Assembly (NCBI RefSeq): GCF_000154705.2
Contig: NZ_CM002917.1
Span: 3,421,853 to 3,485,852 of the forward strand
Direction: 5' to 3'
Source: Hoeflea phototrophica DFL-43
GTDB lineage: Bacteria > Pseudomonadota > Alphaproteobacteria > Rhizobiales > Rhizobiaceae
Length of the DNA: 64,000 nucleotides
The notes beneath the pieces were generated by a model. It made no database searches. It was not told the DNA's origin and saw only the letters and a list, made by a program, of their open reading frames with translations. Positions 1 through 64,000 of this stretch are shown piece by piece. A program made the translations under genes and the position numbers. Within the stretch, counting starts at the first letter, position 1. Every line of letters starts with the position of its first letter.

Positions 1-613
1 CGGAGTCCGACTCACCTGGTGCCGGGGTCTCTGCGTCTTCGACCGGGTCGGTTGCCGCGTCTTGCGCTGGCGGCTCGGGCGCGTCGACGCGTCCGCCATC
101 GGGCGCCGGCTCCGAACCGCGCTCCTCCTCGCCAAACTCGAACACCGGCCTGAGGGTGGGTATCGGGATGCGATCCGCCGCGATGGCGTCCGGCGGCGTT
201 GGCAACGCGGCCGCCTCGGGCGGGGATTGCGGTTCTGGCTCAGGCTCAGGTTCCGGCTCGGGTTCCGGTTCCGGGGCCTCGGGTTCCGGGGCCTCGGGTT
301 CGGGGGCTTCGGGTTCGGGCGCTGGCTCTTCCACGACTTCCGGCTCCGGCTCCGGTGCCGGTTCTTCCGGTACGGCCTCCTCCACCGGGTCAGCCTCAGG
401 CTCCCCAGCCGGCTCGGGCTCAGGTTCAGGCTCTGGCTCAGGTTCGGGTGGAGGGACCAGCGTGACCTCAATCGCGGTATCTTCAGGCTCCGGCGGGCGC
501 TCGGGCAAGCTCGGGTCCAGGAACAGCCAGGCCAGGATCAGGCCATGCAGACCCAGCGAGATGGATAATCCCCTGGCGAATGGTCCGAACCTGACGCTTT
601 GAAAAACACGCAT
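1..613 (-). CDS. Membrane-anchored Pro/Glu-rich protein, probably TonB-like/DUF930 family (3' end outside window)
   Basis: The minus strand is open from an ATG at 613 to the window edge (204 codons, no stop), so the C-terminus is missing. A short basic N-terminus is followed by one hydrophobic segment (about residues 14-32), typical of an inner-membrane anchor with a periplasmic body. Residues about 50-130 are a Pro-Glu repeat tract ([12 protein letters not shown]), as in the periplasm-spanning linkers of TonB-like proteins. After the tract comes [11 protein letters not shown], which resembles the start of DUF930 domains of rhizobial proteins; this is recalled from the family, not tested. The apparent Gly/Ser-rich reading on the plus strand is only the complement of this repeat. 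A GGA lies about 10 nt before the ATG. Function unknown; a cell-envelope role is inferred. Confidence 0.72.
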
Positions 614-856
614 GACGCATTCCATAGCAGCAAATGCGTGTCTTTGAGGGCACTGCAGCAAAGCTTTGTGATCACATTGATGTTTTCAACCATTTGCATG
701 GGAGCCGACGGGTTTACGCGCCCTGATCCAGGACCGCTGGCGGCCGCAGGACCCGGCCCGATCAAATCCCGGCCTGATCAAATCCGCGCTTGCCCGCCGG
801 CCCGGCGCCTGCGAAGACTTCGGTGAGCAACACGGAACCCACGGAGGAACAGGCAG

Positions 857-1480
857 ATGAGCGGATACACGCTGTACTGGAGGCGGGGCTCGGGATCGGT
901 GGTGATCGAGGCCGCGCTGCGCATGATCGGCGCGGATTTCAACTGTGTCGAGATGCAAGACAGCGCCATGTGCCAGACGCCGGAATTCCTGGCGCTCAAC
1001 CCGGCCGGGAAAGTGCCGGTGCTCGCCTGCCCCTCGGGCCCGGTGATTGCCGAAAGTGCCGCGATCCTGCTGGTGCTCGATGATCTGTTGCCCGAAGCGA
1101 GGCTGTTGCCGCCGCACGGCACGCCGGGACGCTCCAAGGCCGTGCAATGGCTGATCTTCATGAGCGCCAACATCTACACCGCAGACCTGCGCTACTATTA
1201 CCCCGAGCGCCACACCACAGACACAAGCCCCGCGGCGGCCGCGGCGATCAAGCGGCAGTCAGCTCTCGACATGGACCGCGACTTCGCCCAGATCGCCTCA
1301 GCCATCGAAGGGCCGTTCCTGCTCGGCGAGACCATGACCATCACCGATGTCTATGCCGCCATGCTCGCCGACTGGCACGCTCCGGCGATGCAACTGCCGG
1401 AGATCGCAACGCTGGTTGCCCATGTACTGGAGAATGAAGCGGTGCGCACGGCCTGGGAAAATCAGGGGTTTGGCGGGTAG
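857..1480 (+). CDS. Glutathione S-transferase family protein
   Basis: A 207-residue cytosolic protein of normal GST length. The N-terminal thioredoxin-like half (residues 1-80) carries NPAGKVPVL, with the cis-proline of the glutathione site, and ESAAIL, the usual gamma-glutamyl contact. The C-terminal half is helical. Members conjugate glutathione to electrophiles or reduce peroxides; the substrate cannot be read here. GGAGGAAC lies 7-14 nt before the ATG and supports this start. The gene stands alone, convergent with the chemoreceptor at 1594. A CACCGG/CCGGTG hairpin without a T-run sits between them at 1557-1573. Confidence 0.9.
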   Translation: MSGYTLYWRRGSGSVVIEAALRMIGADFNCVEMQDSAMCQTPEFLALNPAGKVPVLACPSGPVIAESAAILLVLDDLLPEARLLPPHGTPGRSKAVQWLIFMSANIYTADLRYYYPERHTTDTSPAAAAAIKRQSALDMDRDFAQIASAIEGPFLLGETMTITDVYAAMLADWHAPAMQLPEIATLVAHVLENEAVRTAWENQGFGG

Positions 1481-1593
1481 GCCGGGCGGGCTCAAGCAGC
1501 AAGGATCACGAAAAGTTCGAAATCCCCGCCGCCTGAGCACCGCCCTTGCTTTCGATCACCGGCAAAACCGGTGCGGCTTGCGTCCGCCTTGGC

Positions 1594-3792
1594 TCAAGCC
1601 GCGCGGCGCTGACCCTGTTTCGCAGATCCATTGGTCTCGGCGAAGCGAAACTGCCCGACAAGCGCGGCGAGCTCTGAGCTGTCGCTCGCCAAACGGTGGG
1701 TCACGGCCGTGGTCTCTTCCACCATCGCGGCGTTCTGCTGGGTGGACTGATCCAGGCTGCTGACCGCGTTGTTGCATTCGTTCAGCCCGGTGGACTGCTC
1801 GCTTGCAGCCGTCGCGATGCTCTCGATATGCTTGGAAATGTCATTGATGTGCTGGGCGATCAGATCGAGCGCTTCGCCCGTGGCGGTCACATGTTTGACG
1901 CCATCGGCCACTTCAACCGAGGACTCGCTGATCAGTTCCTTGATTTCCTTGGCCGCCGTCGCCGAGCGCTGTGCCAGCTCGCGCACTTCCTGAGCAACCA
2001 CGGCAAACCCCTTGCCAGCTTCCCCGGCGCGGGCAGCCTCAACACCGGCATTGAGCGCCAGCAGGTTGGTCTGGAATGCGATGTCATCGATCACACCGAT
2101 GATCGAATTGATCCGGCCTGACGCACTCTCGATCTTGCCCATGGACTCAACCGCATTGCGGACGACGACAAGCGAATCATCGGTGCTTTTGCGCGTCTCG
2201 GCAGCCATCTTGGACGCATCGCGCGCGCTGACGGACGAGTGGCTGACCGTTGCAGTGATCTGCTCAAGCGCCGAAGACGTTTCCTGAAGCGCTGCGGCCT
2301 GCTGTTCCGTGCGATTGCACAGATCGTCCGCCGCGGCGCGCATTTCACCGGCGCCCGCATTGATAGGATCAATCGCCCCTTTGACCCGGGACATGGTGTC
2401 GCCCAGGCGCTCAACCGCCGCATTGAAGTTGAGTCTCAACTTGTCGAGCTCCGCGGAGAACGGTGTGTCGATCGACACCATCAGATTGCCCTCGGCAAGC
2501 TGGTTGAGCGCATCCGCGAAAGTTGCCACGGCGTGATCGGTTGCAGCCGCATCAGCCGCCTTTGCAGCCTCACGGGCAGAGCGCTCCTGATCGGTGAGCG
2601 AGCGCTGCTGCTCGATTTCGCCTTGGATGCGGATCTTCTCCAGCCCCTGATCCTGAAACACCTTGAGGGCCCGGGACATGCTGCCAATCTCATCGGTAAG
2701 CTTTTGCCCCGGAACAGTGAGATCGAGATCACCACGGGCAATGCTGGTCATGGCCTGGGTAAGCCCCGCCAGCGGACCGGTGATCGAACGGATCACCAGC
2801 AACGCAGCCACCGCCACTGCAACGATCACAGCGAGATTGCTGGCTCCCGAAACAATCATGTGGCGCGTACCGGCACCGGCGATTGCTTCGACATCATGCA
2901 GGATGTCTTCGGCAACCATTTTTTCCATTGCTCTGAGCGCTTCGATGCGCGCGGTCGTCACGTCGAACCAGGTCTTGCCATCAATTCCGGAGGCCTTGAT
3001 ATCGCCGTGCGCGGTGATCAATGCGGTGCGAAGTTCCTGGACCCGGTCAATGCCGGCCTCTTTCAGGAGTTTTTTGTATTTTTCGCGCTTGTCGGCAGGC
3101 TCGTTGGCCAGGAAGAGATCGGTCAGAAGGTTCTGCTTCCCGATATCCTTGTTGAACTCGAGATAGTTCTTCTCGGCCAACTCTCCAGTGGCAATGGCGC
3201 CCGCCACAAGTCCGCGTTCAAGACCTGCATATTCCTTGACGTCGCCAAGATCGGTCAGCGCCACGATCTGCGTGGCCACCCGGACATCCGGAGACAATTG
3301 GGCCGCGTGAAACCCGACGTCCATCACATGATGGATAATCTTGGCATAGAAATCGAGGTTAGCATCCAGGCTGATGGACTTGGCGTCGATCGCCGCACGG
3401 TGCGCGGCGATACCTTTGACTTCCTCTTCAATCTCGACAAAGCTCTCATAAAGCTCGCCATGTGTGAGATGGCCAAAATGTTCCACGACATCATGATAGC
3501 GCTTGATTTCACTATCAACCTTCAGCCGCGCAGCAAGCATCGCCGCCTGCGCCGCATCCGAACCTGATCCGATAAAGCCGGCGGATGTTCCGCGCTCGGT
3601 CTGCATCGTGTGAACAAGATCGCCCAGCTCGACGACAACCTCGACCAGTTCAGCCAGGAACCGCGCCTCCGAATTTTCTTTCAAAGTGCTGGTAAAGCTG
3701 ATGAGTGAAACCGCAAGCAAGGCGATCAGCGGAAGCACCACCACAAGCGCAATACGTTTGGAGATGGTGAGTTTCGTAAGCAGATTGGACAT
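1594..3792 (-). CDS. Methyl-accepting chemotaxis protein with NIT sensor domain
   Basis: A 732-residue chemoreceptor. TM1 is at about residues 12-32. A large periplasmic region holds the nitrate/nitrite-sensing (NIT) signature HTMQTERGTSAGF. TM2 is at about 315-335, followed by HAMP and a C-terminal signalling hairpin whose tip contains [20 protein letters not shown]. It would signal to CheA/CheW. No CheR/CheB tethering pentapeptide is visible at the C-terminus (ends QRRAA), as in the second receptor at 54365. NIT family members are proposed to sense nitrate or nitrite; the ligand is not proven here. It is a monocistron with an AT-rich upstream region. Confidence 0.93.
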   Translation of the reverse strand: MSNLLTKLTISKRIALVVVLPLIALLAVSLISFTSTLKENSEARFLAELVEVVVELGDLVHTMQTERGTSAGFIGSGSDAAQAAMLAARLKVDSEIKRYHDVVEHFGHLTHGELYESFVEIEEEVKGIAAHRAAIDAKSISLDANLDFYAKIIHHVMDVGFHAAQLSPDVRVATQIVALTDLGDVKEYAGLERGLVAGAIATGELAEKNYLEFNKDIGKQNLLTDLFLANEPADKREKYKKLLKEAGIDRVQELRTALITAHGDIKASGIDGKTWFDVTTARIEALRAMEKMVAEDILHDVEAIAGAGTRHMIVSGASNLAVIVAVAVAALLVIRSITGPLAGLTQAMTSIARGDLDLTVPGQKLTDEIGSMSRALKVFQDQGLEKIRIQGEIEQQRSLTDQERSAREAAKAADAAATDHAVATFADALNQLAEGNLMVSIDTPFSAELDKLRLNFNAAVERLGDTMSRVKGAIDPINAGAGEMRAAADDLCNRTEQQAAALQETSSALEQITATVSHSSVSARDASKMAAETRKSTDDSLVVVRNAVESMGKIESASGRINSIIGVIDDIAFQTNLLALNAGVEAARAGEAGKGFAVVAQEVRELAQRSATAAKEIKELISESSVEVADGVKHVTATGEALDLIAQHINDISKHIESIATAASEQSTGLNECNNAVSSLDQSTQQNAAMVEETTAVTHRLASDSSELAALVGQFRFAETNGSAKQGQRRAA

Positions 3793-4240
3793 GTCGGCCT
3801 CGCATAATCTGTTGGAACAAACAGGCGCCTTGAAGGCGGTTCGGAGGCTTCATGCCCGGGCGGCAATATCTTGCTTGTCACATTAAGAAATCATTTCATT
3901 ATTGAACGATACCTGTAATTTTTCATATTTTTTGATTAATTAGTCGGTAAGGTTGACCGTAACCTTTTACGCAACCAAATTGTGAAGAAAGCAACTGCCA
4001 TTGCGAACCGCGTGGTCAGGCAAGCTCACAAGAAAGCCCAGCTACGGCGGCTGGCGGAAAACAAAGAACCCGGCACTATGGCCGGGTTTTGAGTTTGGGA
4101 GTTGCCCCCTCACTTGCGACTTCTGTCGCTTGGCGACAGCAAGGGCGGCAGGCAACCTTCGTGCGCTGAAATCAACTGTGTTGATCTCTTGCCTACGGCA
4201 ATCGCTTCGAAGTCTCTCCCACCAGAGGAGAGAGAATCCA
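3793..4240. other. Intergenic region between chemoreceptor and rpoD
   Basis: 448 bp without a credible gene. Next to the chemoreceptor start is a perfect palindrome CGCCTTGAAGGCG (3826-3838). An AT-rich tract (about 3880-3990) with an inverted repeat AAGGTT-N6-AACCTT (3949-3966) probably holds the chemoreceptor promoter. The rpoD-proximal half holds the terminator at 4057-4090 and two short perfect hairpins, CTGTCGC/GCGACAG (4123-4139) and ATCAAC/GTTGAT (4171-4185), in the rpoD 3' untranslated region. Confidence 0.5.
4057..4090 (-). terminator. Rho-independent terminator of rpoD
   Basis: AACCCGGC (4067-4074) and GCCGGGTT (4081-4088) form a perfect 8-bp stem with a 6-nt loop. Read on the minus strand it is followed by TTCTTTGTTTT, so it should end the rpoD transcript about 150 nt after the stop. 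A weaker T-rich tail also follows on the plus strand. Confidence 0.7.
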
Positions 4241-6283
<2,043 letters not shown>

Positions 6284-6846
6284 GAACAGTCACTTTCCCC
6301 GGATCTCATTCGGTTGATGTCAGCCTGGTGCCTGCGAACCGGCGCCTGACCCCGCCGATAACGGGCTCTTGTCGCCAATCATCCGGATTGTTGTGGCCTA
6401 CCGATGCTTAATTCCCTATTAACCATGCCAGCCATTAGGCCCTGCCACCGTGAAGATGGCCGGATGGTCCAGCACCACCGCTCACCCCACAAGCCGCGTG
6501 ATACCATTCCTGTTTCGTCAATTTTCGCGTCGCGCAGCGGCAAGCATTCATCGAGGAAGTGTCCAGGGTTTTGCCCAGCAAGCGCCAAGTCGCCATCCTC
6601 AGTGAACGCATTAAATCTGACCAACGCGATACGCATTAGGTGATTCCCACAAAAAACCGCTCCGTCAAGGCCAAACGGGCAAAAACCGGGTCTTTGTGGC
6701 AATTACAGCCAGATTCACCGATTTCACCGCCATAGCCGAGGCTGGATCCGGAACTCCGATCCCCCTATGTAGGAGCCTGATCCGGCGACACAAGTGGGCC
6801 AGGGCAGAATCCCATGCGCCCAGGCAGAATCGCGACTTCTGCCGCC
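6284..6846. other. Long dnaG-rpoD intergenic region
   Basis: 563 bp with no supported gene on either strand. It should hold the rpoD promoter(s) on the minus strand; no single -35/-10 pair stands out. A CtrA-type site is at 6408-6423, and GATTC (GANTC methylation) sites occur near 6643 and 6712. Short ORFs here lack family resemblance and good ribosome sites. Confidence 0.5.
6408..6423 (+). promoter_or_regulatory. CtrA-type binding site (TTAA-N7-TTAAC)
   Basis: TTAA (6408-6411), seven bases, then TTAAC (6419-6423) exactly matches the full CtrA consensus known from Caulobacter and rhizobia. It lies about 125-140 bp upstream of the rpoD start, where it could control rpoD transcription. Occupancy is inference. 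Confidence 0.5.
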
Positions 6847-8844
6847 TCAACCGGCCTGGCCCCGGCCACCCTTGACCCGCCCGGACAATACGCCGAAGCC
6901 GTCGATAATGGCCTCCTGGTTCTCGAGCCGGGCAATCTCCAGCTGCACCTGCTGCAGCGCCGCCATGATGGCGTAGCTCTGCTCGGCATCCTCGCACTCG
7001 ACGATGTCGCGTTCGAGCTCGGCCTTTTGCCACTTGAGATCCCGGGTTCGCTTGTGCAGCGCCAGCGCCTGGCTGTAGCCCTCACGGGCGTCTTCGGCAG
7101 CGGCCTCCACGGTCGCGGTCCAGATCCGCGCGTTGCGGACCTGGCTTTCCAGACGGGCGAGCAACTCCCCCTGCCCCTCCGCCTCCAACGCTTCATAGAG
7201 CCGTTCGCGGTCAAACCGCCCGCCGACCGATGCAGCATCAAGCATCACCTGCCAGATCCGCATCAGCCCCTTGTCGTCAAATTCCAGCGTCGAAAGCTCG
7301 TCAAAATCCTCGTGCAGCATCTGCGGATGGTTGGCGACCGTCATCACCAGCACGGTTTCGCGCAGCGACGGCATTTCGCCATGACCGCGCACCAGCCCGG
7401 AGCGTGTCAGCCGCTCCGACACCGCCAGCCCGCGTGACGATTGCATCGATTGTGGCCCGCCGCCACGCCCGCCACCATAACCGCGCTCGGATCCGCCACG
7501 GCCGCCGCCGCCACGCTGGTAGCCGCCGCGTCCATCACCATTTCGTTGCCCGTAGCCGCCACCGCCAAAAAACGCCTGCATCCGCTCGCGCATGTCCTGC
7601 TGGTAATGCCGCCGGACACTCTCATCGGCGATCTGCGAGGTGATCTGGCGCAGCCTGGCTTCAAGTTCGGCGCGGCTTTCAGGTGTCTCGAACACCCCGG
7701 ACCCGGCCTCCCGGCTCCACACCACATCGGCAAGCGCGCGCGCCTGTTCCAGCAGCTGATCAAACGGCGCCCGGCCGTCCTGACGCACCAGATCGTCGGG
7801 ATCCTTGCCCGGTGGCAGCACCGCAAAGCGCAGCGAACGGCCCGGCGCGATCAGCGGCAGTGCCAGATCGGCGGTGCGGTTGGCGGCGCGCTGGCCGGCC
7901 TCATCGCCGTCAAAGCACAGCACCGGCTGAGGCGTGACCCGCCATATCAGCTTGAGCTGGTTCTCCGTCAGCGCCGTGCCCAGCGGCGCAACCGCGTTCT
8001 CGACGCCGGCCTGGGCCAGCGCGATCACATCCATATAGCCCTCAACAACGACCAGGGTGCCGTCCTGGCCGCAGGCGCGCCGGGCACGGGCAAAATTGTA
8101 AAGAACATTGCTCTTGTGAAACAGCTCGGTCTCGTTGGAATTGAGATACTTGGCTGGCGCAGTGGGAGACAGCGCCCGCCCGCCAAAGGCGATCACACGC
8201 TCGCGCGAGGACAGGATCGGAAACATGATGCGATCGCGGAACCGGTCATAGGAGACAGCGATATCGGGCCCGTGCACCACCAGGCCACAGGCCTCGATCT
8301 GGTCCTTGTCAACGCCGCGTGACGCCAGGTGCTCCTTGAGCGCGCTGCGGCTGTCGGGACTGTAGCCAAGCCGGAAGGCTACGATGGTGCGCCCCGACAG
8401 GCCGCGGTCACGCAGATAGGCGCGCGCCTTGGCACCTTCCGCGCCCTGAAGCTGGCTTTCGAAGAACTCCGCCGCCATCTCCATCACATCTTCCAGGCTG
8501 GCGCGCTTTTGTTCACGGCGCGCAGCCTCGGGGTCAGGCGCAGGCATGGCCACGCCCGCCATATCCGCAATCCGTTCCACGGCTTCAGGGAAATTCAGGT
8601 TTTCCAGCTCGGTCAGAAACTTGAAATGGTCGCCCGACACACCGCAGCCAAAGCAATGGTAGCGGCCCTTGCGGTCCTCGCAGTGGAAACTTGGGCTCTT
8701 CTCGCCATGGAACGGGCAGCAGGCCCACCAGTCGCCACGCGACGTGTTGGTCTTTTTCCGGTCCCACGTCACATGACGCCCGATCACGTCCGAGATCGGG
8801 ACGCGCTCGCGGATGTCGTCAAGAAAGGACGGGGAAAACCGCAA
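6847..8844 (-). CDS. dnaG: DNA primase DnaG (TTG start)
   Basis: 665 residues from a proposed TTG at 8844, giving the family N-terminus (M)RFSPSFLDDIRERVP. GGAGG lies 11 nt upstream. The upstream in-frame ATG at 8976 would add 44 residues unlike the family and lies upstream of the likely promoter. The CHC2 zinc finger (CPFHGEKSPSF...CFGC) is at about residues 35-65. The TOPRIM core has VVEGYMDVIALAQAG and FDGDEAG. The linker before the C-terminal helicase-binding domain has an unusual Gly/Arg/Tyr-rich stretch (GRGGYQRGGGGRGG; DNA about 7430-7580), like an RGG box. Primase makes RNA primers at the fork with DnaB. rpoD follows downstream. Confidence 0.96.
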   Translation of the reverse strand: MRFSPSFLDDIRERVPISDVIGRHVTWDRKKTNTSRGDWWACCPFHGEKSPSFHCEDRKGRYHCFGCGVSGDHFKFLTELENLNFPEAVERIADMAGVAMPAPDPEAARREQKRASLEDVMEMAAEFFESQLQGAEGAKARAYLRDRGLSGRTIVAFRLGYSPDSRSALKEHLASRGVDKDQIEACGLVVHGPDIAVSYDRFRDRIMFPILSSRERVIAFGGRALSPTAPAKYLNSNETELFHKSNVLYNFARARRACGQDGTLVVVEGYMDVIALAQAGVENAVAPLGTALTENQLKLIWRVTPQPVLCFDGDEAGQRAANRTADLALPLIAPGRSLRFAVLPPGKDPDDLVRQDGRAPFDQLLEQARALADVVWSREAGSGVFETPESRAELEARLRQITSQIADESVRRHYQQDMRERMQAFFGGGGYGQRNGDGRGGYQRGGGGRGGSERGYGGGRGGGPQSMQSSRGLAVSERLTRSGLVRGHGEMPSLRETVLVMTVANHPQMLHEDFDELSTLEFDDKGLMRIWQVMLDAASVGGRFDRERLYEALEAEGQGELLARLESQVRNARIWTATVEAAAEDAREGYSQALALHKRTRDLKWQKAELERDIVECEDAEQSYAIMAALQQVQLEIARLENQEAIIDGFGVLSGRVKGGRGQAG

Positions 8845-8891
8845 GATCCGATAGGCCTCCGGTGCCTGGCAATGGTTGAGGGACAACACCC

Positions 8892-8920
8892 TATATAGGC
8901 CTCGCGCGCCGGACAGGCAA
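8892..8920 (-). promoter_or_regulatory. Sigma-70 promoter for dnaG
   Basis: On the minus strand TTGCCT (8915-8920), a 17-bp spacer and TATATA (8892-8897) form a good housekeeping promoter. Transcription would start near 8885, about 40 nt before the TTG at 8844 and downstream of the ATG at 8976, which supports the TTG start. Confidence 0.6.
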
Positions 8921-8992
8921 AGACCTTGGCGAGCCTCTCCCGGTTTTGCACAAGGCGCACCCGCTTTGTCGCCCAAGCCAGACCGGTCCTAT

Positions 8993-9124
8993 GGGCCACT
9001 TTTCCGTAAACTGCTTGGGTACAACGCAATTCCGGACGGAAAACCGGTTCCCACTTTTCCTGGAATTGCTTGGCCGCAGCGCAATTCCGGACGGAAAACC
9101 GGTTCCCACTTTTCCTGGAATTGC
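8993..9124. repeat. Two tandem copies of a 44-bp rhizobial-type palindromic repeat, plus a decayed third
   Basis: Copies at 9026-9069 and 9081-9124 are identical over 44 bp, separated by 11 bp. Each is a hairpin with outer arms GCAATTCC/GGAATTGC and inner arms GGAAAA/TTTTCC. A decayed right half (about 8994-9016, CCACTTTTCC...GCTTGG) precedes them, giving a 55-bp periodicity. The second copy ends one base before the luxR-type stop codon. Elements of this sequence type are scattered between genes in rhizobial genomes (from memory). It may act as a 3' stabiliser or terminator for the regulator transcript. Confidence 0.8.
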
Positions 9125-9125
9125 T

Positions 9126-9866
9126 TTAGCGGAACAAGCCCAGCCGGATGGCCTGAACCACAGCCTGGGTGCGGTTGGAGCAGCCAAGCTTCTGGGTGGC
9201 AATGGTCGCGTAATGATTGACCGTGTGCTCGGAAAGGCCGGTGATCCGCGCGATTTCCGCGCTCGTCTTGCCCTCTGCGGTCCACTGCAGCACTTCGGTT
9301 TCCCGGGCATTGAGAACCAGCTTGGCCGTGTCCTCGTTTGCGGTGATCTGAGAAAGCTGGTCCACCAGCAGGGTTGCGAACATCGCCAATGACGGCAGCT
9401 CCGTCGCGGAAAGCGGCTTGCGCGCCCCCATGAAGCACACGGCAAACCGCTGGCCACGCCCATCCTGCACCGGAAAATAGACACCCATTGTCACACCGAA
9501 ACGGGTGAACAGCTCCTTGGCGGATGCCTGCTCGGCGCCATCGCGCTCACTGTCGATGTTTTCAACTTCAAACAGAAGCGGCGTGATCTGCTTGCGCAGC
9601 CTCTCAAGCACCGGGCTGTTCTTGCCAAGCTCGAGACGATCATAGTCGGCGATCAGCTCCGGGGGCCAGCTCGAAATCACCGATATGTGGGACATCACCT
9701 GTGCGCTTTCCGAGACCATCGCCGGTATCGTCAGCACCGAAAAATAGCGAAAACCATAGCTTAAGCAGGTCTTTCGCAGCACCTGGATGGCATCAAATGT
9801 GGTCCGGATCTTGGAAATTGGTTCATAAAGCGGTGTGGAATAAACAGGATTTGAAAGCGCATTCAT
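9126..9866 (-). CDS. LuxR-family regulator with autoinducer-binding-like domain (solo)
   Basis: 246 residues from the ATG at 9866 (a TTG at 9869 is just upstream). The N-terminal 165 residues resemble the acyl-homoserine-lactone domain. The C-terminal 65 are a clear LuxR HTH (LNARETEVLQWTAEGKTSAEIA...SEHTVNHY). In the ligand motif WPPELIADYDRLELGKNSPV, the Trp and Asp conserved in TraR (W57, D70) are Leu and Ser, while the Tyr is kept. No luxI-type synthase is in the window. It therefore probably binds something other than a standard AHL or acts without ligand. It starts three bases after the small upstream gene and is likely co-translated with it. Confidence 0.85.
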   Translation of the reverse strand: MNALSNPVYSTPLYEPISKIRTTFDAIQVLRKTCLSYGFRYFSVLTIPAMVSESAQVMSHISVISSWPPELIADYDRLELGKNSPVLERLRKQITPLLFEVENIDSERDGAEQASAKELFTRFGVTMGVYFPVQDGRGQRFAVCFMGARKPLSATELPSLAMFATLLVDQLSQITANEDTAKLVLNARETEVLQWTAEGKTSAEIARITGLSEHTVNHYATIATQKLGCSNRTQAVVQAIRLGLFR

Positions 9867-9869
9867 CAA

Positions 9870-10163
9870 TCAAGCCTCCGTCGCAAGAACGGGGCGGATC
9901 AACATCCGGCACATCTGCTCACCGGCAAATGGATCGCCCTTTGTCTTGCGCAGACGCAAGCTGTTGGGGCCGGCAAGCACGCGCCGGCCCTGCCCATCAT
10001 CCTTGGCACAAATGGCAAAGCGAACGCCATTGCGGCGTGCAAATCGGCGCACGCCCAGTGAATCGTCCGCTTTTTTTGCCGGAAACAGCGGACGGTTGGT
10101 TTCGGCACGCGCCCCCTCGCGAACCCAAACGAAATGTATAGGTGAAACAACCTCTCGCGACAT
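9870..10163 (-). CDS. Small hypothetical protein upstream of the LuxR-type gene
   Basis: 97 residues from the ATG at 10163 (TTG at 10166 immediately before). AGAAGGGC lies about 8 nt upstream. The protein is basic, has no membrane segment or signal peptide, and contains VSPIHFVWVREGAR near its start. No family was recognised. Its stop is only 3 nt from the regulator ATG, so the two genes are almost surely one unit, and it may modulate the regulator. The region upstream to 10350 (187 bp) should contain their promoter. Confidence 0.6.
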   Translation of the reverse strand: MSREVVSPIHFVWVREGARAETNRPLFPAKKADDSLGVRRFARRNGVRFAICAKDDGQGRRVLAGPNSLRLRKTKGDPFAGEQMCRMLIRPVLATEA

Positions 10164-10350
10164 CAACAGCCCTTCTGTGAGAAAAACCTAGGCACGGCTA
10201 AAAAAGCGCCAGGAACGTGGGACCTGACCGTTAGCCGCGCCGACCCACACAATCAATAAGCGAAATCTAGCCTATTGCGCCAAAGCCGGAGCGCAATTCT
10301 CGTTTTCCAGACAAAAGTTTACCACCCATGCAAGGGGCGGCGACACAGGC

Positions 10351-10800
10351 CTATTGCAACAGGCCTTTTACCATTCCGCTTGCCTTGGAAAAATCCATCT
10401 GACCGGGATAGCGCTCCTTGAGCACGTTCATGCACTTGCCCATGTCGCGCAAGCCTTGCGCACCGGTCTCGTTGATGACCCCGGCGCACAACTCACGCAC
10501 TTCCTCTTCCGGAAGCTGCTTGGGAAGAAACTGGCGAATGATGGCAATTTCATCGCGTTCCTGCTCAGCCAGTTCAAGCCGGGCATTTTCCTCATAGATC
10601 GCCGCAGATTCTTCACGCTGCTTGATCATCTTGGTCAGGATCTGGAGAATCTCCTCGTCGCTGACGGGATCCTTGCCGGCACCGCGATTCGCAATATCAC
10701 GGTCCTTGATTGCAGCCTGAATCAACCTCAGCGTCGACACGCGGCGCGAGTCTTTGCTGCGAATGGCATCCTTGAGCGTTTCGTTAAAACGTTCGCGCAT
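10351..10800 (-). CDS. yqeY: GatB/YqeY domain protein
   Basis: 149 residues from the ATG at 10800, giving MRERFNETLKDAIRSKD like the family (a TTG two codons earlier is less likely). YqeY proteins are all-helical and related to the tRNA-interacting C-terminal domain of GatB; their role is unclear. Motifs STLRLIQAAIKDRDI and QFLPKQLPEEE are typical. In many alphaproteobacteria it sits between carA and dnaG, as here. A possible minus-strand promoter is TTGAAC (10887-10892), 17 bp, CTAATC (10864-10869). Confidence 0.92.
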   Translation of the reverse strand: MRERFNETLKDAIRSKDSRRVSTLRLIQAAIKDRDIANRGAGKDPVSDEEILQILTKMIKQREESAAIYEENARLELAEQERDEIAIIRQFLPKQLPEEEVRELCAGVINETGAQGLRDMGKCMNVLKERYPGQMDFSKASGMVKGLLQ

Positions 10801-10926
10801 GATCAAAATATCTCCGGCAGTTTCTTACGTCCACATCGGGGACCTGCAGTCACAGGTTCACAGGATTAGCCTTAGCGCCACGTCCTGTTCAAGCAAATTA
10901 TTGCCTGTGCAGGCAGGCTGGGCTGA

Positions 10927-10955
10927 TTGACCGCAGCCCGAGCCTTGTCTATTTA
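10927..10955 (+). promoter_or_regulatory. Sigma-70 promoter for carA
   Basis: TTGACC (10927-10932), a 17-bp spacer and TATTTA (10950-10955) precede carA. Transcription would start near 10962, leaving a leader of about 160 nt. It lies in the divergent 322-bp yqeY-carA intergenic region. Confidence 0.55.
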
Positions 10956-10966
10956 CCGGCATCTGC

Positions 10967-11032
10967 ATGACTGGATGGAGCGCGCATTGGACACGGGAAC
11001 TGCATTCCGCGTCCGGCTTTCTTCCTGAGTAA
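10967..11032 (+). CDS. Possible 21-codon leader ORF of carA
   Basis: An ATG five bases after the predicted start of transcription opens a 21-codon frame (MTGWSAHWTRE..., stop 11030-11032). No ribosome site precedes it, so it would be nearly leaderless. Behind it, GCCCGTC/GAC-GGGC (11084-11104) can form a hairpin just before the carA ribosome site. Pseudomonas carA is reported to have a leader peptide and attenuation; a similar role here is speculative. Confidence 0.25.
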   Translation: MTGWSAHWTRELHSASGFLPE

Positions 11033-11122
11033 AATGGCCACTGTCCTGCCTCGTATCAAGGGGCGCAAGTGGTGACAATGCAGGCCCGTCAATGCCGACA
11101 GGGCAAAGCCAATGGAGCGGAC

Positions 11123-12319
11123 ATGACCACGAGCCCCTGGACCAAGACCAAGCCAACTGCCGTTCTGGTGTTTGCCGACGGAACCGTCATCGAGGGCCAG
11201 GGCGTGGGCGCCACTGGCCAGGTGCAGGCGGAGGTCTGCTTCAACACCGCTTTGACAGGGTACCAGGAGATCCTCACCGACCCATCCTATATGGGACAGA
11301 TCGTGACCTTCACATTCCCCCATATCGGCAACATCGGCGCCAATGACGAGGACATCGAGGATCTGACCCCGGCGGCGCGCACCGGCGCGCTTGGAGCCGT
11401 GTTCAAGGCAGACGTGACCGAACCATCGAACTACCGCTCGGCCAAGCATTTTGACGCCTGGCTCAAGGCCCGCGGCATTATCGGCCTTTCCGGCATCGAC
11501 ACCCGCGCCCTGACTGCCTGGATCCGCGAAAACGGTGCGCCCAATGCAGTCATCGCGCACGATCCGTCCGGCAATTTCGATATTCCTGCGCTCACGGCCC
11601 AGGCAGCAGCGTGGAGCGGCCTGGAAGGCCTTGATCTGGCCAAGGATGCAACATCCGGCCAGTCATCGAGCTGGACGCAAGGCCCCTGGGTCTGGGATCA
11701 GGGATTCGCGGAGAATGGCGAAACGACCGCCCACATCGTCGCCATCGATTATGGCGTCAAGCGCAACATCCTGCGGCTTTTCTCAGGGCTTGGCTGCAAG
11801 GTCACCGTTGTGCCTGCCAACATGGGCGCCGAGGACATTCTGGCGATGGCGCCCGACGGCATCTTCCTGTCCAACGGCCCTGGCGACCCGGCGGCCACCG
11901 GCGAATATGCGGTGCCGGTCATCAAAAAGCTGGTCGACAGCGGCATTCCGGTCTTCGGGATCTGCCTTGGCCACCAGATGCTGGCGCTGGCGCTCGGCGG
12001 CACCACGATGAAAATGCATCAGGGCCATCACGGGGCCAACCACCCGGTCAAGGATCACACCACCGGCAAGGTCGAGATCGTGTCCATGAACCATGGTTTT
12101 GCGGTGGATTCGGACAGCCTGCCCGAAGGCGTCGAGGAAACGCATGTGTCGCTGTTTGACGGCACCAATTGCGGTCTGCGCCTGGCCGGCAAGCCGGTGT
12201 TCTCGGTGCAGCATCACCCGGAAGCCTCGCCCGGCCCGCAGGACAGCCACTATCTCTTCCGCCGCTTCATGAACCTCGTGCGCGAACGTCAGGGTGAGCC
12301 CTCGCTTTCGGAGCGCTGA
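11123..12319 (+). CDS. carA: Carbamoyl phosphate synthase small subunit (glutamine amidotransferase)
   Basis: 398 residues from the ATG at 11123, chosen because GGAGCG lies just upstream and the N-terminus [20 protein letters not shown] fits the family. The N-terminal domain interacts with CarB. The C-terminal class I glutaminase has the nucleophile motif [12 protein letters not shown] and the HHPEASPGP catalytic His-Glu. It supplies ammonia to CarB for carbamoyl phosphate in arginine and pyrimidine synthesis. carB is 14 kb downstream on the same strand, so the subunits are not in one operon. Confidence 0.97.
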
Positions 12320-12417
12320 AGTCAAGCGGCCGGACGACACGCGCTCAAGCCCATACTCAAGGACAAGGCCGCGGCAGGGGACGCCCGCCGCGGCGACCTG
12401 AAAGACCGCGAAAACAC

Positions 12418-12843
12418 TCAGGCGTGCGCCTGGCGCGGACTGCGGAACACCAGCAGGAACAGAATCACGAAGGTGAGATTGGCGAGAGCGTTGAGCGGCA
12501 CACCGGCTGCGATCGACCCGATAGAATCCACCACGAACCAGCTGTAGAGCCCGGTCATGGTGATCGAGCGGACGGCGGCAAGGTGTTCGGGCATCAGATA
12601 ATCCGCCAGTTTCCACAGCGTCACGCCCCAGCCGACCATGACGCCGCCGGAAATCGCCATGAAGACACGGGTTTCGGGCAGTGCGAGAGTTTGCAGCCCA
12701 TCCATCGGCCAGATCAGCAGATCCGCGAGTATCATTACCGGCCCGGCCAGCGGCGGCCAGGCGCCGGCGGCCAGCAGCAGTCCGAAGCCGATGACGACGG
12801 CCGAAGCGGCCTTGAGCCAGGTTTGCTTAGTTGCAATGTCCAT
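12418..12843 (-). CDS. Four-helix inner-membrane protein of unknown function
   Basis: 141 residues from the ATG at 12843, with AAGGGAG about 8 nt upstream. A longer in-frame extension runs antisense into the XRE gene and is rejected. Four hydrophobic segments lie at about residues 10-40, 58-78, 88-108 and 112-132; the C-terminus is basic (FRSPRQAHA). No family was recognised with confidence. It is divergent from the XRE/MmyB regulator, with a perfect palindrome between them, so it is the likely target of that regulator. Confidence 0.82.
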   Translation of the reverse strand: MDIATKQTWLKAASAVVIGFGLLLAAGAWPPLAGPVMILADLLIWPMDGLQTLALPETRVFMAISGGVMVGWGVTLWKLADYLMPEHLAAVRSITMTGLYSWFVVDSIGSIAAGVPLNALANLTFVILFLLVFRSPRQAHA

Positions 12844-12899
12844 GTCGAAAACTCCCTTGTTGACGATGCCATGAGAGCGCCCCACCCGACGCTGCGCAA

Positions 12900-12914
12900 T
12901 TACCTTGAAGGTAA
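12900..12914. promoter_or_regulatory. Perfect palindromic operator between divergent genes
   Basis: TTACCTTGAAGGTAA is a 15-bp perfect palindrome around a central G. It abuts the likely -35 box of the XRE gene. This is the expected arrangement for an autoregulatory site also controlling the membrane protein. Confidence 0.55.
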
Positions 12915-12942
12915 GTGACAGACCTTGCCGCCTCTCTATGAT
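12915..12942 (+). promoter_or_regulatory. Promoter of the XRE/MmyB regulator
   Basis: GTGACA (12915-12920), 16 bp, TATGAT (12937-12942). The -35 box touches the palindrome, so a bound dimer could block polymerase. Confidence 0.45.
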
Positions 12943-12996
12943 GGGTGACGTTCGGACGCTTGAACAAGTGCTGCAACCGCGGCGAAGGAGACGGCG

Positions 12997-13773
12997 ATGA
13001 CCACACAATTCGGAGACCTGCTCAAGCACTGGCGCGAGGCGCGAAAGCTCAGCCAGCTCGACCTCGGCCTCAGCGCCAATGTCTCGGCGCGCCACATCTC
13101 CTTTCTCGAAACCGGCCGCGCCCGCCCCAGCCGCGCCATGGTGCTCAATCTCGGCGGCGTGCTTGAGGTGCCGCGCGGCTCGCGCAACATGATGCTCAAT
13201 GCGGCCGGCTTCGCGCCGAGCTACCGCACAAGGGCGATGGACGAGGCCGAGATGGGCCCGATCGCCTCGGCGCTCGACTGGATGCTGGAGCGGCACATGC
13301 CCTACCCGGCCATGGTGCTTGATCGCCGCTGGACCATCGTCCGCGCCAATGCGATGGCCACGATGATGCTCGGGCAACTGGGGCTGTCAGCCGACGCGAA
13401 CCTCGTGGAAGCGCTGCTCGACGAGGCCGGGCTGCCGGCGCTGATCGAGAACTGGCAGGAGGTGGCGCAGCACCTGATCCACCGCCTGCGCGCCGAAGCC
13501 GCCCATCTCGGCGGCGACCCCTGGCTCGAGGAGATGGCCACGAAGCTGAGCGCATGCGTGGACGCCGCAGCACCCGGTCCGGGCACCGGAAGCGAGGCCG
13601 TCATCCCCACCCGCTACAGGCTGGGAGACGTGACCCTGTCCTTCTTCTCCACCATCAGCCAGTTCTCCACTGCCGAAGACATTGCGCTGGCCGACTGGAA
13701 GATCGAACACCTGTTCCCGGCCGACGAGGCGACACGGAAGATGGTTACCGAGTTGGCCCATGGCTTGGAATGA
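12997..13773 (+). CDS. XRE-family regulator with MmyB-like ligand-binding domain
   Basis: 258 residues. The N-terminal HTH (residues about 5-60) contains LSQLDLGLSANVSARHISFLETGRARPS, the hallmark of this family. The remaining 190 residues are the MmyB-like PAS-type domain (YPAMVLDRRWTIVRANAMA). Such proteins are typically repressors of an adjacent gene and bind small hydrophobic ligands. AAGGAGAC lies upstream of the ATG. The divergent membrane protein is the likely target. Confidence 0.9.
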   Translation: MTTQFGDLLKHWREARKLSQLDLGLSANVSARHISFLETGRARPSRAMVLNLGGVLEVPRGSRNMMLNAAGFAPSYRTRAMDEAEMGPIASALDWMLERHMPYPAMVLDRRWTIVRANAMATMMLGQLGLSADANLVEALLDEAGLPALIENWQEVAQHLIHRLRAEAAHLGGDPWLEEMATKLSACVDAAAPGPGTGSEAVIPTRYRLGDVTLSFFSTISQFSTAEDIALADWKIEHLFPADEATRKMVTELAHGLE

Positions 13774-13798
13774 ATGACAGGGCCCCGGCCAATGCCGC

Positions 13799-15184
13799 TC
13801 ACCCCTTCACATCCAAAAACCGCTCGCGCCGGGCGAAGCGCACATTGAGCAGCACCGCGGCAACACCCAGGCCGATGGCAAGGCCTGCCCAGATGCCCGG
13901 ACCACCCAGGTCGAGCCCGAAGCCCAGCCCGTAGGCCGTTGACAGGCCAATGGGCCAGTAGCTGATCATGGCGACATACATGGGAATGCGGGTGTCCTTG
14001 AGGCCACGCAAAAGCCCTGCCCCGATCACCTGGATGGCATCCACCATCTGAAACGCGCCTGCGACCAGAAGCAGCGGCACCGCCGCCGCAAGCAGATCCG
14101 CCGCATCCACATTGGTTTCATCGATGAACAGCCCGATCAGCGCTTCAGGCACCAGCCAGAACAACAGCCCGGCAGCAAATGATATCACCACCGCCAAACC
14201 CATTACGGTGTGCGCCGCACGCGCCAGCGACACCCGGTCGCCACGCCCATAGGCTTGCCCCACCCGCACGGTGGCCGCATGGGAAAGGCCCAGCGGGATC
14301 ATGAAGCTGATCGAGGCGAGCTGGATGGCGATGCCATGGGCAGCCAGCTGCACGGTCCCAAGCCACCCCATCATCAACGAGGCGGCCATGAACAGGCCGG
14401 CCTCGGCCAGAATAGTGAAGCCGATCGGCAAACCAAGTCGGAAAACCTCGAAAAAGGCCGGCCATTCCGGCCGCCAGAACCGCTGGAACAGCCGGTAGTC
14501 GCGGTGAGCCCGATGAAACAGGGCCCAGCCGGCCATGATCAGGAAGATCACCGTAGAGCTGATCACCGAGGCCACCGCCGCACCGCGCACGCCCATCTCC
14601 GGCGCGCCGAAATGGCCGAAGATCAGCAGGTAATTGAGAACGCCGTTGACCAGCGTTCCGATCAGCGCCGACCAGAGCACAATCCCGGCCCTTGAGCGGG
14701 CGGCGAAAAACGACCGCAATGCCATCATCATCAGCGCCGGGAACATGCCCCATTGCGCGATCCTGATATAGTCACCGGCGAGCGCTGCAATTTCGGGTTT
14801 CTGGCCGAGCGCGACCAGCACCGGTTCCAGATACCAAAGCAAAGGCATCACCAGAGCCGAAAACAAGAGCAGTATCCACATGCCCATTCGCACCGAGCGG
14901 CGCACATGGGTGGGATCGTTGCGGCCTTCAGCCTGCGCAGCCAACGGCAAGACCGCGCTGGAAAAGCCGATACCAAAGATAAAGACGACGAAAAACGCCT
15001 GCGAGGCCAGCACGGTGGCGGCCAGTTCCTCGGTGCCGTACCAGCCCAGCATCACGACATCGGTGGTTGTGATCGCAATCTGGGCGATCTGGGTGCCGAC
15101 CAGCGGCAGCCCAAGCGCCAGCGTGGCACGCGCATGCGCACCCCAGCTTTGCCCGTCGGCTGTACCCAGCGCACCCGAAGCCAT
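13799..15184 (-). CDS. MATE-family efflux transporter (NorM-like)
   Basis: 461 residues with about 12 hydrophobic segments in two homologous halves, as in Na+- or H+-coupled multidrug exporters. The N-terminal half has LGLPLVGTQIAQIAITTTDVVMLG, typical of the family. Substrates are usually cationic drugs or metabolites; nothing here identifies one. It ends 26 bp from the XRE gene (convergent). Confidence 0.93.
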   Translation of the reverse strand: MASGALGTADGQSWGAHARATLALGLPLVGTQIAQIAITTTDVVMLGWYGTEELAATVLASQAFFVVFIFGIGFSSAVLPLAAQAEGRNDPTHVRRSVRMGMWILLLFSALVMPLLWYLEPVLVALGQKPEIAALAGDYIRIAQWGMFPALMMMALRSFFAARSRAGIVLWSALIGTLVNGVLNYLLIFGHFGAPEMGVRGAAVASVISSTVIFLIMAGWALFHRAHRDYRLFQRFWRPEWPAFFEVFRLGLPIGFTILAEAGLFMAASLMMGWLGTVQLAAHGIAIQLASISFMIPLGLSHAATVRVGQAYGRGDRVSLARAAHTVMGLAVVISFAAGLLFWLVPEALIGLFIDETNVDAADLLAAAVPLLLVAGAFQMVDAIQVIGAGLLRGLKDTRIPMYVAMISYWPIGLSTAYGLGFGLDLGGPGIWAGLAIGLGVAAVLLNVRFARRERFLDVKG

Positions 15185-15423
15185 GACCAGATACCTTTTC
15201 GCAGACCCACGTTTCAGGAGCGCTTATGCGCCCGCCTCAGGAGCATGGCAACCGCTTATGGCTGGGGCCGCGGCCGGAATGGCTGAGTAACAGATTTGGC
15301 GTGTCGCGCAGGAAACAGTCTTGTTGGATCCGGAGACTGTCAAGGCGGGCAAAAACATTGACGAACCCCTGCAGAGCAAACCGGAAAAGCGCATCCAAGG
15401 ACATCAAGTCCTGCGTCCGGCGA

Positions 15424-16794
15424 TCATTGTTGGGCCAGGGACAGTTCCGAAAACACGCGGTTACGTCCGCCAGCTTTCGCCATGTACAGCAGCTGGTCAG
15501 CCGCATGCAGCTGATTGTCCACCGGTTCATTGGCGTGGATATCGACAAGACCGACAGAGGTCGTAACGGCAATGATTTTGCCATTGCGAAGCTCAATCCT
15601 TGTGTCTTCGATTGAGCTTCGGATTGCCTCGCAGAAGTCGTGGGCTCCCTGCCCTTCCAGTCCGCGCAGGTAGATTGCGAATTCCTCGCCACCAAGCCGT
15701 GCGGCCATATGCGGCGTCCGCCCAAGTGCTGTTTTCAGGGACCTGGCAATTGCACGCAAGGTTTCATCACCCGCCTCGTGACCATAGGTGTCGTTGACCT
15801 TCTTGAAGAAGTCTATGTCCAGTAGAGCAACTGCGCTCTGAAGACCCTTCGCCTGGTCTTCACACATCAGTTTCGACACCGCCTCAAAGAAGTATCGCCG
15901 GTTCGGAAGGTTCGTCAGCTGGTCCCGCTCAGCATGGTGGCGCAGGCGACTGACCAGCTTGATGGTGTCGACATTGCTGTCGATGCGGCACTGAAACTCT
16001 TCCGGCAACAACGGCCGATACATGAAATCATTTGCACCGGCCTTGAGAAACTGCGCGCTGACACGCCGGTCGGAGGATGATGTGACACCGATGATTCGCA
16101 ATGCCGTATGCGTCGGGTTTTGCCGGATCGCACGCACCAGTTGATACCCATCCATATCGGGCATGTTGTAGTCCGTGATCAACAGATGAGTATCTGGTTC
16201 AGCTTCGAGTATGGAAAGTGCTTCGCTGCCCGAACGCGCCTCGCAGACGTCAAAATTGTGTCGCGCAAGAACTTCCACAAGGCTCATTCTCGCGCTGCGC
16301 TGGTCATCCACCACAAGAACTTTGATATGCGCATTCCCGAGAACACGGTTTGCGGTCTGGACCACCCTGTTCAGCGCTCCGCTATCGTCCTTGACGCAGT
16401 AATCAAGCAGCTGCATTTCCGCATAACGCGATTCCGCATCGGGATCATGTTTGGCCGTATAGACAATCGTGGCAATCCCGGCTTCCTCGAGAACAGACAG
16501 GATCTCATCGCCCTTGGCGTCGGGCAGGTTCAGACCGGCGACGGCGAAAGCGAAACGCTCAACCTTGATCGCCTCGCGAGCTTGCGAAAGTGAAGAGCAG
16601 CAGCAAATTTTGGCGCTCGAGACTTCCTGCAGGCGGGTCACGACCAGATTGGCCACAGCCACCGAATCTTCGATCAGAAGGATCTGGGGAAGCCCGGTCG
16701 ACGAAACATCCAGATCCATCGTTCCGGATGGTACCGGACGTGCAACAGTCCTGATGATGGGCTTTGGCACATTAAGGCCATATGGAATGTTCAC
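15424..16794 (-). CDS. Diguanylate cyclase with two receiver domains (PleD-like)
   Basis: 456 residues from a GTG at 16794; an internal ATG at 16719 is an alternative. Domains are REC1 (about 35-150), REC2 (158-275) and GGDEF (285-450). REC2 has the phospho-acceptor Asp in LLITDYNMPDMDG. In REC1 the same position is Gly (VAGLNLPD), so REC1 is probably not phosphorylated. The catalytic motif is GGEEF (active type). The inhibitory I-site that usually reads RxxD is RTPH here, suggesting weaker product inhibition. It makes c-di-GMP, like Caulobacter PleD. No kinase adjoins it. Confidence 0.93.
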   Translation of the reverse strand: MNIPYGLNVPKPIIRTVARPVPSGTMDLDVSSTGLPQILLIEDSVAVANLVVTRLQEVSSAKICCCSSLSQAREAIKVERFAFAVAGLNLPDAKGDEILSVLEEAGIATIVYTAKHDPDAESRYAEMQLLDYCVKDDSGALNRVVQTANRVLGNAHIKVLVVDDQRSARMSLVEVLARHNFDVCEARSGSEALSILEAEPDTHLLITDYNMPDMDGYQLVRAIRQNPTHTALRIIGVTSSSDRRVSAQFLKAGANDFMYRPLLPEEFQCRIDSNVDTIKLVSRLRHHAERDQLTNLPNRRYFFEAVSKLMCEDQAKGLQSAVALLDIDFFKKVNDTYGHEAGDETLRAIARSLKTALGRTPHMAARLGGEEFAIYLRGLEGQGAHDFCEAIRSSIEDTRIELRNGKIIAVTTSVGLVDIHANEPVDNQLHAADQLLYMAKAGGRNRVFSELSLAQQ

Positions 16795-17091
16795 GGCAAA
16801 TCGGGCTCCACAAATAGTGAGACAAGATAAATCATAGACAGTTAATTCACTTTGAATCGGGAGCAGCCCGTTTGATTTATGGATCGACTACAATAGTCAG
16901 CGCGTTGCAGCCTCAATCGAGCGGCTTTATTGCCGATCGGATCAATCCGCAAGGCCCCGGGAAAATGCCCTTTCCGCTCTCCTGGAACCAAAACAGTCCC
17001 ATTGCAACGACCCAGGACCGGACCGATGTGAAGCTGCTTCCGGCAACCGGCAAGTATTTTTCCCGTGTCCGCAGGATTGGTGGCAAGCCCA

Positions 17092-18006
17092 TCACACCGG
17101 ATTGTTGAACGTATCACAGGCTTCGAGCCGGCCGCTGTCGAAGCCGCGGGCGAACCAGGTCTTGCGTTGCGCGGCAGTGCCGTGGCTGAAACTTTCAGGC
17201 ACAATATAGCCCTGGGTGCGGCGCTGGATGGTGTCGTCGCCGATCTGCTGGGCCGCATTGAGCGCCTCTTCCAGGTCACCGCGTTCCAGCAGGCCTTTCT
17301 GCGCCGTGTAGTGGCCCCAGATGCCCGCAAAGCAATCGGCCTGAAGCTCGACCCGGATCGACATTTGGTTCTGTTCCGCCTGGCTCATCGAACGCCGCAT
17401 CTGATTGAATCTCGGCAGCACGCCAATCAGGTTCTGCACGTGATGGCCAACCTCGTGGGCAATCACATAGGCCTGGGCGAAATCACCCGACGCCTTGAAC
17501 CGCTGCGCCAGCTCGTCAAAGAAAGAAAGGTCGATGTAAACCTTCTGATCACCCGGGCAGTAGAACGGCCCGGATGCCGAACTGGCATTGCCGCAGGCCG
17601 ACGCCACCGCGCCGGAAAACAGCACGAGTGTCGGCTCAGGATAGTCGAAGCCCTGTGATTGCATGATGCCGTTCCAGACATCCTCGGTTTCCGCCAGCAC
17701 CGTGGCGACAAACTGGGTCATCTCGTCCTGCCGGGCCGGCGAAATCTGGTTTGCCGGTGCGGAGGGCTGGCCCGTGAGAATCGCGCCGGGATCACCACCA
17801 AGCAGCTGCAAAGGGTCGATGCCGACAAGCTTGAGCACCAAATAGACCACACCGATGATCAGGATGGTCTTGAAGCTCAGGCCCGAGCGCCGGATGCCAC
17901 CCGAGGGCAGCCGCATCCCGCCGCGGCCGAAGGGATTGCCGCCGCGCGAGCGGGATCCGCGCCGGTCTTCGATGTTGTCGCTCTGGCGACGGCCCTTCCA
18001 GTCCAT
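17092..18006 (-). CDS. ypfJ: YpfJ-type neutral zinc metallopeptidase family protein
   Basis: 304 residues. An Arg/Gly-rich cytosolic N-terminus (1-42) is followed by one membrane helix (about 45-61). The large outer domain has the zinc motif HEVGHH (184-189) and the conserved SGAVASACGNASSASGPFYCP segment. The family (PF04228) is predicted to be membrane-anchored metallopeptidases of unknown substrate. GGGGAG precedes the ATG. About 290 bp upstream (16795-17091) lies between this gene's stop and the cyclase start and holds nothing else recognisable. Confidence 0.93.
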   Translation of the reverse strand: MDWKGRRQSDNIEDRRGSRSRGGNPFGRGGMRLPSGGIRRSGLSFKTILIIGVVYLVLKLVGIDPLQLLGGDPGAILTGQPSAPANQISPARQDEMTQFVATVLAETEDVWNGIMQSQGFDYPEPTLVLFSGAVASACGNASSASGPFYCPGDQKVYIDLSFFDELAQRFKASGDFAQAYVIAHEVGHHVQNLIGVLPRFNQMRRSMSQAEQNQMSIRVELQADCFAGIWGHYTAQKGLLERGDLEEALNAAQQIGDDTIQRRTQGYIVPESFSHGTAAQRKTWFARGFDSGRLEACDTFNNPV

Positions 18007-18073
18007 GCTTCAAACTCCCCGGCGGTTTCAGCATTTGCTTATGCAGTGTTTGTACGGGCCGCCGCAACCAGTT

Positions 18074-19030
18074 TCAACAGTCCGCGGCCCCGATGAAGCG
18101 CTTGCTTTGCCGCTGCAGTGGATTGATTCCCGCCTGGGCCAGCGCCCGTGCGGCCATCAGCGCAGCACAGAAAAGCGGCACAGCGGCGAACAGGGCCGAG
18201 ATCACAGGCGTCTGCGCCAATTCCGGATGGGTGGTGGAAACCGCACCGGAGGCGAAACGGGCAACAAAGATCACCAGGATTGCGATCAAGGAAACCACCT
18301 CGCCCTTAACCCGCACCCGGTTGCGGTCAAGCAGAATCGCCGGTGAATGGCGCAGCGACCACCAGCCCGCGAGAGTGCCCGCCGCCACCGCGGCCATCGC
18401 CGCAGCCAGACCCGAACCGGTCAACTGGCTGCTCACCGCCATGAACACCGACAGTCCGGCCAGGATCGCGGGCAGCAGCAGCAGCCTCCAGACGGCCATC
18501 TCGCGGTCGCGCCTGCGGCTCACACCCAGCGCGATCAGCGCAATCAGCAACGGCCAGACCCAGACCGGCGCGCCGCCCGCAATCTGTCCGGCCATCCCCG
18601 CCATAGCCAGCGCTTCCGCGTCCACTCGCGACGCCTGACCAAAGACTACATCATGCATGATGCGGCCCGGCATCAACGTAAAGGCACCCGCAATTCCGAT
18701 CGCGCCGAAATAAAGCGACTTCACCACCCGCTGGTGACGCACGAAATCGCGTTGCCGCGCAGATCGCACCACCTCGAACGCACTCGCCAGGACGACAATG
18801 GAGAGCATGTGGATCGGCGAAAAGTCACCAATCAGCCTGATTTCGTGGATGAAGAACGAGGACAGCGCCGTCAGCACCATGAGTGTAATCCACACCCGGC
18901 CGCACAAGCGATGCAACCACGTGCCCTTTTGGGCCCACAGCATGAAACCGCCTATCAACGCAGCCGGTATGACGGCAAGGACGTGAAGCTGGATTGCGGA
19001 GTTTGCATGAACAAGAGGTTCGAGGGTCAT
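18074..19030 (-). CDS. DUF2306 multi-pass membrane protein
   Basis: 318 residues from the ATG at 19030 (MTLEPLVHANSAIQLHV); the longer frame upstream runs antisense into the LytTR gene and is rejected. The N-terminal half has the DUF2306 layout of about four helices with conserved His residues (AIQLHVLAVIPAALIGG, GTWLHRLCGRVW, SFFIHEIRLIGDFSPIHML). The C-terminal half adds about four more helices, so this looks like a two-module protein. Function is unknown. It is divergent, 133 bp away, from a membrane LytTR regulator. Confidence 0.85.
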   Translation of the reverse strand: MTLEPLVHANSAIQLHVLAVIPAALIGGFMLWAQKGTWLHRLCGRVWITLMVLTALSSFFIHEIRLIGDFSPIHMLSIVVLASAFEVVRSARQRDFVRHQRVVKSLYFGAIGIAGAFTLMPGRIMHDVVFGQASRVDAEALAMAGMAGQIAGGAPVWVWPLLIALIALGVSRRRDREMAVWRLLLLPAILAGLSVFMAVSSQLTGSGLAAAMAAVAAGTLAGWWSLRHSPAILLDRNRVRVKGEVVSLIAILVIFVARFASGAVSTTHPELAQTPVISALFAAVPLFCAALMAARALAQAGINPLQRQSKRFIGAADC

Positions 19031-19163
19031 GAAATTGGATCCGTTTTGTGGATTGCCACAGGGAAGATCCCCCGCAAGGCAACCGGATTGCAAAAGCTGC
19101 CCCCATCGGCCATGGTCCACACACACCCTCAACGCCTTATGCGCCTGTAACCCGGAGAACTTC

Positions 19164-20060
19164 GTGAGCGACACGATGCTGCAATCCACGCTTCGTGAAC
19201 TGCGCACGCTGTTGAGCCATCCACGGCTCTGGATGGTTTTCGCATTGGTGGTTGGCCTATTTGTTCTGACCGGTCCCTTCGGCACCTATGAGCGCCTGGC
19301 CTTGCCCACCCGACTTGGCTACTGGCTGATGCTTCATGCCGCGACCTGGAGCACCGCGCTGGTCTTCGTCGCCCTGTTTGACGCGGCTCTGGCGTCGCGG
19401 ATAAGCAACCGGCTTTACCGCATGCTCATAGGCGCAATCGTTGCAGCCTTGCCGATCGGACTGGCGATCACGGTGATCAATGCCGCCATTCTCCACACAC
19501 CGCTAAACTTCGCCAGGATCGGCGGGAACGTCCTGATTTCGGCCCCGATTTCGATCGGCTTCTGCCTGCTCAGCTGGCTCAGCATGAGCGGCGGCAAGAC
19601 GGTTTCAGGCGATGACGCACAAGCCCGCCCGGACAGCGCCAATCCCCGCACATCCCCCGAGACCGAAACCGGAACCGCCGAGCGCCCGGCCGCGCCACCA
19701 TCACCACAGGCCGGACCCCCAACGCAACGCCCTGCCCTGTTGGACCGGCTTCCCGCCAACAAGCGCGGAGCACTGATCAGGCTCGAGGTGCAGGATCATT
19801 ATGTGCGCGCGGTCACCACCAAAGGCTCGGAGCTGTTGCTGATGCGATTGGGCGACGCGATCGCCGAGACAGGCGGCAACACCGGCCTGCAGATCCACCG
19901 CTCACACTGGGTGGGCGATCAGGGCATCGAGCGGATCAGCCGGCAAACCGGCAAGAACCCGCGCCTGCAGATTGAGACCGCAGACGGCGAGACCCTGCCG
20001 GTCAGCCGCAGCCACCTCGACAAGGTCAGGGCGCGCTGGGGCCGCAGGATTGCAAAATGA
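19164..20060 (+). CDS. Membrane-embedded LytTR transcriptional regulator
   Basis: 298 residues from a GTG at 19164, chosen because GGAGA sits 5 nt upstream; ATG 19176 is the alternative. Four membrane helices fill residues about 15-135. A Pro-rich linker follows (about 150-190), then a C-terminal LytTR DNA-binding domain (LEVQDHYVRAVTTKG...IHRSHWVG...LPVSRSH). There is no receiver domain, so the signal must come through the membrane part. The divergent DUF2306 membrane protein is the natural candidate partner or target. Confidence 0.88.
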   Translation: MSDTMLQSTLRELRTLLSHPRLWMVFALVVGLFVLTGPFGTYERLALPTRLGYWLMLHAATWSTALVFVALFDAALASRISNRLYRMLIGAIVAALPIGLAITVINAAILHTPLNFARIGGNVLISAPISIGFCLLSWLSMSGGKTVSGDDAQARPDSANPRTSPETETGTAERPAAPPSPQAGPPTQRPALLDRLPANKRGALIRLEVQDHYVRAVTTKGSELLLMRLGDAIAETGGNTGLQIHRSHWVGDQGIERISRQTGKNPRLQIETADGETLPVSRSHLDKVRARWGRRIAK

Positions 20061-20160
20061 TGCCGGGCGCTGATTGATCCCGATCATGGCGCGCCTAGCG
20101 CGGATGCATGATGGTGCTGCAATGACATCACCTGGATCCGCACAAACGAACGAGCCCCCG

Positions 20161-20553
20161 ATGAAGATCATCGTTGACGTACCGGTGCCAAGCAGATTGC
20201 ACCCGCTGCCTGTCCGTATGCTCGTGTTCGCACTGCCATCGATGCTTATGAAGTTGATGGCAGCCGCACTGTTGGCCGTCACGCCCACGCTGGCCGGCGA
20301 GGCCGCTATTGCGCGTGGCCAGAAGGTGGTCGATGAATGGTGCCGCGACTGCCATGTCCGCGAAGGCGAACAGCTCACCCCCGACATGGCGCCGCCCTAT
20401 TCAGTGATCGTCGCTATCGACGGCCGTGACCGCGCCTGGTTCGAGCAGTTCCTCAAGGACGATCATTTCCCGATGACGACGTTCCGCCTGTTCGACCATG
20501 AAAAGGCCGATGTGGTGGAATGGCTCATGGATCTGCAGCGACGGGGAAAGTGA
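20161..20553 (+). CDS. Small c-type cytochrome
   Basis: About 130 residues from the ATG at 20161; starts at 20218, 20242 or 20248 are also possible and no ribosome site decides. A long basic N-region and a hydrophobic core ending in TPTLAGEA form a signal peptide. The mature part has one heme site, CRDCH, and a likely Met ligand in DMAPPYS or HFPMTTF. It should be a periplasmic electron carrier of about 10 kDa. Its last 24 codons recur as a fragment at 23187-23275. Confidence 0.82.
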   Translation: MKIIVDVPVPSRLHPLPVRMLVFALPSMLMKLMAAALLAVTPTLAGEAAIARGQKVVDEWCRDCHVREGEQLTPDMAPPYSVIVAIDGRDRAWFEQFLKDDHFPMTTFRLFDHEKADVVEWLMDLQRRGK

Positions 20554-21041
20554 TGCTGGCAAAAGCCCGGCTGCCATAAAATCGACCAAGGTTTGCCCGA
20601 ACATTGAGGCAATGACGGACCGATGTCGAACAAGGTGGCAATATCGTGGCGCTCCGAGACATCTGCTTTGATCAGGCCGAGTGGCCTGACAGCCCGTTTA
20701 CAGGCAGCGATGCGATGCGCGAAAGCGACTCCAGAACAGAATGTGCTTGATCCTTTTTACGAGAAAAACACATAAATTTCAGATACTTAAACATCCCAAT
20801 AACACGCCTTCAAGACGTAAGACTGGCGAGATCGGTCAAGCCCTCGGACCGTTTTCAGCGCCCTGAACATCGTTCACTTCAACATCAACCTCCGAGAAAG
20901 ACTGGATCAACGCCGGAGATGATGATTCGTTTGGAACCAAGGCCTAGCTTCACGTCGAGCTCAAGTGCAGCCGGGCCGGAAACGTGGACCAGGTGCTGCC
21001 TTCGACGACACTCCCACCTGAACCAGGGAAACAAATCTGAC
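20554..21041. other. Intergenic region between cytochrome c and lipoprotein
   Basis: 488 bp without a supported gene. A possible promoter is TTGATC near 20748 followed at about 17-18 bp by ACATAA/CATAAA in an AT-rich stretch (20750-20800). In-frame sequence upstream of the lipoprotein ATG at 21042 does not resemble protein. Confidence 0.4.
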
Positions 21042-21935
21042 ATGATTGATACAGACACCTCTCCCGCCGAGGCGCGCAAAGGCGCGGCCCTGGCGGACAG
21101 GCTCACAGGCGCATCCCGCAGAAAAGCCATGCTTGCGGGATGCCTGATCACGACCGCTGCCCTCACCACGGGTTGCACAAGCGTTGATCTGACCGAAACT
21201 GGCGCATTGTCCTCTTACAGCAATCTCGGCCAGAAGACCGGACAGCTGACCAAATCCCGGACCTTTGTCGACAAGCCCGCCGTTGCCGCTGCAAGAACCG
21301 TACACATACTGCCCGCCGCGTTCTCGGGCGCCGCTGCCGGCAAGATCACAAAACCACAAGACCGCCTGCTGGTCCGCAATGCGCTCGACCGGGCGATCTG
21401 TGTGGCGCTCAGCGACAAATATGTGATCGTGCCGGCCGACCAGCCAGCCGATCTCACGGTGCGCAACGTCGTCACCGGCATCGTGCCCACCAACAAGGCC
21501 TTGGCCGGCGTTTCAACCGCGGTCTCGTTCGGAAGCAGCTTCGTGCTGCCGGTCAGCGTTCCGCGGCTGCCCTTCGGCCTCGGCGGCCTGGCCGTCGAAG
21601 GCGAGGTGCTGGGGCCGGAAAACAACCAGCTTGCCGCCATGGTGTGGGCCAAGGGCGCCAACTCGATCACCACCAGTCCGCGCTTGTCTCAGGTGGGTGA
21701 CGCCTACGCACTCGCCGCAGCCTATGGTGACAGCTTCTCCAAGCTGTTGATCAAGGGCAAGGCGCCCGCGGCAATCGACATCAGCATGCCCTCCAGGCAG
21801 CGGATCAACGCCTTCTTTGGTGGCAAGCCGAAATACGCCGCCTGCAACACCTTCGGCCGCGCACCCGGCGTTCCCGGCATGGTCGGCAGCATGGTCGGCG
21901 CCCCGCCGGAATGGACCGACAAGGCTGGGAGATAA
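21042..21935 (+). CDS. DUF3313-type lipoprotein
   Basis: 297 residues from the ATG at 21042, with AGGGAA 11 nt upstream. A long N-region ending in SRRKAM precedes a hydrophobic stretch and lipobox LTTGC, so it should be lipid-anchored in the envelope. The mature part resembles DUF3313 lipoproteins (SYSNLGQ, LVRNALDRAICVAL, DLTVRNVVTGIVPTNKALAG). Function is unknown. It is followed 72 bp later by another lipoprotein gene in the same direction. Confidence 0.8.
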   Translation: MIDTDTSPAEARKGAALADRLTGASRRKAMLAGCLITTAALTTGCTSVDLTETGALSSYSNLGQKTGQLTKSRTFVDKPAVAAARTVHILPAAFSGAAAGKITKPQDRLLVRNALDRAICVALSDKYVIVPADQPADLTVRNVVTGIVPTNKALAGVSTAVSFGSSFVLPVSVPRLPFGLGGLAVEGEVLGPENNQLAAMVWAKGANSITTSPRLSQVGDAYALAAAYGDSFSKLLIKGKAPAAIDISMPSRQRINAFFGGKPKYAACNTFGRAPGVPGMVGSMVGAPPEWTDKAGR

Positions 21936-22007
21936 ACGCAGCGATAGGGGCTATCCGGCGCTGTCTATGTTGCCATTTGAAAACTGCGGGGCACAAGGCA
22001 GCGGACC

Positions 22008-23198
22008 ATGATCTTCAAGCGCTTCCGGATGCGAAATGCCTGCTCGAACATACCAGGGAGACTGCATTGCGGTCCCGCCATCCTGCTCGCATCCATTTTG
22101 ATTGCGGGCGGATGCGCCACACGTCCGGCGAGTGATGTCCTGGAGCCAGTGGCGATCACCACACCAGGAACACAACAAAGAACAATACTGACGTCCACAA
22201 ACCGCAGACTCCACGAGAACAGAAAAAACAAGCCCGACAGGCGAAGTGACTCGCTGACATTCGAGCAGTATTCGTTCTCAATCCCAGCCAAGCGGAAGGT
22301 GAACGATATTGTCTACCCGACCAGAAAAATTGATCCGGAGCGGCAATATTTTGTGACGCAAAGGAAGGCCTTGAGTGAAGTCGCATTCATTGAGAATGTG
22401 AACGCGCAAACCAACGATGACGGAACACTCTGCGTGTTCATTCATGGCTACAACTACACCTACCAGGAAGCCCTTTTCAGAACCGCCCAGCTGGCTGCCG
22501 ATGCCGGCGAATTGAGCCCTCCAGTCCTGTTCTCGTGGCCCTCGACAGCAAGCGTTTCAGGCTATGTCGCAGATCGCGATGCCGCGCTGGCTTCGCGAAC
22601 CGAACTGGCGGCATTGCTCGAAACGGTCAACAAAGCGCCCAAGGTGAAGCATGTCGTGATTTTCGCGCACAGCATGGGAGCGATGCTTGCGGTAGAGGCT
22701 GTGCGTCAGCTCAAATTTGAAGGGCGCGATGATCTTTTGAACAGGATGGAAATCGTGCTTGCAGCTGCAGACATCGACGTCGATCTGTTTGAATCCCAGC
22801 TGCGCGACATCGGCCCCCTGCCCATCCCAATCACCCTGCTGGTTTCGAAGGAAGACAAGGCGCTTGTCGCTTCAAGTCTGTTAGGCAGCAAGCGGCCGCG
22901 CGTGGGCCAAATCAGTGCCGCTGCGCCTCTGACAAAGAGGGCAGCGCGAGCTGATCTTGTGCGCATTGTCGACATCACATCACTACAGGATCCCAACCCC
23001 CTGGGCCACAACCGATACGGCTCGCTGGCCCAGCTGATGGGACAGGCAGCAGAGCAGGATTGGCAACAGCAGATGCCCGCAGCCAACTATATCGGAACTC
23101 TGCTGCTGAATCCTTCCACACCCCGGTCAAAGACGCTTACCAATTTGTCCAGGCCTGTCGCTGCCAAACCTTTCGCAGCAACACCCGTTTCCCGATGA
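22008..23198 (+). CDS. Alpha/beta hydrolase lipoprotein (DUF900-like)
   Basis: 396 residues. The N-terminal signal ends in lipobox IAGGC (about residue 36). The hydrolase core has VFIHGYNYTYQEALFRTAQLAAD (oxyanion strand) and the nucleophile motif AHSMGA, typical of DUF900 proteins; the Asp/His of the triad would be DID and HNR. The C-terminal 20 residues overlap, in another frame, the cytochrome remnant at 23187, so the original 3' end may have been replaced. Expected role is a periplasmic or outer-membrane-facing esterase; the substrate is unknown. Confidence 0.85.
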   Translation: MIFKRFRMRNACSNIPGRLHCGPAILLASILIAGGCATRPASDVLEPVAITTPGTQQRTILTSTNRRLHENRKNKPDRRSDSLTFEQYSFSIPAKRKVNDIVYPTRKIDPERQYFVTQRKALSEVAFIENVNAQTNDDGTLCVFIHGYNYTYQEALFRTAQLAADAGELSPPVLFSWPSTASVSGYVADRDAALASRTELAALLETVNKAPKVKHVVIFAHSMGAMLAVEAVRQLKFEGRDDLLNRMEIVLAAADIDVDLFESQLRDIGPLPIPITLLVSKEDKALVASSLLGSKRPRVGQISAAAPLTKRAARADLVRIVDITSLQDPNPLGHNRYGSLAQLMGQAAEQDWQQQMPAANYIGTLLLNPSTPRSKTLTNLSRPVAAKPFAATPVSR

Positions 23199-23275
23199 CC
23201 GCGTTCCGACGATTTGAACACGAGAAGGCCGACGTGGTGGAATGGCTCATGGATCTGCAGAGAAAACAGAAATGA
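23187..23275 (+). pseudogene. 3' fragment of a second cytochrome c gene
   Basis: The frame ending at 23275 encodes FPMTAFRRFEHEKADVV followed by EWLMDLQRKQK, matching the C-terminus of the cytochrome at 20161 (FPMTTFRLFDHEKADVV...). The DNA is about 86% identical over 72 bp, including a 27-bp identical block, and the differences fall mostly at third codon positions. The heme site and signal peptide are absent. It overlaps the hydrolase 3' end. It looks like the tail of a diverged paralogue left by recombination. Confidence 0.75.
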
Positions 23276-23283
23276 GCAGTGGT

Positions 23284-24225
23284 TCAGGCGCGCCGCTCAC
23301 CACGGACACCCGCCCAGGCAACGCCTTGATAGGCCGGGACCCTGGACAGAGCGAAGGCGCAATACAGCGCCAAAGCGGCAACACCCATGCCCGCAAGAGT
23401 ATCGACAATATAATGGCCGCCATGGGTCAGTGTGGAAGCCGCCATCAGGATGTTGAGCGCAAGGAATGGATACCGCAGCAACGGAACGCTGAAGGCGCAA
23501 ACGGCGCATATCAAAGCAACAGCGGCATGGACCGAGGGAAAGGTCAGAATTCCTTGCGCTGCATCGAGCGAGAAAACGAACTCTGACTGCTCACGGACCG
23601 CATGGAACTCGGAGAGAAAGGCGTGACCGAAATGCGCATTGATCGATGACAGGGAAGACGGGTCAATACCATAAACCACATGTGACCCCAATGCAGGAAA
23701 CCAGATCGAAACAACACTGGCGATATAGCCAACCGCTGCATAGGCCAGGACCAGGACGAAAGCCCGCGACGGCTGACCAAACAGGATCAGCAACATCGGC
23801 AACAACAAAAGCTGAAACGCAAATGATGCGTAAGCATGCATCAGCGCCCATGACAGCCAGGGCATGCCGTCGACAAGACGTATGAATGCCACGCCGTCAA
23901 ATCCCATCCACTGGTCCAGCGCAATCAGGCTGGCATCAGCCGTCGGTGTATTGAGTGAAATCACCAGATAGGTGGAAAGCAACACCAGGATCGAGAAGGC
24001 AACTCCACCAGCCAGGACCTCCATGATCAGCGAAGATTTCTCGAAACCGCGCCTTCGACAGACAATTGCCGCGAAAACCAGCAAGGCCAAAGACCCTGCC
24101 GGCGACAGAAGCGAGCCCCAATCAAGAGTGATCTTGGAAGCCTGCAACATCACCATGATGAGCGCACCGCTGGCCAGCACCCCGAACAGCATCTGCATTC
24201 GCAGAACCTTCAGTTCTCGTGTCAT
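23284..24225 (-). CDS. PAP2-family phosphatase, membrane-bound
   Basis: 313 residues with about seven to eight hydrophobic segments. The PAP2 motifs are FPSVHAA (C2, catalytic His) and THGGHYIVDTLAG (C3, nucleophile His and Asp). The C1 Lys/Arg motif is not clear. The layout fits the PAP2_3 group (inositol-phosphoceramide-synthase-like or lipid phosphate phosphatases) acting on the periplasmic side. It ends 9 bp from the cytochrome remnant (convergent). Confidence 0.88.
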   Translation of the reverse strand: MTRELKVLRMQMLFGVLASGALIMVMLQASKITLDWGSLLSPAGSLALLVFAAIVCRRRGFEKSSLIMEVLAGGVAFSILVLLSTYLVISLNTPTADASLIALDQWMGFDGVAFIRLVDGMPWLSWALMHAYASFAFQLLLLPMLLILFGQPSRAFVLVLAYAAVGYIASVVSIWFPALGSHVVYGIDPSSLSSINAHFGHAFLSEFHAVREQSEFVFSLDAAQGILTFPSVHAAVALICAVCAFSVPLLRYPFLALNILMAASTLTHGGHYIVDTLAGMGVAALALYCAFALSRVPAYQGVAWAGVRGERRA

Positions 24226-24678
24226 GCACCTTCACTCCGCATACCGGCGTTTCGAAGACCGACAATGCCCCATGCAAGTTAAGATATTGTTTGAGCTGAA
24301 CACCCAGAGATTTGATTGCGAAGGCAAGATGGCGAATCCGCACGACCAAGACCGGCTTCCGGACCACAATGCACTCCGCCGAGTTGTCTGTGCGGTGCTC
24401 AAAACAAAATGGGAGTATGCAACTGGCCTCTGGCCGGCAGATCAGACAAACGGTGGTCTTGTCACAAGCCTTGTGGACGCCTTATAGGTCAGGACTGGGG
24501 TCTCAGCCGCCACCGATTGCGACGATTTCTACAGGCTTGAGTTAAAGGGAGTTTCGCCGGCCTCCTCGCCAACTGGAAACATCGGCAAAAGCCTGCCAAA
24601 AAAACCAATCACGCGGGCAACGCAACTTCACCTCAAGCGAAGATCGCGTTGCCCCCTGACGTCGGCGGAGCCACACCG
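24226..24678. other. Intergenic region between PAP2 gene and VWA gene
   Basis: 453 bp without a supported gene. The right end (24597-24654) holds the terminator of the VWA gene. The left part must contain the PAP2 promoter on the minus strand; no clear boxes were seen. Confidence 0.4.
24597..24654 (-). terminator. Probable terminator of the VWA gene
   Basis: GGGCAACGC (24615-24623) and GCGTTGCCC (24646-24654) form a perfect 9-bp stem with a 22-nt loop. On the minus strand a run of seven T follows about 10 nt later (plus-strand A run 24597-24603). The distance to the T-run is longer than ideal. Confidence 0.5.
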
Positions 24679-26007
24679 TCAGTTGACGAGCCGCAGGTTT
24701 CCGCCGCCGTTGGTGATACCGGTAAGGGCATCGACCAGCGTTTGCTTGGAGGCGACCTTGTAGTAACCACCGCCCGTCGCCGATGCGCACTCGCGGAAAT
24801 ATGGTTCAGCCTTGTCGTTGCCGTTTACGTGCATGACATGAACCTCAATCTTCTGTGCAGCCATGCTCTTGCAGATAGCGACTACATTTTCGAAGTGGTC
24901 CTTGGATCCGGTGTTCCAGCCCGCCAGGTTGGTTTTGCCATATTCATAGACATAGGCGTTTGTCAGCCCGTCCGTCGCCAGCACCGCGATCTTCCTGGTG
25001 TTGGTGGAGGCGGTCGGATAGTCCGCCAGATTGACACCGTTGTCGGCAGGTGCACCACCCGACCAGAACCCCTTCCAATTGGGCGACAAGGCATACCAGA
25101 GCCAGGCAAAGCCGAGATCAAAGCGGCCAGTACCGCCTTTGGTCAACTTGCCAAGTTGTGAAGTCACATCACTGACATTGGAAGTTGGTCCGATGATCGA
25201 TTGCGGATTGCAGGCAAGCTTGTACCCGCTTTTGTGCGCGGCCGGGGTCCCGTTGTCGAACTTTGTAAATCGGTCGCCTTTCTCCGGTGCCGAGTCTGGC
25301 ATGAAATACTCCGTCTCTCCCTTGTTCTTTTTCTTTGTTGCCCTGACATCAACGCACCCGCCCCAGCCGCCCTTCTTAACGGCAGTCTGGTCACCCGGGT
25401 TGAGCAGATTGGCACGCCCCATTCCAACATTCACGCGGTCGGTAAAGGGGATGAAGGTCAGCGCCATACTTCCGGAATTGGCCTTAAGAGCGTTGAGCGC
25501 CGAGGCGATCACCGAAGTGGCCTCGCCCCAAGTGGTCCCAAAACCCATGGAATTTGTAACATCAAAGGCGATCGCGATTTCAACGCTGCCACCACCGACA
25601 TGGGCGGCTGCATCGACGGAAACCGGTATCTCTTCACGCCCGACCGCCTTGAGCAGGCTCGTCGAGGTTTTTCCCGATACACCGAGTTTGACAATACCGT
25701 CGACGCCCTGGGTCAACGTGAAAGTTGAGACTTCCAAGCCAACACCGGAACTGAACGCCAATTCGGCATCAAAATATTTGCGGGCGCTCAACTCAGCTTC
25801 CGCGAGCGTCTTCCCCTCTTCGATGATGTCGCGGGTTGCACGTAGCACCGTCGCATCAACGATATCCTGGGCAGTCGTCTTCACCCTCAATGCATTGGAA
25901 AAATCAACCGCCAAGCCAGCCACCCAGACAAGTGCCACCATGACCAAACCAGCTAGCAATCCAAAATTTCCATCGCGGCTGCGAAGATATTGGCTGACTG
26001 AATGCAT
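24679..26007 (-). CDS. TadG-like VWA-domain protein
   Basis: 442 residues from the ATG at 26007; GGAG lies 6 nt upstream of it but abuts the alternative ATG at 26013. The N-terminus (RDGNFGLLAGLVMVALVWVAGLAVDFSNA) is a TadE/TadG-type membrane anchor, followed by a von Willebrand A domain with the MIDAS motif DVTNS (start of the VWA) and ATDG later. TadG-like proteins belong to tight-adherence pilus machinery, but no other tad gene is near. It may be a lone surface adhesin or envelope protein. Confidence 0.85.
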   Translation of the reverse strand: MHSVSQYLRSRDGNFGLLAGLVMVALVWVAGLAVDFSNALRVKTTAQDIVDATVLRATRDIIEEGKTLAEAELSARKYFDAELAFSSGVGLEVSTFTLTQGVDGIVKLGVSGKTSTSLLKAVGREEIPVSVDAAAHVGGGSVEIAIAFDVTNSMGFGTTWGEATSVIASALNALKANSGSMALTFIPFTDRVNVGMGRANLLNPGDQTAVKKGGWGGCVDVRATKKKNKGETEYFMPDSAPEKGDRFTKFDNGTPAAHKSGYKLACNPQSIIGPTSNVSDVTSQLGKLTKGGTGRFDLGFAWLWYALSPNWKGFWSGGAPADNGVNLADYPTASTNTRKIAVLATDGLTNAYVYEYGKTNLAGWNTGSKDHFENVVAICKSMAAQKIEVHVMHVNGNDKAEPYFRECASATGGGYYKVASKQTLVDALTGITNGGGNLRLVN

Positions 26008-26419
26008 CTGCATCTCCGTAAAAAATTGCAGCTACTTTTAGCGGATGGATATTAATATTACACTACTTGCATGTTAATTTTTCGTCGTAATATCATAGAG
26101 TTAACAGAAACCACATATAGAAATCATTAACCATCAGCGGCAGGCGCAGCACAAGCATTCCGCATTCTTGAAAGTGGCAGCTGCATTTGGTCCGGACAGC
26201 AGCTTTGCGGCATGATTTGATTTCTATGTCGGATTGCACTTTGGACAAACCCGCCGAAAGGCCACTTTCCCCTTAACAACACCGTTTTGGGGTTTCGCCC
26301 GGGCCAAGATTTCCCTATAAGCCGCGTCTAGCCTCACAGATTGCGCATGGCGTCTCCCGAACGGTTGAATTCCGGCGGGGGGCTTTTTGCGCGAAGTCCG
26401 CGCAACAGGGACCCTGACC
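26008..26419. other. AT-rich divergent region between VWA gene and carB
   Basis: 412 bp without a gene. Positions 26030-26130 are strikingly AT-rich against the GC-rich background and include the palindrome ATATTAATAT (about 26048-26057) and two GTTAAC/TTAACC motifs not spaced as a CtrA site. This is probably the VWA gene promoter region. A TATAAG (26316-26321) about 100 bp before carB could be a -10 box, but no good -35 accompanies it. Confidence 0.4.
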
Positions 26420-29400
26420 ATGCCAAAACGCACCGATATCCAGTCGATCCTCATCATCGGTGCGGGACCGATTGTCATCGGGCAGGCCTGCGAGTTCGAC
26501 TATTCCGGCACCCAGGCCGTCAAGGCGCTCAAGGAAGAGGGCTACCGGGTCATCCTGGTCAACTCCAATCCGGCCACCATCATGACCGATCCGGGCCTCG
26601 CCGATGCCACCTATATCGAGCCGATCACGCCCGAAGTGGTGGCCAAGATCATCGCGCGCGAACGCCCCGACGCGCTGCTGCCGACCATGGGCGGCCAAAC
26701 CGCGCTCAACACCGCACTGTCCTTGAAGCGGATGGGCGTGCTCGAGCGCTACAATGTCGAGATGATCGGCGCCAAGCCGGCGGCAATAGACATGGCCGAG
26801 GACCGGGCGCTGTTCCGCGAGGCGATGGCGCGCATCGGGCTTGAGACGCCGCGCTCGTTCCTCGCCAACGCCACCGAGATCAAGGACACCGACCGCAAGC
26901 TGCACGAGGGCGAGCGGGCCGGGCTGCGCGCCAAGCTCTCCGGCGATGACCTCGACGCAGCACTCGATGCGCTCGAAAACACCTGGAATCTTGGCGAAAC
27001 CGACCGCAAGCAGCGCTACATGAGCCACGCCATGGCCCAGGCCGCCAAGGCGCTCGACCTGATCGGCCTGCCCGCCATCATCCGGCCCTCCTTCACCATG
27101 GGCGGCACCGGCGGCGGCATTGCCTACAACCGCTCGGAATTCTACGAGATCATCGAGCGCGGGCTCGATGCCTCGCCCACCACCGAAGTGCTGATCGAGG
27201 AATCGGTGCTCGGCTGGAAGGAATACGAGATGGAGGTGGTGCGCGACACCGCCGACAACTGCATCATCATCTGCTCGATCGAGAACCTCGACCCGATGGG
27301 CGTGCACACCGGTGACAGTATCACCGTGGCGCCGGCGCTGACGCTGACCGACAAGGAATACCAGATCATGCGCAACGCCTCGATCGCGGTGCTGCGCGAG
27401 ATCGGCGTTGAAACCGGCGGCTCCAACGTGCAGTTCGCGGTCAACCCCAAGGATGGCCGCCTGGTGGTCATCGAGATGAACCCGCGGGTTTCGCGCTCGT
27501 CAGCCCTGGCATCAAAGGCCACCGGCTTCCCGATCGCCAAGGTCGCCGCCAAGCTCGCCGTCGGCTACACGCTCGACGAGCTCGAAAACGACATCACGCA
27601 AGGTGCGACACCCGCCTCGTTTGAACCCTCGATCGATTATGTCGTCACCAAGATCCCGCGCTTTGCCTTTGAAAAATTCCCCGGCGCAGAACCGCTCTTG
27701 ACCACCGCGATGAAATCGGTGGGCGAAGTCATGGCCATTGGCCGTACCTTTGCCGAGAGCCTGCAAAAGGCGCTGCGCGGACTTGAGACCGGCCTGACCG
27801 GGCTCGACGAAATCGAAATCCCCGGCCTCGGTGAAGGCGATGACGACAACGCCATCAAGGCCGCCATCGGCACGCCCACGCCGGACCGGCTGAGGATGGT
27901 GGCGCAGGCCATGCGGCTAGGCATGAGCGCAGAAGAGGTGCATTCGATCTGCAAGATCGACCCGTGGTTCCTGGCCCAGATGTCCGATATTCTCGATATG
28001 GAAGCCCGCATCCGCGAGCACGGCCTGCCGGGCGATGCCGAGAACATGCGCAAGATCAAGGCCATGGGCTTTTCCGATGCCCGGCTCGGCTCGCTCACCG
28101 GAAAGCGCGCCCATGAAGTGGCCAAGCTGCGCCGCGACATGGATGTGCGCCCGGTCTACAAGCGCATCGACACCTGCGCCGCCGAATTCGCCTCGCCCAC
28201 AGCCTACATGTATTCGACCTACGAGGCCCCTTTTGCAGGCAGCCTCGCCTGCGAGGCGCGCGTCTCCGACCGCACCAAGGTCGTCATCCTCGGCGGTGGC
28301 CCGAACCGCATCGGCCAGGGCATCGAGTTTGACTATTGCTGCTGCCACGCTGCTTTCGCGCTGAAAGATGCGGGCTACGAGGCGATCATGATCAACTGCA
28401 ACCCGGAAACCGTGTCGACCGATTACGACACCTCCGACCGGCTCTATTTCGATCCGCTGACAGACGAGGACGTGCTCGAAATCCTCACCAAGGAAAAAGA
28501 AGCCGGAACGCTTCTGGGCGTGATCGTGCAGTTTGGCGGCCAGACCCCGCTAAAGCTCGCCGACGCGCTGGAAAAGGCCGGCATCCCGATTCTCGGCACC
28601 GCGCCCGACATGATCGATCTGGCCGAGGACCGCGACCGGTTCCAGAAGCTTCTCACCAAGCTCGATCTGGTCCAGCCCAACAACGGCATCGCCTATTCGG
28701 TCGAGCAGGCCCGGCTGGTCGCCACCGACATTGGCTTCCCGCTGGTCGTCCGCCCGTCCTATGTGCTTGGCGGCCGCGCCATGCAGATCATCCGCGACGA
28801 GGCCGGTCTGTCCAACTATCTGCTCGGCACAGTGCCCGAACTGGTGCCCGAGGACATCAAGGCGCGCTATCCCAATGACAAGACCGGCCAGATCAACACG
28901 CTGCTCGGCACCAACCCGCTGCTGTTTGACAGCTACCTGACCAACGCCATCGAAGTGGACGTCGATTGCCTCTGCGACGGCGAGAACGTCAATGTCACCG
29001 GCATAATGGAGCACATCGAGGAAGCCGGCATCCATTCGGGCGACTCGGCGTGCTCGCTGCCAGTTCACACGCTGTCGCCCGAGATGGTTGACCGGCTCGA
29101 GACCCAGACCGAGGCGCTTGCACGGGCCTTGAATGTCGGCGGTCTGATGAACGTCCAATATGCCATCAAGGACGATGTGATCTATGTGCTCGAGGTCAAT
29201 CCGCGCGCCTCGCGGACGGTGCCGTTCGTCGCCAAGACCGTCGGCGCGCCGATCGCCAAGGTGGCGGCCCGGGTGATGGCGGGCGAAAACCTGGCCGACG
29301 CCTTTGCCGCCTATGGCGCTGTGCCCGACCACCGCAAGCTCAACCACATCGCCGTGAAAGAGGCCGTCTTCCCCTTCGCCAAGTTCCCCGGCGTCGACAC

Positions 29401-29911
29401 GCTGCTCGGGCCCGAAATGCGCTCCACCGGCGAGGTCATGGGTCTTGACCGCGACTATGCGCTGGCCTTTGCCAAGGCCCAGCTCGGCGCGGGCAACGAG
29501 CTGCCGCGCTCAGGCACCGTGTTCGTCTCGGTGCGCGACGAGGACAAGCCGCGCGTCGTTGAGGCGGTCCGGATCCTCACCGGCAACGGCTTCAAGCTGA
29601 TGGCCACCGCCGGCACCGCCGATTATTTGAGCGAGCAGGGCTTTGCCGTCGAGCGCGTCAACAAGGTGATGGAAGGCCGTCCACACATTGAGGACGCGAT
29701 CCGCAACCGCCAGGTCCAGATGGTGCTCAACACCACCGAAGGCGCCAAGACGATCTCGGATTCCAAGTCGCTGCGCCGCGCCGCGCTGATGCAGAAAGTA
29801 CCCTACTTCACCACCATGGCCGGCAGCCTCTCCGCCGCCAAGGCGATCGCCGCCCTGAAGGCCGGAAACCTGGAAGTGCATCCGCTGCAGAGTTATTTTC
29901 CGGCTGCTTGA
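26420..29911 (+). CDS. carB: Carbamoyl phosphate synthase large subunit
   Basis: 1163 residues from the ATG at 26420 ([21 protein letters not shown]), the usual length and start. Two homologous ATP-grasp synthetase halves are visible (the second starts near [20 protein letters not shown]). The C-terminal MGS-like allosteric domain (about 1020-1163) has [18 protein letters not shown]. It makes carbamoyl phosphate from bicarbonate, ATP and CarA-derived ammonia. A hicAB pair follows after 11 nt and may share its transcript. Confidence 0.98.
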
Positions 29912-29922
29912 GGGGTGAGTTG

Positions 29923-30117
29923 ATGCTGCGAGACAGCCGCGATATCATCAAGCGCCGGAAGTCTGATGGTTTCGTGCTGGTCTCGACGCGGGGATCTCAC
30001 CACAAGTTCCGGCATCCTTCGGACGGCAGGATTGTGATCGTCACCCATCCGCGCAAGGATATTCCGGTGGGAACCGTTCGCTCGATCTACACGCAAGCAC
30101 GCTGGCCCAAGGACTGA
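29923..30117 (+). CDS. hicA: HicA-family toxin (mRNA interferase)
   Basis: 64 residues from the ATG at 29923; the ribosome site GAGGGGTGAG overlaps the carB stop. The dsRBD-like HicA fold is clear: LRDSRDIIKRRKSDGFVLVS, then RGSHHKFRHP with the catalytic-type His, and HPRKDIPVGTVRSIY. HicA cleaves mRNA in a ribosome-independent way and is neutralised by HicB. It sits 11 nt behind carB and 4 nt ahead of hicB. Confidence 0.92.
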   Translation: MLRDSRDIIKRRKSDGFVLVSTRGSHHKFRHPSDGRIVIVTHPRKDIPVGTVRSIYTQARWPKD

Positions 30118-30121
30118 GACC

Positions 30122-30400
30122 ATGGCTTACTACATCGCCCTCATTCACAAGGAACCCGATAGCGGGTTCGGCGTGTCTTTCCCGGATGTCCCCGGCGTCA
30201 CCACCGTCGCCGACACCCTTGACGAGGCAATGAGCGAAGCCGCAAACGCGCTGGGATTCGCCTTTGAAGACTGGAATGGCGAGCGTCCTGCCCCCCGTAC
30301 GCTTGACGCCCTGCGGCAGGATCCTGTCTTTCTGGACCTCTCAACCGACGCCGTGGTCGCCGCCGTAACCCCGGCGCCTGGTATGGCCGACGCTGCCTGA
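30122..30400 (+). CDS. hicB: HicB-family antitoxin lacking the DNA-binding domain
   Basis: 92 residues. The N-terminal RNase-H-like HicB fold is present (YYIALIHKEPDSGFGVSFPDVPGVTTVADTLDEAM). Many alphaproteobacterial HicB proteins continue with a ribbon-helix-helix segment (RVNVTLPEDVL-like). Here the frame stops after TPAPGMADAA, and no such segment follows in other frames. It may neutralise HicA but should not bind an operator, so regulation may depend on carB read-through. Confidence 0.9.
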   Translation: MAYYIALIHKEPDSGFGVSFPDVPGVTTVADTLDEAMSEAANALGFAFEDWNGERPAPRTLDALRQDPVFLDLSTDAVVAAVTPAPGMADAA

Positions 30401-30447
30401 GGGCCTGCACGGCAAGTTCATCTCGGAACTCTCTCTTCCCCCATTAA

Positions 30448-30476
30448 TTGCACCCCTCCTCCTTCTCGCGTATCAT
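30448..30476 (+). promoter_or_regulatory. Sigma-70 promoter for the DUF2235 gene
   Basis: TTGCAC (30448-30453), exactly 17 bp, TATCAT (30471-30476). The start near 30483 lies downstream of the ATG at 30478 and upstream of the ATG at 30499, which decides the gene start. Confidence 0.6.
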
Positions 30477-30498
30477 GCCTCTGGTGGAGGGCCGCGCC

Positions 30499-31746
30499 AT
30501 GGCCAAGAACATTGTCATCCTTCTGGATGGCACGTCGAACCAGATCTCCGGTGACCGCACCAATGTGCTCAGGCTCTATGGCAGCCTCGAGCGGTCGAAG
30601 AAGCAGCTGGTGTTTTACCAGCCCGGCGTCGGCACCTTCGGGCTGATTGGCTGGTGGCGGCAGCTGCGGTCGAACATCCGCATCATCATGGGGCTCGCCA
30701 CCGGCGCAGGCATTTCCGACAATGTGATGGAGGCTTACCAGTTCCTGGTCGAGAATTGGGAGTTTGGCGACAGGATCTATGTCCTGGGCTTTTCGCGCGG
30801 CGCCTACACCGCGCGTCTGCTCACCGGTTTCATCCGCATTTTCGGGCTGGTGCGGCGCGAACAGCTGCATCTGTTGCGCTTTGCCTGGCGTGCCTACACC
30901 CGCCTCGGCCAGCCCGGCAGCAAGGATTTTTCCGCAGAGATCGGCCATTACCAGAAGGTGCTGGGCGGCCATGGCGCGCGCATCGAGTTCCTCGGTCTTT
31001 GGGACACTGTTGCTTCGGTGTTTGATGCCAGGTCTGATTTCCCTTGGCTGACCACCACCCAGAAAGCCTACACCAACCAGAACGACCGGGTGAAGATCGT
31101 CCGCCACGCCGTCGCCATCGACGAACAGCGGACCTATTTCCAGCCGTCATTGTGGGAACCCGGGCAGGATTACGAGGAATGGTCGAGGCGCAAGAAGGGC
31201 TTTGTCAAAAAGCCGCAGGATTTCGAGGAGGTCTGGTTCGCAGGCTGCCATGGCGATGTCGGCGGCGGCTATCCCGATGCCAAAAGCGGCCTTGCCAAGA
31301 TCCCGCTGGAATGGCTCTTCCGCGAGGCGGAGGCCGCAGGCATCATCGGTGACGAGACGGTGTTCGAGCTGCTGGTGCATGGCAAGCGGACCGGAGACCG
31401 CGCCGGACCGGACGAGGATCTTGCCCGGGACGAGGCCACCAAGCGCACCAAGGACTACACGGGCCCCGATCCGCTCGCCGATATCAATCAGTCCATGCGG
31501 GGCGGCTGGCCGATCGCCGAGTTCCTGCCCCGCAAGATCATGGCGACCGCCTTCCGCATCCGTTTCAGGCTCGGCAATTTCTACATTCCGCTGTTCGACC
31601 ACCGCAAGATCCCCGAGGGCGCAAAGCTCCACGAAGCCGTGATCGAACGGCTGGACAAACGCCCCGACTACAAGCCGCCGAACCTGCCCGGAACCTATGA
31701 AGTGGTGAAGACGCGCACGCCACCGGCCGTCCCGCCCAAGACCTGA
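30499..31746 (+). CDS. DUF2235 (Tle1-like) alpha/beta hydrolase
   Basis: 415 residues from the ATG at 30499, with GGAGG 8 nt upstream. It starts with KNIVILLDGTSNQ, the oxyanion strand of the family, and has the nucleophile motif GFSRGAYTARLL and an Asp/His pair in GLWDTV and CHGDVGGGY. DUF2235 is the catalytic domain of Tle1 phospholipase effectors, but here it is free-standing, without signal peptide, VgrG, PAAR or immunity gene nearby. A cytosolic lipase or esterase is likely. Confidence 0.9.
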   Translation: MAKNIVILLDGTSNQISGDRTNVLRLYGSLERSKKQLVFYQPGVGTFGLIGWWRQLRSNIRIIMGLATGAGISDNVMEAYQFLVENWEFGDRIYVLGFSRGAYTARLLTGFIRIFGLVRREQLHLLRFAWRAYTRLGQPGSKDFSAEIGHYQKVLGGHGARIEFLGLWDTVASVFDARSDFPWLTTTQKAYTNQNDRVKIVRHAVAIDEQRTYFQPSLWEPGQDYEEWSRRKKGFVKKPQDFEEVWFAGCHGDVGGGYPDAKSGLAKIPLEWLFREAEAAGIIGDETVFELLVHGKRTGDRAGPDEDLARDEATKRTKDYTGPDPLADINQSMRGGWPIAEFLPRKIMATAFRIRFRLGNFYIPLFDHRKIPEGAKLHEAVIERLDKRPDYKPPNLPGTYEVVKTRTPPAVPPKT

Positions 31747-31765
31747 TCATAATGGGTCCATCGCT

Positions 31766-33127
31766 TTACAGCGCAGGACCGGGAACCAGCTTGCTGCCAT
31801 CGGTGAAGCGCGAAAAGCGGAAACGCGAGATGTCGTGGCCGGTGGGCCGGCCGGTGGCGATGTTGGCCACAACCCTGCCGAAACCGGGCCCGATGCCGAA
31901 ACCATGGCCGCTCATGCCGGTGGCGATGATCAGGCCTTCAAGCGCGGGCGCACGGTCGACCACCGGAACGACATCGGGCATCGCGTCGATCATGCCGGCC
32001 CAGGCATGGGTGATCTCCGGCTCCCCGAGCGAGGGGAACCGCGCCGCAAAGCGCCGTTTGAGCACAGCAGTGCGGCTCGCATTGGGTTTCGGATCGAGCA
32101 CGCGGCAGCGCTCGAACGGAGTCTCGTCACCCGAACCCCAGGATCGCGCGGTGCCCCAGGCATCGGGATAGTGTTTCGGGGCTTTCGGCAGAAACCGGGT
32201 CTGGCCCAGCACCTTCGCCGCCAGCGGCAGCCAGGTGGCGAGATGCCGGAACGAATCCGGGCCGATCAGCAGGTCATGGGCATCGAGCGCCGAGAGGGTG
32301 TAGCTGCCATCCTCGCGCCGCCGCAATGCCAGCTCTTCGTCGAGCGCAGCACCATCATAAACTTCGGGCATCGGCGCGGTGCGCATCACCGTCGAGCGCA
32401 CCGAGAGCTGCGGCAGCGAGATGCCCTGATTGCGCAACAGCAGCGATGTCCAGGCACCACCCGCAGCCACCACCTGCGAGGCGGCGATAAAGCCATCCTC
32501 CGTGTGCACGCCGGACAGGCTTCCGGCCTTGGTTTCCAGTGTCCGGATCGCGCAGTTCTCGCGAATACCGACACCTTCGCTGTGGGCCAGCGCCGCCACC
32601 GCGGGCACCGCAACCCAGGGCTCGCCACGGGCATCGGTGGGCGACCAGACGGCACCTCTCCAGCGCCTGCCGCCGGGCCCGGTGTCGATCCGGCCAGCAA
32701 CCTCGTCGCCATCTATGGCCCGCACATCAAGCTGATGCCGGCGCGCCACATCAAGCCATTTGGCCCGCTGTTCCATCTCTTCGTCTGTGCTCGCCAGATA
32801 CATGATCCCGGTGCGGCGAAAGCCGGTGGCGTTGCCGGTCTCGCCGTCGATCTGCTCCCAAAGCCTTGAGGCTTCCATCATGACCGGCAGTTCAGCCTCG
32901 TCGCGCCCGAGCTGGCGGATCCAGCCCCAGTTGCGCGAGGATTGCTCGCCCGCCACCCGGCCCTTCTCGACCACAAACACGGACAGTCCGGCCCGCCTGA
33001 GATAAAGCGCGCTCATGATCCCGATCACGCCAGCGCCGGCAATCACCACATCAACCTCGGAAGGCAGCGGATCGGAAAAGGTGACCGGGGATTGATCGGT
33101 AATGGGGGCCGCAGATCGAAAAGGCAT
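31766..33127 (-). CDS. FAD-dependent oxidoreductase (D-amino-acid/glycine oxidase family)
   Basis: 453 residues. The Rossmann FAD motif VIAGAGVIGIMSALYLRRAG is at about residues 27-46. The DAO-fold substrate domain follows, and the C-terminal FAD-closing motif MSGHGFGIGPGFGRVVA is present. Family members oxidise secondary or primary amines such as sarcosine or D-amino acids. The substrate is not readable and there is no transporter beside it. It is convergent with the DUF2235 gene (gap 19 bp). Confidence 0.9.
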   Translation of the reverse strand: MPFRSAAPITDQSPVTFSDPLPSEVDVVIAGAGVIGIMSALYLRRAGLSVFVVEKGRVAGEQSSRNWGWIRQLGRDEAELPVMMEASRLWEQIDGETGNATGFRRTGIMYLASTDEEMEQRAKWLDVARRHQLDVRAIDGDEVAGRIDTGPGGRRWRGAVWSPTDARGEPWVAVPAVAALAHSEGVGIRENCAIRTLETKAGSLSGVHTEDGFIAASQVVAAGGAWTSLLLRNQGISLPQLSVRSTVMRTAPMPEVYDGAALDEELALRRREDGSYTLSALDAHDLLIGPDSFRHLATWLPLAAKVLGQTRFLPKAPKHYPDAWGTARSWGSGDETPFERCRVLDPKPNASRTAVLKRRFAARFPSLGEPEITHAWAGMIDAMPDVVPVVDRAPALEGLIIATGMSGHGFGIGPGFGRVVANIATGRPTGHDISRFRFSRFTDGSKLVPGPAL

Positions 33128-33200
33128 GAATGCTCCGGGAACAAGGCGGGAAGGAAACGCCTGTTTCAGAACCTATTTGTGCGGCTGCACACTGTTGAAA

Positions 33201-33560
33201 TCAAGAGCCGGAAATCGAGATCCTCGCGCATTCCGTAACCATCACCCCGTTCATCGTATCGGCGGTGAGGTGTTGCGTAATCTGAATGTAGCTGCCCTTG
33301 TCACCAATGGCATATTCAATGGTGAGCTTGCATTCTTCGAGATCTCCGTCGGACTCAAGCATGATCTCGACCGGCTCGGATGTCTCCGACACGAGTTCAA
33401 TGATCAGCGTCTCCGGATCCTCAACCTCCTGCGGCCCGATCCGGACCGCGCTGATCTCGCTACCCATGATCCGGTACTGCTCGAATTTCTGAAGTCCCGA
33501 TGCCGGCGTGGCAAACATCGGCAAAAGCCCAAACAGCATGGCGAGGCCTGAGTGGCGCAT
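33201..33560 (-). CDS. Small secreted protein of unknown function
   Basis: 119 residues from the ATG at 33560, preceded by AAGGAG at 8 nt; the 21-residue upstream extension is rejected. The first about 20 residues (MRHSGLAMLFGLLPMFATPASG) form a signal peptide. The mature part is acidic, with two Cys (EECKLT, TECARI) that could form a disulfide. No family was recognised. The gene lies between the oxidoreductase and the nuclease-family gene, all on the minus strand. Confidence 0.75.
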   Translation of the reverse strand: MRHSGLAMLFGLLPMFATPASGLQKFEQYRIMGSEISAVRIGPQEVEDPETLIIELVSETSEPVEIMLESDGDLEECKLTIEYAIGDKGSYIQITQHLTADTMNGVMVTECARISISGS

Positions 33561-33619
33561 GATCTGGCTCCTTTGTTGCCCGTTCAGCAAACGGCGTCGG
33601 ACCAAGAAAGGCAAGGCGA

Positions 33620-34660
33620 TCATCCGCCAACACTCTTGATCGTGGCGATCACCGGTGCGTGGTCCGACGAGCGGTCCTTGGGCAGCCCGGCGGCGAAATG
33701 ATCGTCATAGACCTCGACCTTGGCCACCTCGCCGCGGCGGCGCGGATTCTTCGGGTTGAGGCCGTTGGACACCACCACATAATCAAGCGTCGACCCCGAA
33801 CCGACACCGCCATGGGTGTTGGGCCGGACAAAGCCCTGCATCGGCACCAGGTTGAAGGCATCATAGAGCTTGTAGACATGCTTGAGAAAGGCGAAGGGGT
33901 CGGGGATGCCGTTGGCTGCAACGCTGCCCCAGGACCAGACCCGGTCGGCCTGGGTCAGGATCGAGATCGTGTGCGACGCCGGATCCTCATTGAGATCGCC
34001 CAGCAGGATCACCGGCGCGTCGGCATCGGCATCGATCGACTGGCGGAACATCCGGTAAATGGCACCGGCCTCCGCCGCCCGCTTGGCAACCTGGTTCACG
34101 CCCGCCATGGCGCGCTCCATATAGGTGGTGCGGATCTTGTCGCCCCAATCGGCCAGCCCGTCGATGATCTCGTCATCGACAAAAGCGCCCTGGGACTTGA
34201 AATGGCAGACGAAGAAGCGGGTCTGGCCGATGCCGGGCAGATCGATCACCGCATCAACCGGCGTGCGCGAAAACCTGAAATCCTCGTCAATCACCGTGTC
34301 CTGGGGCACACCGGCGACACCGGAAAGCGGTTCTGCACTGATAAAGGGATAGCGCGAGGCGATCGCCACGGTTGCGTTGACATAGATTTCAGGGTCATCC
34401 GCATCAAAGGCGGGCGCCACGGGGCAGTAGAAATAGGGATAGCCATTGGCTGCCAGCAGTGCCTTCAACTCGTCCTGGGACACCACTTCCTGAAGCCCGA
34501 TCACATCGGCGTTCATCTCGGACAGCAGCGTGATGATCCAGTTCTTCTTGGCGTCCCATTCGGCTTGCGAATAGGTCGCTGTGGGTTTTCGCGCATGCCA
34601 GAAAATGCCGGGAGCTGCGAAATGATAGAGATTGAGGGTGGCAACCAGAACGTTTGTCAT
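33620..34660 (-). CDS. Endonuclease/exonuclease/phosphatase-family protein
   Basis: 346 residues with the four EEP landmarks: VATLNLYHF (Asn), VIGLQEV (Glu), LLGDLNEDPASH (Asp/Asn) and SSDHAPV (Asp/His). The metal-dependent fold cleaves phosphodiester or phosphomonoester bonds in nucleic acids, lipids or sugars. There is no signal peptide, so it is cytosolic. GGAGAG precedes the ATG. Substrate unknown. Confidence 0.92.
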   Translation of the reverse strand: MTNVLVATLNLYHFAAPGIFWHARKPTATYSQAEWDAKKNWIITLLSEMNADVIGLQEVVSQDELKALLAANGYPYFYCPVAPAFDADDPEIYVNATVAIASRYPFISAEPLSGVAGVPQDTVIDEDFRFSRTPVDAVIDLPGIGQTRFFVCHFKSQGAFVDDEIIDGLADWGDKIRTTYMERAMAGVNQVAKRAAEAGAIYRMFRQSIDADADAPVILLGDLNEDPASHTISILTQADRVWSWGSVAANGIPDPFAFLKHVYKLYDAFNLVPMQGFVRPNTHGGVGSGSTLDYVVVSNGLNPKNPRRRGEVAKVEVYDDHFAAGLPKDRSSDHAPVIATIKSVGG

Positions 34661-34837
34661 TGCACTCTCCGCAATTGCAGGATCAGGAAAATAAGCTCTG
34701 CGGCATCATCATGACACCGATGCAACAATTCGCCAAAACATCTGTTTTCACCGGGGAATTGGGGGCAAAACCGGTCAAATTTTTTTCTGGTGAATTTTTC
34801 TGGCAGATTTGTTAAGGCTGGGGAATGGAAACGTTGG

Positions 34838-34883
34838 AACGGCTTCGAAGTGTCCACTTCGGAAGCCGTTTCGTTTTTGTTTT
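34838..34883 (+). terminator. Intrinsic terminator in the greA leader (putative attenuator)
   Basis: AACGGCTTCGAAGT (34838-34851) pairs with ACTTC-G-GAAGCCGTT (34856-34870) with one bulge, followed by TTTCGTTTTTGTTTT. It lies on the plus strand 52-97 nt before greA, with no plus-strand gene upstream to terminate. A second perfect hairpin, CTGCCGCT/AGCGGCAG (34884-34910), follows directly before the ribosome site. Premature termination before greA is the simplest reading. Confidence 0.65.
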
Positions 34884-34934
34884 CTGCCGCTCTTTCAAAA
34901 ACAGCGGCAGGCAAGAGGAACAAGGAAAAGACTA

Positions 34935-35411
34935 ATGGTTGAGAAGGTTCCGATGACGCAAGGAGGCTACACCAAGCTGCAGGAAGAACTGCGCTGGCGT
35001 CAGCAATCCGAACGGCCGCGTATCATCGAGGCGATCTCAGAAGCCCGCGCCCATGGCGATCTGTCCGAGAACGCGGAATATCATGCGGCCAAGGAAGCCC
35101 AGAGCCACAATGAGGGCCGCATTGGCGAGCTTGAGGACTATACCTCGCGCGCGGAAATCATCGATGTCTCCAAGATGTCCGGCGACACCGTCAAGTTCGG
35201 CGCCACGGTCAGCCTCGTTGACGAGGACACCGACGAGGAAAAGACCTACCAGATCGTCGGCGACCAGGAAGCCGATGTGAAGCAGGGCCGGATTTCGATC
35301 TCCTCGCCGATTTCGCGCGCCCTGATCGGCAAATCCGTCGGCGATTCCATCGAGGTTGTCGCCCCGGGTGGCTCCAAGGCCTACGAAATCCTCGCCGTCA
35401 AGTGGGGCTGA
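34935..35411 (+). CDS. greA: Transcription elongation factor GreA
   Basis: 158 residues from the ATG at 34935 ([19 protein letters not shown]). The N-terminal coiled coil carries the acidic tip DLSENAEY that reaches the polymerase active site. The C-terminal FKBP-like domain ends YEILAVKWG. GreA stimulates transcript cleavage to rescue backtracked polymerase. AAGGA precedes the start. The leader contains an intrinsic terminator. It is followed by the LPS-core glycosyltransferase, an order also found in Sinorhizobium (from memory). Confidence 0.97.
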
Positions 35412-35442
35412 GCGCCCCCTGCGGCAAACACCCGAGCACACT

Positions 35443-36549
35443 ATGAGCAAAGACAACGGCTCCAGCCCTCGCCCAGCCGGCAATCACACCGGCAACACGG
35501 CGGGGCCGGACCCGTTGTTCGTGCTCAACATGCACCGCAACTTCACCGGCGTATCGGCCACGGCCGCGGCGGTGGTCCGCCAGCAACAAAAACATTACGC
35601 CCTCAAGCTGGTGGGCGGTTCCCTGCCCGGATGCCCCGAACCGATCGGCTTCCGCCAGGCCGTCAAGCTGTCGCGAACGCTCCCGCCGGGCAAGCCGTTT
35701 CATATCTGGCATGTGCGCCGCAACCCGGAAATGCGCGCCGGGATCTTCGCCCGCGATGTGCTGCGGCTGCCCATCAGGCTGGTCTTCACCTCCGCGGCCC
35801 AGCGCCGCCACAGCCTCATCCCTCGATGGCTGATCTCGAAGATGGACGCGGTGATCGCCACCACCCCGGCAGCGGCCGAATTTGTCCCGCATGTCCGCGC
35901 GGTGGCGCCCCACGGCGTCGACATCGGCCGGTTTCACCCCGCAGAATCGAGGATCGAAGCCTGGGCAGCCACCGGCCAGCCGGGAACGGCAGGCATTGCC
36001 ACAATCGGGCGGATCCGCCCGGAAAAGGGCACCGACCGCTTTGTCGACACCATGATCAGGGCGTTTCCCGCACTTCCGGGACACACGGCGCTTGTCATCG
36101 GCAAGGCCGCCCATGAACATGCGGGCTTTCTCGACACGCTCAAGACCAGGGTTGCAGAAGCGAGGCTCAGCGAACGGATTCTGTTTCCCGGTGAAGTGCT
36201 GGCTGACACCATGCCCGGCCTGATCCGCGGGCTCAGCCTGTTGGTGGCGTTGCCACGCTATGAGGGGTACGGCGTGACCCCGCTCGAGGCGATGGCCTCC
36301 GGCGTGCCCTTTGTTGCCAGCAATGCGGGCTGGTTCGAGACGTTTTCAGGGGACGGCGCGGCCGGAACGATTGTCACCGATGGCGATCCGGAGGCCGCCG
36401 CTGCGGCGACAGTTGAAATCCTGTCTGATCCGCAGCGCCATCGCACTATGGCAGAGGCCGCACGTGAGCGGGCAGCAAGCCACTTCAGTGTCGCCGCGGA
36501 GGCCGATGCCATCAACGCGGTCTATCATCAGCTCTGGTCGGAAGCCTGA
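35443..36549 (+). CDS. lpsB: LPS core glycosyltransferase, GT4 family (LpsB/LpcC-like)
   Basis: 368 residues from the ATG at 35443. GT-B fold: the N-terminal half has IWHVRRNPEMRAGI and FTSAAQRRHSLIPRWLI, signatures of rhizobial LpsB/LpcC mannosyltransferases. The C-terminal half has IGRIRPEKGTDRF and the nucleotide-sugar motif RYEGYGVTPLEAMASG. It should add a core sugar (mannose in the characterised relatives) to lipopolysaccharide on the inner face of the inner membrane. It lies 31 bp behind greA. The symbol rests on family and neighbourhood, not on assay. Confidence 0.85.
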   Translation: MSKDNGSSPRPAGNHTGNTAGPDPLFVLNMHRNFTGVSATAAAVVRQQQKHYALKLVGGSLPGCPEPIGFRQAVKLSRTLPPGKPFHIWHVRRNPEMRAGIFARDVLRLPIRLVFTSAAQRRHSLIPRWLISKMDAVIATTPAAAEFVPHVRAVAPHGVDIGRFHPAESRIEAWAATGQPGTAGIATIGRIRPEKGTDRFVDTMIRAFPALPGHTALVIGKAAHEHAGFLDTLKTRVAEARLSERILFPGEVLADTMPGLIRGLSLLVALPRYEGYGVTPLEAMASGVPFVASNAGWFETFSGDGAAGTIVTDGDPEAAAAATVEILSDPQRHRTMAEAARERAASHFSVAAEADAINAVYHQLWSEA

Positions 36550-36604
36550 CAGAAGAGCCCTTGAAACCCGGCCCGGCCCCAAGCCCCGTCGTCAGGCCCG
36601 AAAA

Positions 36605-37075
36605 TCAGATTGCCACCAGGCCCTCATCCTTGACCTGACGGATGGTCAGCATGGTCCGCACCGTGTCGACATTTTCTGCAGCCGTCAGTTCCTCGATGAC
36701 GAAATCCTGGAAATGGGAGAGATTGCGGGCCACGCAGTGCAGCAGAAAATCGCTTTCGCCCGAGACCATCCAGGTTTCCCGCACGATCGGCCATTGATTG
36801 GTCATGGCTGCGAAAGCCTTGAGGTTTGCATCGGACTGATGCTTGAGGCCAACCGTGCAAAAGGCCACCAGGTCAAAGCCGAGGCTGGGCGCGTGCAGCA
36901 CTGCACGGTAACCGCGGATGAAACCCGCCTGTTCGAGCTTGCGCACCCGCCGCAAGCATGGTGGCGCGGAAATGCCCACCCGCTCTGACAGTTCCACATT
37001 GGTGATCCGCCCGTCACGCTGCAGTTCGCGCAGAATCTTGAGGTCGATCGTATCAAGTTCGGCCTTGATGGTCAT
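36605..37075 (-). CDS. Lrp/AsnC-family regulator
   Basis: 156 residues. The N-terminal HTH (LDTIDLKILRELQRDGRITNVELSERVGIS...CLRRVRKLE) is followed by a RAM ligand-binding domain (VSGESDFLLHCVARNL). It acts as an oligomer sensing an amino acid. It is divergent from trxB; the 291-bp gap holds a GGTGAG/CTCACC hairpin at 37220-37238. A comparable lrp gene sits at this place in Sinorhizobium (from memory). Confidence 0.93.
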   Translation of the reverse strand: MTIKAELDTIDLKILRELQRDGRITNVELSERVGISAPPCLRRVRKLEQAGFIRGYRAVLHAPSLGFDLVAFCTVGLKHQSDANLKAFAAMTNQWPIVRETWMVSGESDFLLHCVARNLSHFQDFVIEELTAAENVDTVRTMLTIRQVKDEGLVAI

Positions 37076-37366
37076 CTTTCGCTTCCCGTATGGACAACTC
37101 TACCGGCGCAGACTCAAGAGCAATTCATACGCTGCGACGAAACTTTATTGCGCCAGCGCGCCGCCCGTGTAAAGCCATCTGCGGCCATTGCAGGGCGAAG
37201 TTCTGTGCGTAACCGTGTTGGTGAGCTTGAAACTCACCGGCAGCCATCCCTAAATGACACTCCAAAGGAAGCCGCTGCGCCCGCTGCCGATTGCAGCTTT
37301 TGCCATTGCTGCTTTACCGGAGTTGGCCCACACTGCCCGCTCGCAACACTGTTTCAGGAAACCGCC

Positions 37367-38341
37367 ATGACCGCCCGCCACGTTCCCGTTCTCATCATCG
37401 GCTCCGGACCGGCCGGCTATACGGCCGCAATCTATGCCGCGCGCGCGCTGCTCAACCCTGTGCTGATCGCCGGCATGGAACAGGGCGGACAGCTGATGAT
37501 CACCACCGATGTGGAAAATTATCCAGGCTATGCCGATCCCGTGCAGGGTCCGTGGATGATGGAGCAGATGCTCAAGCAGGCTGAACATGTGGGGGCCGAG
37601 ATCGTCAATGATCTGGTCACCGAGGTCGAAATGACAAACCGTCCATTCACCATCAAGACGGATTCCGGCGCGGTGTGGACCTGCGATTCGCTGATCATCG
37701 CCACCGGCGCGCAGGCCAAGTGGCTCGGCATCCCCACCGAAAAGGACTTCATGGGCTTTGGCGTCTCCGCCTGCGCCACCTGTGATGGATTCTTCTACCG
37801 CGGCAAGAACGTCATTGTCGTCGGCGGCGGCAATTCCGCCGTTGAGGAGGCTCTCTATCTCTCCAATCTTGCAGCAAAGGTGACCGTGGTTCACCGCCGT
37901 GATGAATTCCGCGCCGAAAAGATCCTGCAGCAGCGGCTGTTCGACAAGGAAAACATCGAGGTGATCTGGGACACCGAAGTGATCGAATATCTCGGCGCGC
38001 CGGCGCAGCCGCCAATGCCCGCCTCGGTCAATGGCGTCAAGCTCAAGAACCGCAAGACCGGCGACATCACCGACATGGCCATTGACGGCGTATTCGTCGC
38101 GATCGGTCACGCCCCGGCGGTCAGCCTGTTCAAGGACAAGCTCAAGCACAAGCCGAACGGCTATCTCTGGACCGCGCCGGACTCGACGGCCACCGATGTG
38201 CCCGGGGTTTTTGCCGCTGGCGACGTGACCGACGACATCTACCGCCAGGCCGTGACCGCCGCAGGCATGGGCTGCATGGCGGCGCTGGAAGCCGAACGCT
38301 ACCTGGCCGGCGTGGTCCGGCATGCCGAGGCCGCCGAATAA
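37367..38341 (+). CDS. trxB: Thioredoxin-disulfide reductase
   Basis: 324 residues from the ATG at 37367; the longer frame upstream does not look like protein. The FAD motif GSGPAG is at 12-17, the redox-active CATC at 136-139 and the NADPH motif VVGGGNSAVEEA near 155. The C-terminal FAD motif is FAAGDVTD. It reduces thioredoxin with NADPH. lsrB follows 56 bp later on the same strand and may be co-transcribed. Confidence 0.97.
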   Translation: MTARHVPVLIIGSGPAGYTAAIYAARALLNPVLIAGMEQGGQLMITTDVENYPGYADPVQGPWMMEQMLKQAEHVGAEIVNDLVTEVEMTNRPFTIKTDSGAVWTCDSLIIATGAQAKWLGIPTEKDFMGFGVSACATCDGFFYRGKNVIVVGGGNSAVEEALYLSNLAAKVTVVHRRDEFRAEKILQQRLFDKENIEVIWDTEVIEYLGAPAQPPMPASVNGVKLKNRKTGDITDMAIDGVFVAIGHAPAVSLFKDKLKHKPNGYLWTAPDSTATDVPGVFAAGDVTDDIYRQAVTAAGMGCMAALEAERYLAGVVRHAEAAE

Positions 38342-38397
38342 GGCGCGAACCGCGCCACATCTAGACCGGCAAACGGTCAGAGGGGACAAGAATCGAC

Positions 38398-39297
38398 ATG
38401 GTGCCGCTCGACTGGGATAAATTGCGCATTTTTCACGCGGCCGCGGAGGCCGGCTCGTTCACCCATGCGGCGGAGAAGCTGCATCTGTCACAGTCTGCGA
38501 TCAGCCGCCAGGTCTCGTCGCTGGAAATGGATATCGGCGCCAAACTGTTCCACCGCCATGCCCGCGGCCTGATCCTCTCCGAGCAGGGCGAGATCCTCTA
38601 CCAGACCGCTCATGAAGTGCTGATGAAGCTCGAAGCGGTGAAGAACCAGCTCACCGAGACACGCGAACGCCCCTCCGGCAAATTGCGGGTGACAACGACT
38701 GTCGGTCTTGGCCAGGCCTGGCTTACGGAAAAGGTCCAGGAGTTCCAGGCACTCTATCCCGATGTTCAGGTTCAGCTGTTGCTCGACAATGAAGAGCTTG
38801 ACGTCAACATGCGCCAGGCGGATTGCGCCATCAGGTTGCGCCAGCCCCAGCAGCCGGACCTGATCCAGCGCCGCATGTTCACGGTGCATTTCCACATTTA
38901 TGCCGCCCCCTCCTACCTTGCCCGTCATGGCGAACCCAAGACGCTGGAGGATCTGGACAACCACCGAATCATCACCTTCGGCGAGCCCGCACCCAACTAT
39001 CTGCGCGATGTGAACTGGCTCGAGCAGGCTGGACGCACACCCGACAACCCGCGAATCGCACAATTACAAGTGAACAACCTGCCGGCCATCAGGCGCGCCA
39101 CCATCAATGGTGCGGGCATTTCACTGCTGCCCGATTATATGATCAGCCGTGATCTGGCGCTGGTGCAGCTGGACATTCCTGCCGACATTCCATCCTTCGA
39201 TACCTATTTCTGCTATACGGAAGAGATGAAAAACGCTGCGAAACTCAAGGCCTTCCGGGATTTCCTGGTCTCAAAGGCGCGCAACTGGAACTTCTGA
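38398..39297 (+). CDS. lsrB: LysR-type regulator LsrB/VtlR
   Basis: 299 residues. The N-terminal winged HTH (LRIFHAAAEAGSFTHAAEKLHLSQSAISRQVSSLE) is followed by a periplasmic-binding-like effector domain. Its position behind trxB and ahead of an AbcR-like sRNA matches lsrB of Sinorhizobium and vtlR of Brucella/Agrobacterium (from memory). Those regulators control AbcR sRNAs, envelope genes and oxidative-stress response; redox-active cysteines are reported in LsrB. Cys143 and Cys272 are the only cysteines here. Confidence 0.88.
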   Translation: MVPLDWDKLRIFHAAAEAGSFTHAAEKLHLSQSAISRQVSSLEMDIGAKLFHRHARGLILSEQGEILYQTAHEVLMKLEAVKNQLTETRERPSGKLRVTTTVGLGQAWLTEKVQEFQALYPDVQVQLLLDNEELDVNMRQADCAIRLRQPQQPDLIQRRMFTVHFHIYAAPSYLARHGEPKTLEDLDNHRIITFGEPAPNYLRDVNWLEQAGRTPDNPRIAQLQVNNLPAIRRATINGAGISLLPDYMISRDLALVQLDIPADIPSFDTYFCYTEEMKNAAKLKAFRDFLVSKARNWNF

Positions 39298-39334
39298 TCG
39301 AAGGGCGGCGGCAGTGGCCCGCAGCACCCACCGC

Positions 39335-39370
39335 AAAAAAATACGGCAAACACAAGCTTGCTGTTTTTTT
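39335..39370 (+). terminator. Terminator of the trxB-lsrB transcript
   Basis: CGGCAA (39344-39349) and TTGCTG (39358-39363) pair, flanked by an A-run on the left and seven T on the right (39364-39370). It ends the regulator transcript about 70 nt after the lsrB stop and separates it from the sRNA. Confidence 0.6.
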
Positions 39371-39381
39371 AGGCAATAATA

Positions 39382-39406
39382 CAGCCATGCGTTAACAACA
39401 TGGCTG
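39382..39406. promoter_or_regulatory. LysR-type box upstream of the AbcR-like sRNA
   Basis: CAGCCATG (39382-39389) and CATGGCTG (39399-39406) are a perfect 8-bp inverted repeat with a 9-bp spacer. Its centre (39394) lies about 65 bp upstream of the predicted sRNA start, the classical LysR recognition position. No T-run follows, so it is not a terminator. Confidence 0.55.
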
Positions 39407-39423
39407 GCATGCGCTCTTCCCTC

Positions 39424-39452
39424 TTGCTGAATGCTCAATAAAGCACCATATC
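39424..39452 (+). promoter_or_regulatory. Promoter of the AbcR-like sRNA
   Basis: TTGCTG (39424-39429), 17 bp, CATATC (39447-39452). This predicts a start near 39459. Confidence 0.6.
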
Positions 39453-39458
39453 GACTAC

Positions 39459-39579
39459 AGCTGATGCACCTTTGGTGGCCTACTCCTCCCAGTGCCACCG
39501 CATGAGCTGTTCCCCTCTGGAGGTTTTTGACCTTCATACCTATTGGGCCCGAGAGAAATCTCGCGGCCCATTTTTTTTG
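39459..39579 (+). ncRNA. abcR: AbcR-like trans-acting sRNA (alpha-r15 family)
   Basis: About 120 nt with its own promoter and a strong terminator. Hairpin 1 (GGTGGC 39474-39479 / GCCACC 39494-39499) shows CTCCTCCCA (39483-39491) in its loop, an anti-Shine-Dalgarno motif typical of AbcR. A second C-rich single-stranded stretch is at 39511-39518. The terminator is TGGGCC...GGCCCA (39544-39570) with inner CGAGA/TCTCG and eight T. AbcR RNAs use Hfq to repress ABC-transporter and other mRNAs. Sinorhizobium and Agrobacterium carry two tandem copies; only one is seen here. Confidence 0.85.
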
Positions 39580-39707
39580 CAATCAGTTTTTGTGGTCACC
39601 CAGCCCGGAAAGCATGCAACACTCCGGCCCTGCTGCAGCTGTCATTCTCACAGCGGCTATGGCCACAGCGACACCGGCCACATGGCTCAAGGGACCACCT
39701 CGATCAC

Positions 39708-40628
39708 ATGACAGACCCCAAGCGAACGACCCTCATTCTCAATCAGAGCGGTGGCACCAGCCGCGGAATGAACAGCAAGCAGTTCGCTGAACTGGTTGCA
39801 AAGCGGCTTGAGGCCACCGGCGAGCAATGCACGGTCAAGCTGGTCTCCGGCGTGGACCTCATTGGCGCGCTCCAAGAGACGGCCGGCGACAAGACAACCG
39901 GGACAATCATAGCTGCCGGTGGAGATGGCACCGTTTCCGCGACCGCAGCCACCTGCTTTCGCGCCGGAAAGACATTGGGCGTGCTGCCGCTTGGCACCAT
40001 GAACTTGTTTGCCCGAAGCCTGCGCCTGCCATTGGATCCCATTGCCGCCGTGGAAGCGCTCACCACCGCGACGTCCCGCGACCTCGACATAGCCACGGCC
40101 AACGGGCGCCCCTTCATTCACCAGTACTCGGTCGGCCTGCATTCGAGGCTGGTCAAATTGCGGTCCGGGATGAACACATCAACCAGACTGCGCAAGCTTG
40201 CGTCGACGCTCGCGGCTCTGGGCAAGGTCGTTCTCGATCCACCGCGGTTTGATCTCGAACTCACCATCGACTCGCACACGCAGCGGCAGACCCTGTCCGC
40301 CATATCCGTGTCCAACAATGTGCTCACGGAACTGCCTGCACCCTATGCGGAGAGGCTTGATACCGGCGTGCTGGGCATTTCCTGCTCCGCTGCGCTCGGG
40401 ACTGCAAGCGTGATCCGCATGACCTTGGATGCAGCGCGCGGAAAGCTTGAAGACAACCCGAATGTCGATGTGCGAACGGAACCCAGGGTCACGCTCAAAT
40501 TCCCCTCACCTCCCAAAAGCCTCAAGGCGGCCATCGACGGGGAGATCGTTGCACTGGAGCGCGAAGTCGAGCTTATTCTGCATGCAGGAGCCCTGCGCAC
40601 ACTGGTTCCGGCGCCACAGCCCGCGTGA
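39708..40628 (+). CDS. Diacylglycerol kinase-type lipid kinase
   Basis: 306 residues from the ATG at 39708; the frame extends upstream into the sRNA terminator and that part is rejected. The catalytic motif AAGGDGTVSATA and the conserved LPLGTMNLFARSL place it in the DAGK/YegS family, which phosphorylates diacylglycerol or other lipids with ATP. No strong ribosome site is seen (AAGGGA is 15 nt away), so the start is less sure. It stands alone downstream of the sRNA. Confidence 0.87.
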   Translation: MTDPKRTTLILNQSGGTSRGMNSKQFAELVAKRLEATGEQCTVKLVSGVDLIGALQETAGDKTTGTIIAAGGDGTVSATAATCFRAGKTLGVLPLGTMNLFARSLRLPLDPIAAVEALTTATSRDLDIATANGRPFIHQYSVGLHSRLVKLRSGMNTSTRLRKLASTLAALGKVVLDPPRFDLELTIDSHTQRQTLSAISVSNNVLTELPAPYAERLDTGVLGISCSAALGTASVIRMTLDAARGKLEDNPNVDVRTEPRVTLKFPSPPKSLKAAIDGEIVALEREVELILHAGALRTLVPAPQPA

Positions 40629-40670
40629 CACGATGAACGCCCGTTTCAAAGCAGCACTCAATCCATGAAA

Positions 40671-40704
40671 AACACCGCCCGTTTGCTTGAACGGGCGGCG
40701 TTTT
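40671..40704. terminator. Bidirectional terminator between lipid kinase and aspartate aminotransferase genes
   Basis: AACACCGCCCGTT (40671-40683) pairs with AACGGGCGGCGTT (40690-40702), with one mismatch. T-runs follow on both strands. It serves both convergent genes. Confidence 0.75.
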
Positions 40705-40760
40705 CTGATCTCAAACGGCAGCGGCCGAATTCGCCACAGGGACTGTAGCCGAACCGCTGT

Positions 40761-42023
<1,263 letters not shown>

Positions 42024-42159
42024 CTATGTCGCAACCCCGCCATTGATGCAAGCCGGAAGCTCCATTACACCAAGAAAGGGGACCAAGACTTAACGCGCGG
42101 GAAAGCTTTGCCGACTACGGTTGATGTAACACAGGACCGTGGCCGGAGACCCGCACCCA

Positions 42160-43131
42160 ATGACTGGGGCAAGCAGACCACATTTCATTCAAGACGCCTT
42201 GGGATTTTACACCACATCCTATGGACCCTTTGTGCTACGCTCTGCATTCCAGCCGATCTTCAGCCAGGAAGCCAACGGGCGGCTGACAATCGAAGCCTTC
42301 GAGGCGCTGATCCGGGCCAGCCAGGGCGGCCGGCCGGTTGCTCCCTATGAGTTCTTTTCCAGAGTGCCTCTTGAGGACGCGGTAACGATCGATACGCTTT
42401 GCCGAGAGTTGCACATTCTCAACATGGGGGTGCTGGGACGGAAAAAGGCGCGCTTGTTCATCAACTTCAATCCCGCTCTGTTTGATGCCGTTGCCGACAT
42501 TGGTTCCGAAATTGATCGCATGGTCGAGATCACCCTGAGCGCAGGGCTCATTCCAAGCCGCATCGTATGCGAGATCACCGAGCAGGGCAGCGGTAACAAG
42601 GCCGCGCTCGACAGGCTTGTCGGTGGATTGCGGGCACGGAAATTCAAGATTGCCGTTGATGATTTCGGCGCAGATGATTCCGACATCCAGAGGGTAACGG
42701 ATCTCAATCCGGACATCCTGAAGTTCGATGCCGAATGGGTCCGCAGATTCACCGAAACCCATCCCGGAATGGCGCTTCTGAAACTGTCAGTCCAGCAGTT
42801 TATCGAACGCGGCATCACCGTCCTTTTCGAAGGGCTCGAGGAAGAGCATCAGATCACATTCTGCAACGAGATCGGCGTGCAGCTGATGCAGGGATATGCG
42901 CTGGCGCGGCCTGAAATTGTGCCGACAAGCTTTGGCGAGAGATTTCCTGAAGCCAACAACGGGGAGGAAGCCCGCCACAGCATCCGCCAGCTTGATGCAC
43001 CGCCGCTGATGCCGTCGCTGCACATGCCGCCCGCATCCGTCAGCAAAGATCATGGCAACGCAGCTCCTGCTGCAAAGTCCACGCAGTCATTTGGCCGCCG
43101 CACGGTGGCCTTTGGCAAACGTACACTGTGA
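42160..43131 (+). CDS. EAL-domain c-di-GMP phosphodiesterase
   Basis: 323 residues from the ATG at 42160 (GTG 42139 is the alternative). The catalytic set is complete: EALIR, FINFNPALF (Asn), CEITEQG (Glu), VDDFGADDS (Asp-Asp), LKFD (Lys), FEGLEEE (Glu) and MQGYALARP (Gln). It should hydrolyse c-di-GMP. No sensor domain precedes the EAL; the C-terminal about 60 residues are Pro/Ala-rich and end in basic FGRRTVAFGKRTL. It opposes the cyclase at 15.4 kb, though the two are not linked. Confidence 0.92.
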   Translation: MTGASRPHFIQDALGFYTTSYGPFVLRSAFQPIFSQEANGRLTIEAFEALIRASQGGRPVAPYEFFSRVPLEDAVTIDTLCRELHILNMGVLGRKKARLFINFNPALFDAVADIGSEIDRMVEITLSAGLIPSRIVCEITEQGSGNKAALDRLVGGLRARKFKIAVDDFGADDSDIQRVTDLNPDILKFDAEWVRRFTETHPGMALLKLSVQQFIERGITVLFEGLEEEHQITFCNEIGVQLMQGYALARPEIVPTSFGERFPEANNGEEARHSIRQLDAPPLMPSLHMPPASVSKDHGNAAPAAKSTQSFGRRTVAFGKRTL

Positions 43132-43297
43132 CAGGGCAGATTGCCGTTGGCTTTGACCATCAGCTGCAAACACGCCACATAACAGCGTGAAACACAATGT
43201 TGACACCAGATCTGTCCTGCACCGCCACATTCCGGTCTGAATGAAGCCGATTTACACCGGCTATCTGTCCCCCGAACCAAACCAAGGGGATCCAGAC

Positions 43298-43567
43298 ATG
43301 CTTCCGGAAGACGATTATCTGCGGCTCAAGCCGGCCGCCAAAGAACACCAGGCGGTCCTCCGCATCGCCTTGATGGCGTTGATGGGCTGTCTCGCTTTGA
43401 TGGCTGTGCTGGTGGGTCAGGCCACAGCCGCGACCGGCGCCCCCACATCGGCCTACGGCTCGACGGTCCCGAAGACATCCGTGGGGATGATCGGCGAAAC
43501 ACCGCCCGCGTCCACGGCGCCGCCGCCGGGACTGACCATCTTCACACCCGCTGAACGGTCCCGTTGA
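43298..43567 (+). CDS. Small single-pass membrane protein
   Basis: 89 residues from the ATG at 43298, preceded by AAGGGGA. A charged N-terminus is followed by one helix (about residues 21-45, IALMALMGCLALMAVLVGQATA) and a Pro/Thr-rich periplasmic tail. No family recognised. Its last 26 bp overlap the convergent gene at 43542. Confidence 0.65.
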   Translation: MLPEDDYLRLKPAAKEHQAVLRIALMALMGCLALMAVLVGQATAATGAPTSAYGSTVPKTSVGMIGETPPASTAPPPGLTIFTPAERSR

Positions 43568-44060
43568 GGGCCGGACTTCGGGCCTTCACCTCGGCAAGCG
43601 CCGCGTCCGCCTGTCCGAGGCCCGAAACAACCACCGGCGCGCCGGTTTCGCGCTCAATGACGAGAGACCCCGCCCCCGTCAGCCATCCTGAAAGCCCGCG
43701 CTTGACGCTCGCGCCGGTGATCGCCGGATAGGCCACAATCAGCGGATCGCGCGCAGGAAAGCCCGGATGGGCCTCGAGATGGGCTCCACGCGCCGTCAAC
43801 CGGGTGGTCGAAAGCCGCAAACCGGCATGGGCCAGCAGGCACGGCACCCCGATCACAAGCACCAGAAGGCTGACACGAGCCAGATTGCTGTCTGCCCTGC
43901 CTGCCTGCATCAGATAGAGCCACAGCCCCGCATAGCCAAGCGCCACCGCCAGGCCCGGCAGCAAGAGCGCCAGCGGGCTGGCGCGCCAGACCAGCCGCCG
44001 CGAAGACCGGTCATCAGTTTGACGAATTTTCTGGTCAGCCTGCGAATAAGCCTCATCCAT
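43542..44060 (-). CDS. Two-helix membrane protein with PH-like domain
   Basis: 172 residues from the ATG at 44060 (the upstream ATG at 44096 is possible; no ribosome site decides). Two adjacent membrane helices (about residues 30-50 and 60-82) are followed by a domain reading LSTTRLTARGAHLEAHPGF...IVAYPAITGASVKRGL, similar to bacterial PH domains of YdbT-type proteins. Function unknown. The 3' ends of this gene and the small membrane protein overlap on opposite strands. Confidence 0.7.
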   Translation of the reverse strand: MDEAYSQADQKIRQTDDRSSRRLVWRASPLALLLPGLAVALGYAGLWLYLMQAGRADSNLARVSLLVLVIGVPCLLAHAGLRLSTTRLTARGAHLEAHPGFPARDPLIVAYPAITGASVKRGLSGWLTGAGSLVIERETGAPVVVSGLGQADAALAEVKARSPALNGTVQRV

Positions 44061-44172
44061 GAGCGCGGAGTTTATCCGGATTTTTGCCAATGTCATGCGC
44101 CATCGCTTGGTCCGGGTCTTTTCCTGCGGACTTGACGCACCATATCGAAGGCATAGTCAAAAGAGGGAAGCC

Positions 44173-45351
44173 ATGCAGAACCAGTTAAGCACCAACAGCC
44201 CCAAGCTTCTGAGCAAAAAAGGCGCCGGCCTCTGTGCCGCATTGTTGCTGATCGCAAGCGCCCTTCCCGCCCAGGCACGCGACACCGTGCCGACCCAGGA
44301 GGTCAGTGTCGATGTCGAGGTGCTGGCAACCGGGCTCAATCATCCCTGGGGTGTCGAAGTGCTGCCCGATGGCGCGCTCCTGGTGACCGAACGCAGCGGT
44401 TCGCTCAGGCTGTTGCGTGATGGATCACTGTCACGCCCGATCAGCGGATTGCCGCAAATCGCCGCCCGGGGTCAGGGCGGATTGCTCGACGTGGCACTCG
44501 CCAATGATTTTGCCGACAGCCGGACCTTGTTCCTGAGCTACAGCACCCGCTCGCCGGATGGCCTCGGAACGGCCATCGCCCGCGCCAGGCTCTCGGCTGA
44601 CGGCGGTGCGCTCGCCGATGTCAAGGAAATCTTCCGGATGAACCGGTTCAGCGGCGGTGGCCGCCATTTCGGTTCACGCATCGCGGTCGCATCCGATGGG
44701 ACGCTGTTTTTCACAATTGGCGACCGTGGCGAAGACGACCGCGCGCAGGATATGAGTGACCATGCCGGCGCGGTCGTGCGGATCAATCCGGATGGGTCCA
44801 TCCCCGAGGACAACCCGATTTTGGGCGCATCCGCCGCACCGGGAATCTGGTCCAAAGGCCACCGCAATCCACAGGGAATGGATTTTGATTCCAAAACCGG
44901 CGTGCTTTACGCCGTCGAGCATGGCGCCCGCGGCGGCGATGAGATCAACCGCCCAAAACCCGGCCTGAACTATGGCTGGCCAGTGATTTCCTACGGACGC
45001 CATTACTCCGGCGGGGAAATCGGTGTTGGCACAGCCGCCGAGGGCTTCGAGCAACCCGTGCATTACTGGGACCCTTCGATCGCGCCCGGCGGCATGGCCG
45101 TCTATCGCGGAGACATGTTTCCCGAGTGGGACGGTGACCTTCTGGTTGCAGCCCTCAAATACCAGATGTTGGTCAGGCTCGATCTCGACCCCAAAACCGG
45201 CGAAGTGCTTGGAGAAGAGCGTTTTCTAAAGGGCGACTACGGACGAATCCGTGATGTGATTGTTGCGCCTGACGGAGCGCTTCTGATGGTCACCGATGAC
45301 GACAAAGGCGCCGTGCTGAGACTGTCGCGCACGCCTGCCCAAGTCGACTGA
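44173..45351 (+). CDS. PQQ-dependent sugar dehydrogenase-like protein (YliI/Asd family)
   Basis: 392 residues from the ATG at 44173, with GAGGGAAG upstream. The signal peptide ends near ALPAQA. The mature part is a six-bladed propeller with LNHPWGVEVLPDG, the catalytic-type GGRHFGSRI, YAVEHGARGGDEIN and NYGWPV, all typical of soluble aldose sugar dehydrogenases. It should oxidise aldoses in the periplasm using PQQ. No PQQ synthesis genes are in the window. Confidence 0.92.
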   Translation: MQNQLSTNSPKLLSKKGAGLCAALLLIASALPAQARDTVPTQEVSVDVEVLATGLNHPWGVEVLPDGALLVTERSGSLRLLRDGSLSRPISGLPQIAARGQGGLLDVALANDFADSRTLFLSYSTRSPDGLGTAIARARLSADGGALADVKEIFRMNRFSGGGRHFGSRIAVASDGTLFFTIGDRGEDDRAQDMSDHAGAVVRINPDGSIPEDNPILGASAAPGIWSKGHRNPQGMDFDSKTGVLYAVEHGARGGDEINRPKPGLNYGWPVISYGRHYSGGEIGVGTAAEGFEQPVHYWDPSIAPGGMAVYRGDMFPEWDGDLLVAALKYQMLVRLDLDPKTGEVLGEERFLKGDYGRIRDVIVAPDGALLMVTDDDKGAVLRLSRTPAQVD

Positions 45352-45421
45352 TTGCTGATATAGGTGGGCGTGGCTTTCAGTTTGGTCACGCCCGTGAAAA
45401 TCATAAAAGCAGTGCATCTCG

Positions 45422-45916
45422 ATGTTGAAAACCATTCTCCTGAGCATCCTCATGCTCATCGCCATCGCATCGGTGTTGTTTTTCTATGTGATCGGACCCG
45501 AAAAGAGCTGGGAGAAAATGGCCGGACCGCCCGACCGGGGCCCCTATGACTTCACCACAGCCCCCCGCAGCTCGACCGCCAATGACGCACTCGCCTGCAC
45601 GGAAGGCCTGTACGAAAATCCGGATTTTCTGATCGCACCTTTTGACGACGCGCCGGAGATCGTCATTGAGCGTCTCAGCCAGCGTCTGCTTGCAAGCGAT
45701 GAACTGGCGCGCCGCGTCGACGACCGCAGCAACCCGGCAAAGGCGCGCTTTGTGACCCACTCCCCGATCATGCGGTTTCCCGACATGATCCACATTGAAG
45801 CCCGCCCGCTGCCAAATGGACGCACTGGCGTCATGGCCTATGCGAAGGCACAGCTGGGCACCAATGATCTGGGCAAGAACCGAGAACGGCTGGAAGCCCT
45901 GTTCCCGCAGAACTGA
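45422..45916 (+). CDS. DUF1499 membrane-anchored protein
   Basis: 164 residues. An N-terminal helix (3-24) is followed by a DUF1499 domain (TAPRSSTANDALAC, VTHSPIMRFPDMIHIEARPL). Family function is unknown. It lies 70 bp after the sugar dehydrogenase on the same strand and could be in its transcript. No strong ribosome site was found. Confidence 0.85.
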   Translation: MLKTILLSILMLIAIASVLFFYVIGPEKSWEKMAGPPDRGPYDFTTAPRSSTANDALACTEGLYENPDFLIAPFDDAPEIVIERLSQRLLASDELARRVDDRSNPAKARFVTHSPIMRFPDMIHIEARPLPNGRTGVMAYAKAQLGTNDLGKNRERLEALFPQN

Positions 45917-46041
45917 CGCATCTGCATTGCCCTGACGGACGCTCCCCTAAGCCATGGCCCTCAGGGACGACAGGCTTGCTGCGGCAGGACGCACCTGTTA
46001 GCGCTCGCCAGCCAACCGACCACCGCTTCCCGGACCCGCCC

Positions 46042-46941
46042 ATGCCGCGCCATCTCGCCAATCTTCTGCTGCTGCTCGCCGGCGCCATCTGGGGCATCGG
46101 TTTCGTGGCGCAATCGACCGCCATGCAGAGCATCGGCCCGTTCCTTTTCATCGGCATGCGGTTCCTCGTGGCAGCTGCCGTGCTCGCTCCCTTTGCCTGG
46201 CGCGAAGCACAACAGGCGGAAACCCCGGTGTCATTCGTGCATTTGCGTGGGTTCGTGTTCGTCGGACTGGCGTTGTTCTCGGCCATGTCCTTGCAGCAGG
46301 TGGGCCTGACCCTGACAACGGTCACCAATTCGGGCTTCCTGACCGGCCTCTATGTGGTGTTTGTGCCCTTCATCACCCTTTTCGTGCTCGGTCAGCCGCT
46401 GCATCCCGTCATCTGGCCCGCGGTGCTGATGACTTTCGCAGGCATCTGGATGCTCGCCGGTGGCAGCATCACATCACTCAATGGCGGTGATCTGCTTACC
46501 ATTGGCTGTGCGCTGCTGTTCGCTGTCCAGATGATCCTCGTCGCCCGCTTTGTCGGGCCGAGCGGGCGGCCGCTGACATTGTCCTTTGTCCAGTATCTGA
46601 CTGCCGCAATCCCTGGCCTTGGCCTCGGATTGGCAATCGAACCGTTCGACAGCGCGATGCTGATGCAGGCCATGCCGGAGATCCTCTATTCCGGCGTGAT
46701 CGCCACCGGTCTCGCCTTCACCTTGCAGGTGATCGGCCAGCGCTACACCACAGCCCCGCAGGCTGCGATTTTCATCTCAACGGAGTCCTTGTTCGCCGCC
46801 CTATTTGCAGCCCTACTGCTGGGCGAGCAGATCCCGGGCATCGGCTATGCCGGCGGCTTGCTGATCTTTCTGGCCATCCTGCTGGCCGAGCTCGGCCCGA
46901 TGCGAATGAAAAAAACCAATGGCAGCGTTTCAAACAGCTGA
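46042..46941 (+). CDS. DMT-superfamily transporter (EamA type)
   Basis: 299 residues from the ATG at 46042 (MPRHLANLLLLLAGAIWGIGF). Ten hydrophobic segments in two EamA repeats are visible; the second begins near GGDLLTIGCALLFAVQMILVARF. AIWGIGFVAQ and the C-terminal ESLFAALFAALLLGEQI are classic. Family members export amino acids or other metabolites. Substrate unknown. The 286 bp downstream (46942-47227) holds no gene. Confidence 0.92.
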   Translation: MPRHLANLLLLLAGAIWGIGFVAQSTAMQSIGPFLFIGMRFLVAAAVLAPFAWREAQQAETPVSFVHLRGFVFVGLALFSAMSLQQVGLTLTTVTNSGFLTGLYVVFVPFITLFVLGQPLHPVIWPAVLMTFAGIWMLAGGSITSLNGGDLLTIGCALLFAVQMILVARFVGPSGRPLTLSFVQYLTAAIPGLGLGLAIEPFDSAMLMQAMPEILYSGVIATGLAFTLQVIGQRYTTAPQAAIFISTESLFAALFAALLLGEQIPGIGYAGGLLIFLAILLAELGPMRMKKTNGSVSNS

Positions 46942-47227
46942 CCAAAACAGCATTGCGTGATTGGATCGGCCAGTATGGCGCCACAACAACGCCGCAATAA
47001 CGGCAGGATCGCGGCTGCGGGAAACCCTTGGATGCCAAGCCTTTTGCTTCCGGAAGCTTGTGAAGCAGGTCAGAAACAAGGCGAAAAATTCACAATAGGG
47101 CGTAAATATGTCATTGTTTTTGTTGAGTTTATTCACACCAAGTGATTTGATTTCGATGCCACGGCCAACCTAGTTTCCCCCTGCAAACGCCACTAACGGC
47201 GCAATTGCAAAACAGGGAGACATTCCA

Positions 47228-47470
47228 ATGTTCAAGACAATTGTCACAACCGCATCATTGCTGACGTTGGCCGGGGCGGCCTTCGCCGGCGAGGTCGAGG
47301 GCGTCGTCACCAATTACGATCCTGCAACCCGCATGATCGTGCTGGAAAGCGGAGAGGCTTTCCGCCTTGTCGACGGCGTCCAGCTCGATGGCCTGCAGCC
47401 CGGCGGCAAGGTGGTGATCACCTTTGATGACGGCACCACCGACGCGACCTCCGTCGCCATCATGGAATAG
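47228..47470 (+). CDS. DUF1344 small periplasmic protein (copy 1)
   Basis: 80 residues with GGGAGA upstream. The signal peptide ends AGAAFA; the mature 60 residues (GEVEGVVTNYDPATRMIVLESGEAF...) are one DUF1344 domain, a small beta fold found in rhizobia. A possible promoter is TTGATT, 17 bp, CTAGTT about 80 bp upstream. The second copy at 47733 shares the GEVEGVV start and ESGE core. Function unknown. Confidence 0.85.
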   Translation: MFKTIVTTASLLTLAGAAFAGEVEGVVTNYDPATRMIVLESGEAFRLVDGVQLDGLQPGGKVVITFDDGTTDATSVAIME

Positions 47471-47732
47471 CGCCTCATCTCAAGGACGGGGACTGCAAAT
47501 CTGCGGCTCCCCAATGGCTTCCCCACTGGCTGTACGACACGCGCGCAAAACCATCATCGCTTATACCTGATCATGGCAAAATTACGCCAAGTACAGCTCT
47601 GAAAAATATATCTTTTCACCCCTTGTGGAGTTGCAGGGACAGGCGCATATGCGCGCTGCTCCGCAGCTTCCGACATCGCCCGGCAAACCTGCCGGCCGGA
47701 GGACGCGGGTGATCAACCTATGGAAAAAATCA

Positions 47733-47975
47733 ATGAACAAGTTCGTTGCAATCGCATTCGCATCCGCAGCCATGATCTCGTCCGCTTTTGCAGGCGAAGT
47801 CGAAGGCGTTGTCAGTTCTGTTGACGCCGGCACAGCGACAGTTGCCCTGGAATCCGGTGAAAGCTTCACCGCGGCCGAAGGCGTGTCGCTGGAAGGCGTC
47901 GAGGCAGGCAAGACAGTCATGATCATGTTTGACGACAGCACCAACGTCGCAACAGAGATCGCGATCGTCGAATAA
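47733..47975 (+). CDS. DUF1344 small periplasmic protein (copy 2)
   Basis: 80 residues from the ATG at 47733, with a weak GGAAA site upstream. The signal peptide ends SSAFA; the mature part (GEVEGVVSSVDAGTATVALESGESF) is paralogous to copy 1, 262 bp away. A tandem duplication is the likely origin. Both are short, acidic and probably periplasmic. Confidence 0.85.
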   Translation: MNKFVAIAFASAAMISSAFAGEVEGVVSSVDAGTATVALESGESFTAAEGVSLEGVEAGKTVMIMFDDSTNVATEIAIVE

Positions 47976-48329
47976 TCGCAATTGCTTGGCCGGATCGCCC
48001 CCGCGCGGTCCGGCCGGGTCAGGCAAGCATCATCAAAGTTTTGCTTGCCAATTTCCCACAAAACAAGCATCTTTTGGATGTTCGGGCAATTTGCGAACAC
48101 GGGAAGACCAGAAACATGCGAACCGAAGACGCACAAAAACCTTCGGGCGGCTGGGATGAAAAGCCTCATATCCAAGGATATGAAGGCTCAAAGTCGCTAA
48201 AAATCAGGACCTTTCCATACATTTCGAGAACTGCCTGCCATAACCCCCGCGCAAATGCGGGATATGACATGATGCTCGCTGACCGGAAAACCCCACAAAC
48301 TCCGGAAGGCAATCAAAGGACCTGACAGC
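47976..48329 (+). other. Long 5' region of the cold-shock gene
   Basis: 354 bp without a supported gene. A hairpin CATATCC/GGATATG flanked by GCC/GGC (48163-48187) lies about 145 nt before the cold-shock ATG and may be part of a structured leader, as in E. coli cspA. ORFs here lack ribosome sites and family resemblance. Confidence 0.4.
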
Positions 48330-48542
48330 ATGGCCGAAACTGGTACCGTAAAATTCTTCAACGTCGACAAAGGTTTTGGCTTCATCAAGCCTGACAATGG
48401 CGGCGCCGACATTTTTGTTCACATCTCAGCCGTTCAGGCTTCCGGCATGACCGGATTGGAAGAAAACCAGAAGGTTTCTTTCGACACCGAACCTGATCGC
48501 CGCGGAAAAGGCCCCAAGGCCGTGAACCTGCGCCTGGCCTGA
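48330..48542 (+). CDS. cspA: Cold-shock protein (CspA family)
   Basis: 70 residues, a single cold-shock domain. The RNA-binding motifs KGFGFI (RNP1) and IFVHISA (RNP2) are intact. It acts as an RNA chaperone. The upstream 350 bp is gene-free and may be a regulatory leader. An intrinsic terminator follows 25 nt after the stop. Confidence 0.95.
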   Translation: MAETGTVKFFNVDKGFGFIKPDNGGADIFVHISAVQASGMTGLEENQKVSFDTEPDRRGKGPKAVNLRLA

Positions 48543-48566
48543 CAGCCACTCGCATCTGAATCAGCG

Positions 48567-48599
48567 AAAGCCCGGCGCCGCAGGGACGCCGGGCTTTTT
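48567..48599 (+). terminator. Terminator of the cold-shock gene
   Basis: AAAGCCCGGCG (48567-48577) and CGCCGGGCTTT (48587-48597) form a perfect 11-bp stem with a 9-nt loop, followed by T. Confidence 0.85.
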
Positions 48600-48774
48600 C
48601 GTGTCCGCCAGCACGCTTTGTACCAAGTCTCGGTATTAGACCCAGCCGTGCCTGACGGTTCCCGATGTGCTAAGATCGTGTTCAGCTACCGTTCAGCTTC
48701 GAAGAACTAGGTTTGCAGACAAGACGGGCAAGCCATCGAGCAAACGGATCCGTCAAACCCGAAAGGATGTTTCG

Positions 48775-49254
48775 ATGAAAAGCACTGCTAAAACACTGAG
48801 CATCACCCTGCTCGCAGCTGCCACCGCCTTCACACCACTCGTTTCGGTAGCCCATGCGGGCGGCGACAGCGATGCCTGGCAGCGTGAAACGAACGGCAGC
48901 TACAAACACAGAAGCTGGAAGCACCACAACTATCGTGGTCATGGCAAACAGCGCCATGTCTACCGTGGTCACAGCAACAAGGACGCTGTCACACTTGGCA
49001 TCATCGGGCTCGGCGTTGGCGCTATTATCGGCGGCGCGATTGCCAACAGCCACAACAGTCCCCGGGTGATCCACCGCCCTGCCCCCAATGTGCGTCACTA
49101 CGGCCAGCCCCGGGTTGTCAATGGCGGTGGCAGCTTCGAGCCGTGGACCCAGTCCTGGTTCCGTTACTGCTCCAACAAGTACCGGTCCTTCAACGCTTCG
49201 ACCGGCACATACCGCGGTTATGACGGACGCGATCACTTCTGCGTCGTGCGCTAA
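48775..49254 (+). CDS. BA14K-family secreted protein
   Basis: 159 residues from the ATG at 48775 with AAAGGAT upstream. The signal peptide ends VAHA. A His/Arg/Tyr-rich region (YKHRSWKHHNYRGHGKQRH) is followed by a glycine-zipper-like helix (LGIIGLGVGAIIGGAIA). The C-terminal BA14K domain reads FEPWTQSWFRYCSNKYRSF...GRDHFC, with its two Cys. The Brucella homologue is an immunoreactive, lectin-like surface protein. It is probably envelope-associated. Confidence 0.9.
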   Translation: MKSTAKTLSITLLAAATAFTPLVSVAHAGGDSDAWQRETNGSYKHRSWKHHNYRGHGKQRHVYRGHSNKDAVTLGIIGLGVGAIIGGAIANSHNSPRVIHRPAPNVRHYGQPRVVNGGGSFEPWTQSWFRYCSNKYRSFNASTGTYRGYDGRDHFCVVR

Positions 49255-49293
49255 GCCCGAAGCAGGCTGTGAATCCCGCAGCCACACTCAAAC

Positions 49294-49325
49294 AACCGGC
49301 CCCGCACCCGCGGCGGCCGGTTTTT
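49294..49325. terminator. Terminator between BA14K and MBL genes
   Basis: AACCGGCC (49294-49301) and GGCCGGTT (49315-49322) form an 8-bp stem; TTTTT follows on the plus strand, and TTGTTTG follows on the minus strand. It can serve both convergent genes. Confidence 0.75.
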
Positions 49326-49360
49326 CATTGGGGCTGCGGGCCAAATCCGCCGCAGACGGG

Positions 49361-50008
49361 TCAGATGTCCTTCAGGAAAGGATTGGTGCGCCGCTCATCG
49401 CCGATCTTGCCGCCGGGCCCGTGGCCGCAAATGAAACCGATCTCATCGCCCAGCGGCAGCACTTTGTCGCGGATCGAGTTGATCAGGGTCTGGTGATCGC
49501 CGCCCGGCAAATCGGTGCGCCCGATCGAGCCCGCAAACAGCACGTCACCCAGATGCGCAAAACCCTGTGCGCGGTTGAAATAGATCACATGGCCCGGCGC
49601 GTGCCCCGGCGTGTGATAGACCTCGAATTCGTGGGCACCGAATGACACCTTTTCCCCGTCCTCAAGCCATTGGTCCGGCGTGACATTGCGCACCTCCATA
49701 TCGAGCCCGAACATCCTGGCCTGGTCTTCGAGCCCGGAAAGCAGGGGGACATCGTCTTTGTGCGGACCGATGATCTTCACGCCAAGCGTCTCGCACAATT
49801 CGTCGGCACCGCCGGCATGATCGATGTGCCCATGGGTAAGCCAGATCGCCTCGATGGTCAGGCCGTTCTCGCTGATCGTTTGCAGGATCACGTCAACGTC
49901 ACCGCCCGGATCAATCACCACGCCGGATTTGGTGTCCTCATCAAACAGCACCGTACAATTCTGCTGGAATGGGGTGACGGGAATGATTCCCGCGCGCAAA
50001 TTGCCCAT
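49361..50008 (-). CDS. MBL-fold metallohydrolase (glyoxalase II-like)
   Basis: 215 residues from the ATG at 50008 (MGNLRAGIIPVTPFQQNCTVL); the upstream extension is rejected. The zinc motif THGHIDHAGG is at 58-67, with downstream ligands in HTPGHAPGH, LGDVLFAGSIGRTDL and CGHGPGG. This is the standard two-zinc set of hydroxyacylglutathione hydrolases and related thioesterases. It lies 111 bp behind an lrp gene on the same strand. Confidence 0.93.
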   Translation of the reverse strand: MGNLRAGIIPVTPFQQNCTVLFDEDTKSGVVIDPGGDVDVILQTISENGLTIEAIWLTHGHIDHAGGADELCETLGVKIIGPHKDDVPLLSGLEDQARMFGLDMEVRNVTPDQWLEDGEKVSFGAHEFEVYHTPGHAPGHVIYFNRAQGFAHLGDVLFAGSIGRTDLPGGDHQTLINSIRDKVLPLGDEIGFICGHGPGGKIGDERRTNPFLKDI

Positions 50009-50119
50009 GATCAAGATCCCGTCTGGCTTCGACTCAGTCTGCGCAAGGTGGACGTACTGCGCTCCGATGTCACCCCCGCAATGCATCCAGCCCACCCGGC
50101 AACTGATCACCAGCCCGGA

Positions 50120-50590
50120 TCAGACAGGCAGGCCGCCGCCCTCCTTGAGCGTATCGAGCACAATCGCCGTCTTGACGTGCTGGACCGATTCATGAGGCAA
50201 CAGCACATCGCTGACGAAGGCCGACAGGCTGCGCAGGTCCGGCGTCACCACCTTCAGGATATAGTCCATTTCGCCCGTCAGCGAATAGGCCTCCAGCACC
50301 TCGGGCAGGCTGTCGATCAGCCGCGCGAAGCGCTGCGCATTGTCGCGGTTGTGCGTCGCCAGCGTCACCGTGATCAGATTGACAATGCCAACGCCGAGCT
50401 TGTCCCGGTCGAGATCGGCACGGTACCCCTTGATGAAGCCCTCATCCTCAAGCCGGCTGCGCCGCCGCGAGCATTGCGAGGCCGAAAGATTGATCTCATG
50501 GGCAAGCTCGTTGTTGGTCAGCCGGCCATCCCGCTGCAACAGCCTGAGCATTTTCCGGTCAAACTCATCCAGATGCACATAATTCTCCAT
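50120..50590 (-). CDS. Lrp/AsnC-family regulator, likely controls hpd
   Basis: 156 residues: HTH (LDEFDRKMLRLLQRDGRLTNNELAHEINLSASQCSRRR) plus RAM domain (SLTGEMDYILKVVTPDL). It is divergent from hpd, 147 bp apart, so tyrosine or another aromatic amino acid is a reasonable effector. An imperfect palindrome (50667-50685, TGACGCAT-C-ATGCGCATCA) lies between them. Known relatives next to hpd act the same way; this is inference. Confidence 0.9.
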   Translation of the reverse strand: MENYVHLDEFDRKMLRLLQRDGRLTNNELAHEINLSASQCSRRRSRLEDEGFIKGYRADLDRDKLGVGIVNLITVTLATHNRDNAQRFARLIDSLPEVLEAYSLTGEMDYILKVVTPDLRSLSAFVSDVLLPHESVQHVKTAIVLDTLKEGGGLPV

Positions 50591-50737
50591 TCTTCACTTA
50601 CATCTACACGTTTCGTGCGCATTTAGGGCTAAACACATACGGATTGCACGCACCTTGCAGCAAATATGACGCATCATGCGCATCAGTCAACAAGCGCGGG
50701 CACTGATGATCCCGGCGACGACAAGAGGAGAGACAGA

Positions 50738-51847
50738 ATGGGTCCGTTCCCGCACGATGCACCGCGCGCAGAAATCTCGGCCGACAACCCGGCCGGCACC
50801 AACGGTTTCGAATTTGTCGAGTTCGCCCATCCCGAGCCCGAGAAGCTCGAAGAGTTGTTTGCCCGCATGGGCTATTCCCCGGTCGCCCGCCACCGTGAGA
50901 AGGCCATCACCATCTGGCGCCAGGGTGACATCAACTACATCCTAAATGCCGAAAAAGGCTCCTTCGCAGACCGGTTTGTCGAGATCCATGGCCCCTGCGC
51001 GCCATCAATGGCCTGGCGCGTCGCCGACGCCAAACAGGCACTTGCCCACGCCGTCTCGAAGGGGGCTGAGGAATACACCGGCGACGACAAGACGCTCGAT
51101 GTGCCGGCCATCGTCGGCATTGGCGGCTCGCTGCTCTATTTCGTCGACACCTGGGGCGACTCCGGCTCTGCCTATGACGCAGACTTCGAATGGCTCGGCG
51201 AACGCGACCCGAAGCCCAAAGGCGCAGGCTACTATTATCTCGACCACCTGACCCACAATGTGATCCGCGGCAACATGGACAAGTGGTGGGATTTCTACCG
51301 TGACCTGTTCAATTTCAAGCAGATCCACTTTTTCGACATCGAGGGCAAGCTAACCGGGCTGGTGTCACGCGCCATCACCTCGCCCTGCGGCCGCATCCGC
51401 ATCCCGCTCAATGAATCCACCGATGACAAGAGCCAGATCGAGGAATATCTGCGCAAATACAATGGCGAGGGAATCCAGCACATCGCCGTGGGCACAGACG
51501 ACATCTATTCCGCCACCGACTGGATCGCCGACAAGGGCGTGAAATTCATGCCCGGCCCGCCCGACACCTATTACGATCTTTCCAAGACCCGTGTGCATGA
51601 CCATGACGAGCCCATCGAGCGGATGAAGAAGCACGGCATCCTGATCGATGGCGAAGGCGTGATCGAAGGCGGCATCACCAAGATTCTGCTGCAGGTGTTC
51701 TCCAAGACAGTGATCGGGCCGATCTTTTTCGAGTTCATCCAGCGCAAGGGTGACGAGGGCTTTGGCGAAGGCAACTTCCGCGCCCTGTTCGAATCCATCG
51801 AGGAAGACCAGATCCGCCGCGGCGTGTTCACCGACGCCGCCGAATAG
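50738..51847 (+). CDS. hpd: 4-hydroxyphenylpyruvate dioxygenase
   Basis: 369 residues from the ATG at 50738, preceded by GAGGAG. Two vicinal-oxygen-chelate domains are present. The iron ligands sit in LDHLTHNV, EGIQHIAVG and FFEFIQRKGDEGFGEGNF. It converts 4-hydroxyphenylpyruvate to homogentisate, the second step of tyrosine breakdown. Homogentisate dioxygenase and later enzymes are not in the window. It is monocistronic with a strong terminator, and the lrp gene is divergent. Confidence 0.97.
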   Translation: MGPFPHDAPRAEISADNPAGTNGFEFVEFAHPEPEKLEELFARMGYSPVARHREKAITIWRQGDINYILNAEKGSFADRFVEIHGPCAPSMAWRVADAKQALAHAVSKGAEEYTGDDKTLDVPAIVGIGGSLLYFVDTWGDSGSAYDADFEWLGERDPKPKGAGYYYLDHLTHNVIRGNMDKWWDFYRDLFNFKQIHFFDIEGKLTGLVSRAITSPCGRIRIPLNESTDDKSQIEEYLRKYNGEGIQHIAVGTDDIYSATDWIADKGVKFMPGPPDTYYDLSKTRVHDHDEPIERMKKHGILIDGEGVIEGGITKILLQVFSKTVIGPIFFEFIQRKGDEGFGEGNFRALFESIEEDQIRRGVFTDAAE

Positions 51848-51872
51848 GGACCGGACGTCACGTACAAACAAG

Positions 51873-51905
51873 AAGGCGGCGCTCCTTTCGGAAACGCCGC
51901 CTTTT
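51873..51905. terminator. Bidirectional terminator between hpd and ilvE
   Basis: AAGGCGGCG (51873-51881) and CGCCGCCTT (51895-51903) form a perfect 9-bp stem. TTTTT follows on the plus strand and TTCTTGTTTG on the minus strand. Confidence 0.85.
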
Positions 51906-51924
51906 TCATGCAATCAGGAAAAAT

Positions 51925-52815
51925 CTATTCCGCCGCAGCGCGCTTGGGCTGAACCTCGGCCATATAGTCATTGACCAGGTTCTGGGTAATCTCGCCAACG
52001 GTGAATGTGTAAGGGCCGATCTCAGACACCGGCGTCACTTCCGCAGCGGTCCCGGTGAGAAAACATTGCTCGAAGCCTTCGAGTTCCTCGGGCAGGATTG
52101 CCCGCTCGATCACCTCGTAACCGCGCTGCTTTGCAAGAGCGATCACGGTACGGCGGGTGATGCCGTCAAGGAAACAGTCAGGCGTCGGTGTGTGGATCTT
52201 GCCGTCCTTGACGAAGAAGATGTTGGCGCCGGTGGCTTCAGCCACCCGGCCGCGCCAATCCAGCATCAGCGCATCGGCATAGCCGCGTTCTTCCGCGCGA
52301 TGCTTGGACAGGGTGCAGATCATGTAAAGGCCCGCAGCCTTGGAGCGCGACGGTGCCGTCATCGGATCAGGACGGCGGTATTCGGCCATATCCAGCCTGA
52401 TCCCCTTCATACGCTGTTCGGGATCGAAATAGCTTGGCCATTGCCAGATCGCGATGGCCAGATTGATCCGGTTCTTCTGGGCCGAAACGCCCATCATCTC
52501 CGAACCGCGCCAGGCAATCGGGCGCACATAGGCATCCTCGAGCCCCTGCCGCGCCAGAAGCTCGATGCAGGCCTGATCGATCTCGGCAACGCTGAAGGGG
52601 ATCTTGAAGCCGAGGATCTCGCCGGATGTGTGAAGTCGCTCGGTATGCTCGGTCAGCTTGAAGATTTCGCCGCCATAGGCGCGTTCGCCTTCAAACACGG
52701 CACTGGCATAATGCAAACCATGGCTGAGCACATGCATCTTCGCATCTTGCCACGGAACGAATTCACCATTGTACCAGATTTCGCCGTCAAGCTGGTCAAA
52801 AGGCACGGACGCCAT
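51925..52815 (-). CDS. ilvE: Branched-chain amino acid aminotransferase
   Basis: 296 residues from the ATG at 52815, with GGAGGAAA 6-13 nt upstream; the 55-residue upstream extension is rejected. PLP fold type IV: FVPWQDAKMHVLSHGLHYASAVFEG, the PLP lysine in SRSKAAGLYMI, and TGTAAEVTPV. It performs the last step of Val, Leu and Ile synthesis. A -35 TTGACA (52985-52990, minus strand) overlaps the MarR operator. Confidence 0.95.
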   Translation of the reverse strand: MASVPFDQLDGEIWYNGEFVPWQDAKMHVLSHGLHYASAVFEGERAYGGEIFKLTEHTERLHTSGEILGFKIPFSVAEIDQACIELLARQGLEDAYVRPIAWRGSEMMGVSAQKNRINLAIAIWQWPSYFDPEQRMKGIRLDMAEYRRPDPMTAPSRSKAAGLYMICTLSKHRAEERGYADALMLDWRGRVAEATGANIFFVKDGKIHTPTPDCFLDGITRRTVIALAKQRGYEVIERAILPEELEGFEQCFLTGTAAEVTPVSEIGPYTFTVGEITQNLVNDYMAEVQPKRAAAE

Positions 52816-52982
52816 CGTGTTTCCTCCAGGCGGTTTCCCGCCACACTCGGTAATTGTTTGAAACCGGCCTTGCTTAGCACCGGTCGCGCGTCGAAACTTC
52901 ACGCAGAAGACGGTCAATGGCAAGCCGGTGGGCCGGGCAAACTTGCCGCGCGCACGGATCGACGCTAACAATTGCGCCAAAT

Positions 52983-53003
52983 TATGTCAACATGACTGAC
53001 ATA
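52983..53003. promoter_or_regulatory. Palindromic operator for the MarR-family gene
   Basis: TATGTCA (52983-52989) and TGACATA (52997-53003) are perfect 7-bp arms with a 7-bp spacer, 19 bp before the MarR ATG. On the minus strand the left arm contains TTGACA, a consensus -35 facing ilvE. A bound MarR dimer could thus affect both genes. Confidence 0.5.
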
Positions 53004-53022
53004 TTCGAAAGGAAAAGTCGCA

Positions 53023-53547
53023 ATGAGCCAGACTGGCGCAATCCGTGCAGGTTCCACCGGAGTTCTGGAAACCCCCATGGGGGAAGACGAGGGCATAGAC
53101 TTCGAGATCATCGAGCTGCTGTTCTTCGCCTATCGCGATTTCATTTCCGATCCCGATGCCATTCTCGACACGTATGGCTTCGGACGCGCCCATCACCGCG
53201 TGGTTCACTTTGTCAACCGTGAGCCCGGACTGACAGTCGCCGCCCTGCTGGAAACTCTCAAGATCACCAAGCAGTCCCTGGCCAGAGTCCTCAAGCAGCT
53301 CATCGACTCAGGCTATATCGAACAGGTTGCGGGGCCCGAGGACCGCCGCCAGCGGCGGCTCTTTCCCACCCAGCGCGGCCGCGAGCTTGCACTCGCACTG
53401 GCACGGCCACAGTCTCGCCGCATCGCCAATGCACTTGAAAATCTCGACGCCGAGGGCCGCAAGGCCGTTTCGGAGTTTTTGTCAGGGATGATCGAGCCGG
53501 GGACCGGAAGCGAACTCGAGAGCCGTGACAGCAAGCAGGAGGGGTAA
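53023..53547 (+). CDS. MarR-family regulator (PetP-like)
   Basis: 174 residues with AAGGAAAA upstream. The winged HTH is clear: FVNREPGLTVAALLETLKITKQSLARVLKQLIDSGYIEQ and GPEDRRQRRLFPT (wing). It lies 5 bp before an OmpR-type response regulator. A MarR-regulator pair of this order is known as petP-petR in Rhodobacter capsulatus (from memory). A palindrome lies in its promoter, suggesting autoregulation. Confidence 0.9.
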   Translation: MSQTGAIRAGSTGVLETPMGEDEGIDFEIIELLFFAYRDFISDPDAILDTYGFGRAHHRVVHFVNREPGLTVAALLETLKITKQSLARVLKQLIDSGYIEQVAGPEDRRQRRLFPTQRGRELALALARPQSRRIANALENLDAEGRKAVSEFLSGMIEPGTGSELESRDSKQEG

Positions 53548-53552
53548 TCCGA

Positions 53553-54260
53553 ATGACCACGCAAACACTCAGCGATGACGCTGCACATCTTCTTGTTGTT
53601 GATGACGACACCCGCATTCGCGACCTGCTGTCGCGCTATCTTACGGACCAGGGCTTTCGTGTGACAACCGCGGCGGACGCCAGCGAGGCCCGCCGAAAGC
53701 TCGAGGGCATCGATTTCGATCTTCTTGTCATTGATGTCATGATGCCCGGCGAAAGCGGGCTGTCACTGACCCGCTCATTGCGTGAAATCAAGACCGTGCC
53801 GATCCTGATGCTGACGGCGCTGGCCGAGGGTGACGCGCGCATCGACGGTCTCGAGGCGGGTGCGGATGACTATCTGGCCAAGCCCTTCAATCCCCGCGAA
53901 CTGGTGCTCAGGATCAACAACATCCTAAAGCGCGGCGGGCAGCCCGGCGTTCCCAAGATCGAACAGGTGGTGTTCGGCCCCTACACATTCGTGCTTGCGC
54001 GACGTGAATTGAAGAAGTCCGGGGAACAGGTCCGGCTCACCGACCGTGAGCGCGAAATCATGGTCACCTTCGCCGAGAACGCCGGCGAGACGGTGCCGCG
54101 CCATGAGCTTGCCGGCGGCGACACCGAAATCGGGGAGCGCACCATCGATGTGCAGATCAACCGCCTGAGGCGCAAGATCGAAGACGATCCCGCAAACCCG
54201 ATCTGGCTACAGACTGTTCGTGGGATCGGCTACCGCCTGAGCGTGGAGACAACCGGCTGA
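53553..54260 (+). CDS. OmpR-family response regulator (PetR-like)
   Basis: 235 residues. The receiver has the acidic pocket VVDDDTR, the phospho-acceptor in LLVIDVMMPG and the lysine in YLAKPF. The C-terminal winged HTH ends QTVRGIGYRLSVE. It sits 5 bp behind the MarR gene, in one operon with it. The partner kinase is probably the EnvZ-type gene at 59234, about 5 kb away across three genes; no kinase is adjacent. Confidence 0.93.
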   Translation: MTTQTLSDDAAHLLVVDDDTRIRDLLSRYLTDQGFRVTTAADASEARRKLEGIDFDLLVIDVMMPGESGLSLTRSLREIKTVPILMLTALAEGDARIDGLEAGADDYLAKPFNPRELVLRINNILKRGGQPGVPKIEQVVFGPYTFVLARRELKKSGEQVRLTDREREIMVTFAENAGETVPRHELAGGDTEIGERTIDVQINRLRRKIEDDPANPIWLQTVRGIGYRLSVETTG

Positions 54261-54349
54261 AGCGTACCCCCCTAAAAAACATCGGTAAAAAACCACTTTC
54301 TGGCGAGAGATTGCTTTAACCTTTCGCACCTTATTTTTGCCCCTATTAG

Positions 54350-56221
<1,872 letters not shown>

Positions 56222-56256
56222 TCGGTCTTCGGCCTCAACAGGCCGTCCCGTAAACC

Positions 56257-56290
56257 AAACGGCCCGTGCACATTGCACGGGCCGTTTTTT
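56257..56290. terminator. Bidirectional terminator between chemoreceptor and BASS genes
   Basis: AAACGGCCCGTGC (56257-56269) and GCACGGGCCGTTT (56275-56287) form a perfect 13-bp stem with a 5-nt loop, followed by T on the plus strand and by TTTGG on the minus strand. Confidence 0.85.
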
Positions 56291-56335
56291 CATGTCCTTT
56301 GTTCCGGCAACCGGCCGCTAATGCATGGCCAGGTG

Positions 56336-57217
56336 TCAGAGCAGACCGTCAGGCAGTTTTTGCTCTCCGGCGCTGTTGATCCGGCGGAACCAGAAGGTCA
56401 GCATGGTCGAGCTCAGCACGATAAACAGCGAATAGAGTGCCGGCACCGCCATCACCGCCTGCGCCTCGGTCCCGGAGAAGGTAAAGGCGATGATGGCAAT
56501 CGCCAACGGCCCGTTCTGAATGCCGGTTTCCAATGCAATGGTGCGGGCGCTACGCGGATGCAGCTTGAGCAGCGACGCAAACCCGTAGCCAATGGCAAAT
56601 CCGAACAACCCAAGCGCAATGGCGCCGAAATAGGTGGCCCAGGATGTCGTCATCAGAAAGTCCCAGTTTCTTGGAATCCAGGACACGATCAGAAACAGAA
56701 TGAAGATGATGGCGAGCAGCGAACCGAGAAACTCCGTCACCGCCCCGGTATTGGCGTTGAGTTTGCGAAGGCCCATGCCGATTGCCACCGGCACCAGCAG
56801 CAGCACCAGCGTCGCGATGATGTTCTCGCGCGGGATCTGCAAATCGAGCGCCCCCGCATAGAGCACCAGCACCAGCGGGATCAACACCACGCCGAAGACG
56901 GTCGAATTAACGGTCATGAGAACCGACAGCGCCAGATTTCCCTTCGAGAAATAGGTGAAGATGTTTGACGTGGTTCCCCCGGGCATGCAGCCCATGATCA
57001 GGATGCCGATCTTGATCGAATCCGGCACCGGCAGGCTGATCGCCAGCAGGAAGGCGATAAACGGCATGAAGCCATATTGCGACGCGACCCCGATGATCAG
57101 TCCGTAGGGCCGCTTCAGCGCCAATGCAAAATCGCGCGGGGTCAGCGACGCGCCCATGCCAAGCATGATCACAAAGATCATAAGGGCGAGAATTGCCTGT
57201 TCCAAAGGTCCGACCAT
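56336..57217 (-). CDS. BASS-family transporter (bile acid:sodium symporter type)
   Basis: 293 residues from the ATG at 57217, with GGAGG upstream. About ten helices are present, with the conserved MGCMPGGTTSNIFTYFSKGNLALSV and ETGIQNGPLAIAI, which form the crossover sites of the fold. Members move organic acids, including bile acids, pantoate or pyruvate, with Na+. It follows fadD by 76 bp on the same strand, so an organic-acid or fatty-acid link is possible. Confidence 0.92.
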   Translation of the reverse strand: MVGPLEQAILALMIFVIMLGMGASLTPRDFALALKRPYGLIIGVASQYGFMPFIAFLLAISLPVPDSIKIGILIMGCMPGGTTSNIFTYFSKGNLALSVLMTVNSTVFGVVLIPLVLVLYAGALDLQIPRENIIATLVLLLVPVAIGMGLRKLNANTGAVTEFLGSLLAIIFILFLIVSWIPRNWDFLMTTSWATYFGAIALGLFGFAIGYGFASLLKLHPRSARTIALETGIQNGPLAIAIIAFTFSGTEAQAVMAVPALYSLFIVLSSTMLTFWFRRINSAGEQKLPDGLL

Positions 57218-57293
57218 GGTTCCTCCCTGAAAGCCGGTCGTTTCTGTTCGATCCGCTGAGCACCAAAGCACTCAGGGACCACCATGGCTTGTC

Positions 57294-59015
57294 CTAAGCG
57301 TTTGCAACCTGCGAAGTCTCGACCGGATGCTCCACGCGCAAATCCTTGCGCAGGATCTTGCCGACATTCGATTTCGGCAGCTCATCGCGGAACTCGACCA
57401 GCTTTGGCACCTTGTAGCCGGTCAGATGCGCCTTGCAGTGCGCCCTTATGTCCTCGACCGTCAGCGCAGGATCGCGGCTGACGACAAAGGCCTTCACCGC
57501 CTCGCCCGCGGCGCCGTCGGGAACCCCGATCACAGCGGACTCGACAATGCCCGGATGGGCAGCAAGGCAGTCCTCGATCTCGTTGGGATAGACGTTGAAG
57601 CCCGACACCAGCACCATGTCCTTCTTGCGGTCGACAATCCGGAAATAGCCGTCAGCATCCATGGTGGCGATGTCGCCGGTGAGCAGCCAGCCGTCCTTGA
57701 TGGTCTTTTCCGTTTCCTCGGGCCGCTTCCAGTAGCCCAGCATGATCTGCGGCCCGCGCGCTGCAAGCTCGCCCACCTCCCCCGGCGCCACCGGTTGGCC
57801 ATCGCCATCCAGGCAGGCCACGTCGGTTGAAGGCACAGGCACGCCGATCGAGTTGCTGCGGGTCCGCCCCAGCGGGTTGAAGGTGATCACCGGCGAAGAT
57901 TCGGTCAGCCCGTAGCCCTCCAGAACCGGCTTTCCGGTGATCTCTTCCCATCGCTCGGCAACCGCCTTTTGCAGCGCCATGCCGCCAGCGGATGCGAATT
58001 TGAGATGCTTGGGTGGGGTGTCGAGAAACCAGATCTCGTTCGACAGACCGTTGAACAGCGTGTTGACGCCACTCATCCAGGTGATCTTGTAGTTCTCGAA
58101 CGCCCGCTTGAGATTGGACAACGGCCGCGGATTGGGAATCAGGATGTTGCGCGCACCAAGCCAGTAGAAGCCGACAAGGTTCACGGTGAACGCGAAGATG
58201 TGGTACATCGGCAGCGCCGTCAGAGCCACTTCCTCGCCCTTCTTCACACCACTGATCATCTCCATGGTCTGCGCCATGTTCATGATGATGTTGCGATGCG
58301 ACAGCATCGCGCCCTTCGACACCCCGGTGGTGCCGCCGGTGTATTGCAGACAGGCGATGTCATCGGGGTCGACGGAAGCGGTGTAGGATCCCGCGCCGAT
58401 CTTTCCCTCATCCCGCCGGGCGGCTCCGGCGGCAATCGCGTCGGGCAGCCGGATATGCGCCACATCCACCGGATGGATGGTCTTGTCCCAGTATTTCTGG
58501 ACCGCGCCGACAATCATCCTCGGCAGCATAGGCATGAACTCGGCCACCCGGGTGACAATCACCGTCGGGATGTGATGGCCCTTGAGCGCCTCGGGCAGCT
58601 TGTCGGCAAACATGTCGACAATCACCAGCGCCGCCGGCTTGGAGTCTGCAAATTGCCTGGCCATCTCCTCGGCCGTATAGAGCGGATTGACATTGACCAG
58701 CACGCAGCCCGCCTTGAACACGCCAAAGGCGATCACCGGAAACGGCAGGCCGTTGGGTGCCTGCAGGGCCACCCGGTCCCCGGCCTCAAGACCCGCGACC
58801 TCGCGCAGATAGGCGGCAAGCGCGCTCGACATCTCGTCGACCTGCCGGAAGCTCAGGGTTCCATTCATTCCATTGGGAAGACAGACTGTGAATGCGGGTG
58901 CGTCGCCATAGACCGAGGCGGTGTGGCTGACCAGATCACCGAGATTGCGAAACGGCAATTCATCGATCTGCGCACGGACGGATGGCCCGTAAAAAGAAGT
59001 CCAAGGTCGTTCCAT
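57294..59015 (-). CDS. fadD: Long-chain fatty acid-CoA ligase (FadD type)
   Basis: 573 residues from the ATG at 59015, with GGGAGGAG upstream; the upstream extension is rejected. ANL-superfamily motifs are present: LQYTGGTTGVSKGAMLSH (ATP loop), YGLTESSPVITFNP, LLTGDIATMDADGYFRIVDRKKDM and KSNVGKILRKDLR (catalytic lysine). It activates long-chain fatty acids to acyl-CoA for beta-oxidation or lipid synthesis. It is divergent from the kinase at 59234. Confidence 0.94.
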   Translation of the reverse strand: MERPWTSFYGPSVRAQIDELPFRNLGDLVSHTASVYGDAPAFTVCLPNGMNGTLSFRQVDEMSSALAAYLREVAGLEAGDRVALQAPNGLPFPVIAFGVFKAGCVLVNVNPLYTAEEMARQFADSKPAALVIVDMFADKLPEALKGHHIPTVIVTRVAEFMPMLPRMIVGAVQKYWDKTIHPVDVAHIRLPDAIAAGAARRDEGKIGAGSYTASVDPDDIACLQYTGGTTGVSKGAMLSHRNIIMNMAQTMEMISGVKKGEEVALTALPMYHIFAFTVNLVGFYWLGARNILIPNPRPLSNLKRAFENYKITWMSGVNTLFNGLSNEIWFLDTPPKHLKFASAGGMALQKAVAERWEEITGKPVLEGYGLTESSPVITFNPLGRTRSNSIGVPVPSTDVACLDGDGQPVAPGEVGELAARGPQIMLGYWKRPEETEKTIKDGWLLTGDIATMDADGYFRIVDRKKDMVLVSGFNVYPNEIEDCLAAHPGIVESAVIGVPDGAAGEAVKAFVVSRDPALTVEDIRAHCKAHLTGYKVPKLVEFRDELPKSNVGKILRKDLRVEHPVETSQVANA

Positions 59016-59233
59016 ATGCGTGATGCTCCTCCCAGAACAGTCCCGATTAAGTGGGGGTATTCGCCGAATTTGCAAGCTCTTTGCATAATCTGTCCAACAG
59101 ATGCTGCATTGAAACCCAGATGATCCGCGCGGCAACATGCTGGCATGCCGCCGCTTGTCGCTACCCATTCGGCTTCAGCTTGTTTATAACCACGGGCGAA
59201 CAGGACTATCCGCAGGGCGGGAGGTTGGGAGCC

Positions 59234-60616
59234 ATGGCCAGCATCGACTCTATTCGCCGTGAGTACGAGCGTTATCCGCCCAATGGGCTACGCCGCTTCA
59301 CGCGCTGGTTCACCAAAAGGATTCCGACCCGGCTCTACGCCCGTGCGCTGCTGATCATCATCATCCCGATGGTTTTGCTGCAATCGGTGATCGCCTTCGT
59401 GTTCATGGAACGCCACTGGCAGACGGTGACCCAGAGGCTGTCGATGGCCGTGACCCGCGATATCGCGGCCACGATCGACGTGATCAACAGCTTCCCGGAC
59501 AAGACCGCCCAGGACGAGATGATCCGGATCGCACGCGAACGGCTGGATCTGTCGGTTGCAATCGAGCCCGCCGGCGACCTGCCACCGCCACGGCCGAAAC
59601 CGTTCTTTTCGATTCTCGACCAGACCCTTTCCGAGGAAATCACCCGCCAGATCCGGCTGCCATTCTGGATCGACACGGTGGGCAATTCCAACATTGTCGA
59701 GATCCGGATCAAGCTCGAAAACAGCATCCTCCGGGTCTTCGCCAAACGCAGCCAGGCCTACGCTTCCAACACCCATATCTTCCTTTTGTGGATGGTCGGC
59801 ACCTCGCTTGTGCTGCTGGTGATCGCGATCCTGTTCCTGCGCGGCCAGATCCGTCCGATCCTCAAACTGACCCAGGCCGCGGAGAGTTTCGGCAAGGGCC
59901 AGCGCATGCCCGACGATTTCCGTCCCCGCGGCGCTGATGAAGTGCGCCGCGCCGGCATTGCATTCATCAAGATGCGCGAGCGCATCGAGCGCCAGATCGA
60001 ACAGCGCACGGCAATGCTCTCGGGCGTCAGCCACGACCTGCGCACCATCCTCACCCGCTTCCGGCTGCAACTGGCGCTGGTCAGCGACGGGCCGGAGCTG
60101 GACGCGCTCAACAAGGACATCGACGACATGCAGTCGATGCTCGACAGTTACCTCTCCTTTGCCCGCGGCGAGGCCGAGGAGGATGTGGGCGTGATGAGCC
60201 TCAAGACGACCGTTGAAAAGGTCGCCGCCGACGGCCGACTGCGCGGCGCCAATGTCAGTGTGACGGTGGAAGGTGACGATGACATCAATGTCAGGCCGAA
60301 CGCGTTTGACCGGCTGCTGACCAACCTGGTCTCCAACGCCTGCCGTCATGCCGACGAAGTCACCATCCACGCACAGAACCGCGGCAAATGGCTGACCATC
60401 GCCATTGACGATGATGGGCCGGGAATCCCGATCGATGCCCGCGAGGATGTGTTCAGGCCCTTCTACCGCCTCGATGAAGCCCGCAACCAGGATGAGACCG
60501 GTTCAGGCCTCGGCCTGGCCATCGTGCGCGACATCGCCCGCAGCCATGGCGGCGACGTCATGCTCTCTGACAGCGCCATGGGCGGCCTGCGCGCGACGGT
60601 GCGGCTGCCGGTCTGA
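59234..60616 (+). CDS. EnvZ-type sensor histidine kinase
   Basis: 460 residues from the ATG at 59234 with GGGAG upstream. TM1 is at about 33-55, a periplasmic segment to about 190, TM2 at about 195-215, then HAMP, the H-box SGVSHDLRTILTRFRLQLAL and an HATPase domain (NLVSNACRHA, DDDGPGIP, GSGLGLAIV). The residue after HDLRT is Ile rather than Pro, a variant common in this alphaproteobacterial group. The likely partner is the OmpR-type regulator at 53553. Confidence 0.93.
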   Translation: MASIDSIRREYERYPPNGLRRFTRWFTKRIPTRLYARALLIIIIPMVLLQSVIAFVFMERHWQTVTQRLSMAVTRDIAATIDVINSFPDKTAQDEMIRIARERLDLSVAIEPAGDLPPPRPKPFFSILDQTLSEEITRQIRLPFWIDTVGNSNIVEIRIKLENSILRVFAKRSQAYASNTHIFLLWMVGTSLVLLVIAILFLRGQIRPILKLTQAAESFGKGQRMPDDFRPRGADEVRRAGIAFIKMRERIERQIEQRTAMLSGVSHDLRTILTRFRLQLALVSDGPELDALNKDIDDMQSMLDSYLSFARGEAEEDVGVMSLKTTVEKVAADGRLRGANVSVTVEGDDDINVRPNAFDRLLTNLVSNACRHADEVTIHAQNRGKWLTIAIDDDGPGIPIDAREDVFRPFYRLDEARNQDETGSGLGLAIVRDIARSHGGDVMLSDSAMGGLRATVRLPV

Positions 60617-60654
60617 AGCAAGGGCAATCCGGGACCCGGGACTTTGGCTCCGGG

Positions 60655-60996
60655 CTACATCAACCGTGCGCCGTTGGGCACGGTTTTGTCGATGGATGCA
60701 AGCACGATATCGCCATTGTCATCGGCAAAACCGAGGGTCAGAACTTCCGACATGAACGGGCCAATCTGCCTGGGCGGGAAATTGACCACCGCCATCACCT
60801 GACGTCCAACAAGCGTTTCGGGCGTGTAGTGCACGGTGATCTGCGCGGAAGACTTCTTCTCACCGATCTCCGGCCCGAAATCGATCACCAGCTTGTAGGC
60901 CGGCTTGCGCGCCTGGGGAAACGCTTCCGCTGCAATCACAGTTCCGGTCCGGATGTCGACTTTCTCGAAATCATCCCAGCTGATGGTCTGGCTCAT
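60655..60996 (-). CDS. csaA: tRNA-binding protein CsaA
   Basis: 113 residues from the ATG at 60996 (MSQTISWDDFEKVDIRTG). It is a single tRNA-binding OB-fold domain (KLVIDFGPEIGEKKSSAQITVHY, VVNFPPRQIGPFMSEVLTLG). Family members bind tRNA and show chaperone activity linked to protein export. AGGAC precedes the start. It is convergent with the kinase gene. Confidence 0.93.
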   Translation of the reverse strand: MSQTISWDDFEKVDIRTGTVIAAEAFPQARKPAYKLVIDFGPEIGEKKSSAQITVHYTPETLVGRQVMAVVNFPPRQIGPFMSEVLTLGFADDNGDIVLASIDKTVPNGARLM

Positions 60997-61086
60997 GGCA
61001 AAGTCCTGATCTGATTTTAACATTGGCAGGGAAAGAGCAAGAGGCGCCTGAACCGGGAGCGGTGCCCAGCTCCCAGCGCAACAGGC

Positions 61087-61899
61087 TTAGCTTGCAAGTT
61101 CCCGGGAGCGGTCGGCGGCCGCCTTGATCGCTGCGTCAAACAGCGGCTGCATGGCCTCATCCGACATCAGCACATCGAGTGCTGCCGCGGTGGTGCCGTT
61201 CGGCGAGGTCACATTCTGGCGAAGCTGGCCGGCGCCGTCCGGGGACCGGTGCATCAATTCACCAGCCCCCGTAACGGTCGCGCGCGCGAGCCGCATGGCG
61301 AGGTCCGCCGGCAGGCCCAGTTTACGGCCTGCCTCCGCCATGCACTCAACGAGATAAAACACATAGGCCGGGCCGCTGCCCGACACCGCCGTGACCGCAT
61401 CGATCATGGCTTCGTCTTCGACCCACTCGACCGGACCGCAAACCGACAACAACCGGTCAATCTCGGCCTTTGCCTCGGCGGTGACCGCGGCATTGGCAAC
61501 GGCACCCGTGATCCCGCGGCCCACCATCGCAGGGGTGTTGGGAATCGAGCGCACCACGGCGCCGCCAAGATGCTGTTCGAAGAAGGAAATCGTCTTGCCC
61601 GCGGCAACCGACAGCGTCACGGTCTGCGGCCCGACAAGCCCGCCAAGTCCGGCAACAACCGCTTCCATCATCTGCGGTTTGACCGCCAGCATCAAAATCC
61701 CAGCCGCCACGCCTTCAGGCGCAGCAGTCTCGAAGCGAACGCCGGCATCGGAAAGCCGGACGGTCATTGCCTCTGACAATTTCGGATCAATCACCAGGAT
61801 CGCGGCCGGATCGGTTCCCGCATCCAGCCAGCCATTGAGCATCGCGCCGCCCATATTGCCGGCACCAACAAGCACAAGGGGACTGGCGGGCGAAATCAC
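61087..61899 (-). CDS. proC: Pyrroline-5-carboxylate reductase
   Basis: 270 residues from a GTG at 61899. The NAD(P) motif LVLVGAGNMGGAML is at 8-21; VRSIPNTPAMVGRGITG and VTAVSGSGPAYVFYLVE are family signatures. It makes L-proline from pyrroline-5-carboxylate. The GTG lies one base after the stop of the YbjN gene (TGA T GTG), so the two are translationally coupled. Confidence 0.95.
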   Translation of the reverse strand: MISPASPLVLVGAGNMGGAMLNGWLDAGTDPAAILVIDPKLSEAMTVRLSDAGVRFETAAPEGVAAGILMLAVKPQMMEAVVAGLGGLVGPQTVTLSVAAGKTISFFEQHLGGAVVRSIPNTPAMVGRGITGAVANAAVTAEAKAEIDRLLSVCGPVEWVEDEAMIDAVTAVSGSGPAYVFYLVECMAEAGRKLGLPADLAMRLARATVTGAGELMHRSPDGAGQLRQNVTSPNGTTAAALDVLMSDEAMQPLFDAAIKAAADRSRELAS

Positions 61900-61900
61900 A

Positions 61901-62401
61901 TCAGGCCTCGCCGCGGGTTTCGAACATCACTGCCTCGATCGCCGAACGGGCATCCATTCCGGACCAGACAACGAACTGGAATGCCTGGAAATAGGCTTCA
62001 CAGGAATCAAGCGCATTGGAGAGCAGAACCTCAACCTGCTGGTTGGTCGGTTCCGCTCCACCTGCAAGCAGCAGCGACTGGCGGAAAATGACAACGCTTT
62101 CCTGCTGCCAAAGGTCGAAATGCCCCATCAGCACCTGGCCATTGACATGGGACAAGAGCCGCATCACCTCGGTCACCCGCGCATCGGGAACCTTGATGTC
62201 AAAGGCGCTGGCAATATGCAGCGCCTCGCAGTCTTCCATCCAGGAAAACGAAACATGATAATCGGTCCAATGGCCTTCGACGGTCATCGCGATTTCATGT
62301 TCGCCGGAGCGTTCGAATGTCCAATCATTCGCCGCCGCCACGAATTCGATCATGTCCACTGGATTGGAATGCCGTTCGAATTCGAAATTACTAAGATTCA
62401 T
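61901..62401 (-). CDS. YbjN-domain protein (type III chaperone-like fold)
   Basis: 166 residues from the ATG at 62401 (MNLSNFEFERHSNPVDMIEF). YbjN domains resemble type III secretion chaperones (EIAMTVEGHWTDYHVSFSWMEDCEALHIA). Function is unknown; E. coli YbjN affects stress and motility phenotypes. It is coupled to proC. A YbjN-proC pair is common in Rhizobiales (from memory). Confidence 0.9.
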   Translation of the reverse strand: MNLSNFEFERHSNPVDMIEFVAAANDWTFERSGEHEIAMTVEGHWTDYHVSFSWMEDCEALHIASAFDIKVPDARVTEVMRLLSHVNGQVLMGHFDLWQQESVVIFRQSLLLAGGAEPTNQQVEVLLSNALDSCEAYFQAFQFVVWSGMDARSAIEAVMFETRGEA

Positions 62402-62737
62402 GCCCCACCTGGTTCCCTTTGACGTCTTTGCGAACCGACGCTGCCGGTCGCTCAAAAGACGGTACTTTTTGCATGAGTCAGAGGACGCCCTTGTGGGTTC
62501 GCCGCCGCGACTCCCACCAGGGCTTTTTGCTGCCCGATCCGAATCATCATTTAGAATCAGTGTATAAATGCAGACTCGGAGCGCCAGTCCCTCGCTTGCA
62601 TTTTGTCAGGGAGAGCCTGTGGACCGACCTGCGAAAATGATTCCGCCGTGACTCATAACTGACTCACGCAAAAGGCTTTTTGAGCTTCGGTTGCCGGTGG
62701 AAAACCTGTGCAAAAAAAATTGGGCAAACCGGCCGGG
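62402..62737. other. Structured intergenic region between ubiK and YbjN gene
   Basis: 336 bp without a gene on either strand. It contains eight GANTC sites (62475-62665) and a plus-strand terminator (62487-62528) with a preceding hairpin. The repeat TGACTCA occurs twice (62649-62655, 62660-62666), with its complement at 62474-62480. Both flanking genes read minus, so the plus-strand terminator is unexplained. Near ubiK, eight A on the plus strand follow a possible minus-strand terminator stem. Confidence 0.6.
62415..62528 (+). ncRNA. Putative small RNA with two hairpins
   Basis: Hairpin 1: GTCTTT (62424-62429) with AAAGAC (62455-62460) and inner ACCG/CGGT (62434-62448). Hairpin 2 is a rho-independent terminator: GCCCTTGTGGG (62487-62497) with CCCACCAGGGC (62513-62523), one mismatch, followed by TTTTT. 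No plus-strand ORF feeds it. The promoter is unclear (TTGGAA-17-ATTACT near 62370-62400 is weak). Existence is inferred from the terminator. Confidence 0.4.
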
Positions 62738-63058
62738 TCAGGCCTTCTTGGAAGGTCCGCGCCTGGCTGCAGCAGGTTTTGCTGTCGATTGGGCCTTCGA
62801 AGCGGGTTTGGAGCCGAGTTTTTGTTCGAGTTCCGCAAGCCGCGCGGCCAGCGCATCGTTTTCCTCACGCGCCTTTACCGCCATCTCGCGGACCGCCTCG
62901 AATTCCTCTCGCTTGACCAGGTCCATCGAATTGATCAGCCGTTCAAGCTGGGCCTGGATCGCAGTCTCCGCCTCACGGCGCACGCCCTGCGCCGCACCCG
63001 CCGCATCGGTCATCAGCTTGGCAAGTTCATCGAGAATGCGGTTGGATCCGTTGTTCAT
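62738..63058 (-). CDS. ubiK: UbiK-family accessory factor (BMFP)
   Basis: 106 residues from the ATG at 63058; AGGGA lies 8 nt upstream of it but abuts the alternative ATG at 63067. N-terminal helices (ILDELAKLMTDAAGAAQGVRREAE) and a coiled coil (DALAARLAELEQKL) are followed by a Lys/Ala/Pro-rich basic tail. Family members assist ubiquinone synthesis or membrane binding of the Ubi complex. No other ubi gene is nearby. Confidence 0.87.
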   Translation of the reverse strand: MNNGSNRILDELAKLMTDAAGAAQGVRREAETAIQAQLERLINSMDLVKREEFEAVREMAVKAREENDALAARLAELEQKLGSKPASKAQSTAKPAAARRGPSKKA

Positions 63059-63288
63059 GATTTTCATCCCTGCGTTCGCATGGTTTTGAGGCAATAAACG
63101 TGATCTTGAGGTAAGCGCTCCGGCTGGCAGTTGCAAGCAGCACAATTGCCGCAAGCCTTGCGCAAAGCCCATATGCCATGCAACACGGGCAAATTACGCG
63201 GAGCAAGCGGCCCGGAAACGGCCACAAATCCGCGTCACGAACCAAGGCCGAAGTCGCAGGCGGCTGACCTGGCAGGGAGGACCGCGCA

Positions 63289-64000
63289 TTGGACTACATG
63301 GCTGCGATGCTGTCGCTGATGAGTTTTCCGGATATCGATCCGGTCCTTATATCTCTTGGCCCGCTGCATATCCGCTGGTACGGCATCGCCTACGTCGTGG
63401 GCATCCTGCTCGGCTGGCGCTATGCAAGGCGGCTCGCCGCCAACACCAGTCTTTGGCCCGGCGGACGCTCCCCGATCACGCCGCTGGATATGGATGACTT
63501 CCTTGTCTGGGCGACGATCGGCATCGTTGCCGGCGGTCGCATCGGCTACATCCTGTTTTATGATTTCGCCGCCATTGCCGCCAATCCGTTCCGGGCCTTG
63601 GAAATCTGGAATGGCGGCATGTCGTTTCATGGCGGTGTGCTGGGCACGCTGCTGGCAATGGTTCTGTTTGCCCGCAGCCGCAAAATCCCTGTTTTCAACC
63701 TGTTCGATGTGGTCTGCGCCGTGGTGCCGGTCGGCATTTTCTTTGGCCGCGTCGCCAACTTCATCAACGCCGAACTCTGGGGACGCCTCACAGACGTGCC
63801 CTGGGCCTTTGTCTTTCCCACCGGAGGACCGTTTCCCCGCCATCCAACCCAGCTTTATGAGGCAGCTCTCGAAGGGCTGTTGCTGCTCGCTGTCCTGGCC
63901 GCCCTGATCTATCGGCGCGGTGCGCTGGCTTCACCCGGCCTGATCGCCGGCTGCTTTCTCATAGGCTATGCTCTTTCCCGCATTGCAGTCGAATTCTACC
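63289..64000 (+). CDS. lgt: Prolipoprotein diacylglyceryl transferase (3' end outside window)
   Basis: 237 codons are visible from a proposed TTG at 63289; GGGAGG sits 8 nt upstream. An in-frame ATG at 63298 is 17 nt from it and less likely. Conserved motifs are FPDIDPVLISLGPLHIRWYG, GGRIGYILFYDF, WNGGMSFHGGVLG and RVANFINAELWG, the Lgt signature. It attaches diacylglycerol to the lipobox cysteine of prolipoproteins, such as those at 21042 and 22008. It is divergent from ubiK by 230 bp. Confidence 0.95.
   Translation, partial: MDYMAAMLSLMSFPDIDPVLISLGPLHIRWYGIAYVVGILLGWRYARRLAANTSLWPGGRSPITPLDMDDFLVWATIGIVAGGRIGYILFYDFAAIAANPFRALEIWNGGMSFHGGVLGTLLAMVLFARSRKIPVFNLFDVVCAVVPVGIFFGRVANFINAELWGRLTDVPWAFVFPTGGPFPRHPTQLYEAALEGLLLLAVLAALIYRRGALASPGLIAGCFLIGYALSRIAVEFY

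Follow-up and report, generated by a model that had tools for sequence, protein, structure and literature searches.

An AbcR1 (alpha-r15) small RNA adjoining lsrB in Hoeflea phototrophica DFL-43, with a proposed symmetric LsrB operator in its promoter

Analyses of a 64,000-nucleotide stretch of Hoeflea phototrophica DFL-43 (the window, to whose numbering plain coordinates refer), supported by comparisons with related loci, confirmed at the sequence level that 39459-39578 (+) is a complete and ordinary AbcR1 (alpha-r15) gene, a Hoeflea addition to a well-studied family of small RNAs. Very probably, this RNA is activated by LsrB, the product of the adjacent gene, via a dyad centred at position -65, and pairs with Shine-Dalgarno (SD) regions to lower translation. 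The observations made at the locus itself concern the RNA family, both pairing seeds, the architecture and conservation of the promoter, and the gene order.

The covariance model of Rfam family RF02345 (ar15, AbcR) matched 39459-39575 (+) over its full length (model positions 1-112 of 112) with 97.1 bits (cmscan; E 4.6e-19), against a gathering score of 40, so the check on the alpha-r15 model that the original prediction had proposed came out in its favor. This was the sole match above the gathering score in the window and the sole RF02345 match above the cut-off in the one-contig genome of 4,468,465 bases. The predicted start of abcR, 39459, is an A lying 7 nt past the -10 hexamer, and the predicted RNA of about 117 to 120 nt folds into three hairpins at -49.0 kcal/mol, compared with -29.6 ± 3.3 kcal/mol for shuffled sequences (z -5.8). 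Both the fold and the covariance alignment make the last hairpin (about 39544-39570) an intrinsic terminator, which with its eight T residues (39571-39578) spans 39544-39578 (+); this terminator and the resulting length had been anticipated, as had a hairpin with an exposed sequence. The sequence CTCCTCCCA is located at 39483-39491 (+), and in the predicted fold the loop takes in six of the eight CTCCTCCC bases, the other two lying inside a 3-bp helper stem. The seed aSD1 (CUCCUCCC; 39483-39490, +) occupies the loop of the first hairpin, and aSD2 (UUCCCCUC; 39510-39517, +) is unpaired between hairpins 1 and 2; both are identical in every base to the corresponding seeds of S. meliloti AbcR1 and AbcR2 (PMC8844928). 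Among the first copies at the best 80 of 260 lsrB relatives, the exact aSD1 occurs in 33 and TCCTCC in 74, while the presence of aSD2 in all 80 is circular because the search pattern included it. A 28.9-bit match directly behind an amtB-like gene (named by eye) was considered as a second, divergent AbcR of this genome and rejected, as it resembles the terminator of that gene. Also behind an amtB-like gene, at the terminator, is a below-threshold mmgR/suhB-like match (L002:1491-1565, -; 31 bits, cut-off 41).

The neighborhood is consistent with this assignment. The gene order is trxB, lsrB, abcR and then a gene for a diacylglycerol-kinase-domain protein, with trxB (37373-38341, +) encoding thioredoxin reductase (NCBIfam TIGR01292, 396.6 bits, cut-off 343) and lsrB/vtlR (38398-39297, +) encoding a LysR-type regulator of 299 aa with the Pfam domains HTH_1 and LysR_substrate; from the lsrB stop at 39297, the predicted abcR start is 161 nt further. 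Relatives of lsrB were collected by a genome-contig scan, and the best 80 of 260 were used. Within this set, LsrB is 91% identical to its counterparts at the nearest Hoeflea loci, the closest named ones; to those at the aligned Sinorhizobium, Agrobacterium and Martelella loci it is 76 to 78% identical (77 to 78% for Sinorhizobium and Agrobacterium). The same-genus genomes G121 and G124 share their abcR promoter sequences base for base with H. alexandrii (L003) and H. halophila (L007), in line with a Hoeflea host. An 18-nt AbcR core, detected by a sequence pattern rather than the covariance model, lies downstream of lsrB (flank of at most 3 kb) in all 80, in line with the predicted placing of an AbcR-like sRNA next to lsrB. 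The motif CATCDG, which we take to be the TrxB active-site motif, precedes lsrB on the same strand in all 77 loci, from the same best 80 of 260, whose upstream sequence exceeds 1.5 kb. LsrB of DFL-43 contains only two cysteines, C143 and C272, which are the pair conserved as C144 and C273 in A. tumefaciens LsrB; the latter protein has four, including C236 and C244, which DFL-43 LsrB lacks, and when each of the four was substituted singly only the change at C273 proved to impair function (PMC11975290). LsrB/VtlR of Brucella abortus likewise has two cysteines (PMC11975290). The LysR domains, the close orthology beside trxB and abcR and the conserved cysteine pair are all features of LsrB/VtlR.

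The promoter was compared across 81 sequences, i.e., the window and the best 80 of 260 lsrB relatives, which comprise 80 distinct promoters. The predicted arrangement TTGCTG-17-CATATC is present, with the -35 hexamer at 39424-39429 (+; -35 to -30), a 17-nt spacer and the -10 hexamer, read directly, at 39447-39452 (+; -12 to -7). TTG of the -35 hexamer occurs in 81 of 81 promoters, whereas CATA at -12 to -9 is constant by construction, the promoters having been aligned on the -10 motif. A sigma-70 consensus scan of 38800-40200 called no promoters and missed that of abcR. Within the spacer, GC at -26/-25 (39433-39434, +) co-occurs with the LsrB box, being found in 81/81 first copies but in only 10 of 39 box-less second copies (best 80 of 260 relatives), a count restricted to anchored copies and leaving out 11 that could not be anchored. 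Farther upstream, T at -71, C at -69, C/A at -60/-59, C at -55 and TGC at -49 to -47 are conserved in 100% of the 80 distinct promoters (best 80 of 260 relatives), G at -70 in 95%, and AG at -76/-75 in 89 to 91%, while positions -67 to -62 carry only 0.02 to 0.35 bits. Since T at -71 and A at -59 are invariant, the T-N11-A core of the LysR box spans -71 to -59 (39388-39400, +), and the invariant TGC belongs to CATGC (-51 to -47; 39408-39412, +), a further conserved half-site beside the dyad. A TGC half-site at -27, which would follow those at -71 and -49 at a distance of 22 bp, was rejected, as only GC at -26/-25 is constant; TGC at -27 occurs in 46 of the 81 promoters, and a 22-bp periodicity is therefore not claimed.

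Around the T-N11-A core lies an inverted repeat, CAGCCATG (39382-39389) and CATGGCTG (39399-39406) separated by 9 nt, with its center at 39394 (-65). The original prediction had described it as a perfect 8-bp repeat at about -65; this is true of the window, but what is conserved is a looser dyad, since all eight pairs are intact in 1 of the 81 promoters, namely, that of the window. When the 161-nt gap between lsrB and abcR was dinucleotide-shuffled 5000 times, 192 of the shuffles also contained a perfect 8-bp inverted repeat with a loop of 3 to 15 nt, and the window contains 46 such repeats. The repeat alone is thus weak evidence, and the dyad is credible because its center is conserved in relatives: across the 81 promoters, 67% of the eight pair positions pair when centered at -65, compared with 14 to 41% when the center is slid by 1 to 8 bp, and the corresponding values for 29 Hoeflea copies (the atypical copy of genome G130 being dropped) are 71% and 6 to 51%. 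From the most constant pairs we built the 25-bp consensus CAG-N3-TGC-N7-(G/A)CA-N3-CTG (39382-39406 in the window), which we propose, on this comparative evidence, as the LsrB operator. Its core, TGC-N7-(G/A)CA, is found in 75/81 promoters and 26/29 Hoeflea copies, and the full consensus, whose outer arms drift, in 46/81 and 5/29.

The published LsrB/VtlR box, GCAT-N3-TG-N3-T, which in S. meliloti lies at -61 to -49 (PMC8844928, PMC7486931), corresponds to the right half of this dyad plus the next bases. In the window, ACATGGCTGGCAT (39398-39410, +) matches it at exactly -61 to -49 with a single departure, A for the first G. A relaxed box, (G/A)CAT-N3-(T/A)G-N3-T, with both relaxations chosen after the sequences had been inspected, stands at a fixed distance from the -10 motif in 76 of the 81 promoters; the strict published form occurs anywhere upstream in 47. 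Genome-wide, the only exact match to the composite pattern TGC-N8-CATG-N-CTG-N-CATGC is the abcR promoter; no site matches with one mismatch, and 18 further sites match with two, compared with 4 in all for the reversed control. All but one (L152) of these 18 are contained in ORFs longer than 100 aa, a crude test because the abcR match itself overlaps a fortuitous ORF of 103 aa. With a second composite pattern, one site matched exactly and 29 matched with two mismatches, against 3 for the control; the sites at 1295420 and 2061380 were the ones examined further.

Even with a genuine AbcR, the palindrome at 39382-39406 might serve another regulator or be left over from a terminator of the neighboring transcription unit, as the 192 of 5000 shuffled gaps with a perfect 8-bp repeat and the likeness of the minus-strand palindrome to a terminator stem would allow. 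We consider this unlikely: the TGC/GCA half-sites and, more loosely, CAG/CTG are conserved at a near-constant distance from the -10 motif with no GC stem and T run, and the dyad overlaps the published box at its published coordinates, in S. meliloti part of an upstream region whose removal, with the predicted site, cut PabcR1 activity more than 22-fold (PMC8844928). It is very improbable that conservation of the LsrB box merely reflects shared descent of a syntenic stretch, with little functional meaning. All 81 promoters, from the window and the best 80 of 260 lsrB relatives, are indeed orthologous, but the half-sites are 95 to 100% conserved around the weakly conserved interval from -67 to -62, and a similar dyad recurs at nonorthologous places in the genus, upstream of a gene for 54 to 58 aa and a gene for 33 aa (described below). 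Scarcely any likelihood attaches to the idea that the single abcR is a degenerate or silent remnant whose function has passed to an ar14 (NfeR1-type) sRNA. The same genome does hold an ar14 member (G000:C1:2432365-2432491, 101.4 bits), and NfeR1 of S. meliloti carries anti-SD motifs and has a target in common with AbcR1/2 (PMC8844928); against this, the seeds, all hairpins, the promoter and the terminator of abcR are intact, and the RNA reaches 97.5% identity to copies from other Hoeflea genomes.

In the mechanism that we favor, LsrB from the adjacent gene would bind the dyad centered at -65 together with the further CATGC half-site, reaching -47, and from this classic LysR position would activate the sigma-70-type abcR promoter. 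The RNA of about 120 nt would then pair in trans through aSD1 and aSD2, probably with Hfq, with the SD regions of mRNAs that encode solute-binding proteins and related catabolic enzymes, whose translation would be lowered. That the AbcR RNAs of relatives are activated by VtlR/LsrB, as the original prediction stated, is published for S. meliloti and A. tumefaciens, in which activation of AbcR1 is direct (PMC8844928, PMC7486931), and by analogy LsrB dependence, a part for Hfq and repression may be expected to hold in DFL-43.

Candidate targets were sought in this genome as start codons following TGGGAGGA-N4-10, TGGGAGGA being complementary to aSD1 and the next base. Of 32 sites, 30 had loci that were analyzed and 25 had an ORF of at least 50 aa, taken to begin at the ATG of the pattern and not checked as a true gene start. 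Solute-binding proteins accounted for 10 of these 25 ORFs and transport genes, counting one ABC ATPase, for 11, compared with 3 and 4 of the 23 ORFs behind the control CAAGGAGA (41 sites, 30 with loci; one-sided Fisher test, p 0.036 and 0.046, respectively). A second control, AGGGAGGA (27 sites, 26 ORFs), also preceded many solute-binding proteins (7 or 8 of 26 by family tallies), so the first base appears irrelevant and a specificity for the base before GGGAGGA was dropped. The enrichment, a weak one, fits pairing through GGGAGGA; it would also fit a general GGGAGGA habit of these leaders.

The original prediction had also set the single copy apart from two tandem copies in relatives. The single copy stands, but the contrast was overstated: by the core pattern, one AbcR copy is present in 28 and two in 52 of the best 80 of 260 lsrB loci, with locus L018, which probably carries a degenerate second copy, counted as single. 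The relaxed LsrB box was found in only 2 of these 52 second copies, both from Hoeflea, and the other 50 are without it. Within the genus, AbcR was detected above the cut-off in 17 of 18 genomes, the eighteenth being 77% complete. Nine of the 17 carry one copy, four carry two, three carry three and one carries four (30 in total), although single-copy genome G131 is 75% complete, two-copy genome G130 is 9% contaminated with an atypical second copy, and the array in G127 runs to a contig end. A single copy is thus common in the genus, and its reading as a peculiarity of this strain was abandoned. The relaxed box stands at its fixed place in 28 of the 30 copies, the exceptions being that of G125 (GCAG for GCAT) and the atypical G130 copy. 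The extra Hoeflea copies therefore look like local repeats of AbcR plus operator, unlike the AbcR2 of other genera. In G123 (L130), four AbcR copies stand in tandem at spacings of 251 to 253 bp, every one with an LsrB box of its own, and copies 2 and 3 are 98% identical. On a 20-row lsrB tree built from 17 genus genomes (G130 counted as single) and three outside loci, five changes between one and several copies are needed, at least three of them forced by well-supported branches; as few changes sufficed in 131 of 500 label shuffles.

Several alpha-r15 copies per genome were stated for Rhizobiaceae and Brucellaceae in 2013 (PMC3712013), whereas the one-contig DFL-43 genome yields one match above the cut-off. 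We do not regard several copies as a valid defining feature, because 9 of the 17 AbcR-bearing Hoeflea genomes have one and Hoeflea is now placed under Rhizobiaceae. Presumably, Hoeflea may have stood outside that family in the 2013 classification.

Sites resembling the proposed operator also occur elsewhere in the genus. Used for searching, the 25-bp consensus is noisy, with 52 strand matches across 18 genus genomes and 24 for the reversed pattern; among the 17 AbcR-bearing genomes, it picked out the abcR promoter in 6. Elsewhere in this genome it matches at 1413924, which by our reading of the ORFs appears to be inside a longer threonine synthase gene, and at 3938269 and 4078219. It also led to a dyad at G000:C1:1295424-1295448 (L285:1525-1549), upstream of a 54-aa ORF (L285:1621-1785). 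In this genome and in G123 (L286), the dyad precedes an ORF of 54 to 58 aa between apparent urease genes (named from ORFs). Homologues of this small ORF are present in 12 of 18 Hoeflea genomes, and 10 of the 12 have the dyad upstream, compared with 3 of 73 control upstream regions, by a loose criterion set post hoc on related genomes (at least 3/5 core pairs, at least 7/9 pairs and one half-site) and with one AGGGAGGA ORF, L218, excluded from the controls. The two failing this criterion have 3/5 core pairs and 6/9 pairs. The dyad center lies 83 to 94 bp before the ATG in 9 of the 12 and 57 to 62 bp before it in G046, G130 and G000, where the script took a longer start. At the family level, a homologue is found in 9 of 151 genomes; none of the six homologue-bearing genomes outside Hoeflea satisfies the loose criterion, a partial right half or nothing being visible by eye. 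Among 48 database relatives, nearly all from Hoeflea, those with names are called hypothetical or uncharacterized protein, and a Pfam search of the small ORF gave no family above the cut-off. A third, less perfect dyad lies about 150 bp upstream of a 33-aa frame at about L287:1480-1504 (G000:C1:~2061380) and in G136 (L288); the L287 site was read by eye, the automatic pick having fallen elsewhere. This 33-aa reading frame is conserved and includes a membrane-like stretch.

These small-protein dyads recall the published VtlR regulon, in which VtlR of A. tumefaciens directly activates abcR1, the small-protein gene atu1667 and vrsA (PMC7486931). Somewhat short of an even chance, in our judgment, is the broader possibility that, in Hoeflea, a single 25-bp palindromic operator, only half of which is the published box, serves LsrB in controlling a compact regulon of AbcR and two undescribed small proteins (one of about 54 to 62 aa beside the urease genes, the other of 33 aa with the membrane-like stretch). 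The one to four AbcR copies, each with its operator, would then form a dosage array that replaces the AbcR1/AbcR2 split of Sinorhizobium and tunes AbcR output per LsrB activity. On this view, repeated gains or losses of copies in the course of Hoeflea evolution would point to such tuning; the presence of the full 25-bp consensus in only 5 of 29 Hoeflea copies weighs against this broader possibility as a whole.

Among known systems, the locus parallels AbcR1 of S. meliloti, with which it shares the adjacency to lsrB, two identical 8-nt anti-SD seeds, a sigma-70-type promoter, an LsrB-type box at -61 to -49 and a hairpin RNA of about 120 nt, here predicted (PMC8844928, PMC3712013). S. meliloti has, in addition to AbcR1, a tandem AbcR2 driven by RpoH1 (PMC8844928), whereas here there is one copy and the box begins with A. 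With A. tumefaciens it shares the order trxB, vtlR, abcR (PMC7486931). There, VtlR activates abcR1 and a small-protein gene, and in Hoeflea a similar dyad precedes two small-protein genes; A. tumefaciens also has AbcR2 (PMC7486931), whereas DFL-43 has a single AbcR. In Brucella abortus, likened here by published description rather than by comparison of loci, VtlR regulates one abcR gene and three small-protein genes, and the two AbcR copies are functionally redundant (PMC7486931).

A full-text literature search covering open-licence papers found none that deals with AbcR in Hoeflea. As far as the literature searches reach, what appears to be new, all of it proposed from comparative data, is the symmetric operator, the arrays of operator-bearing copies within the genus and the sites before small-protein genes. 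The LsrB/VtlR operator may be stated as a symmetric site with the core TGC-N7-(G/A)CA, of which the printed consensus that we found covers the right half. LsrB of DFL-43, having just the conserved cysteine pair, would permit tests of a redox role free of the second pair present in A. tumefaciens. For work on AbcR, single-copy Hoeflea genomes provide a setting that lacks a second AbcR copy, and congeners with two to four operator-bearing copies permit a test of why AbcR copies multiply.
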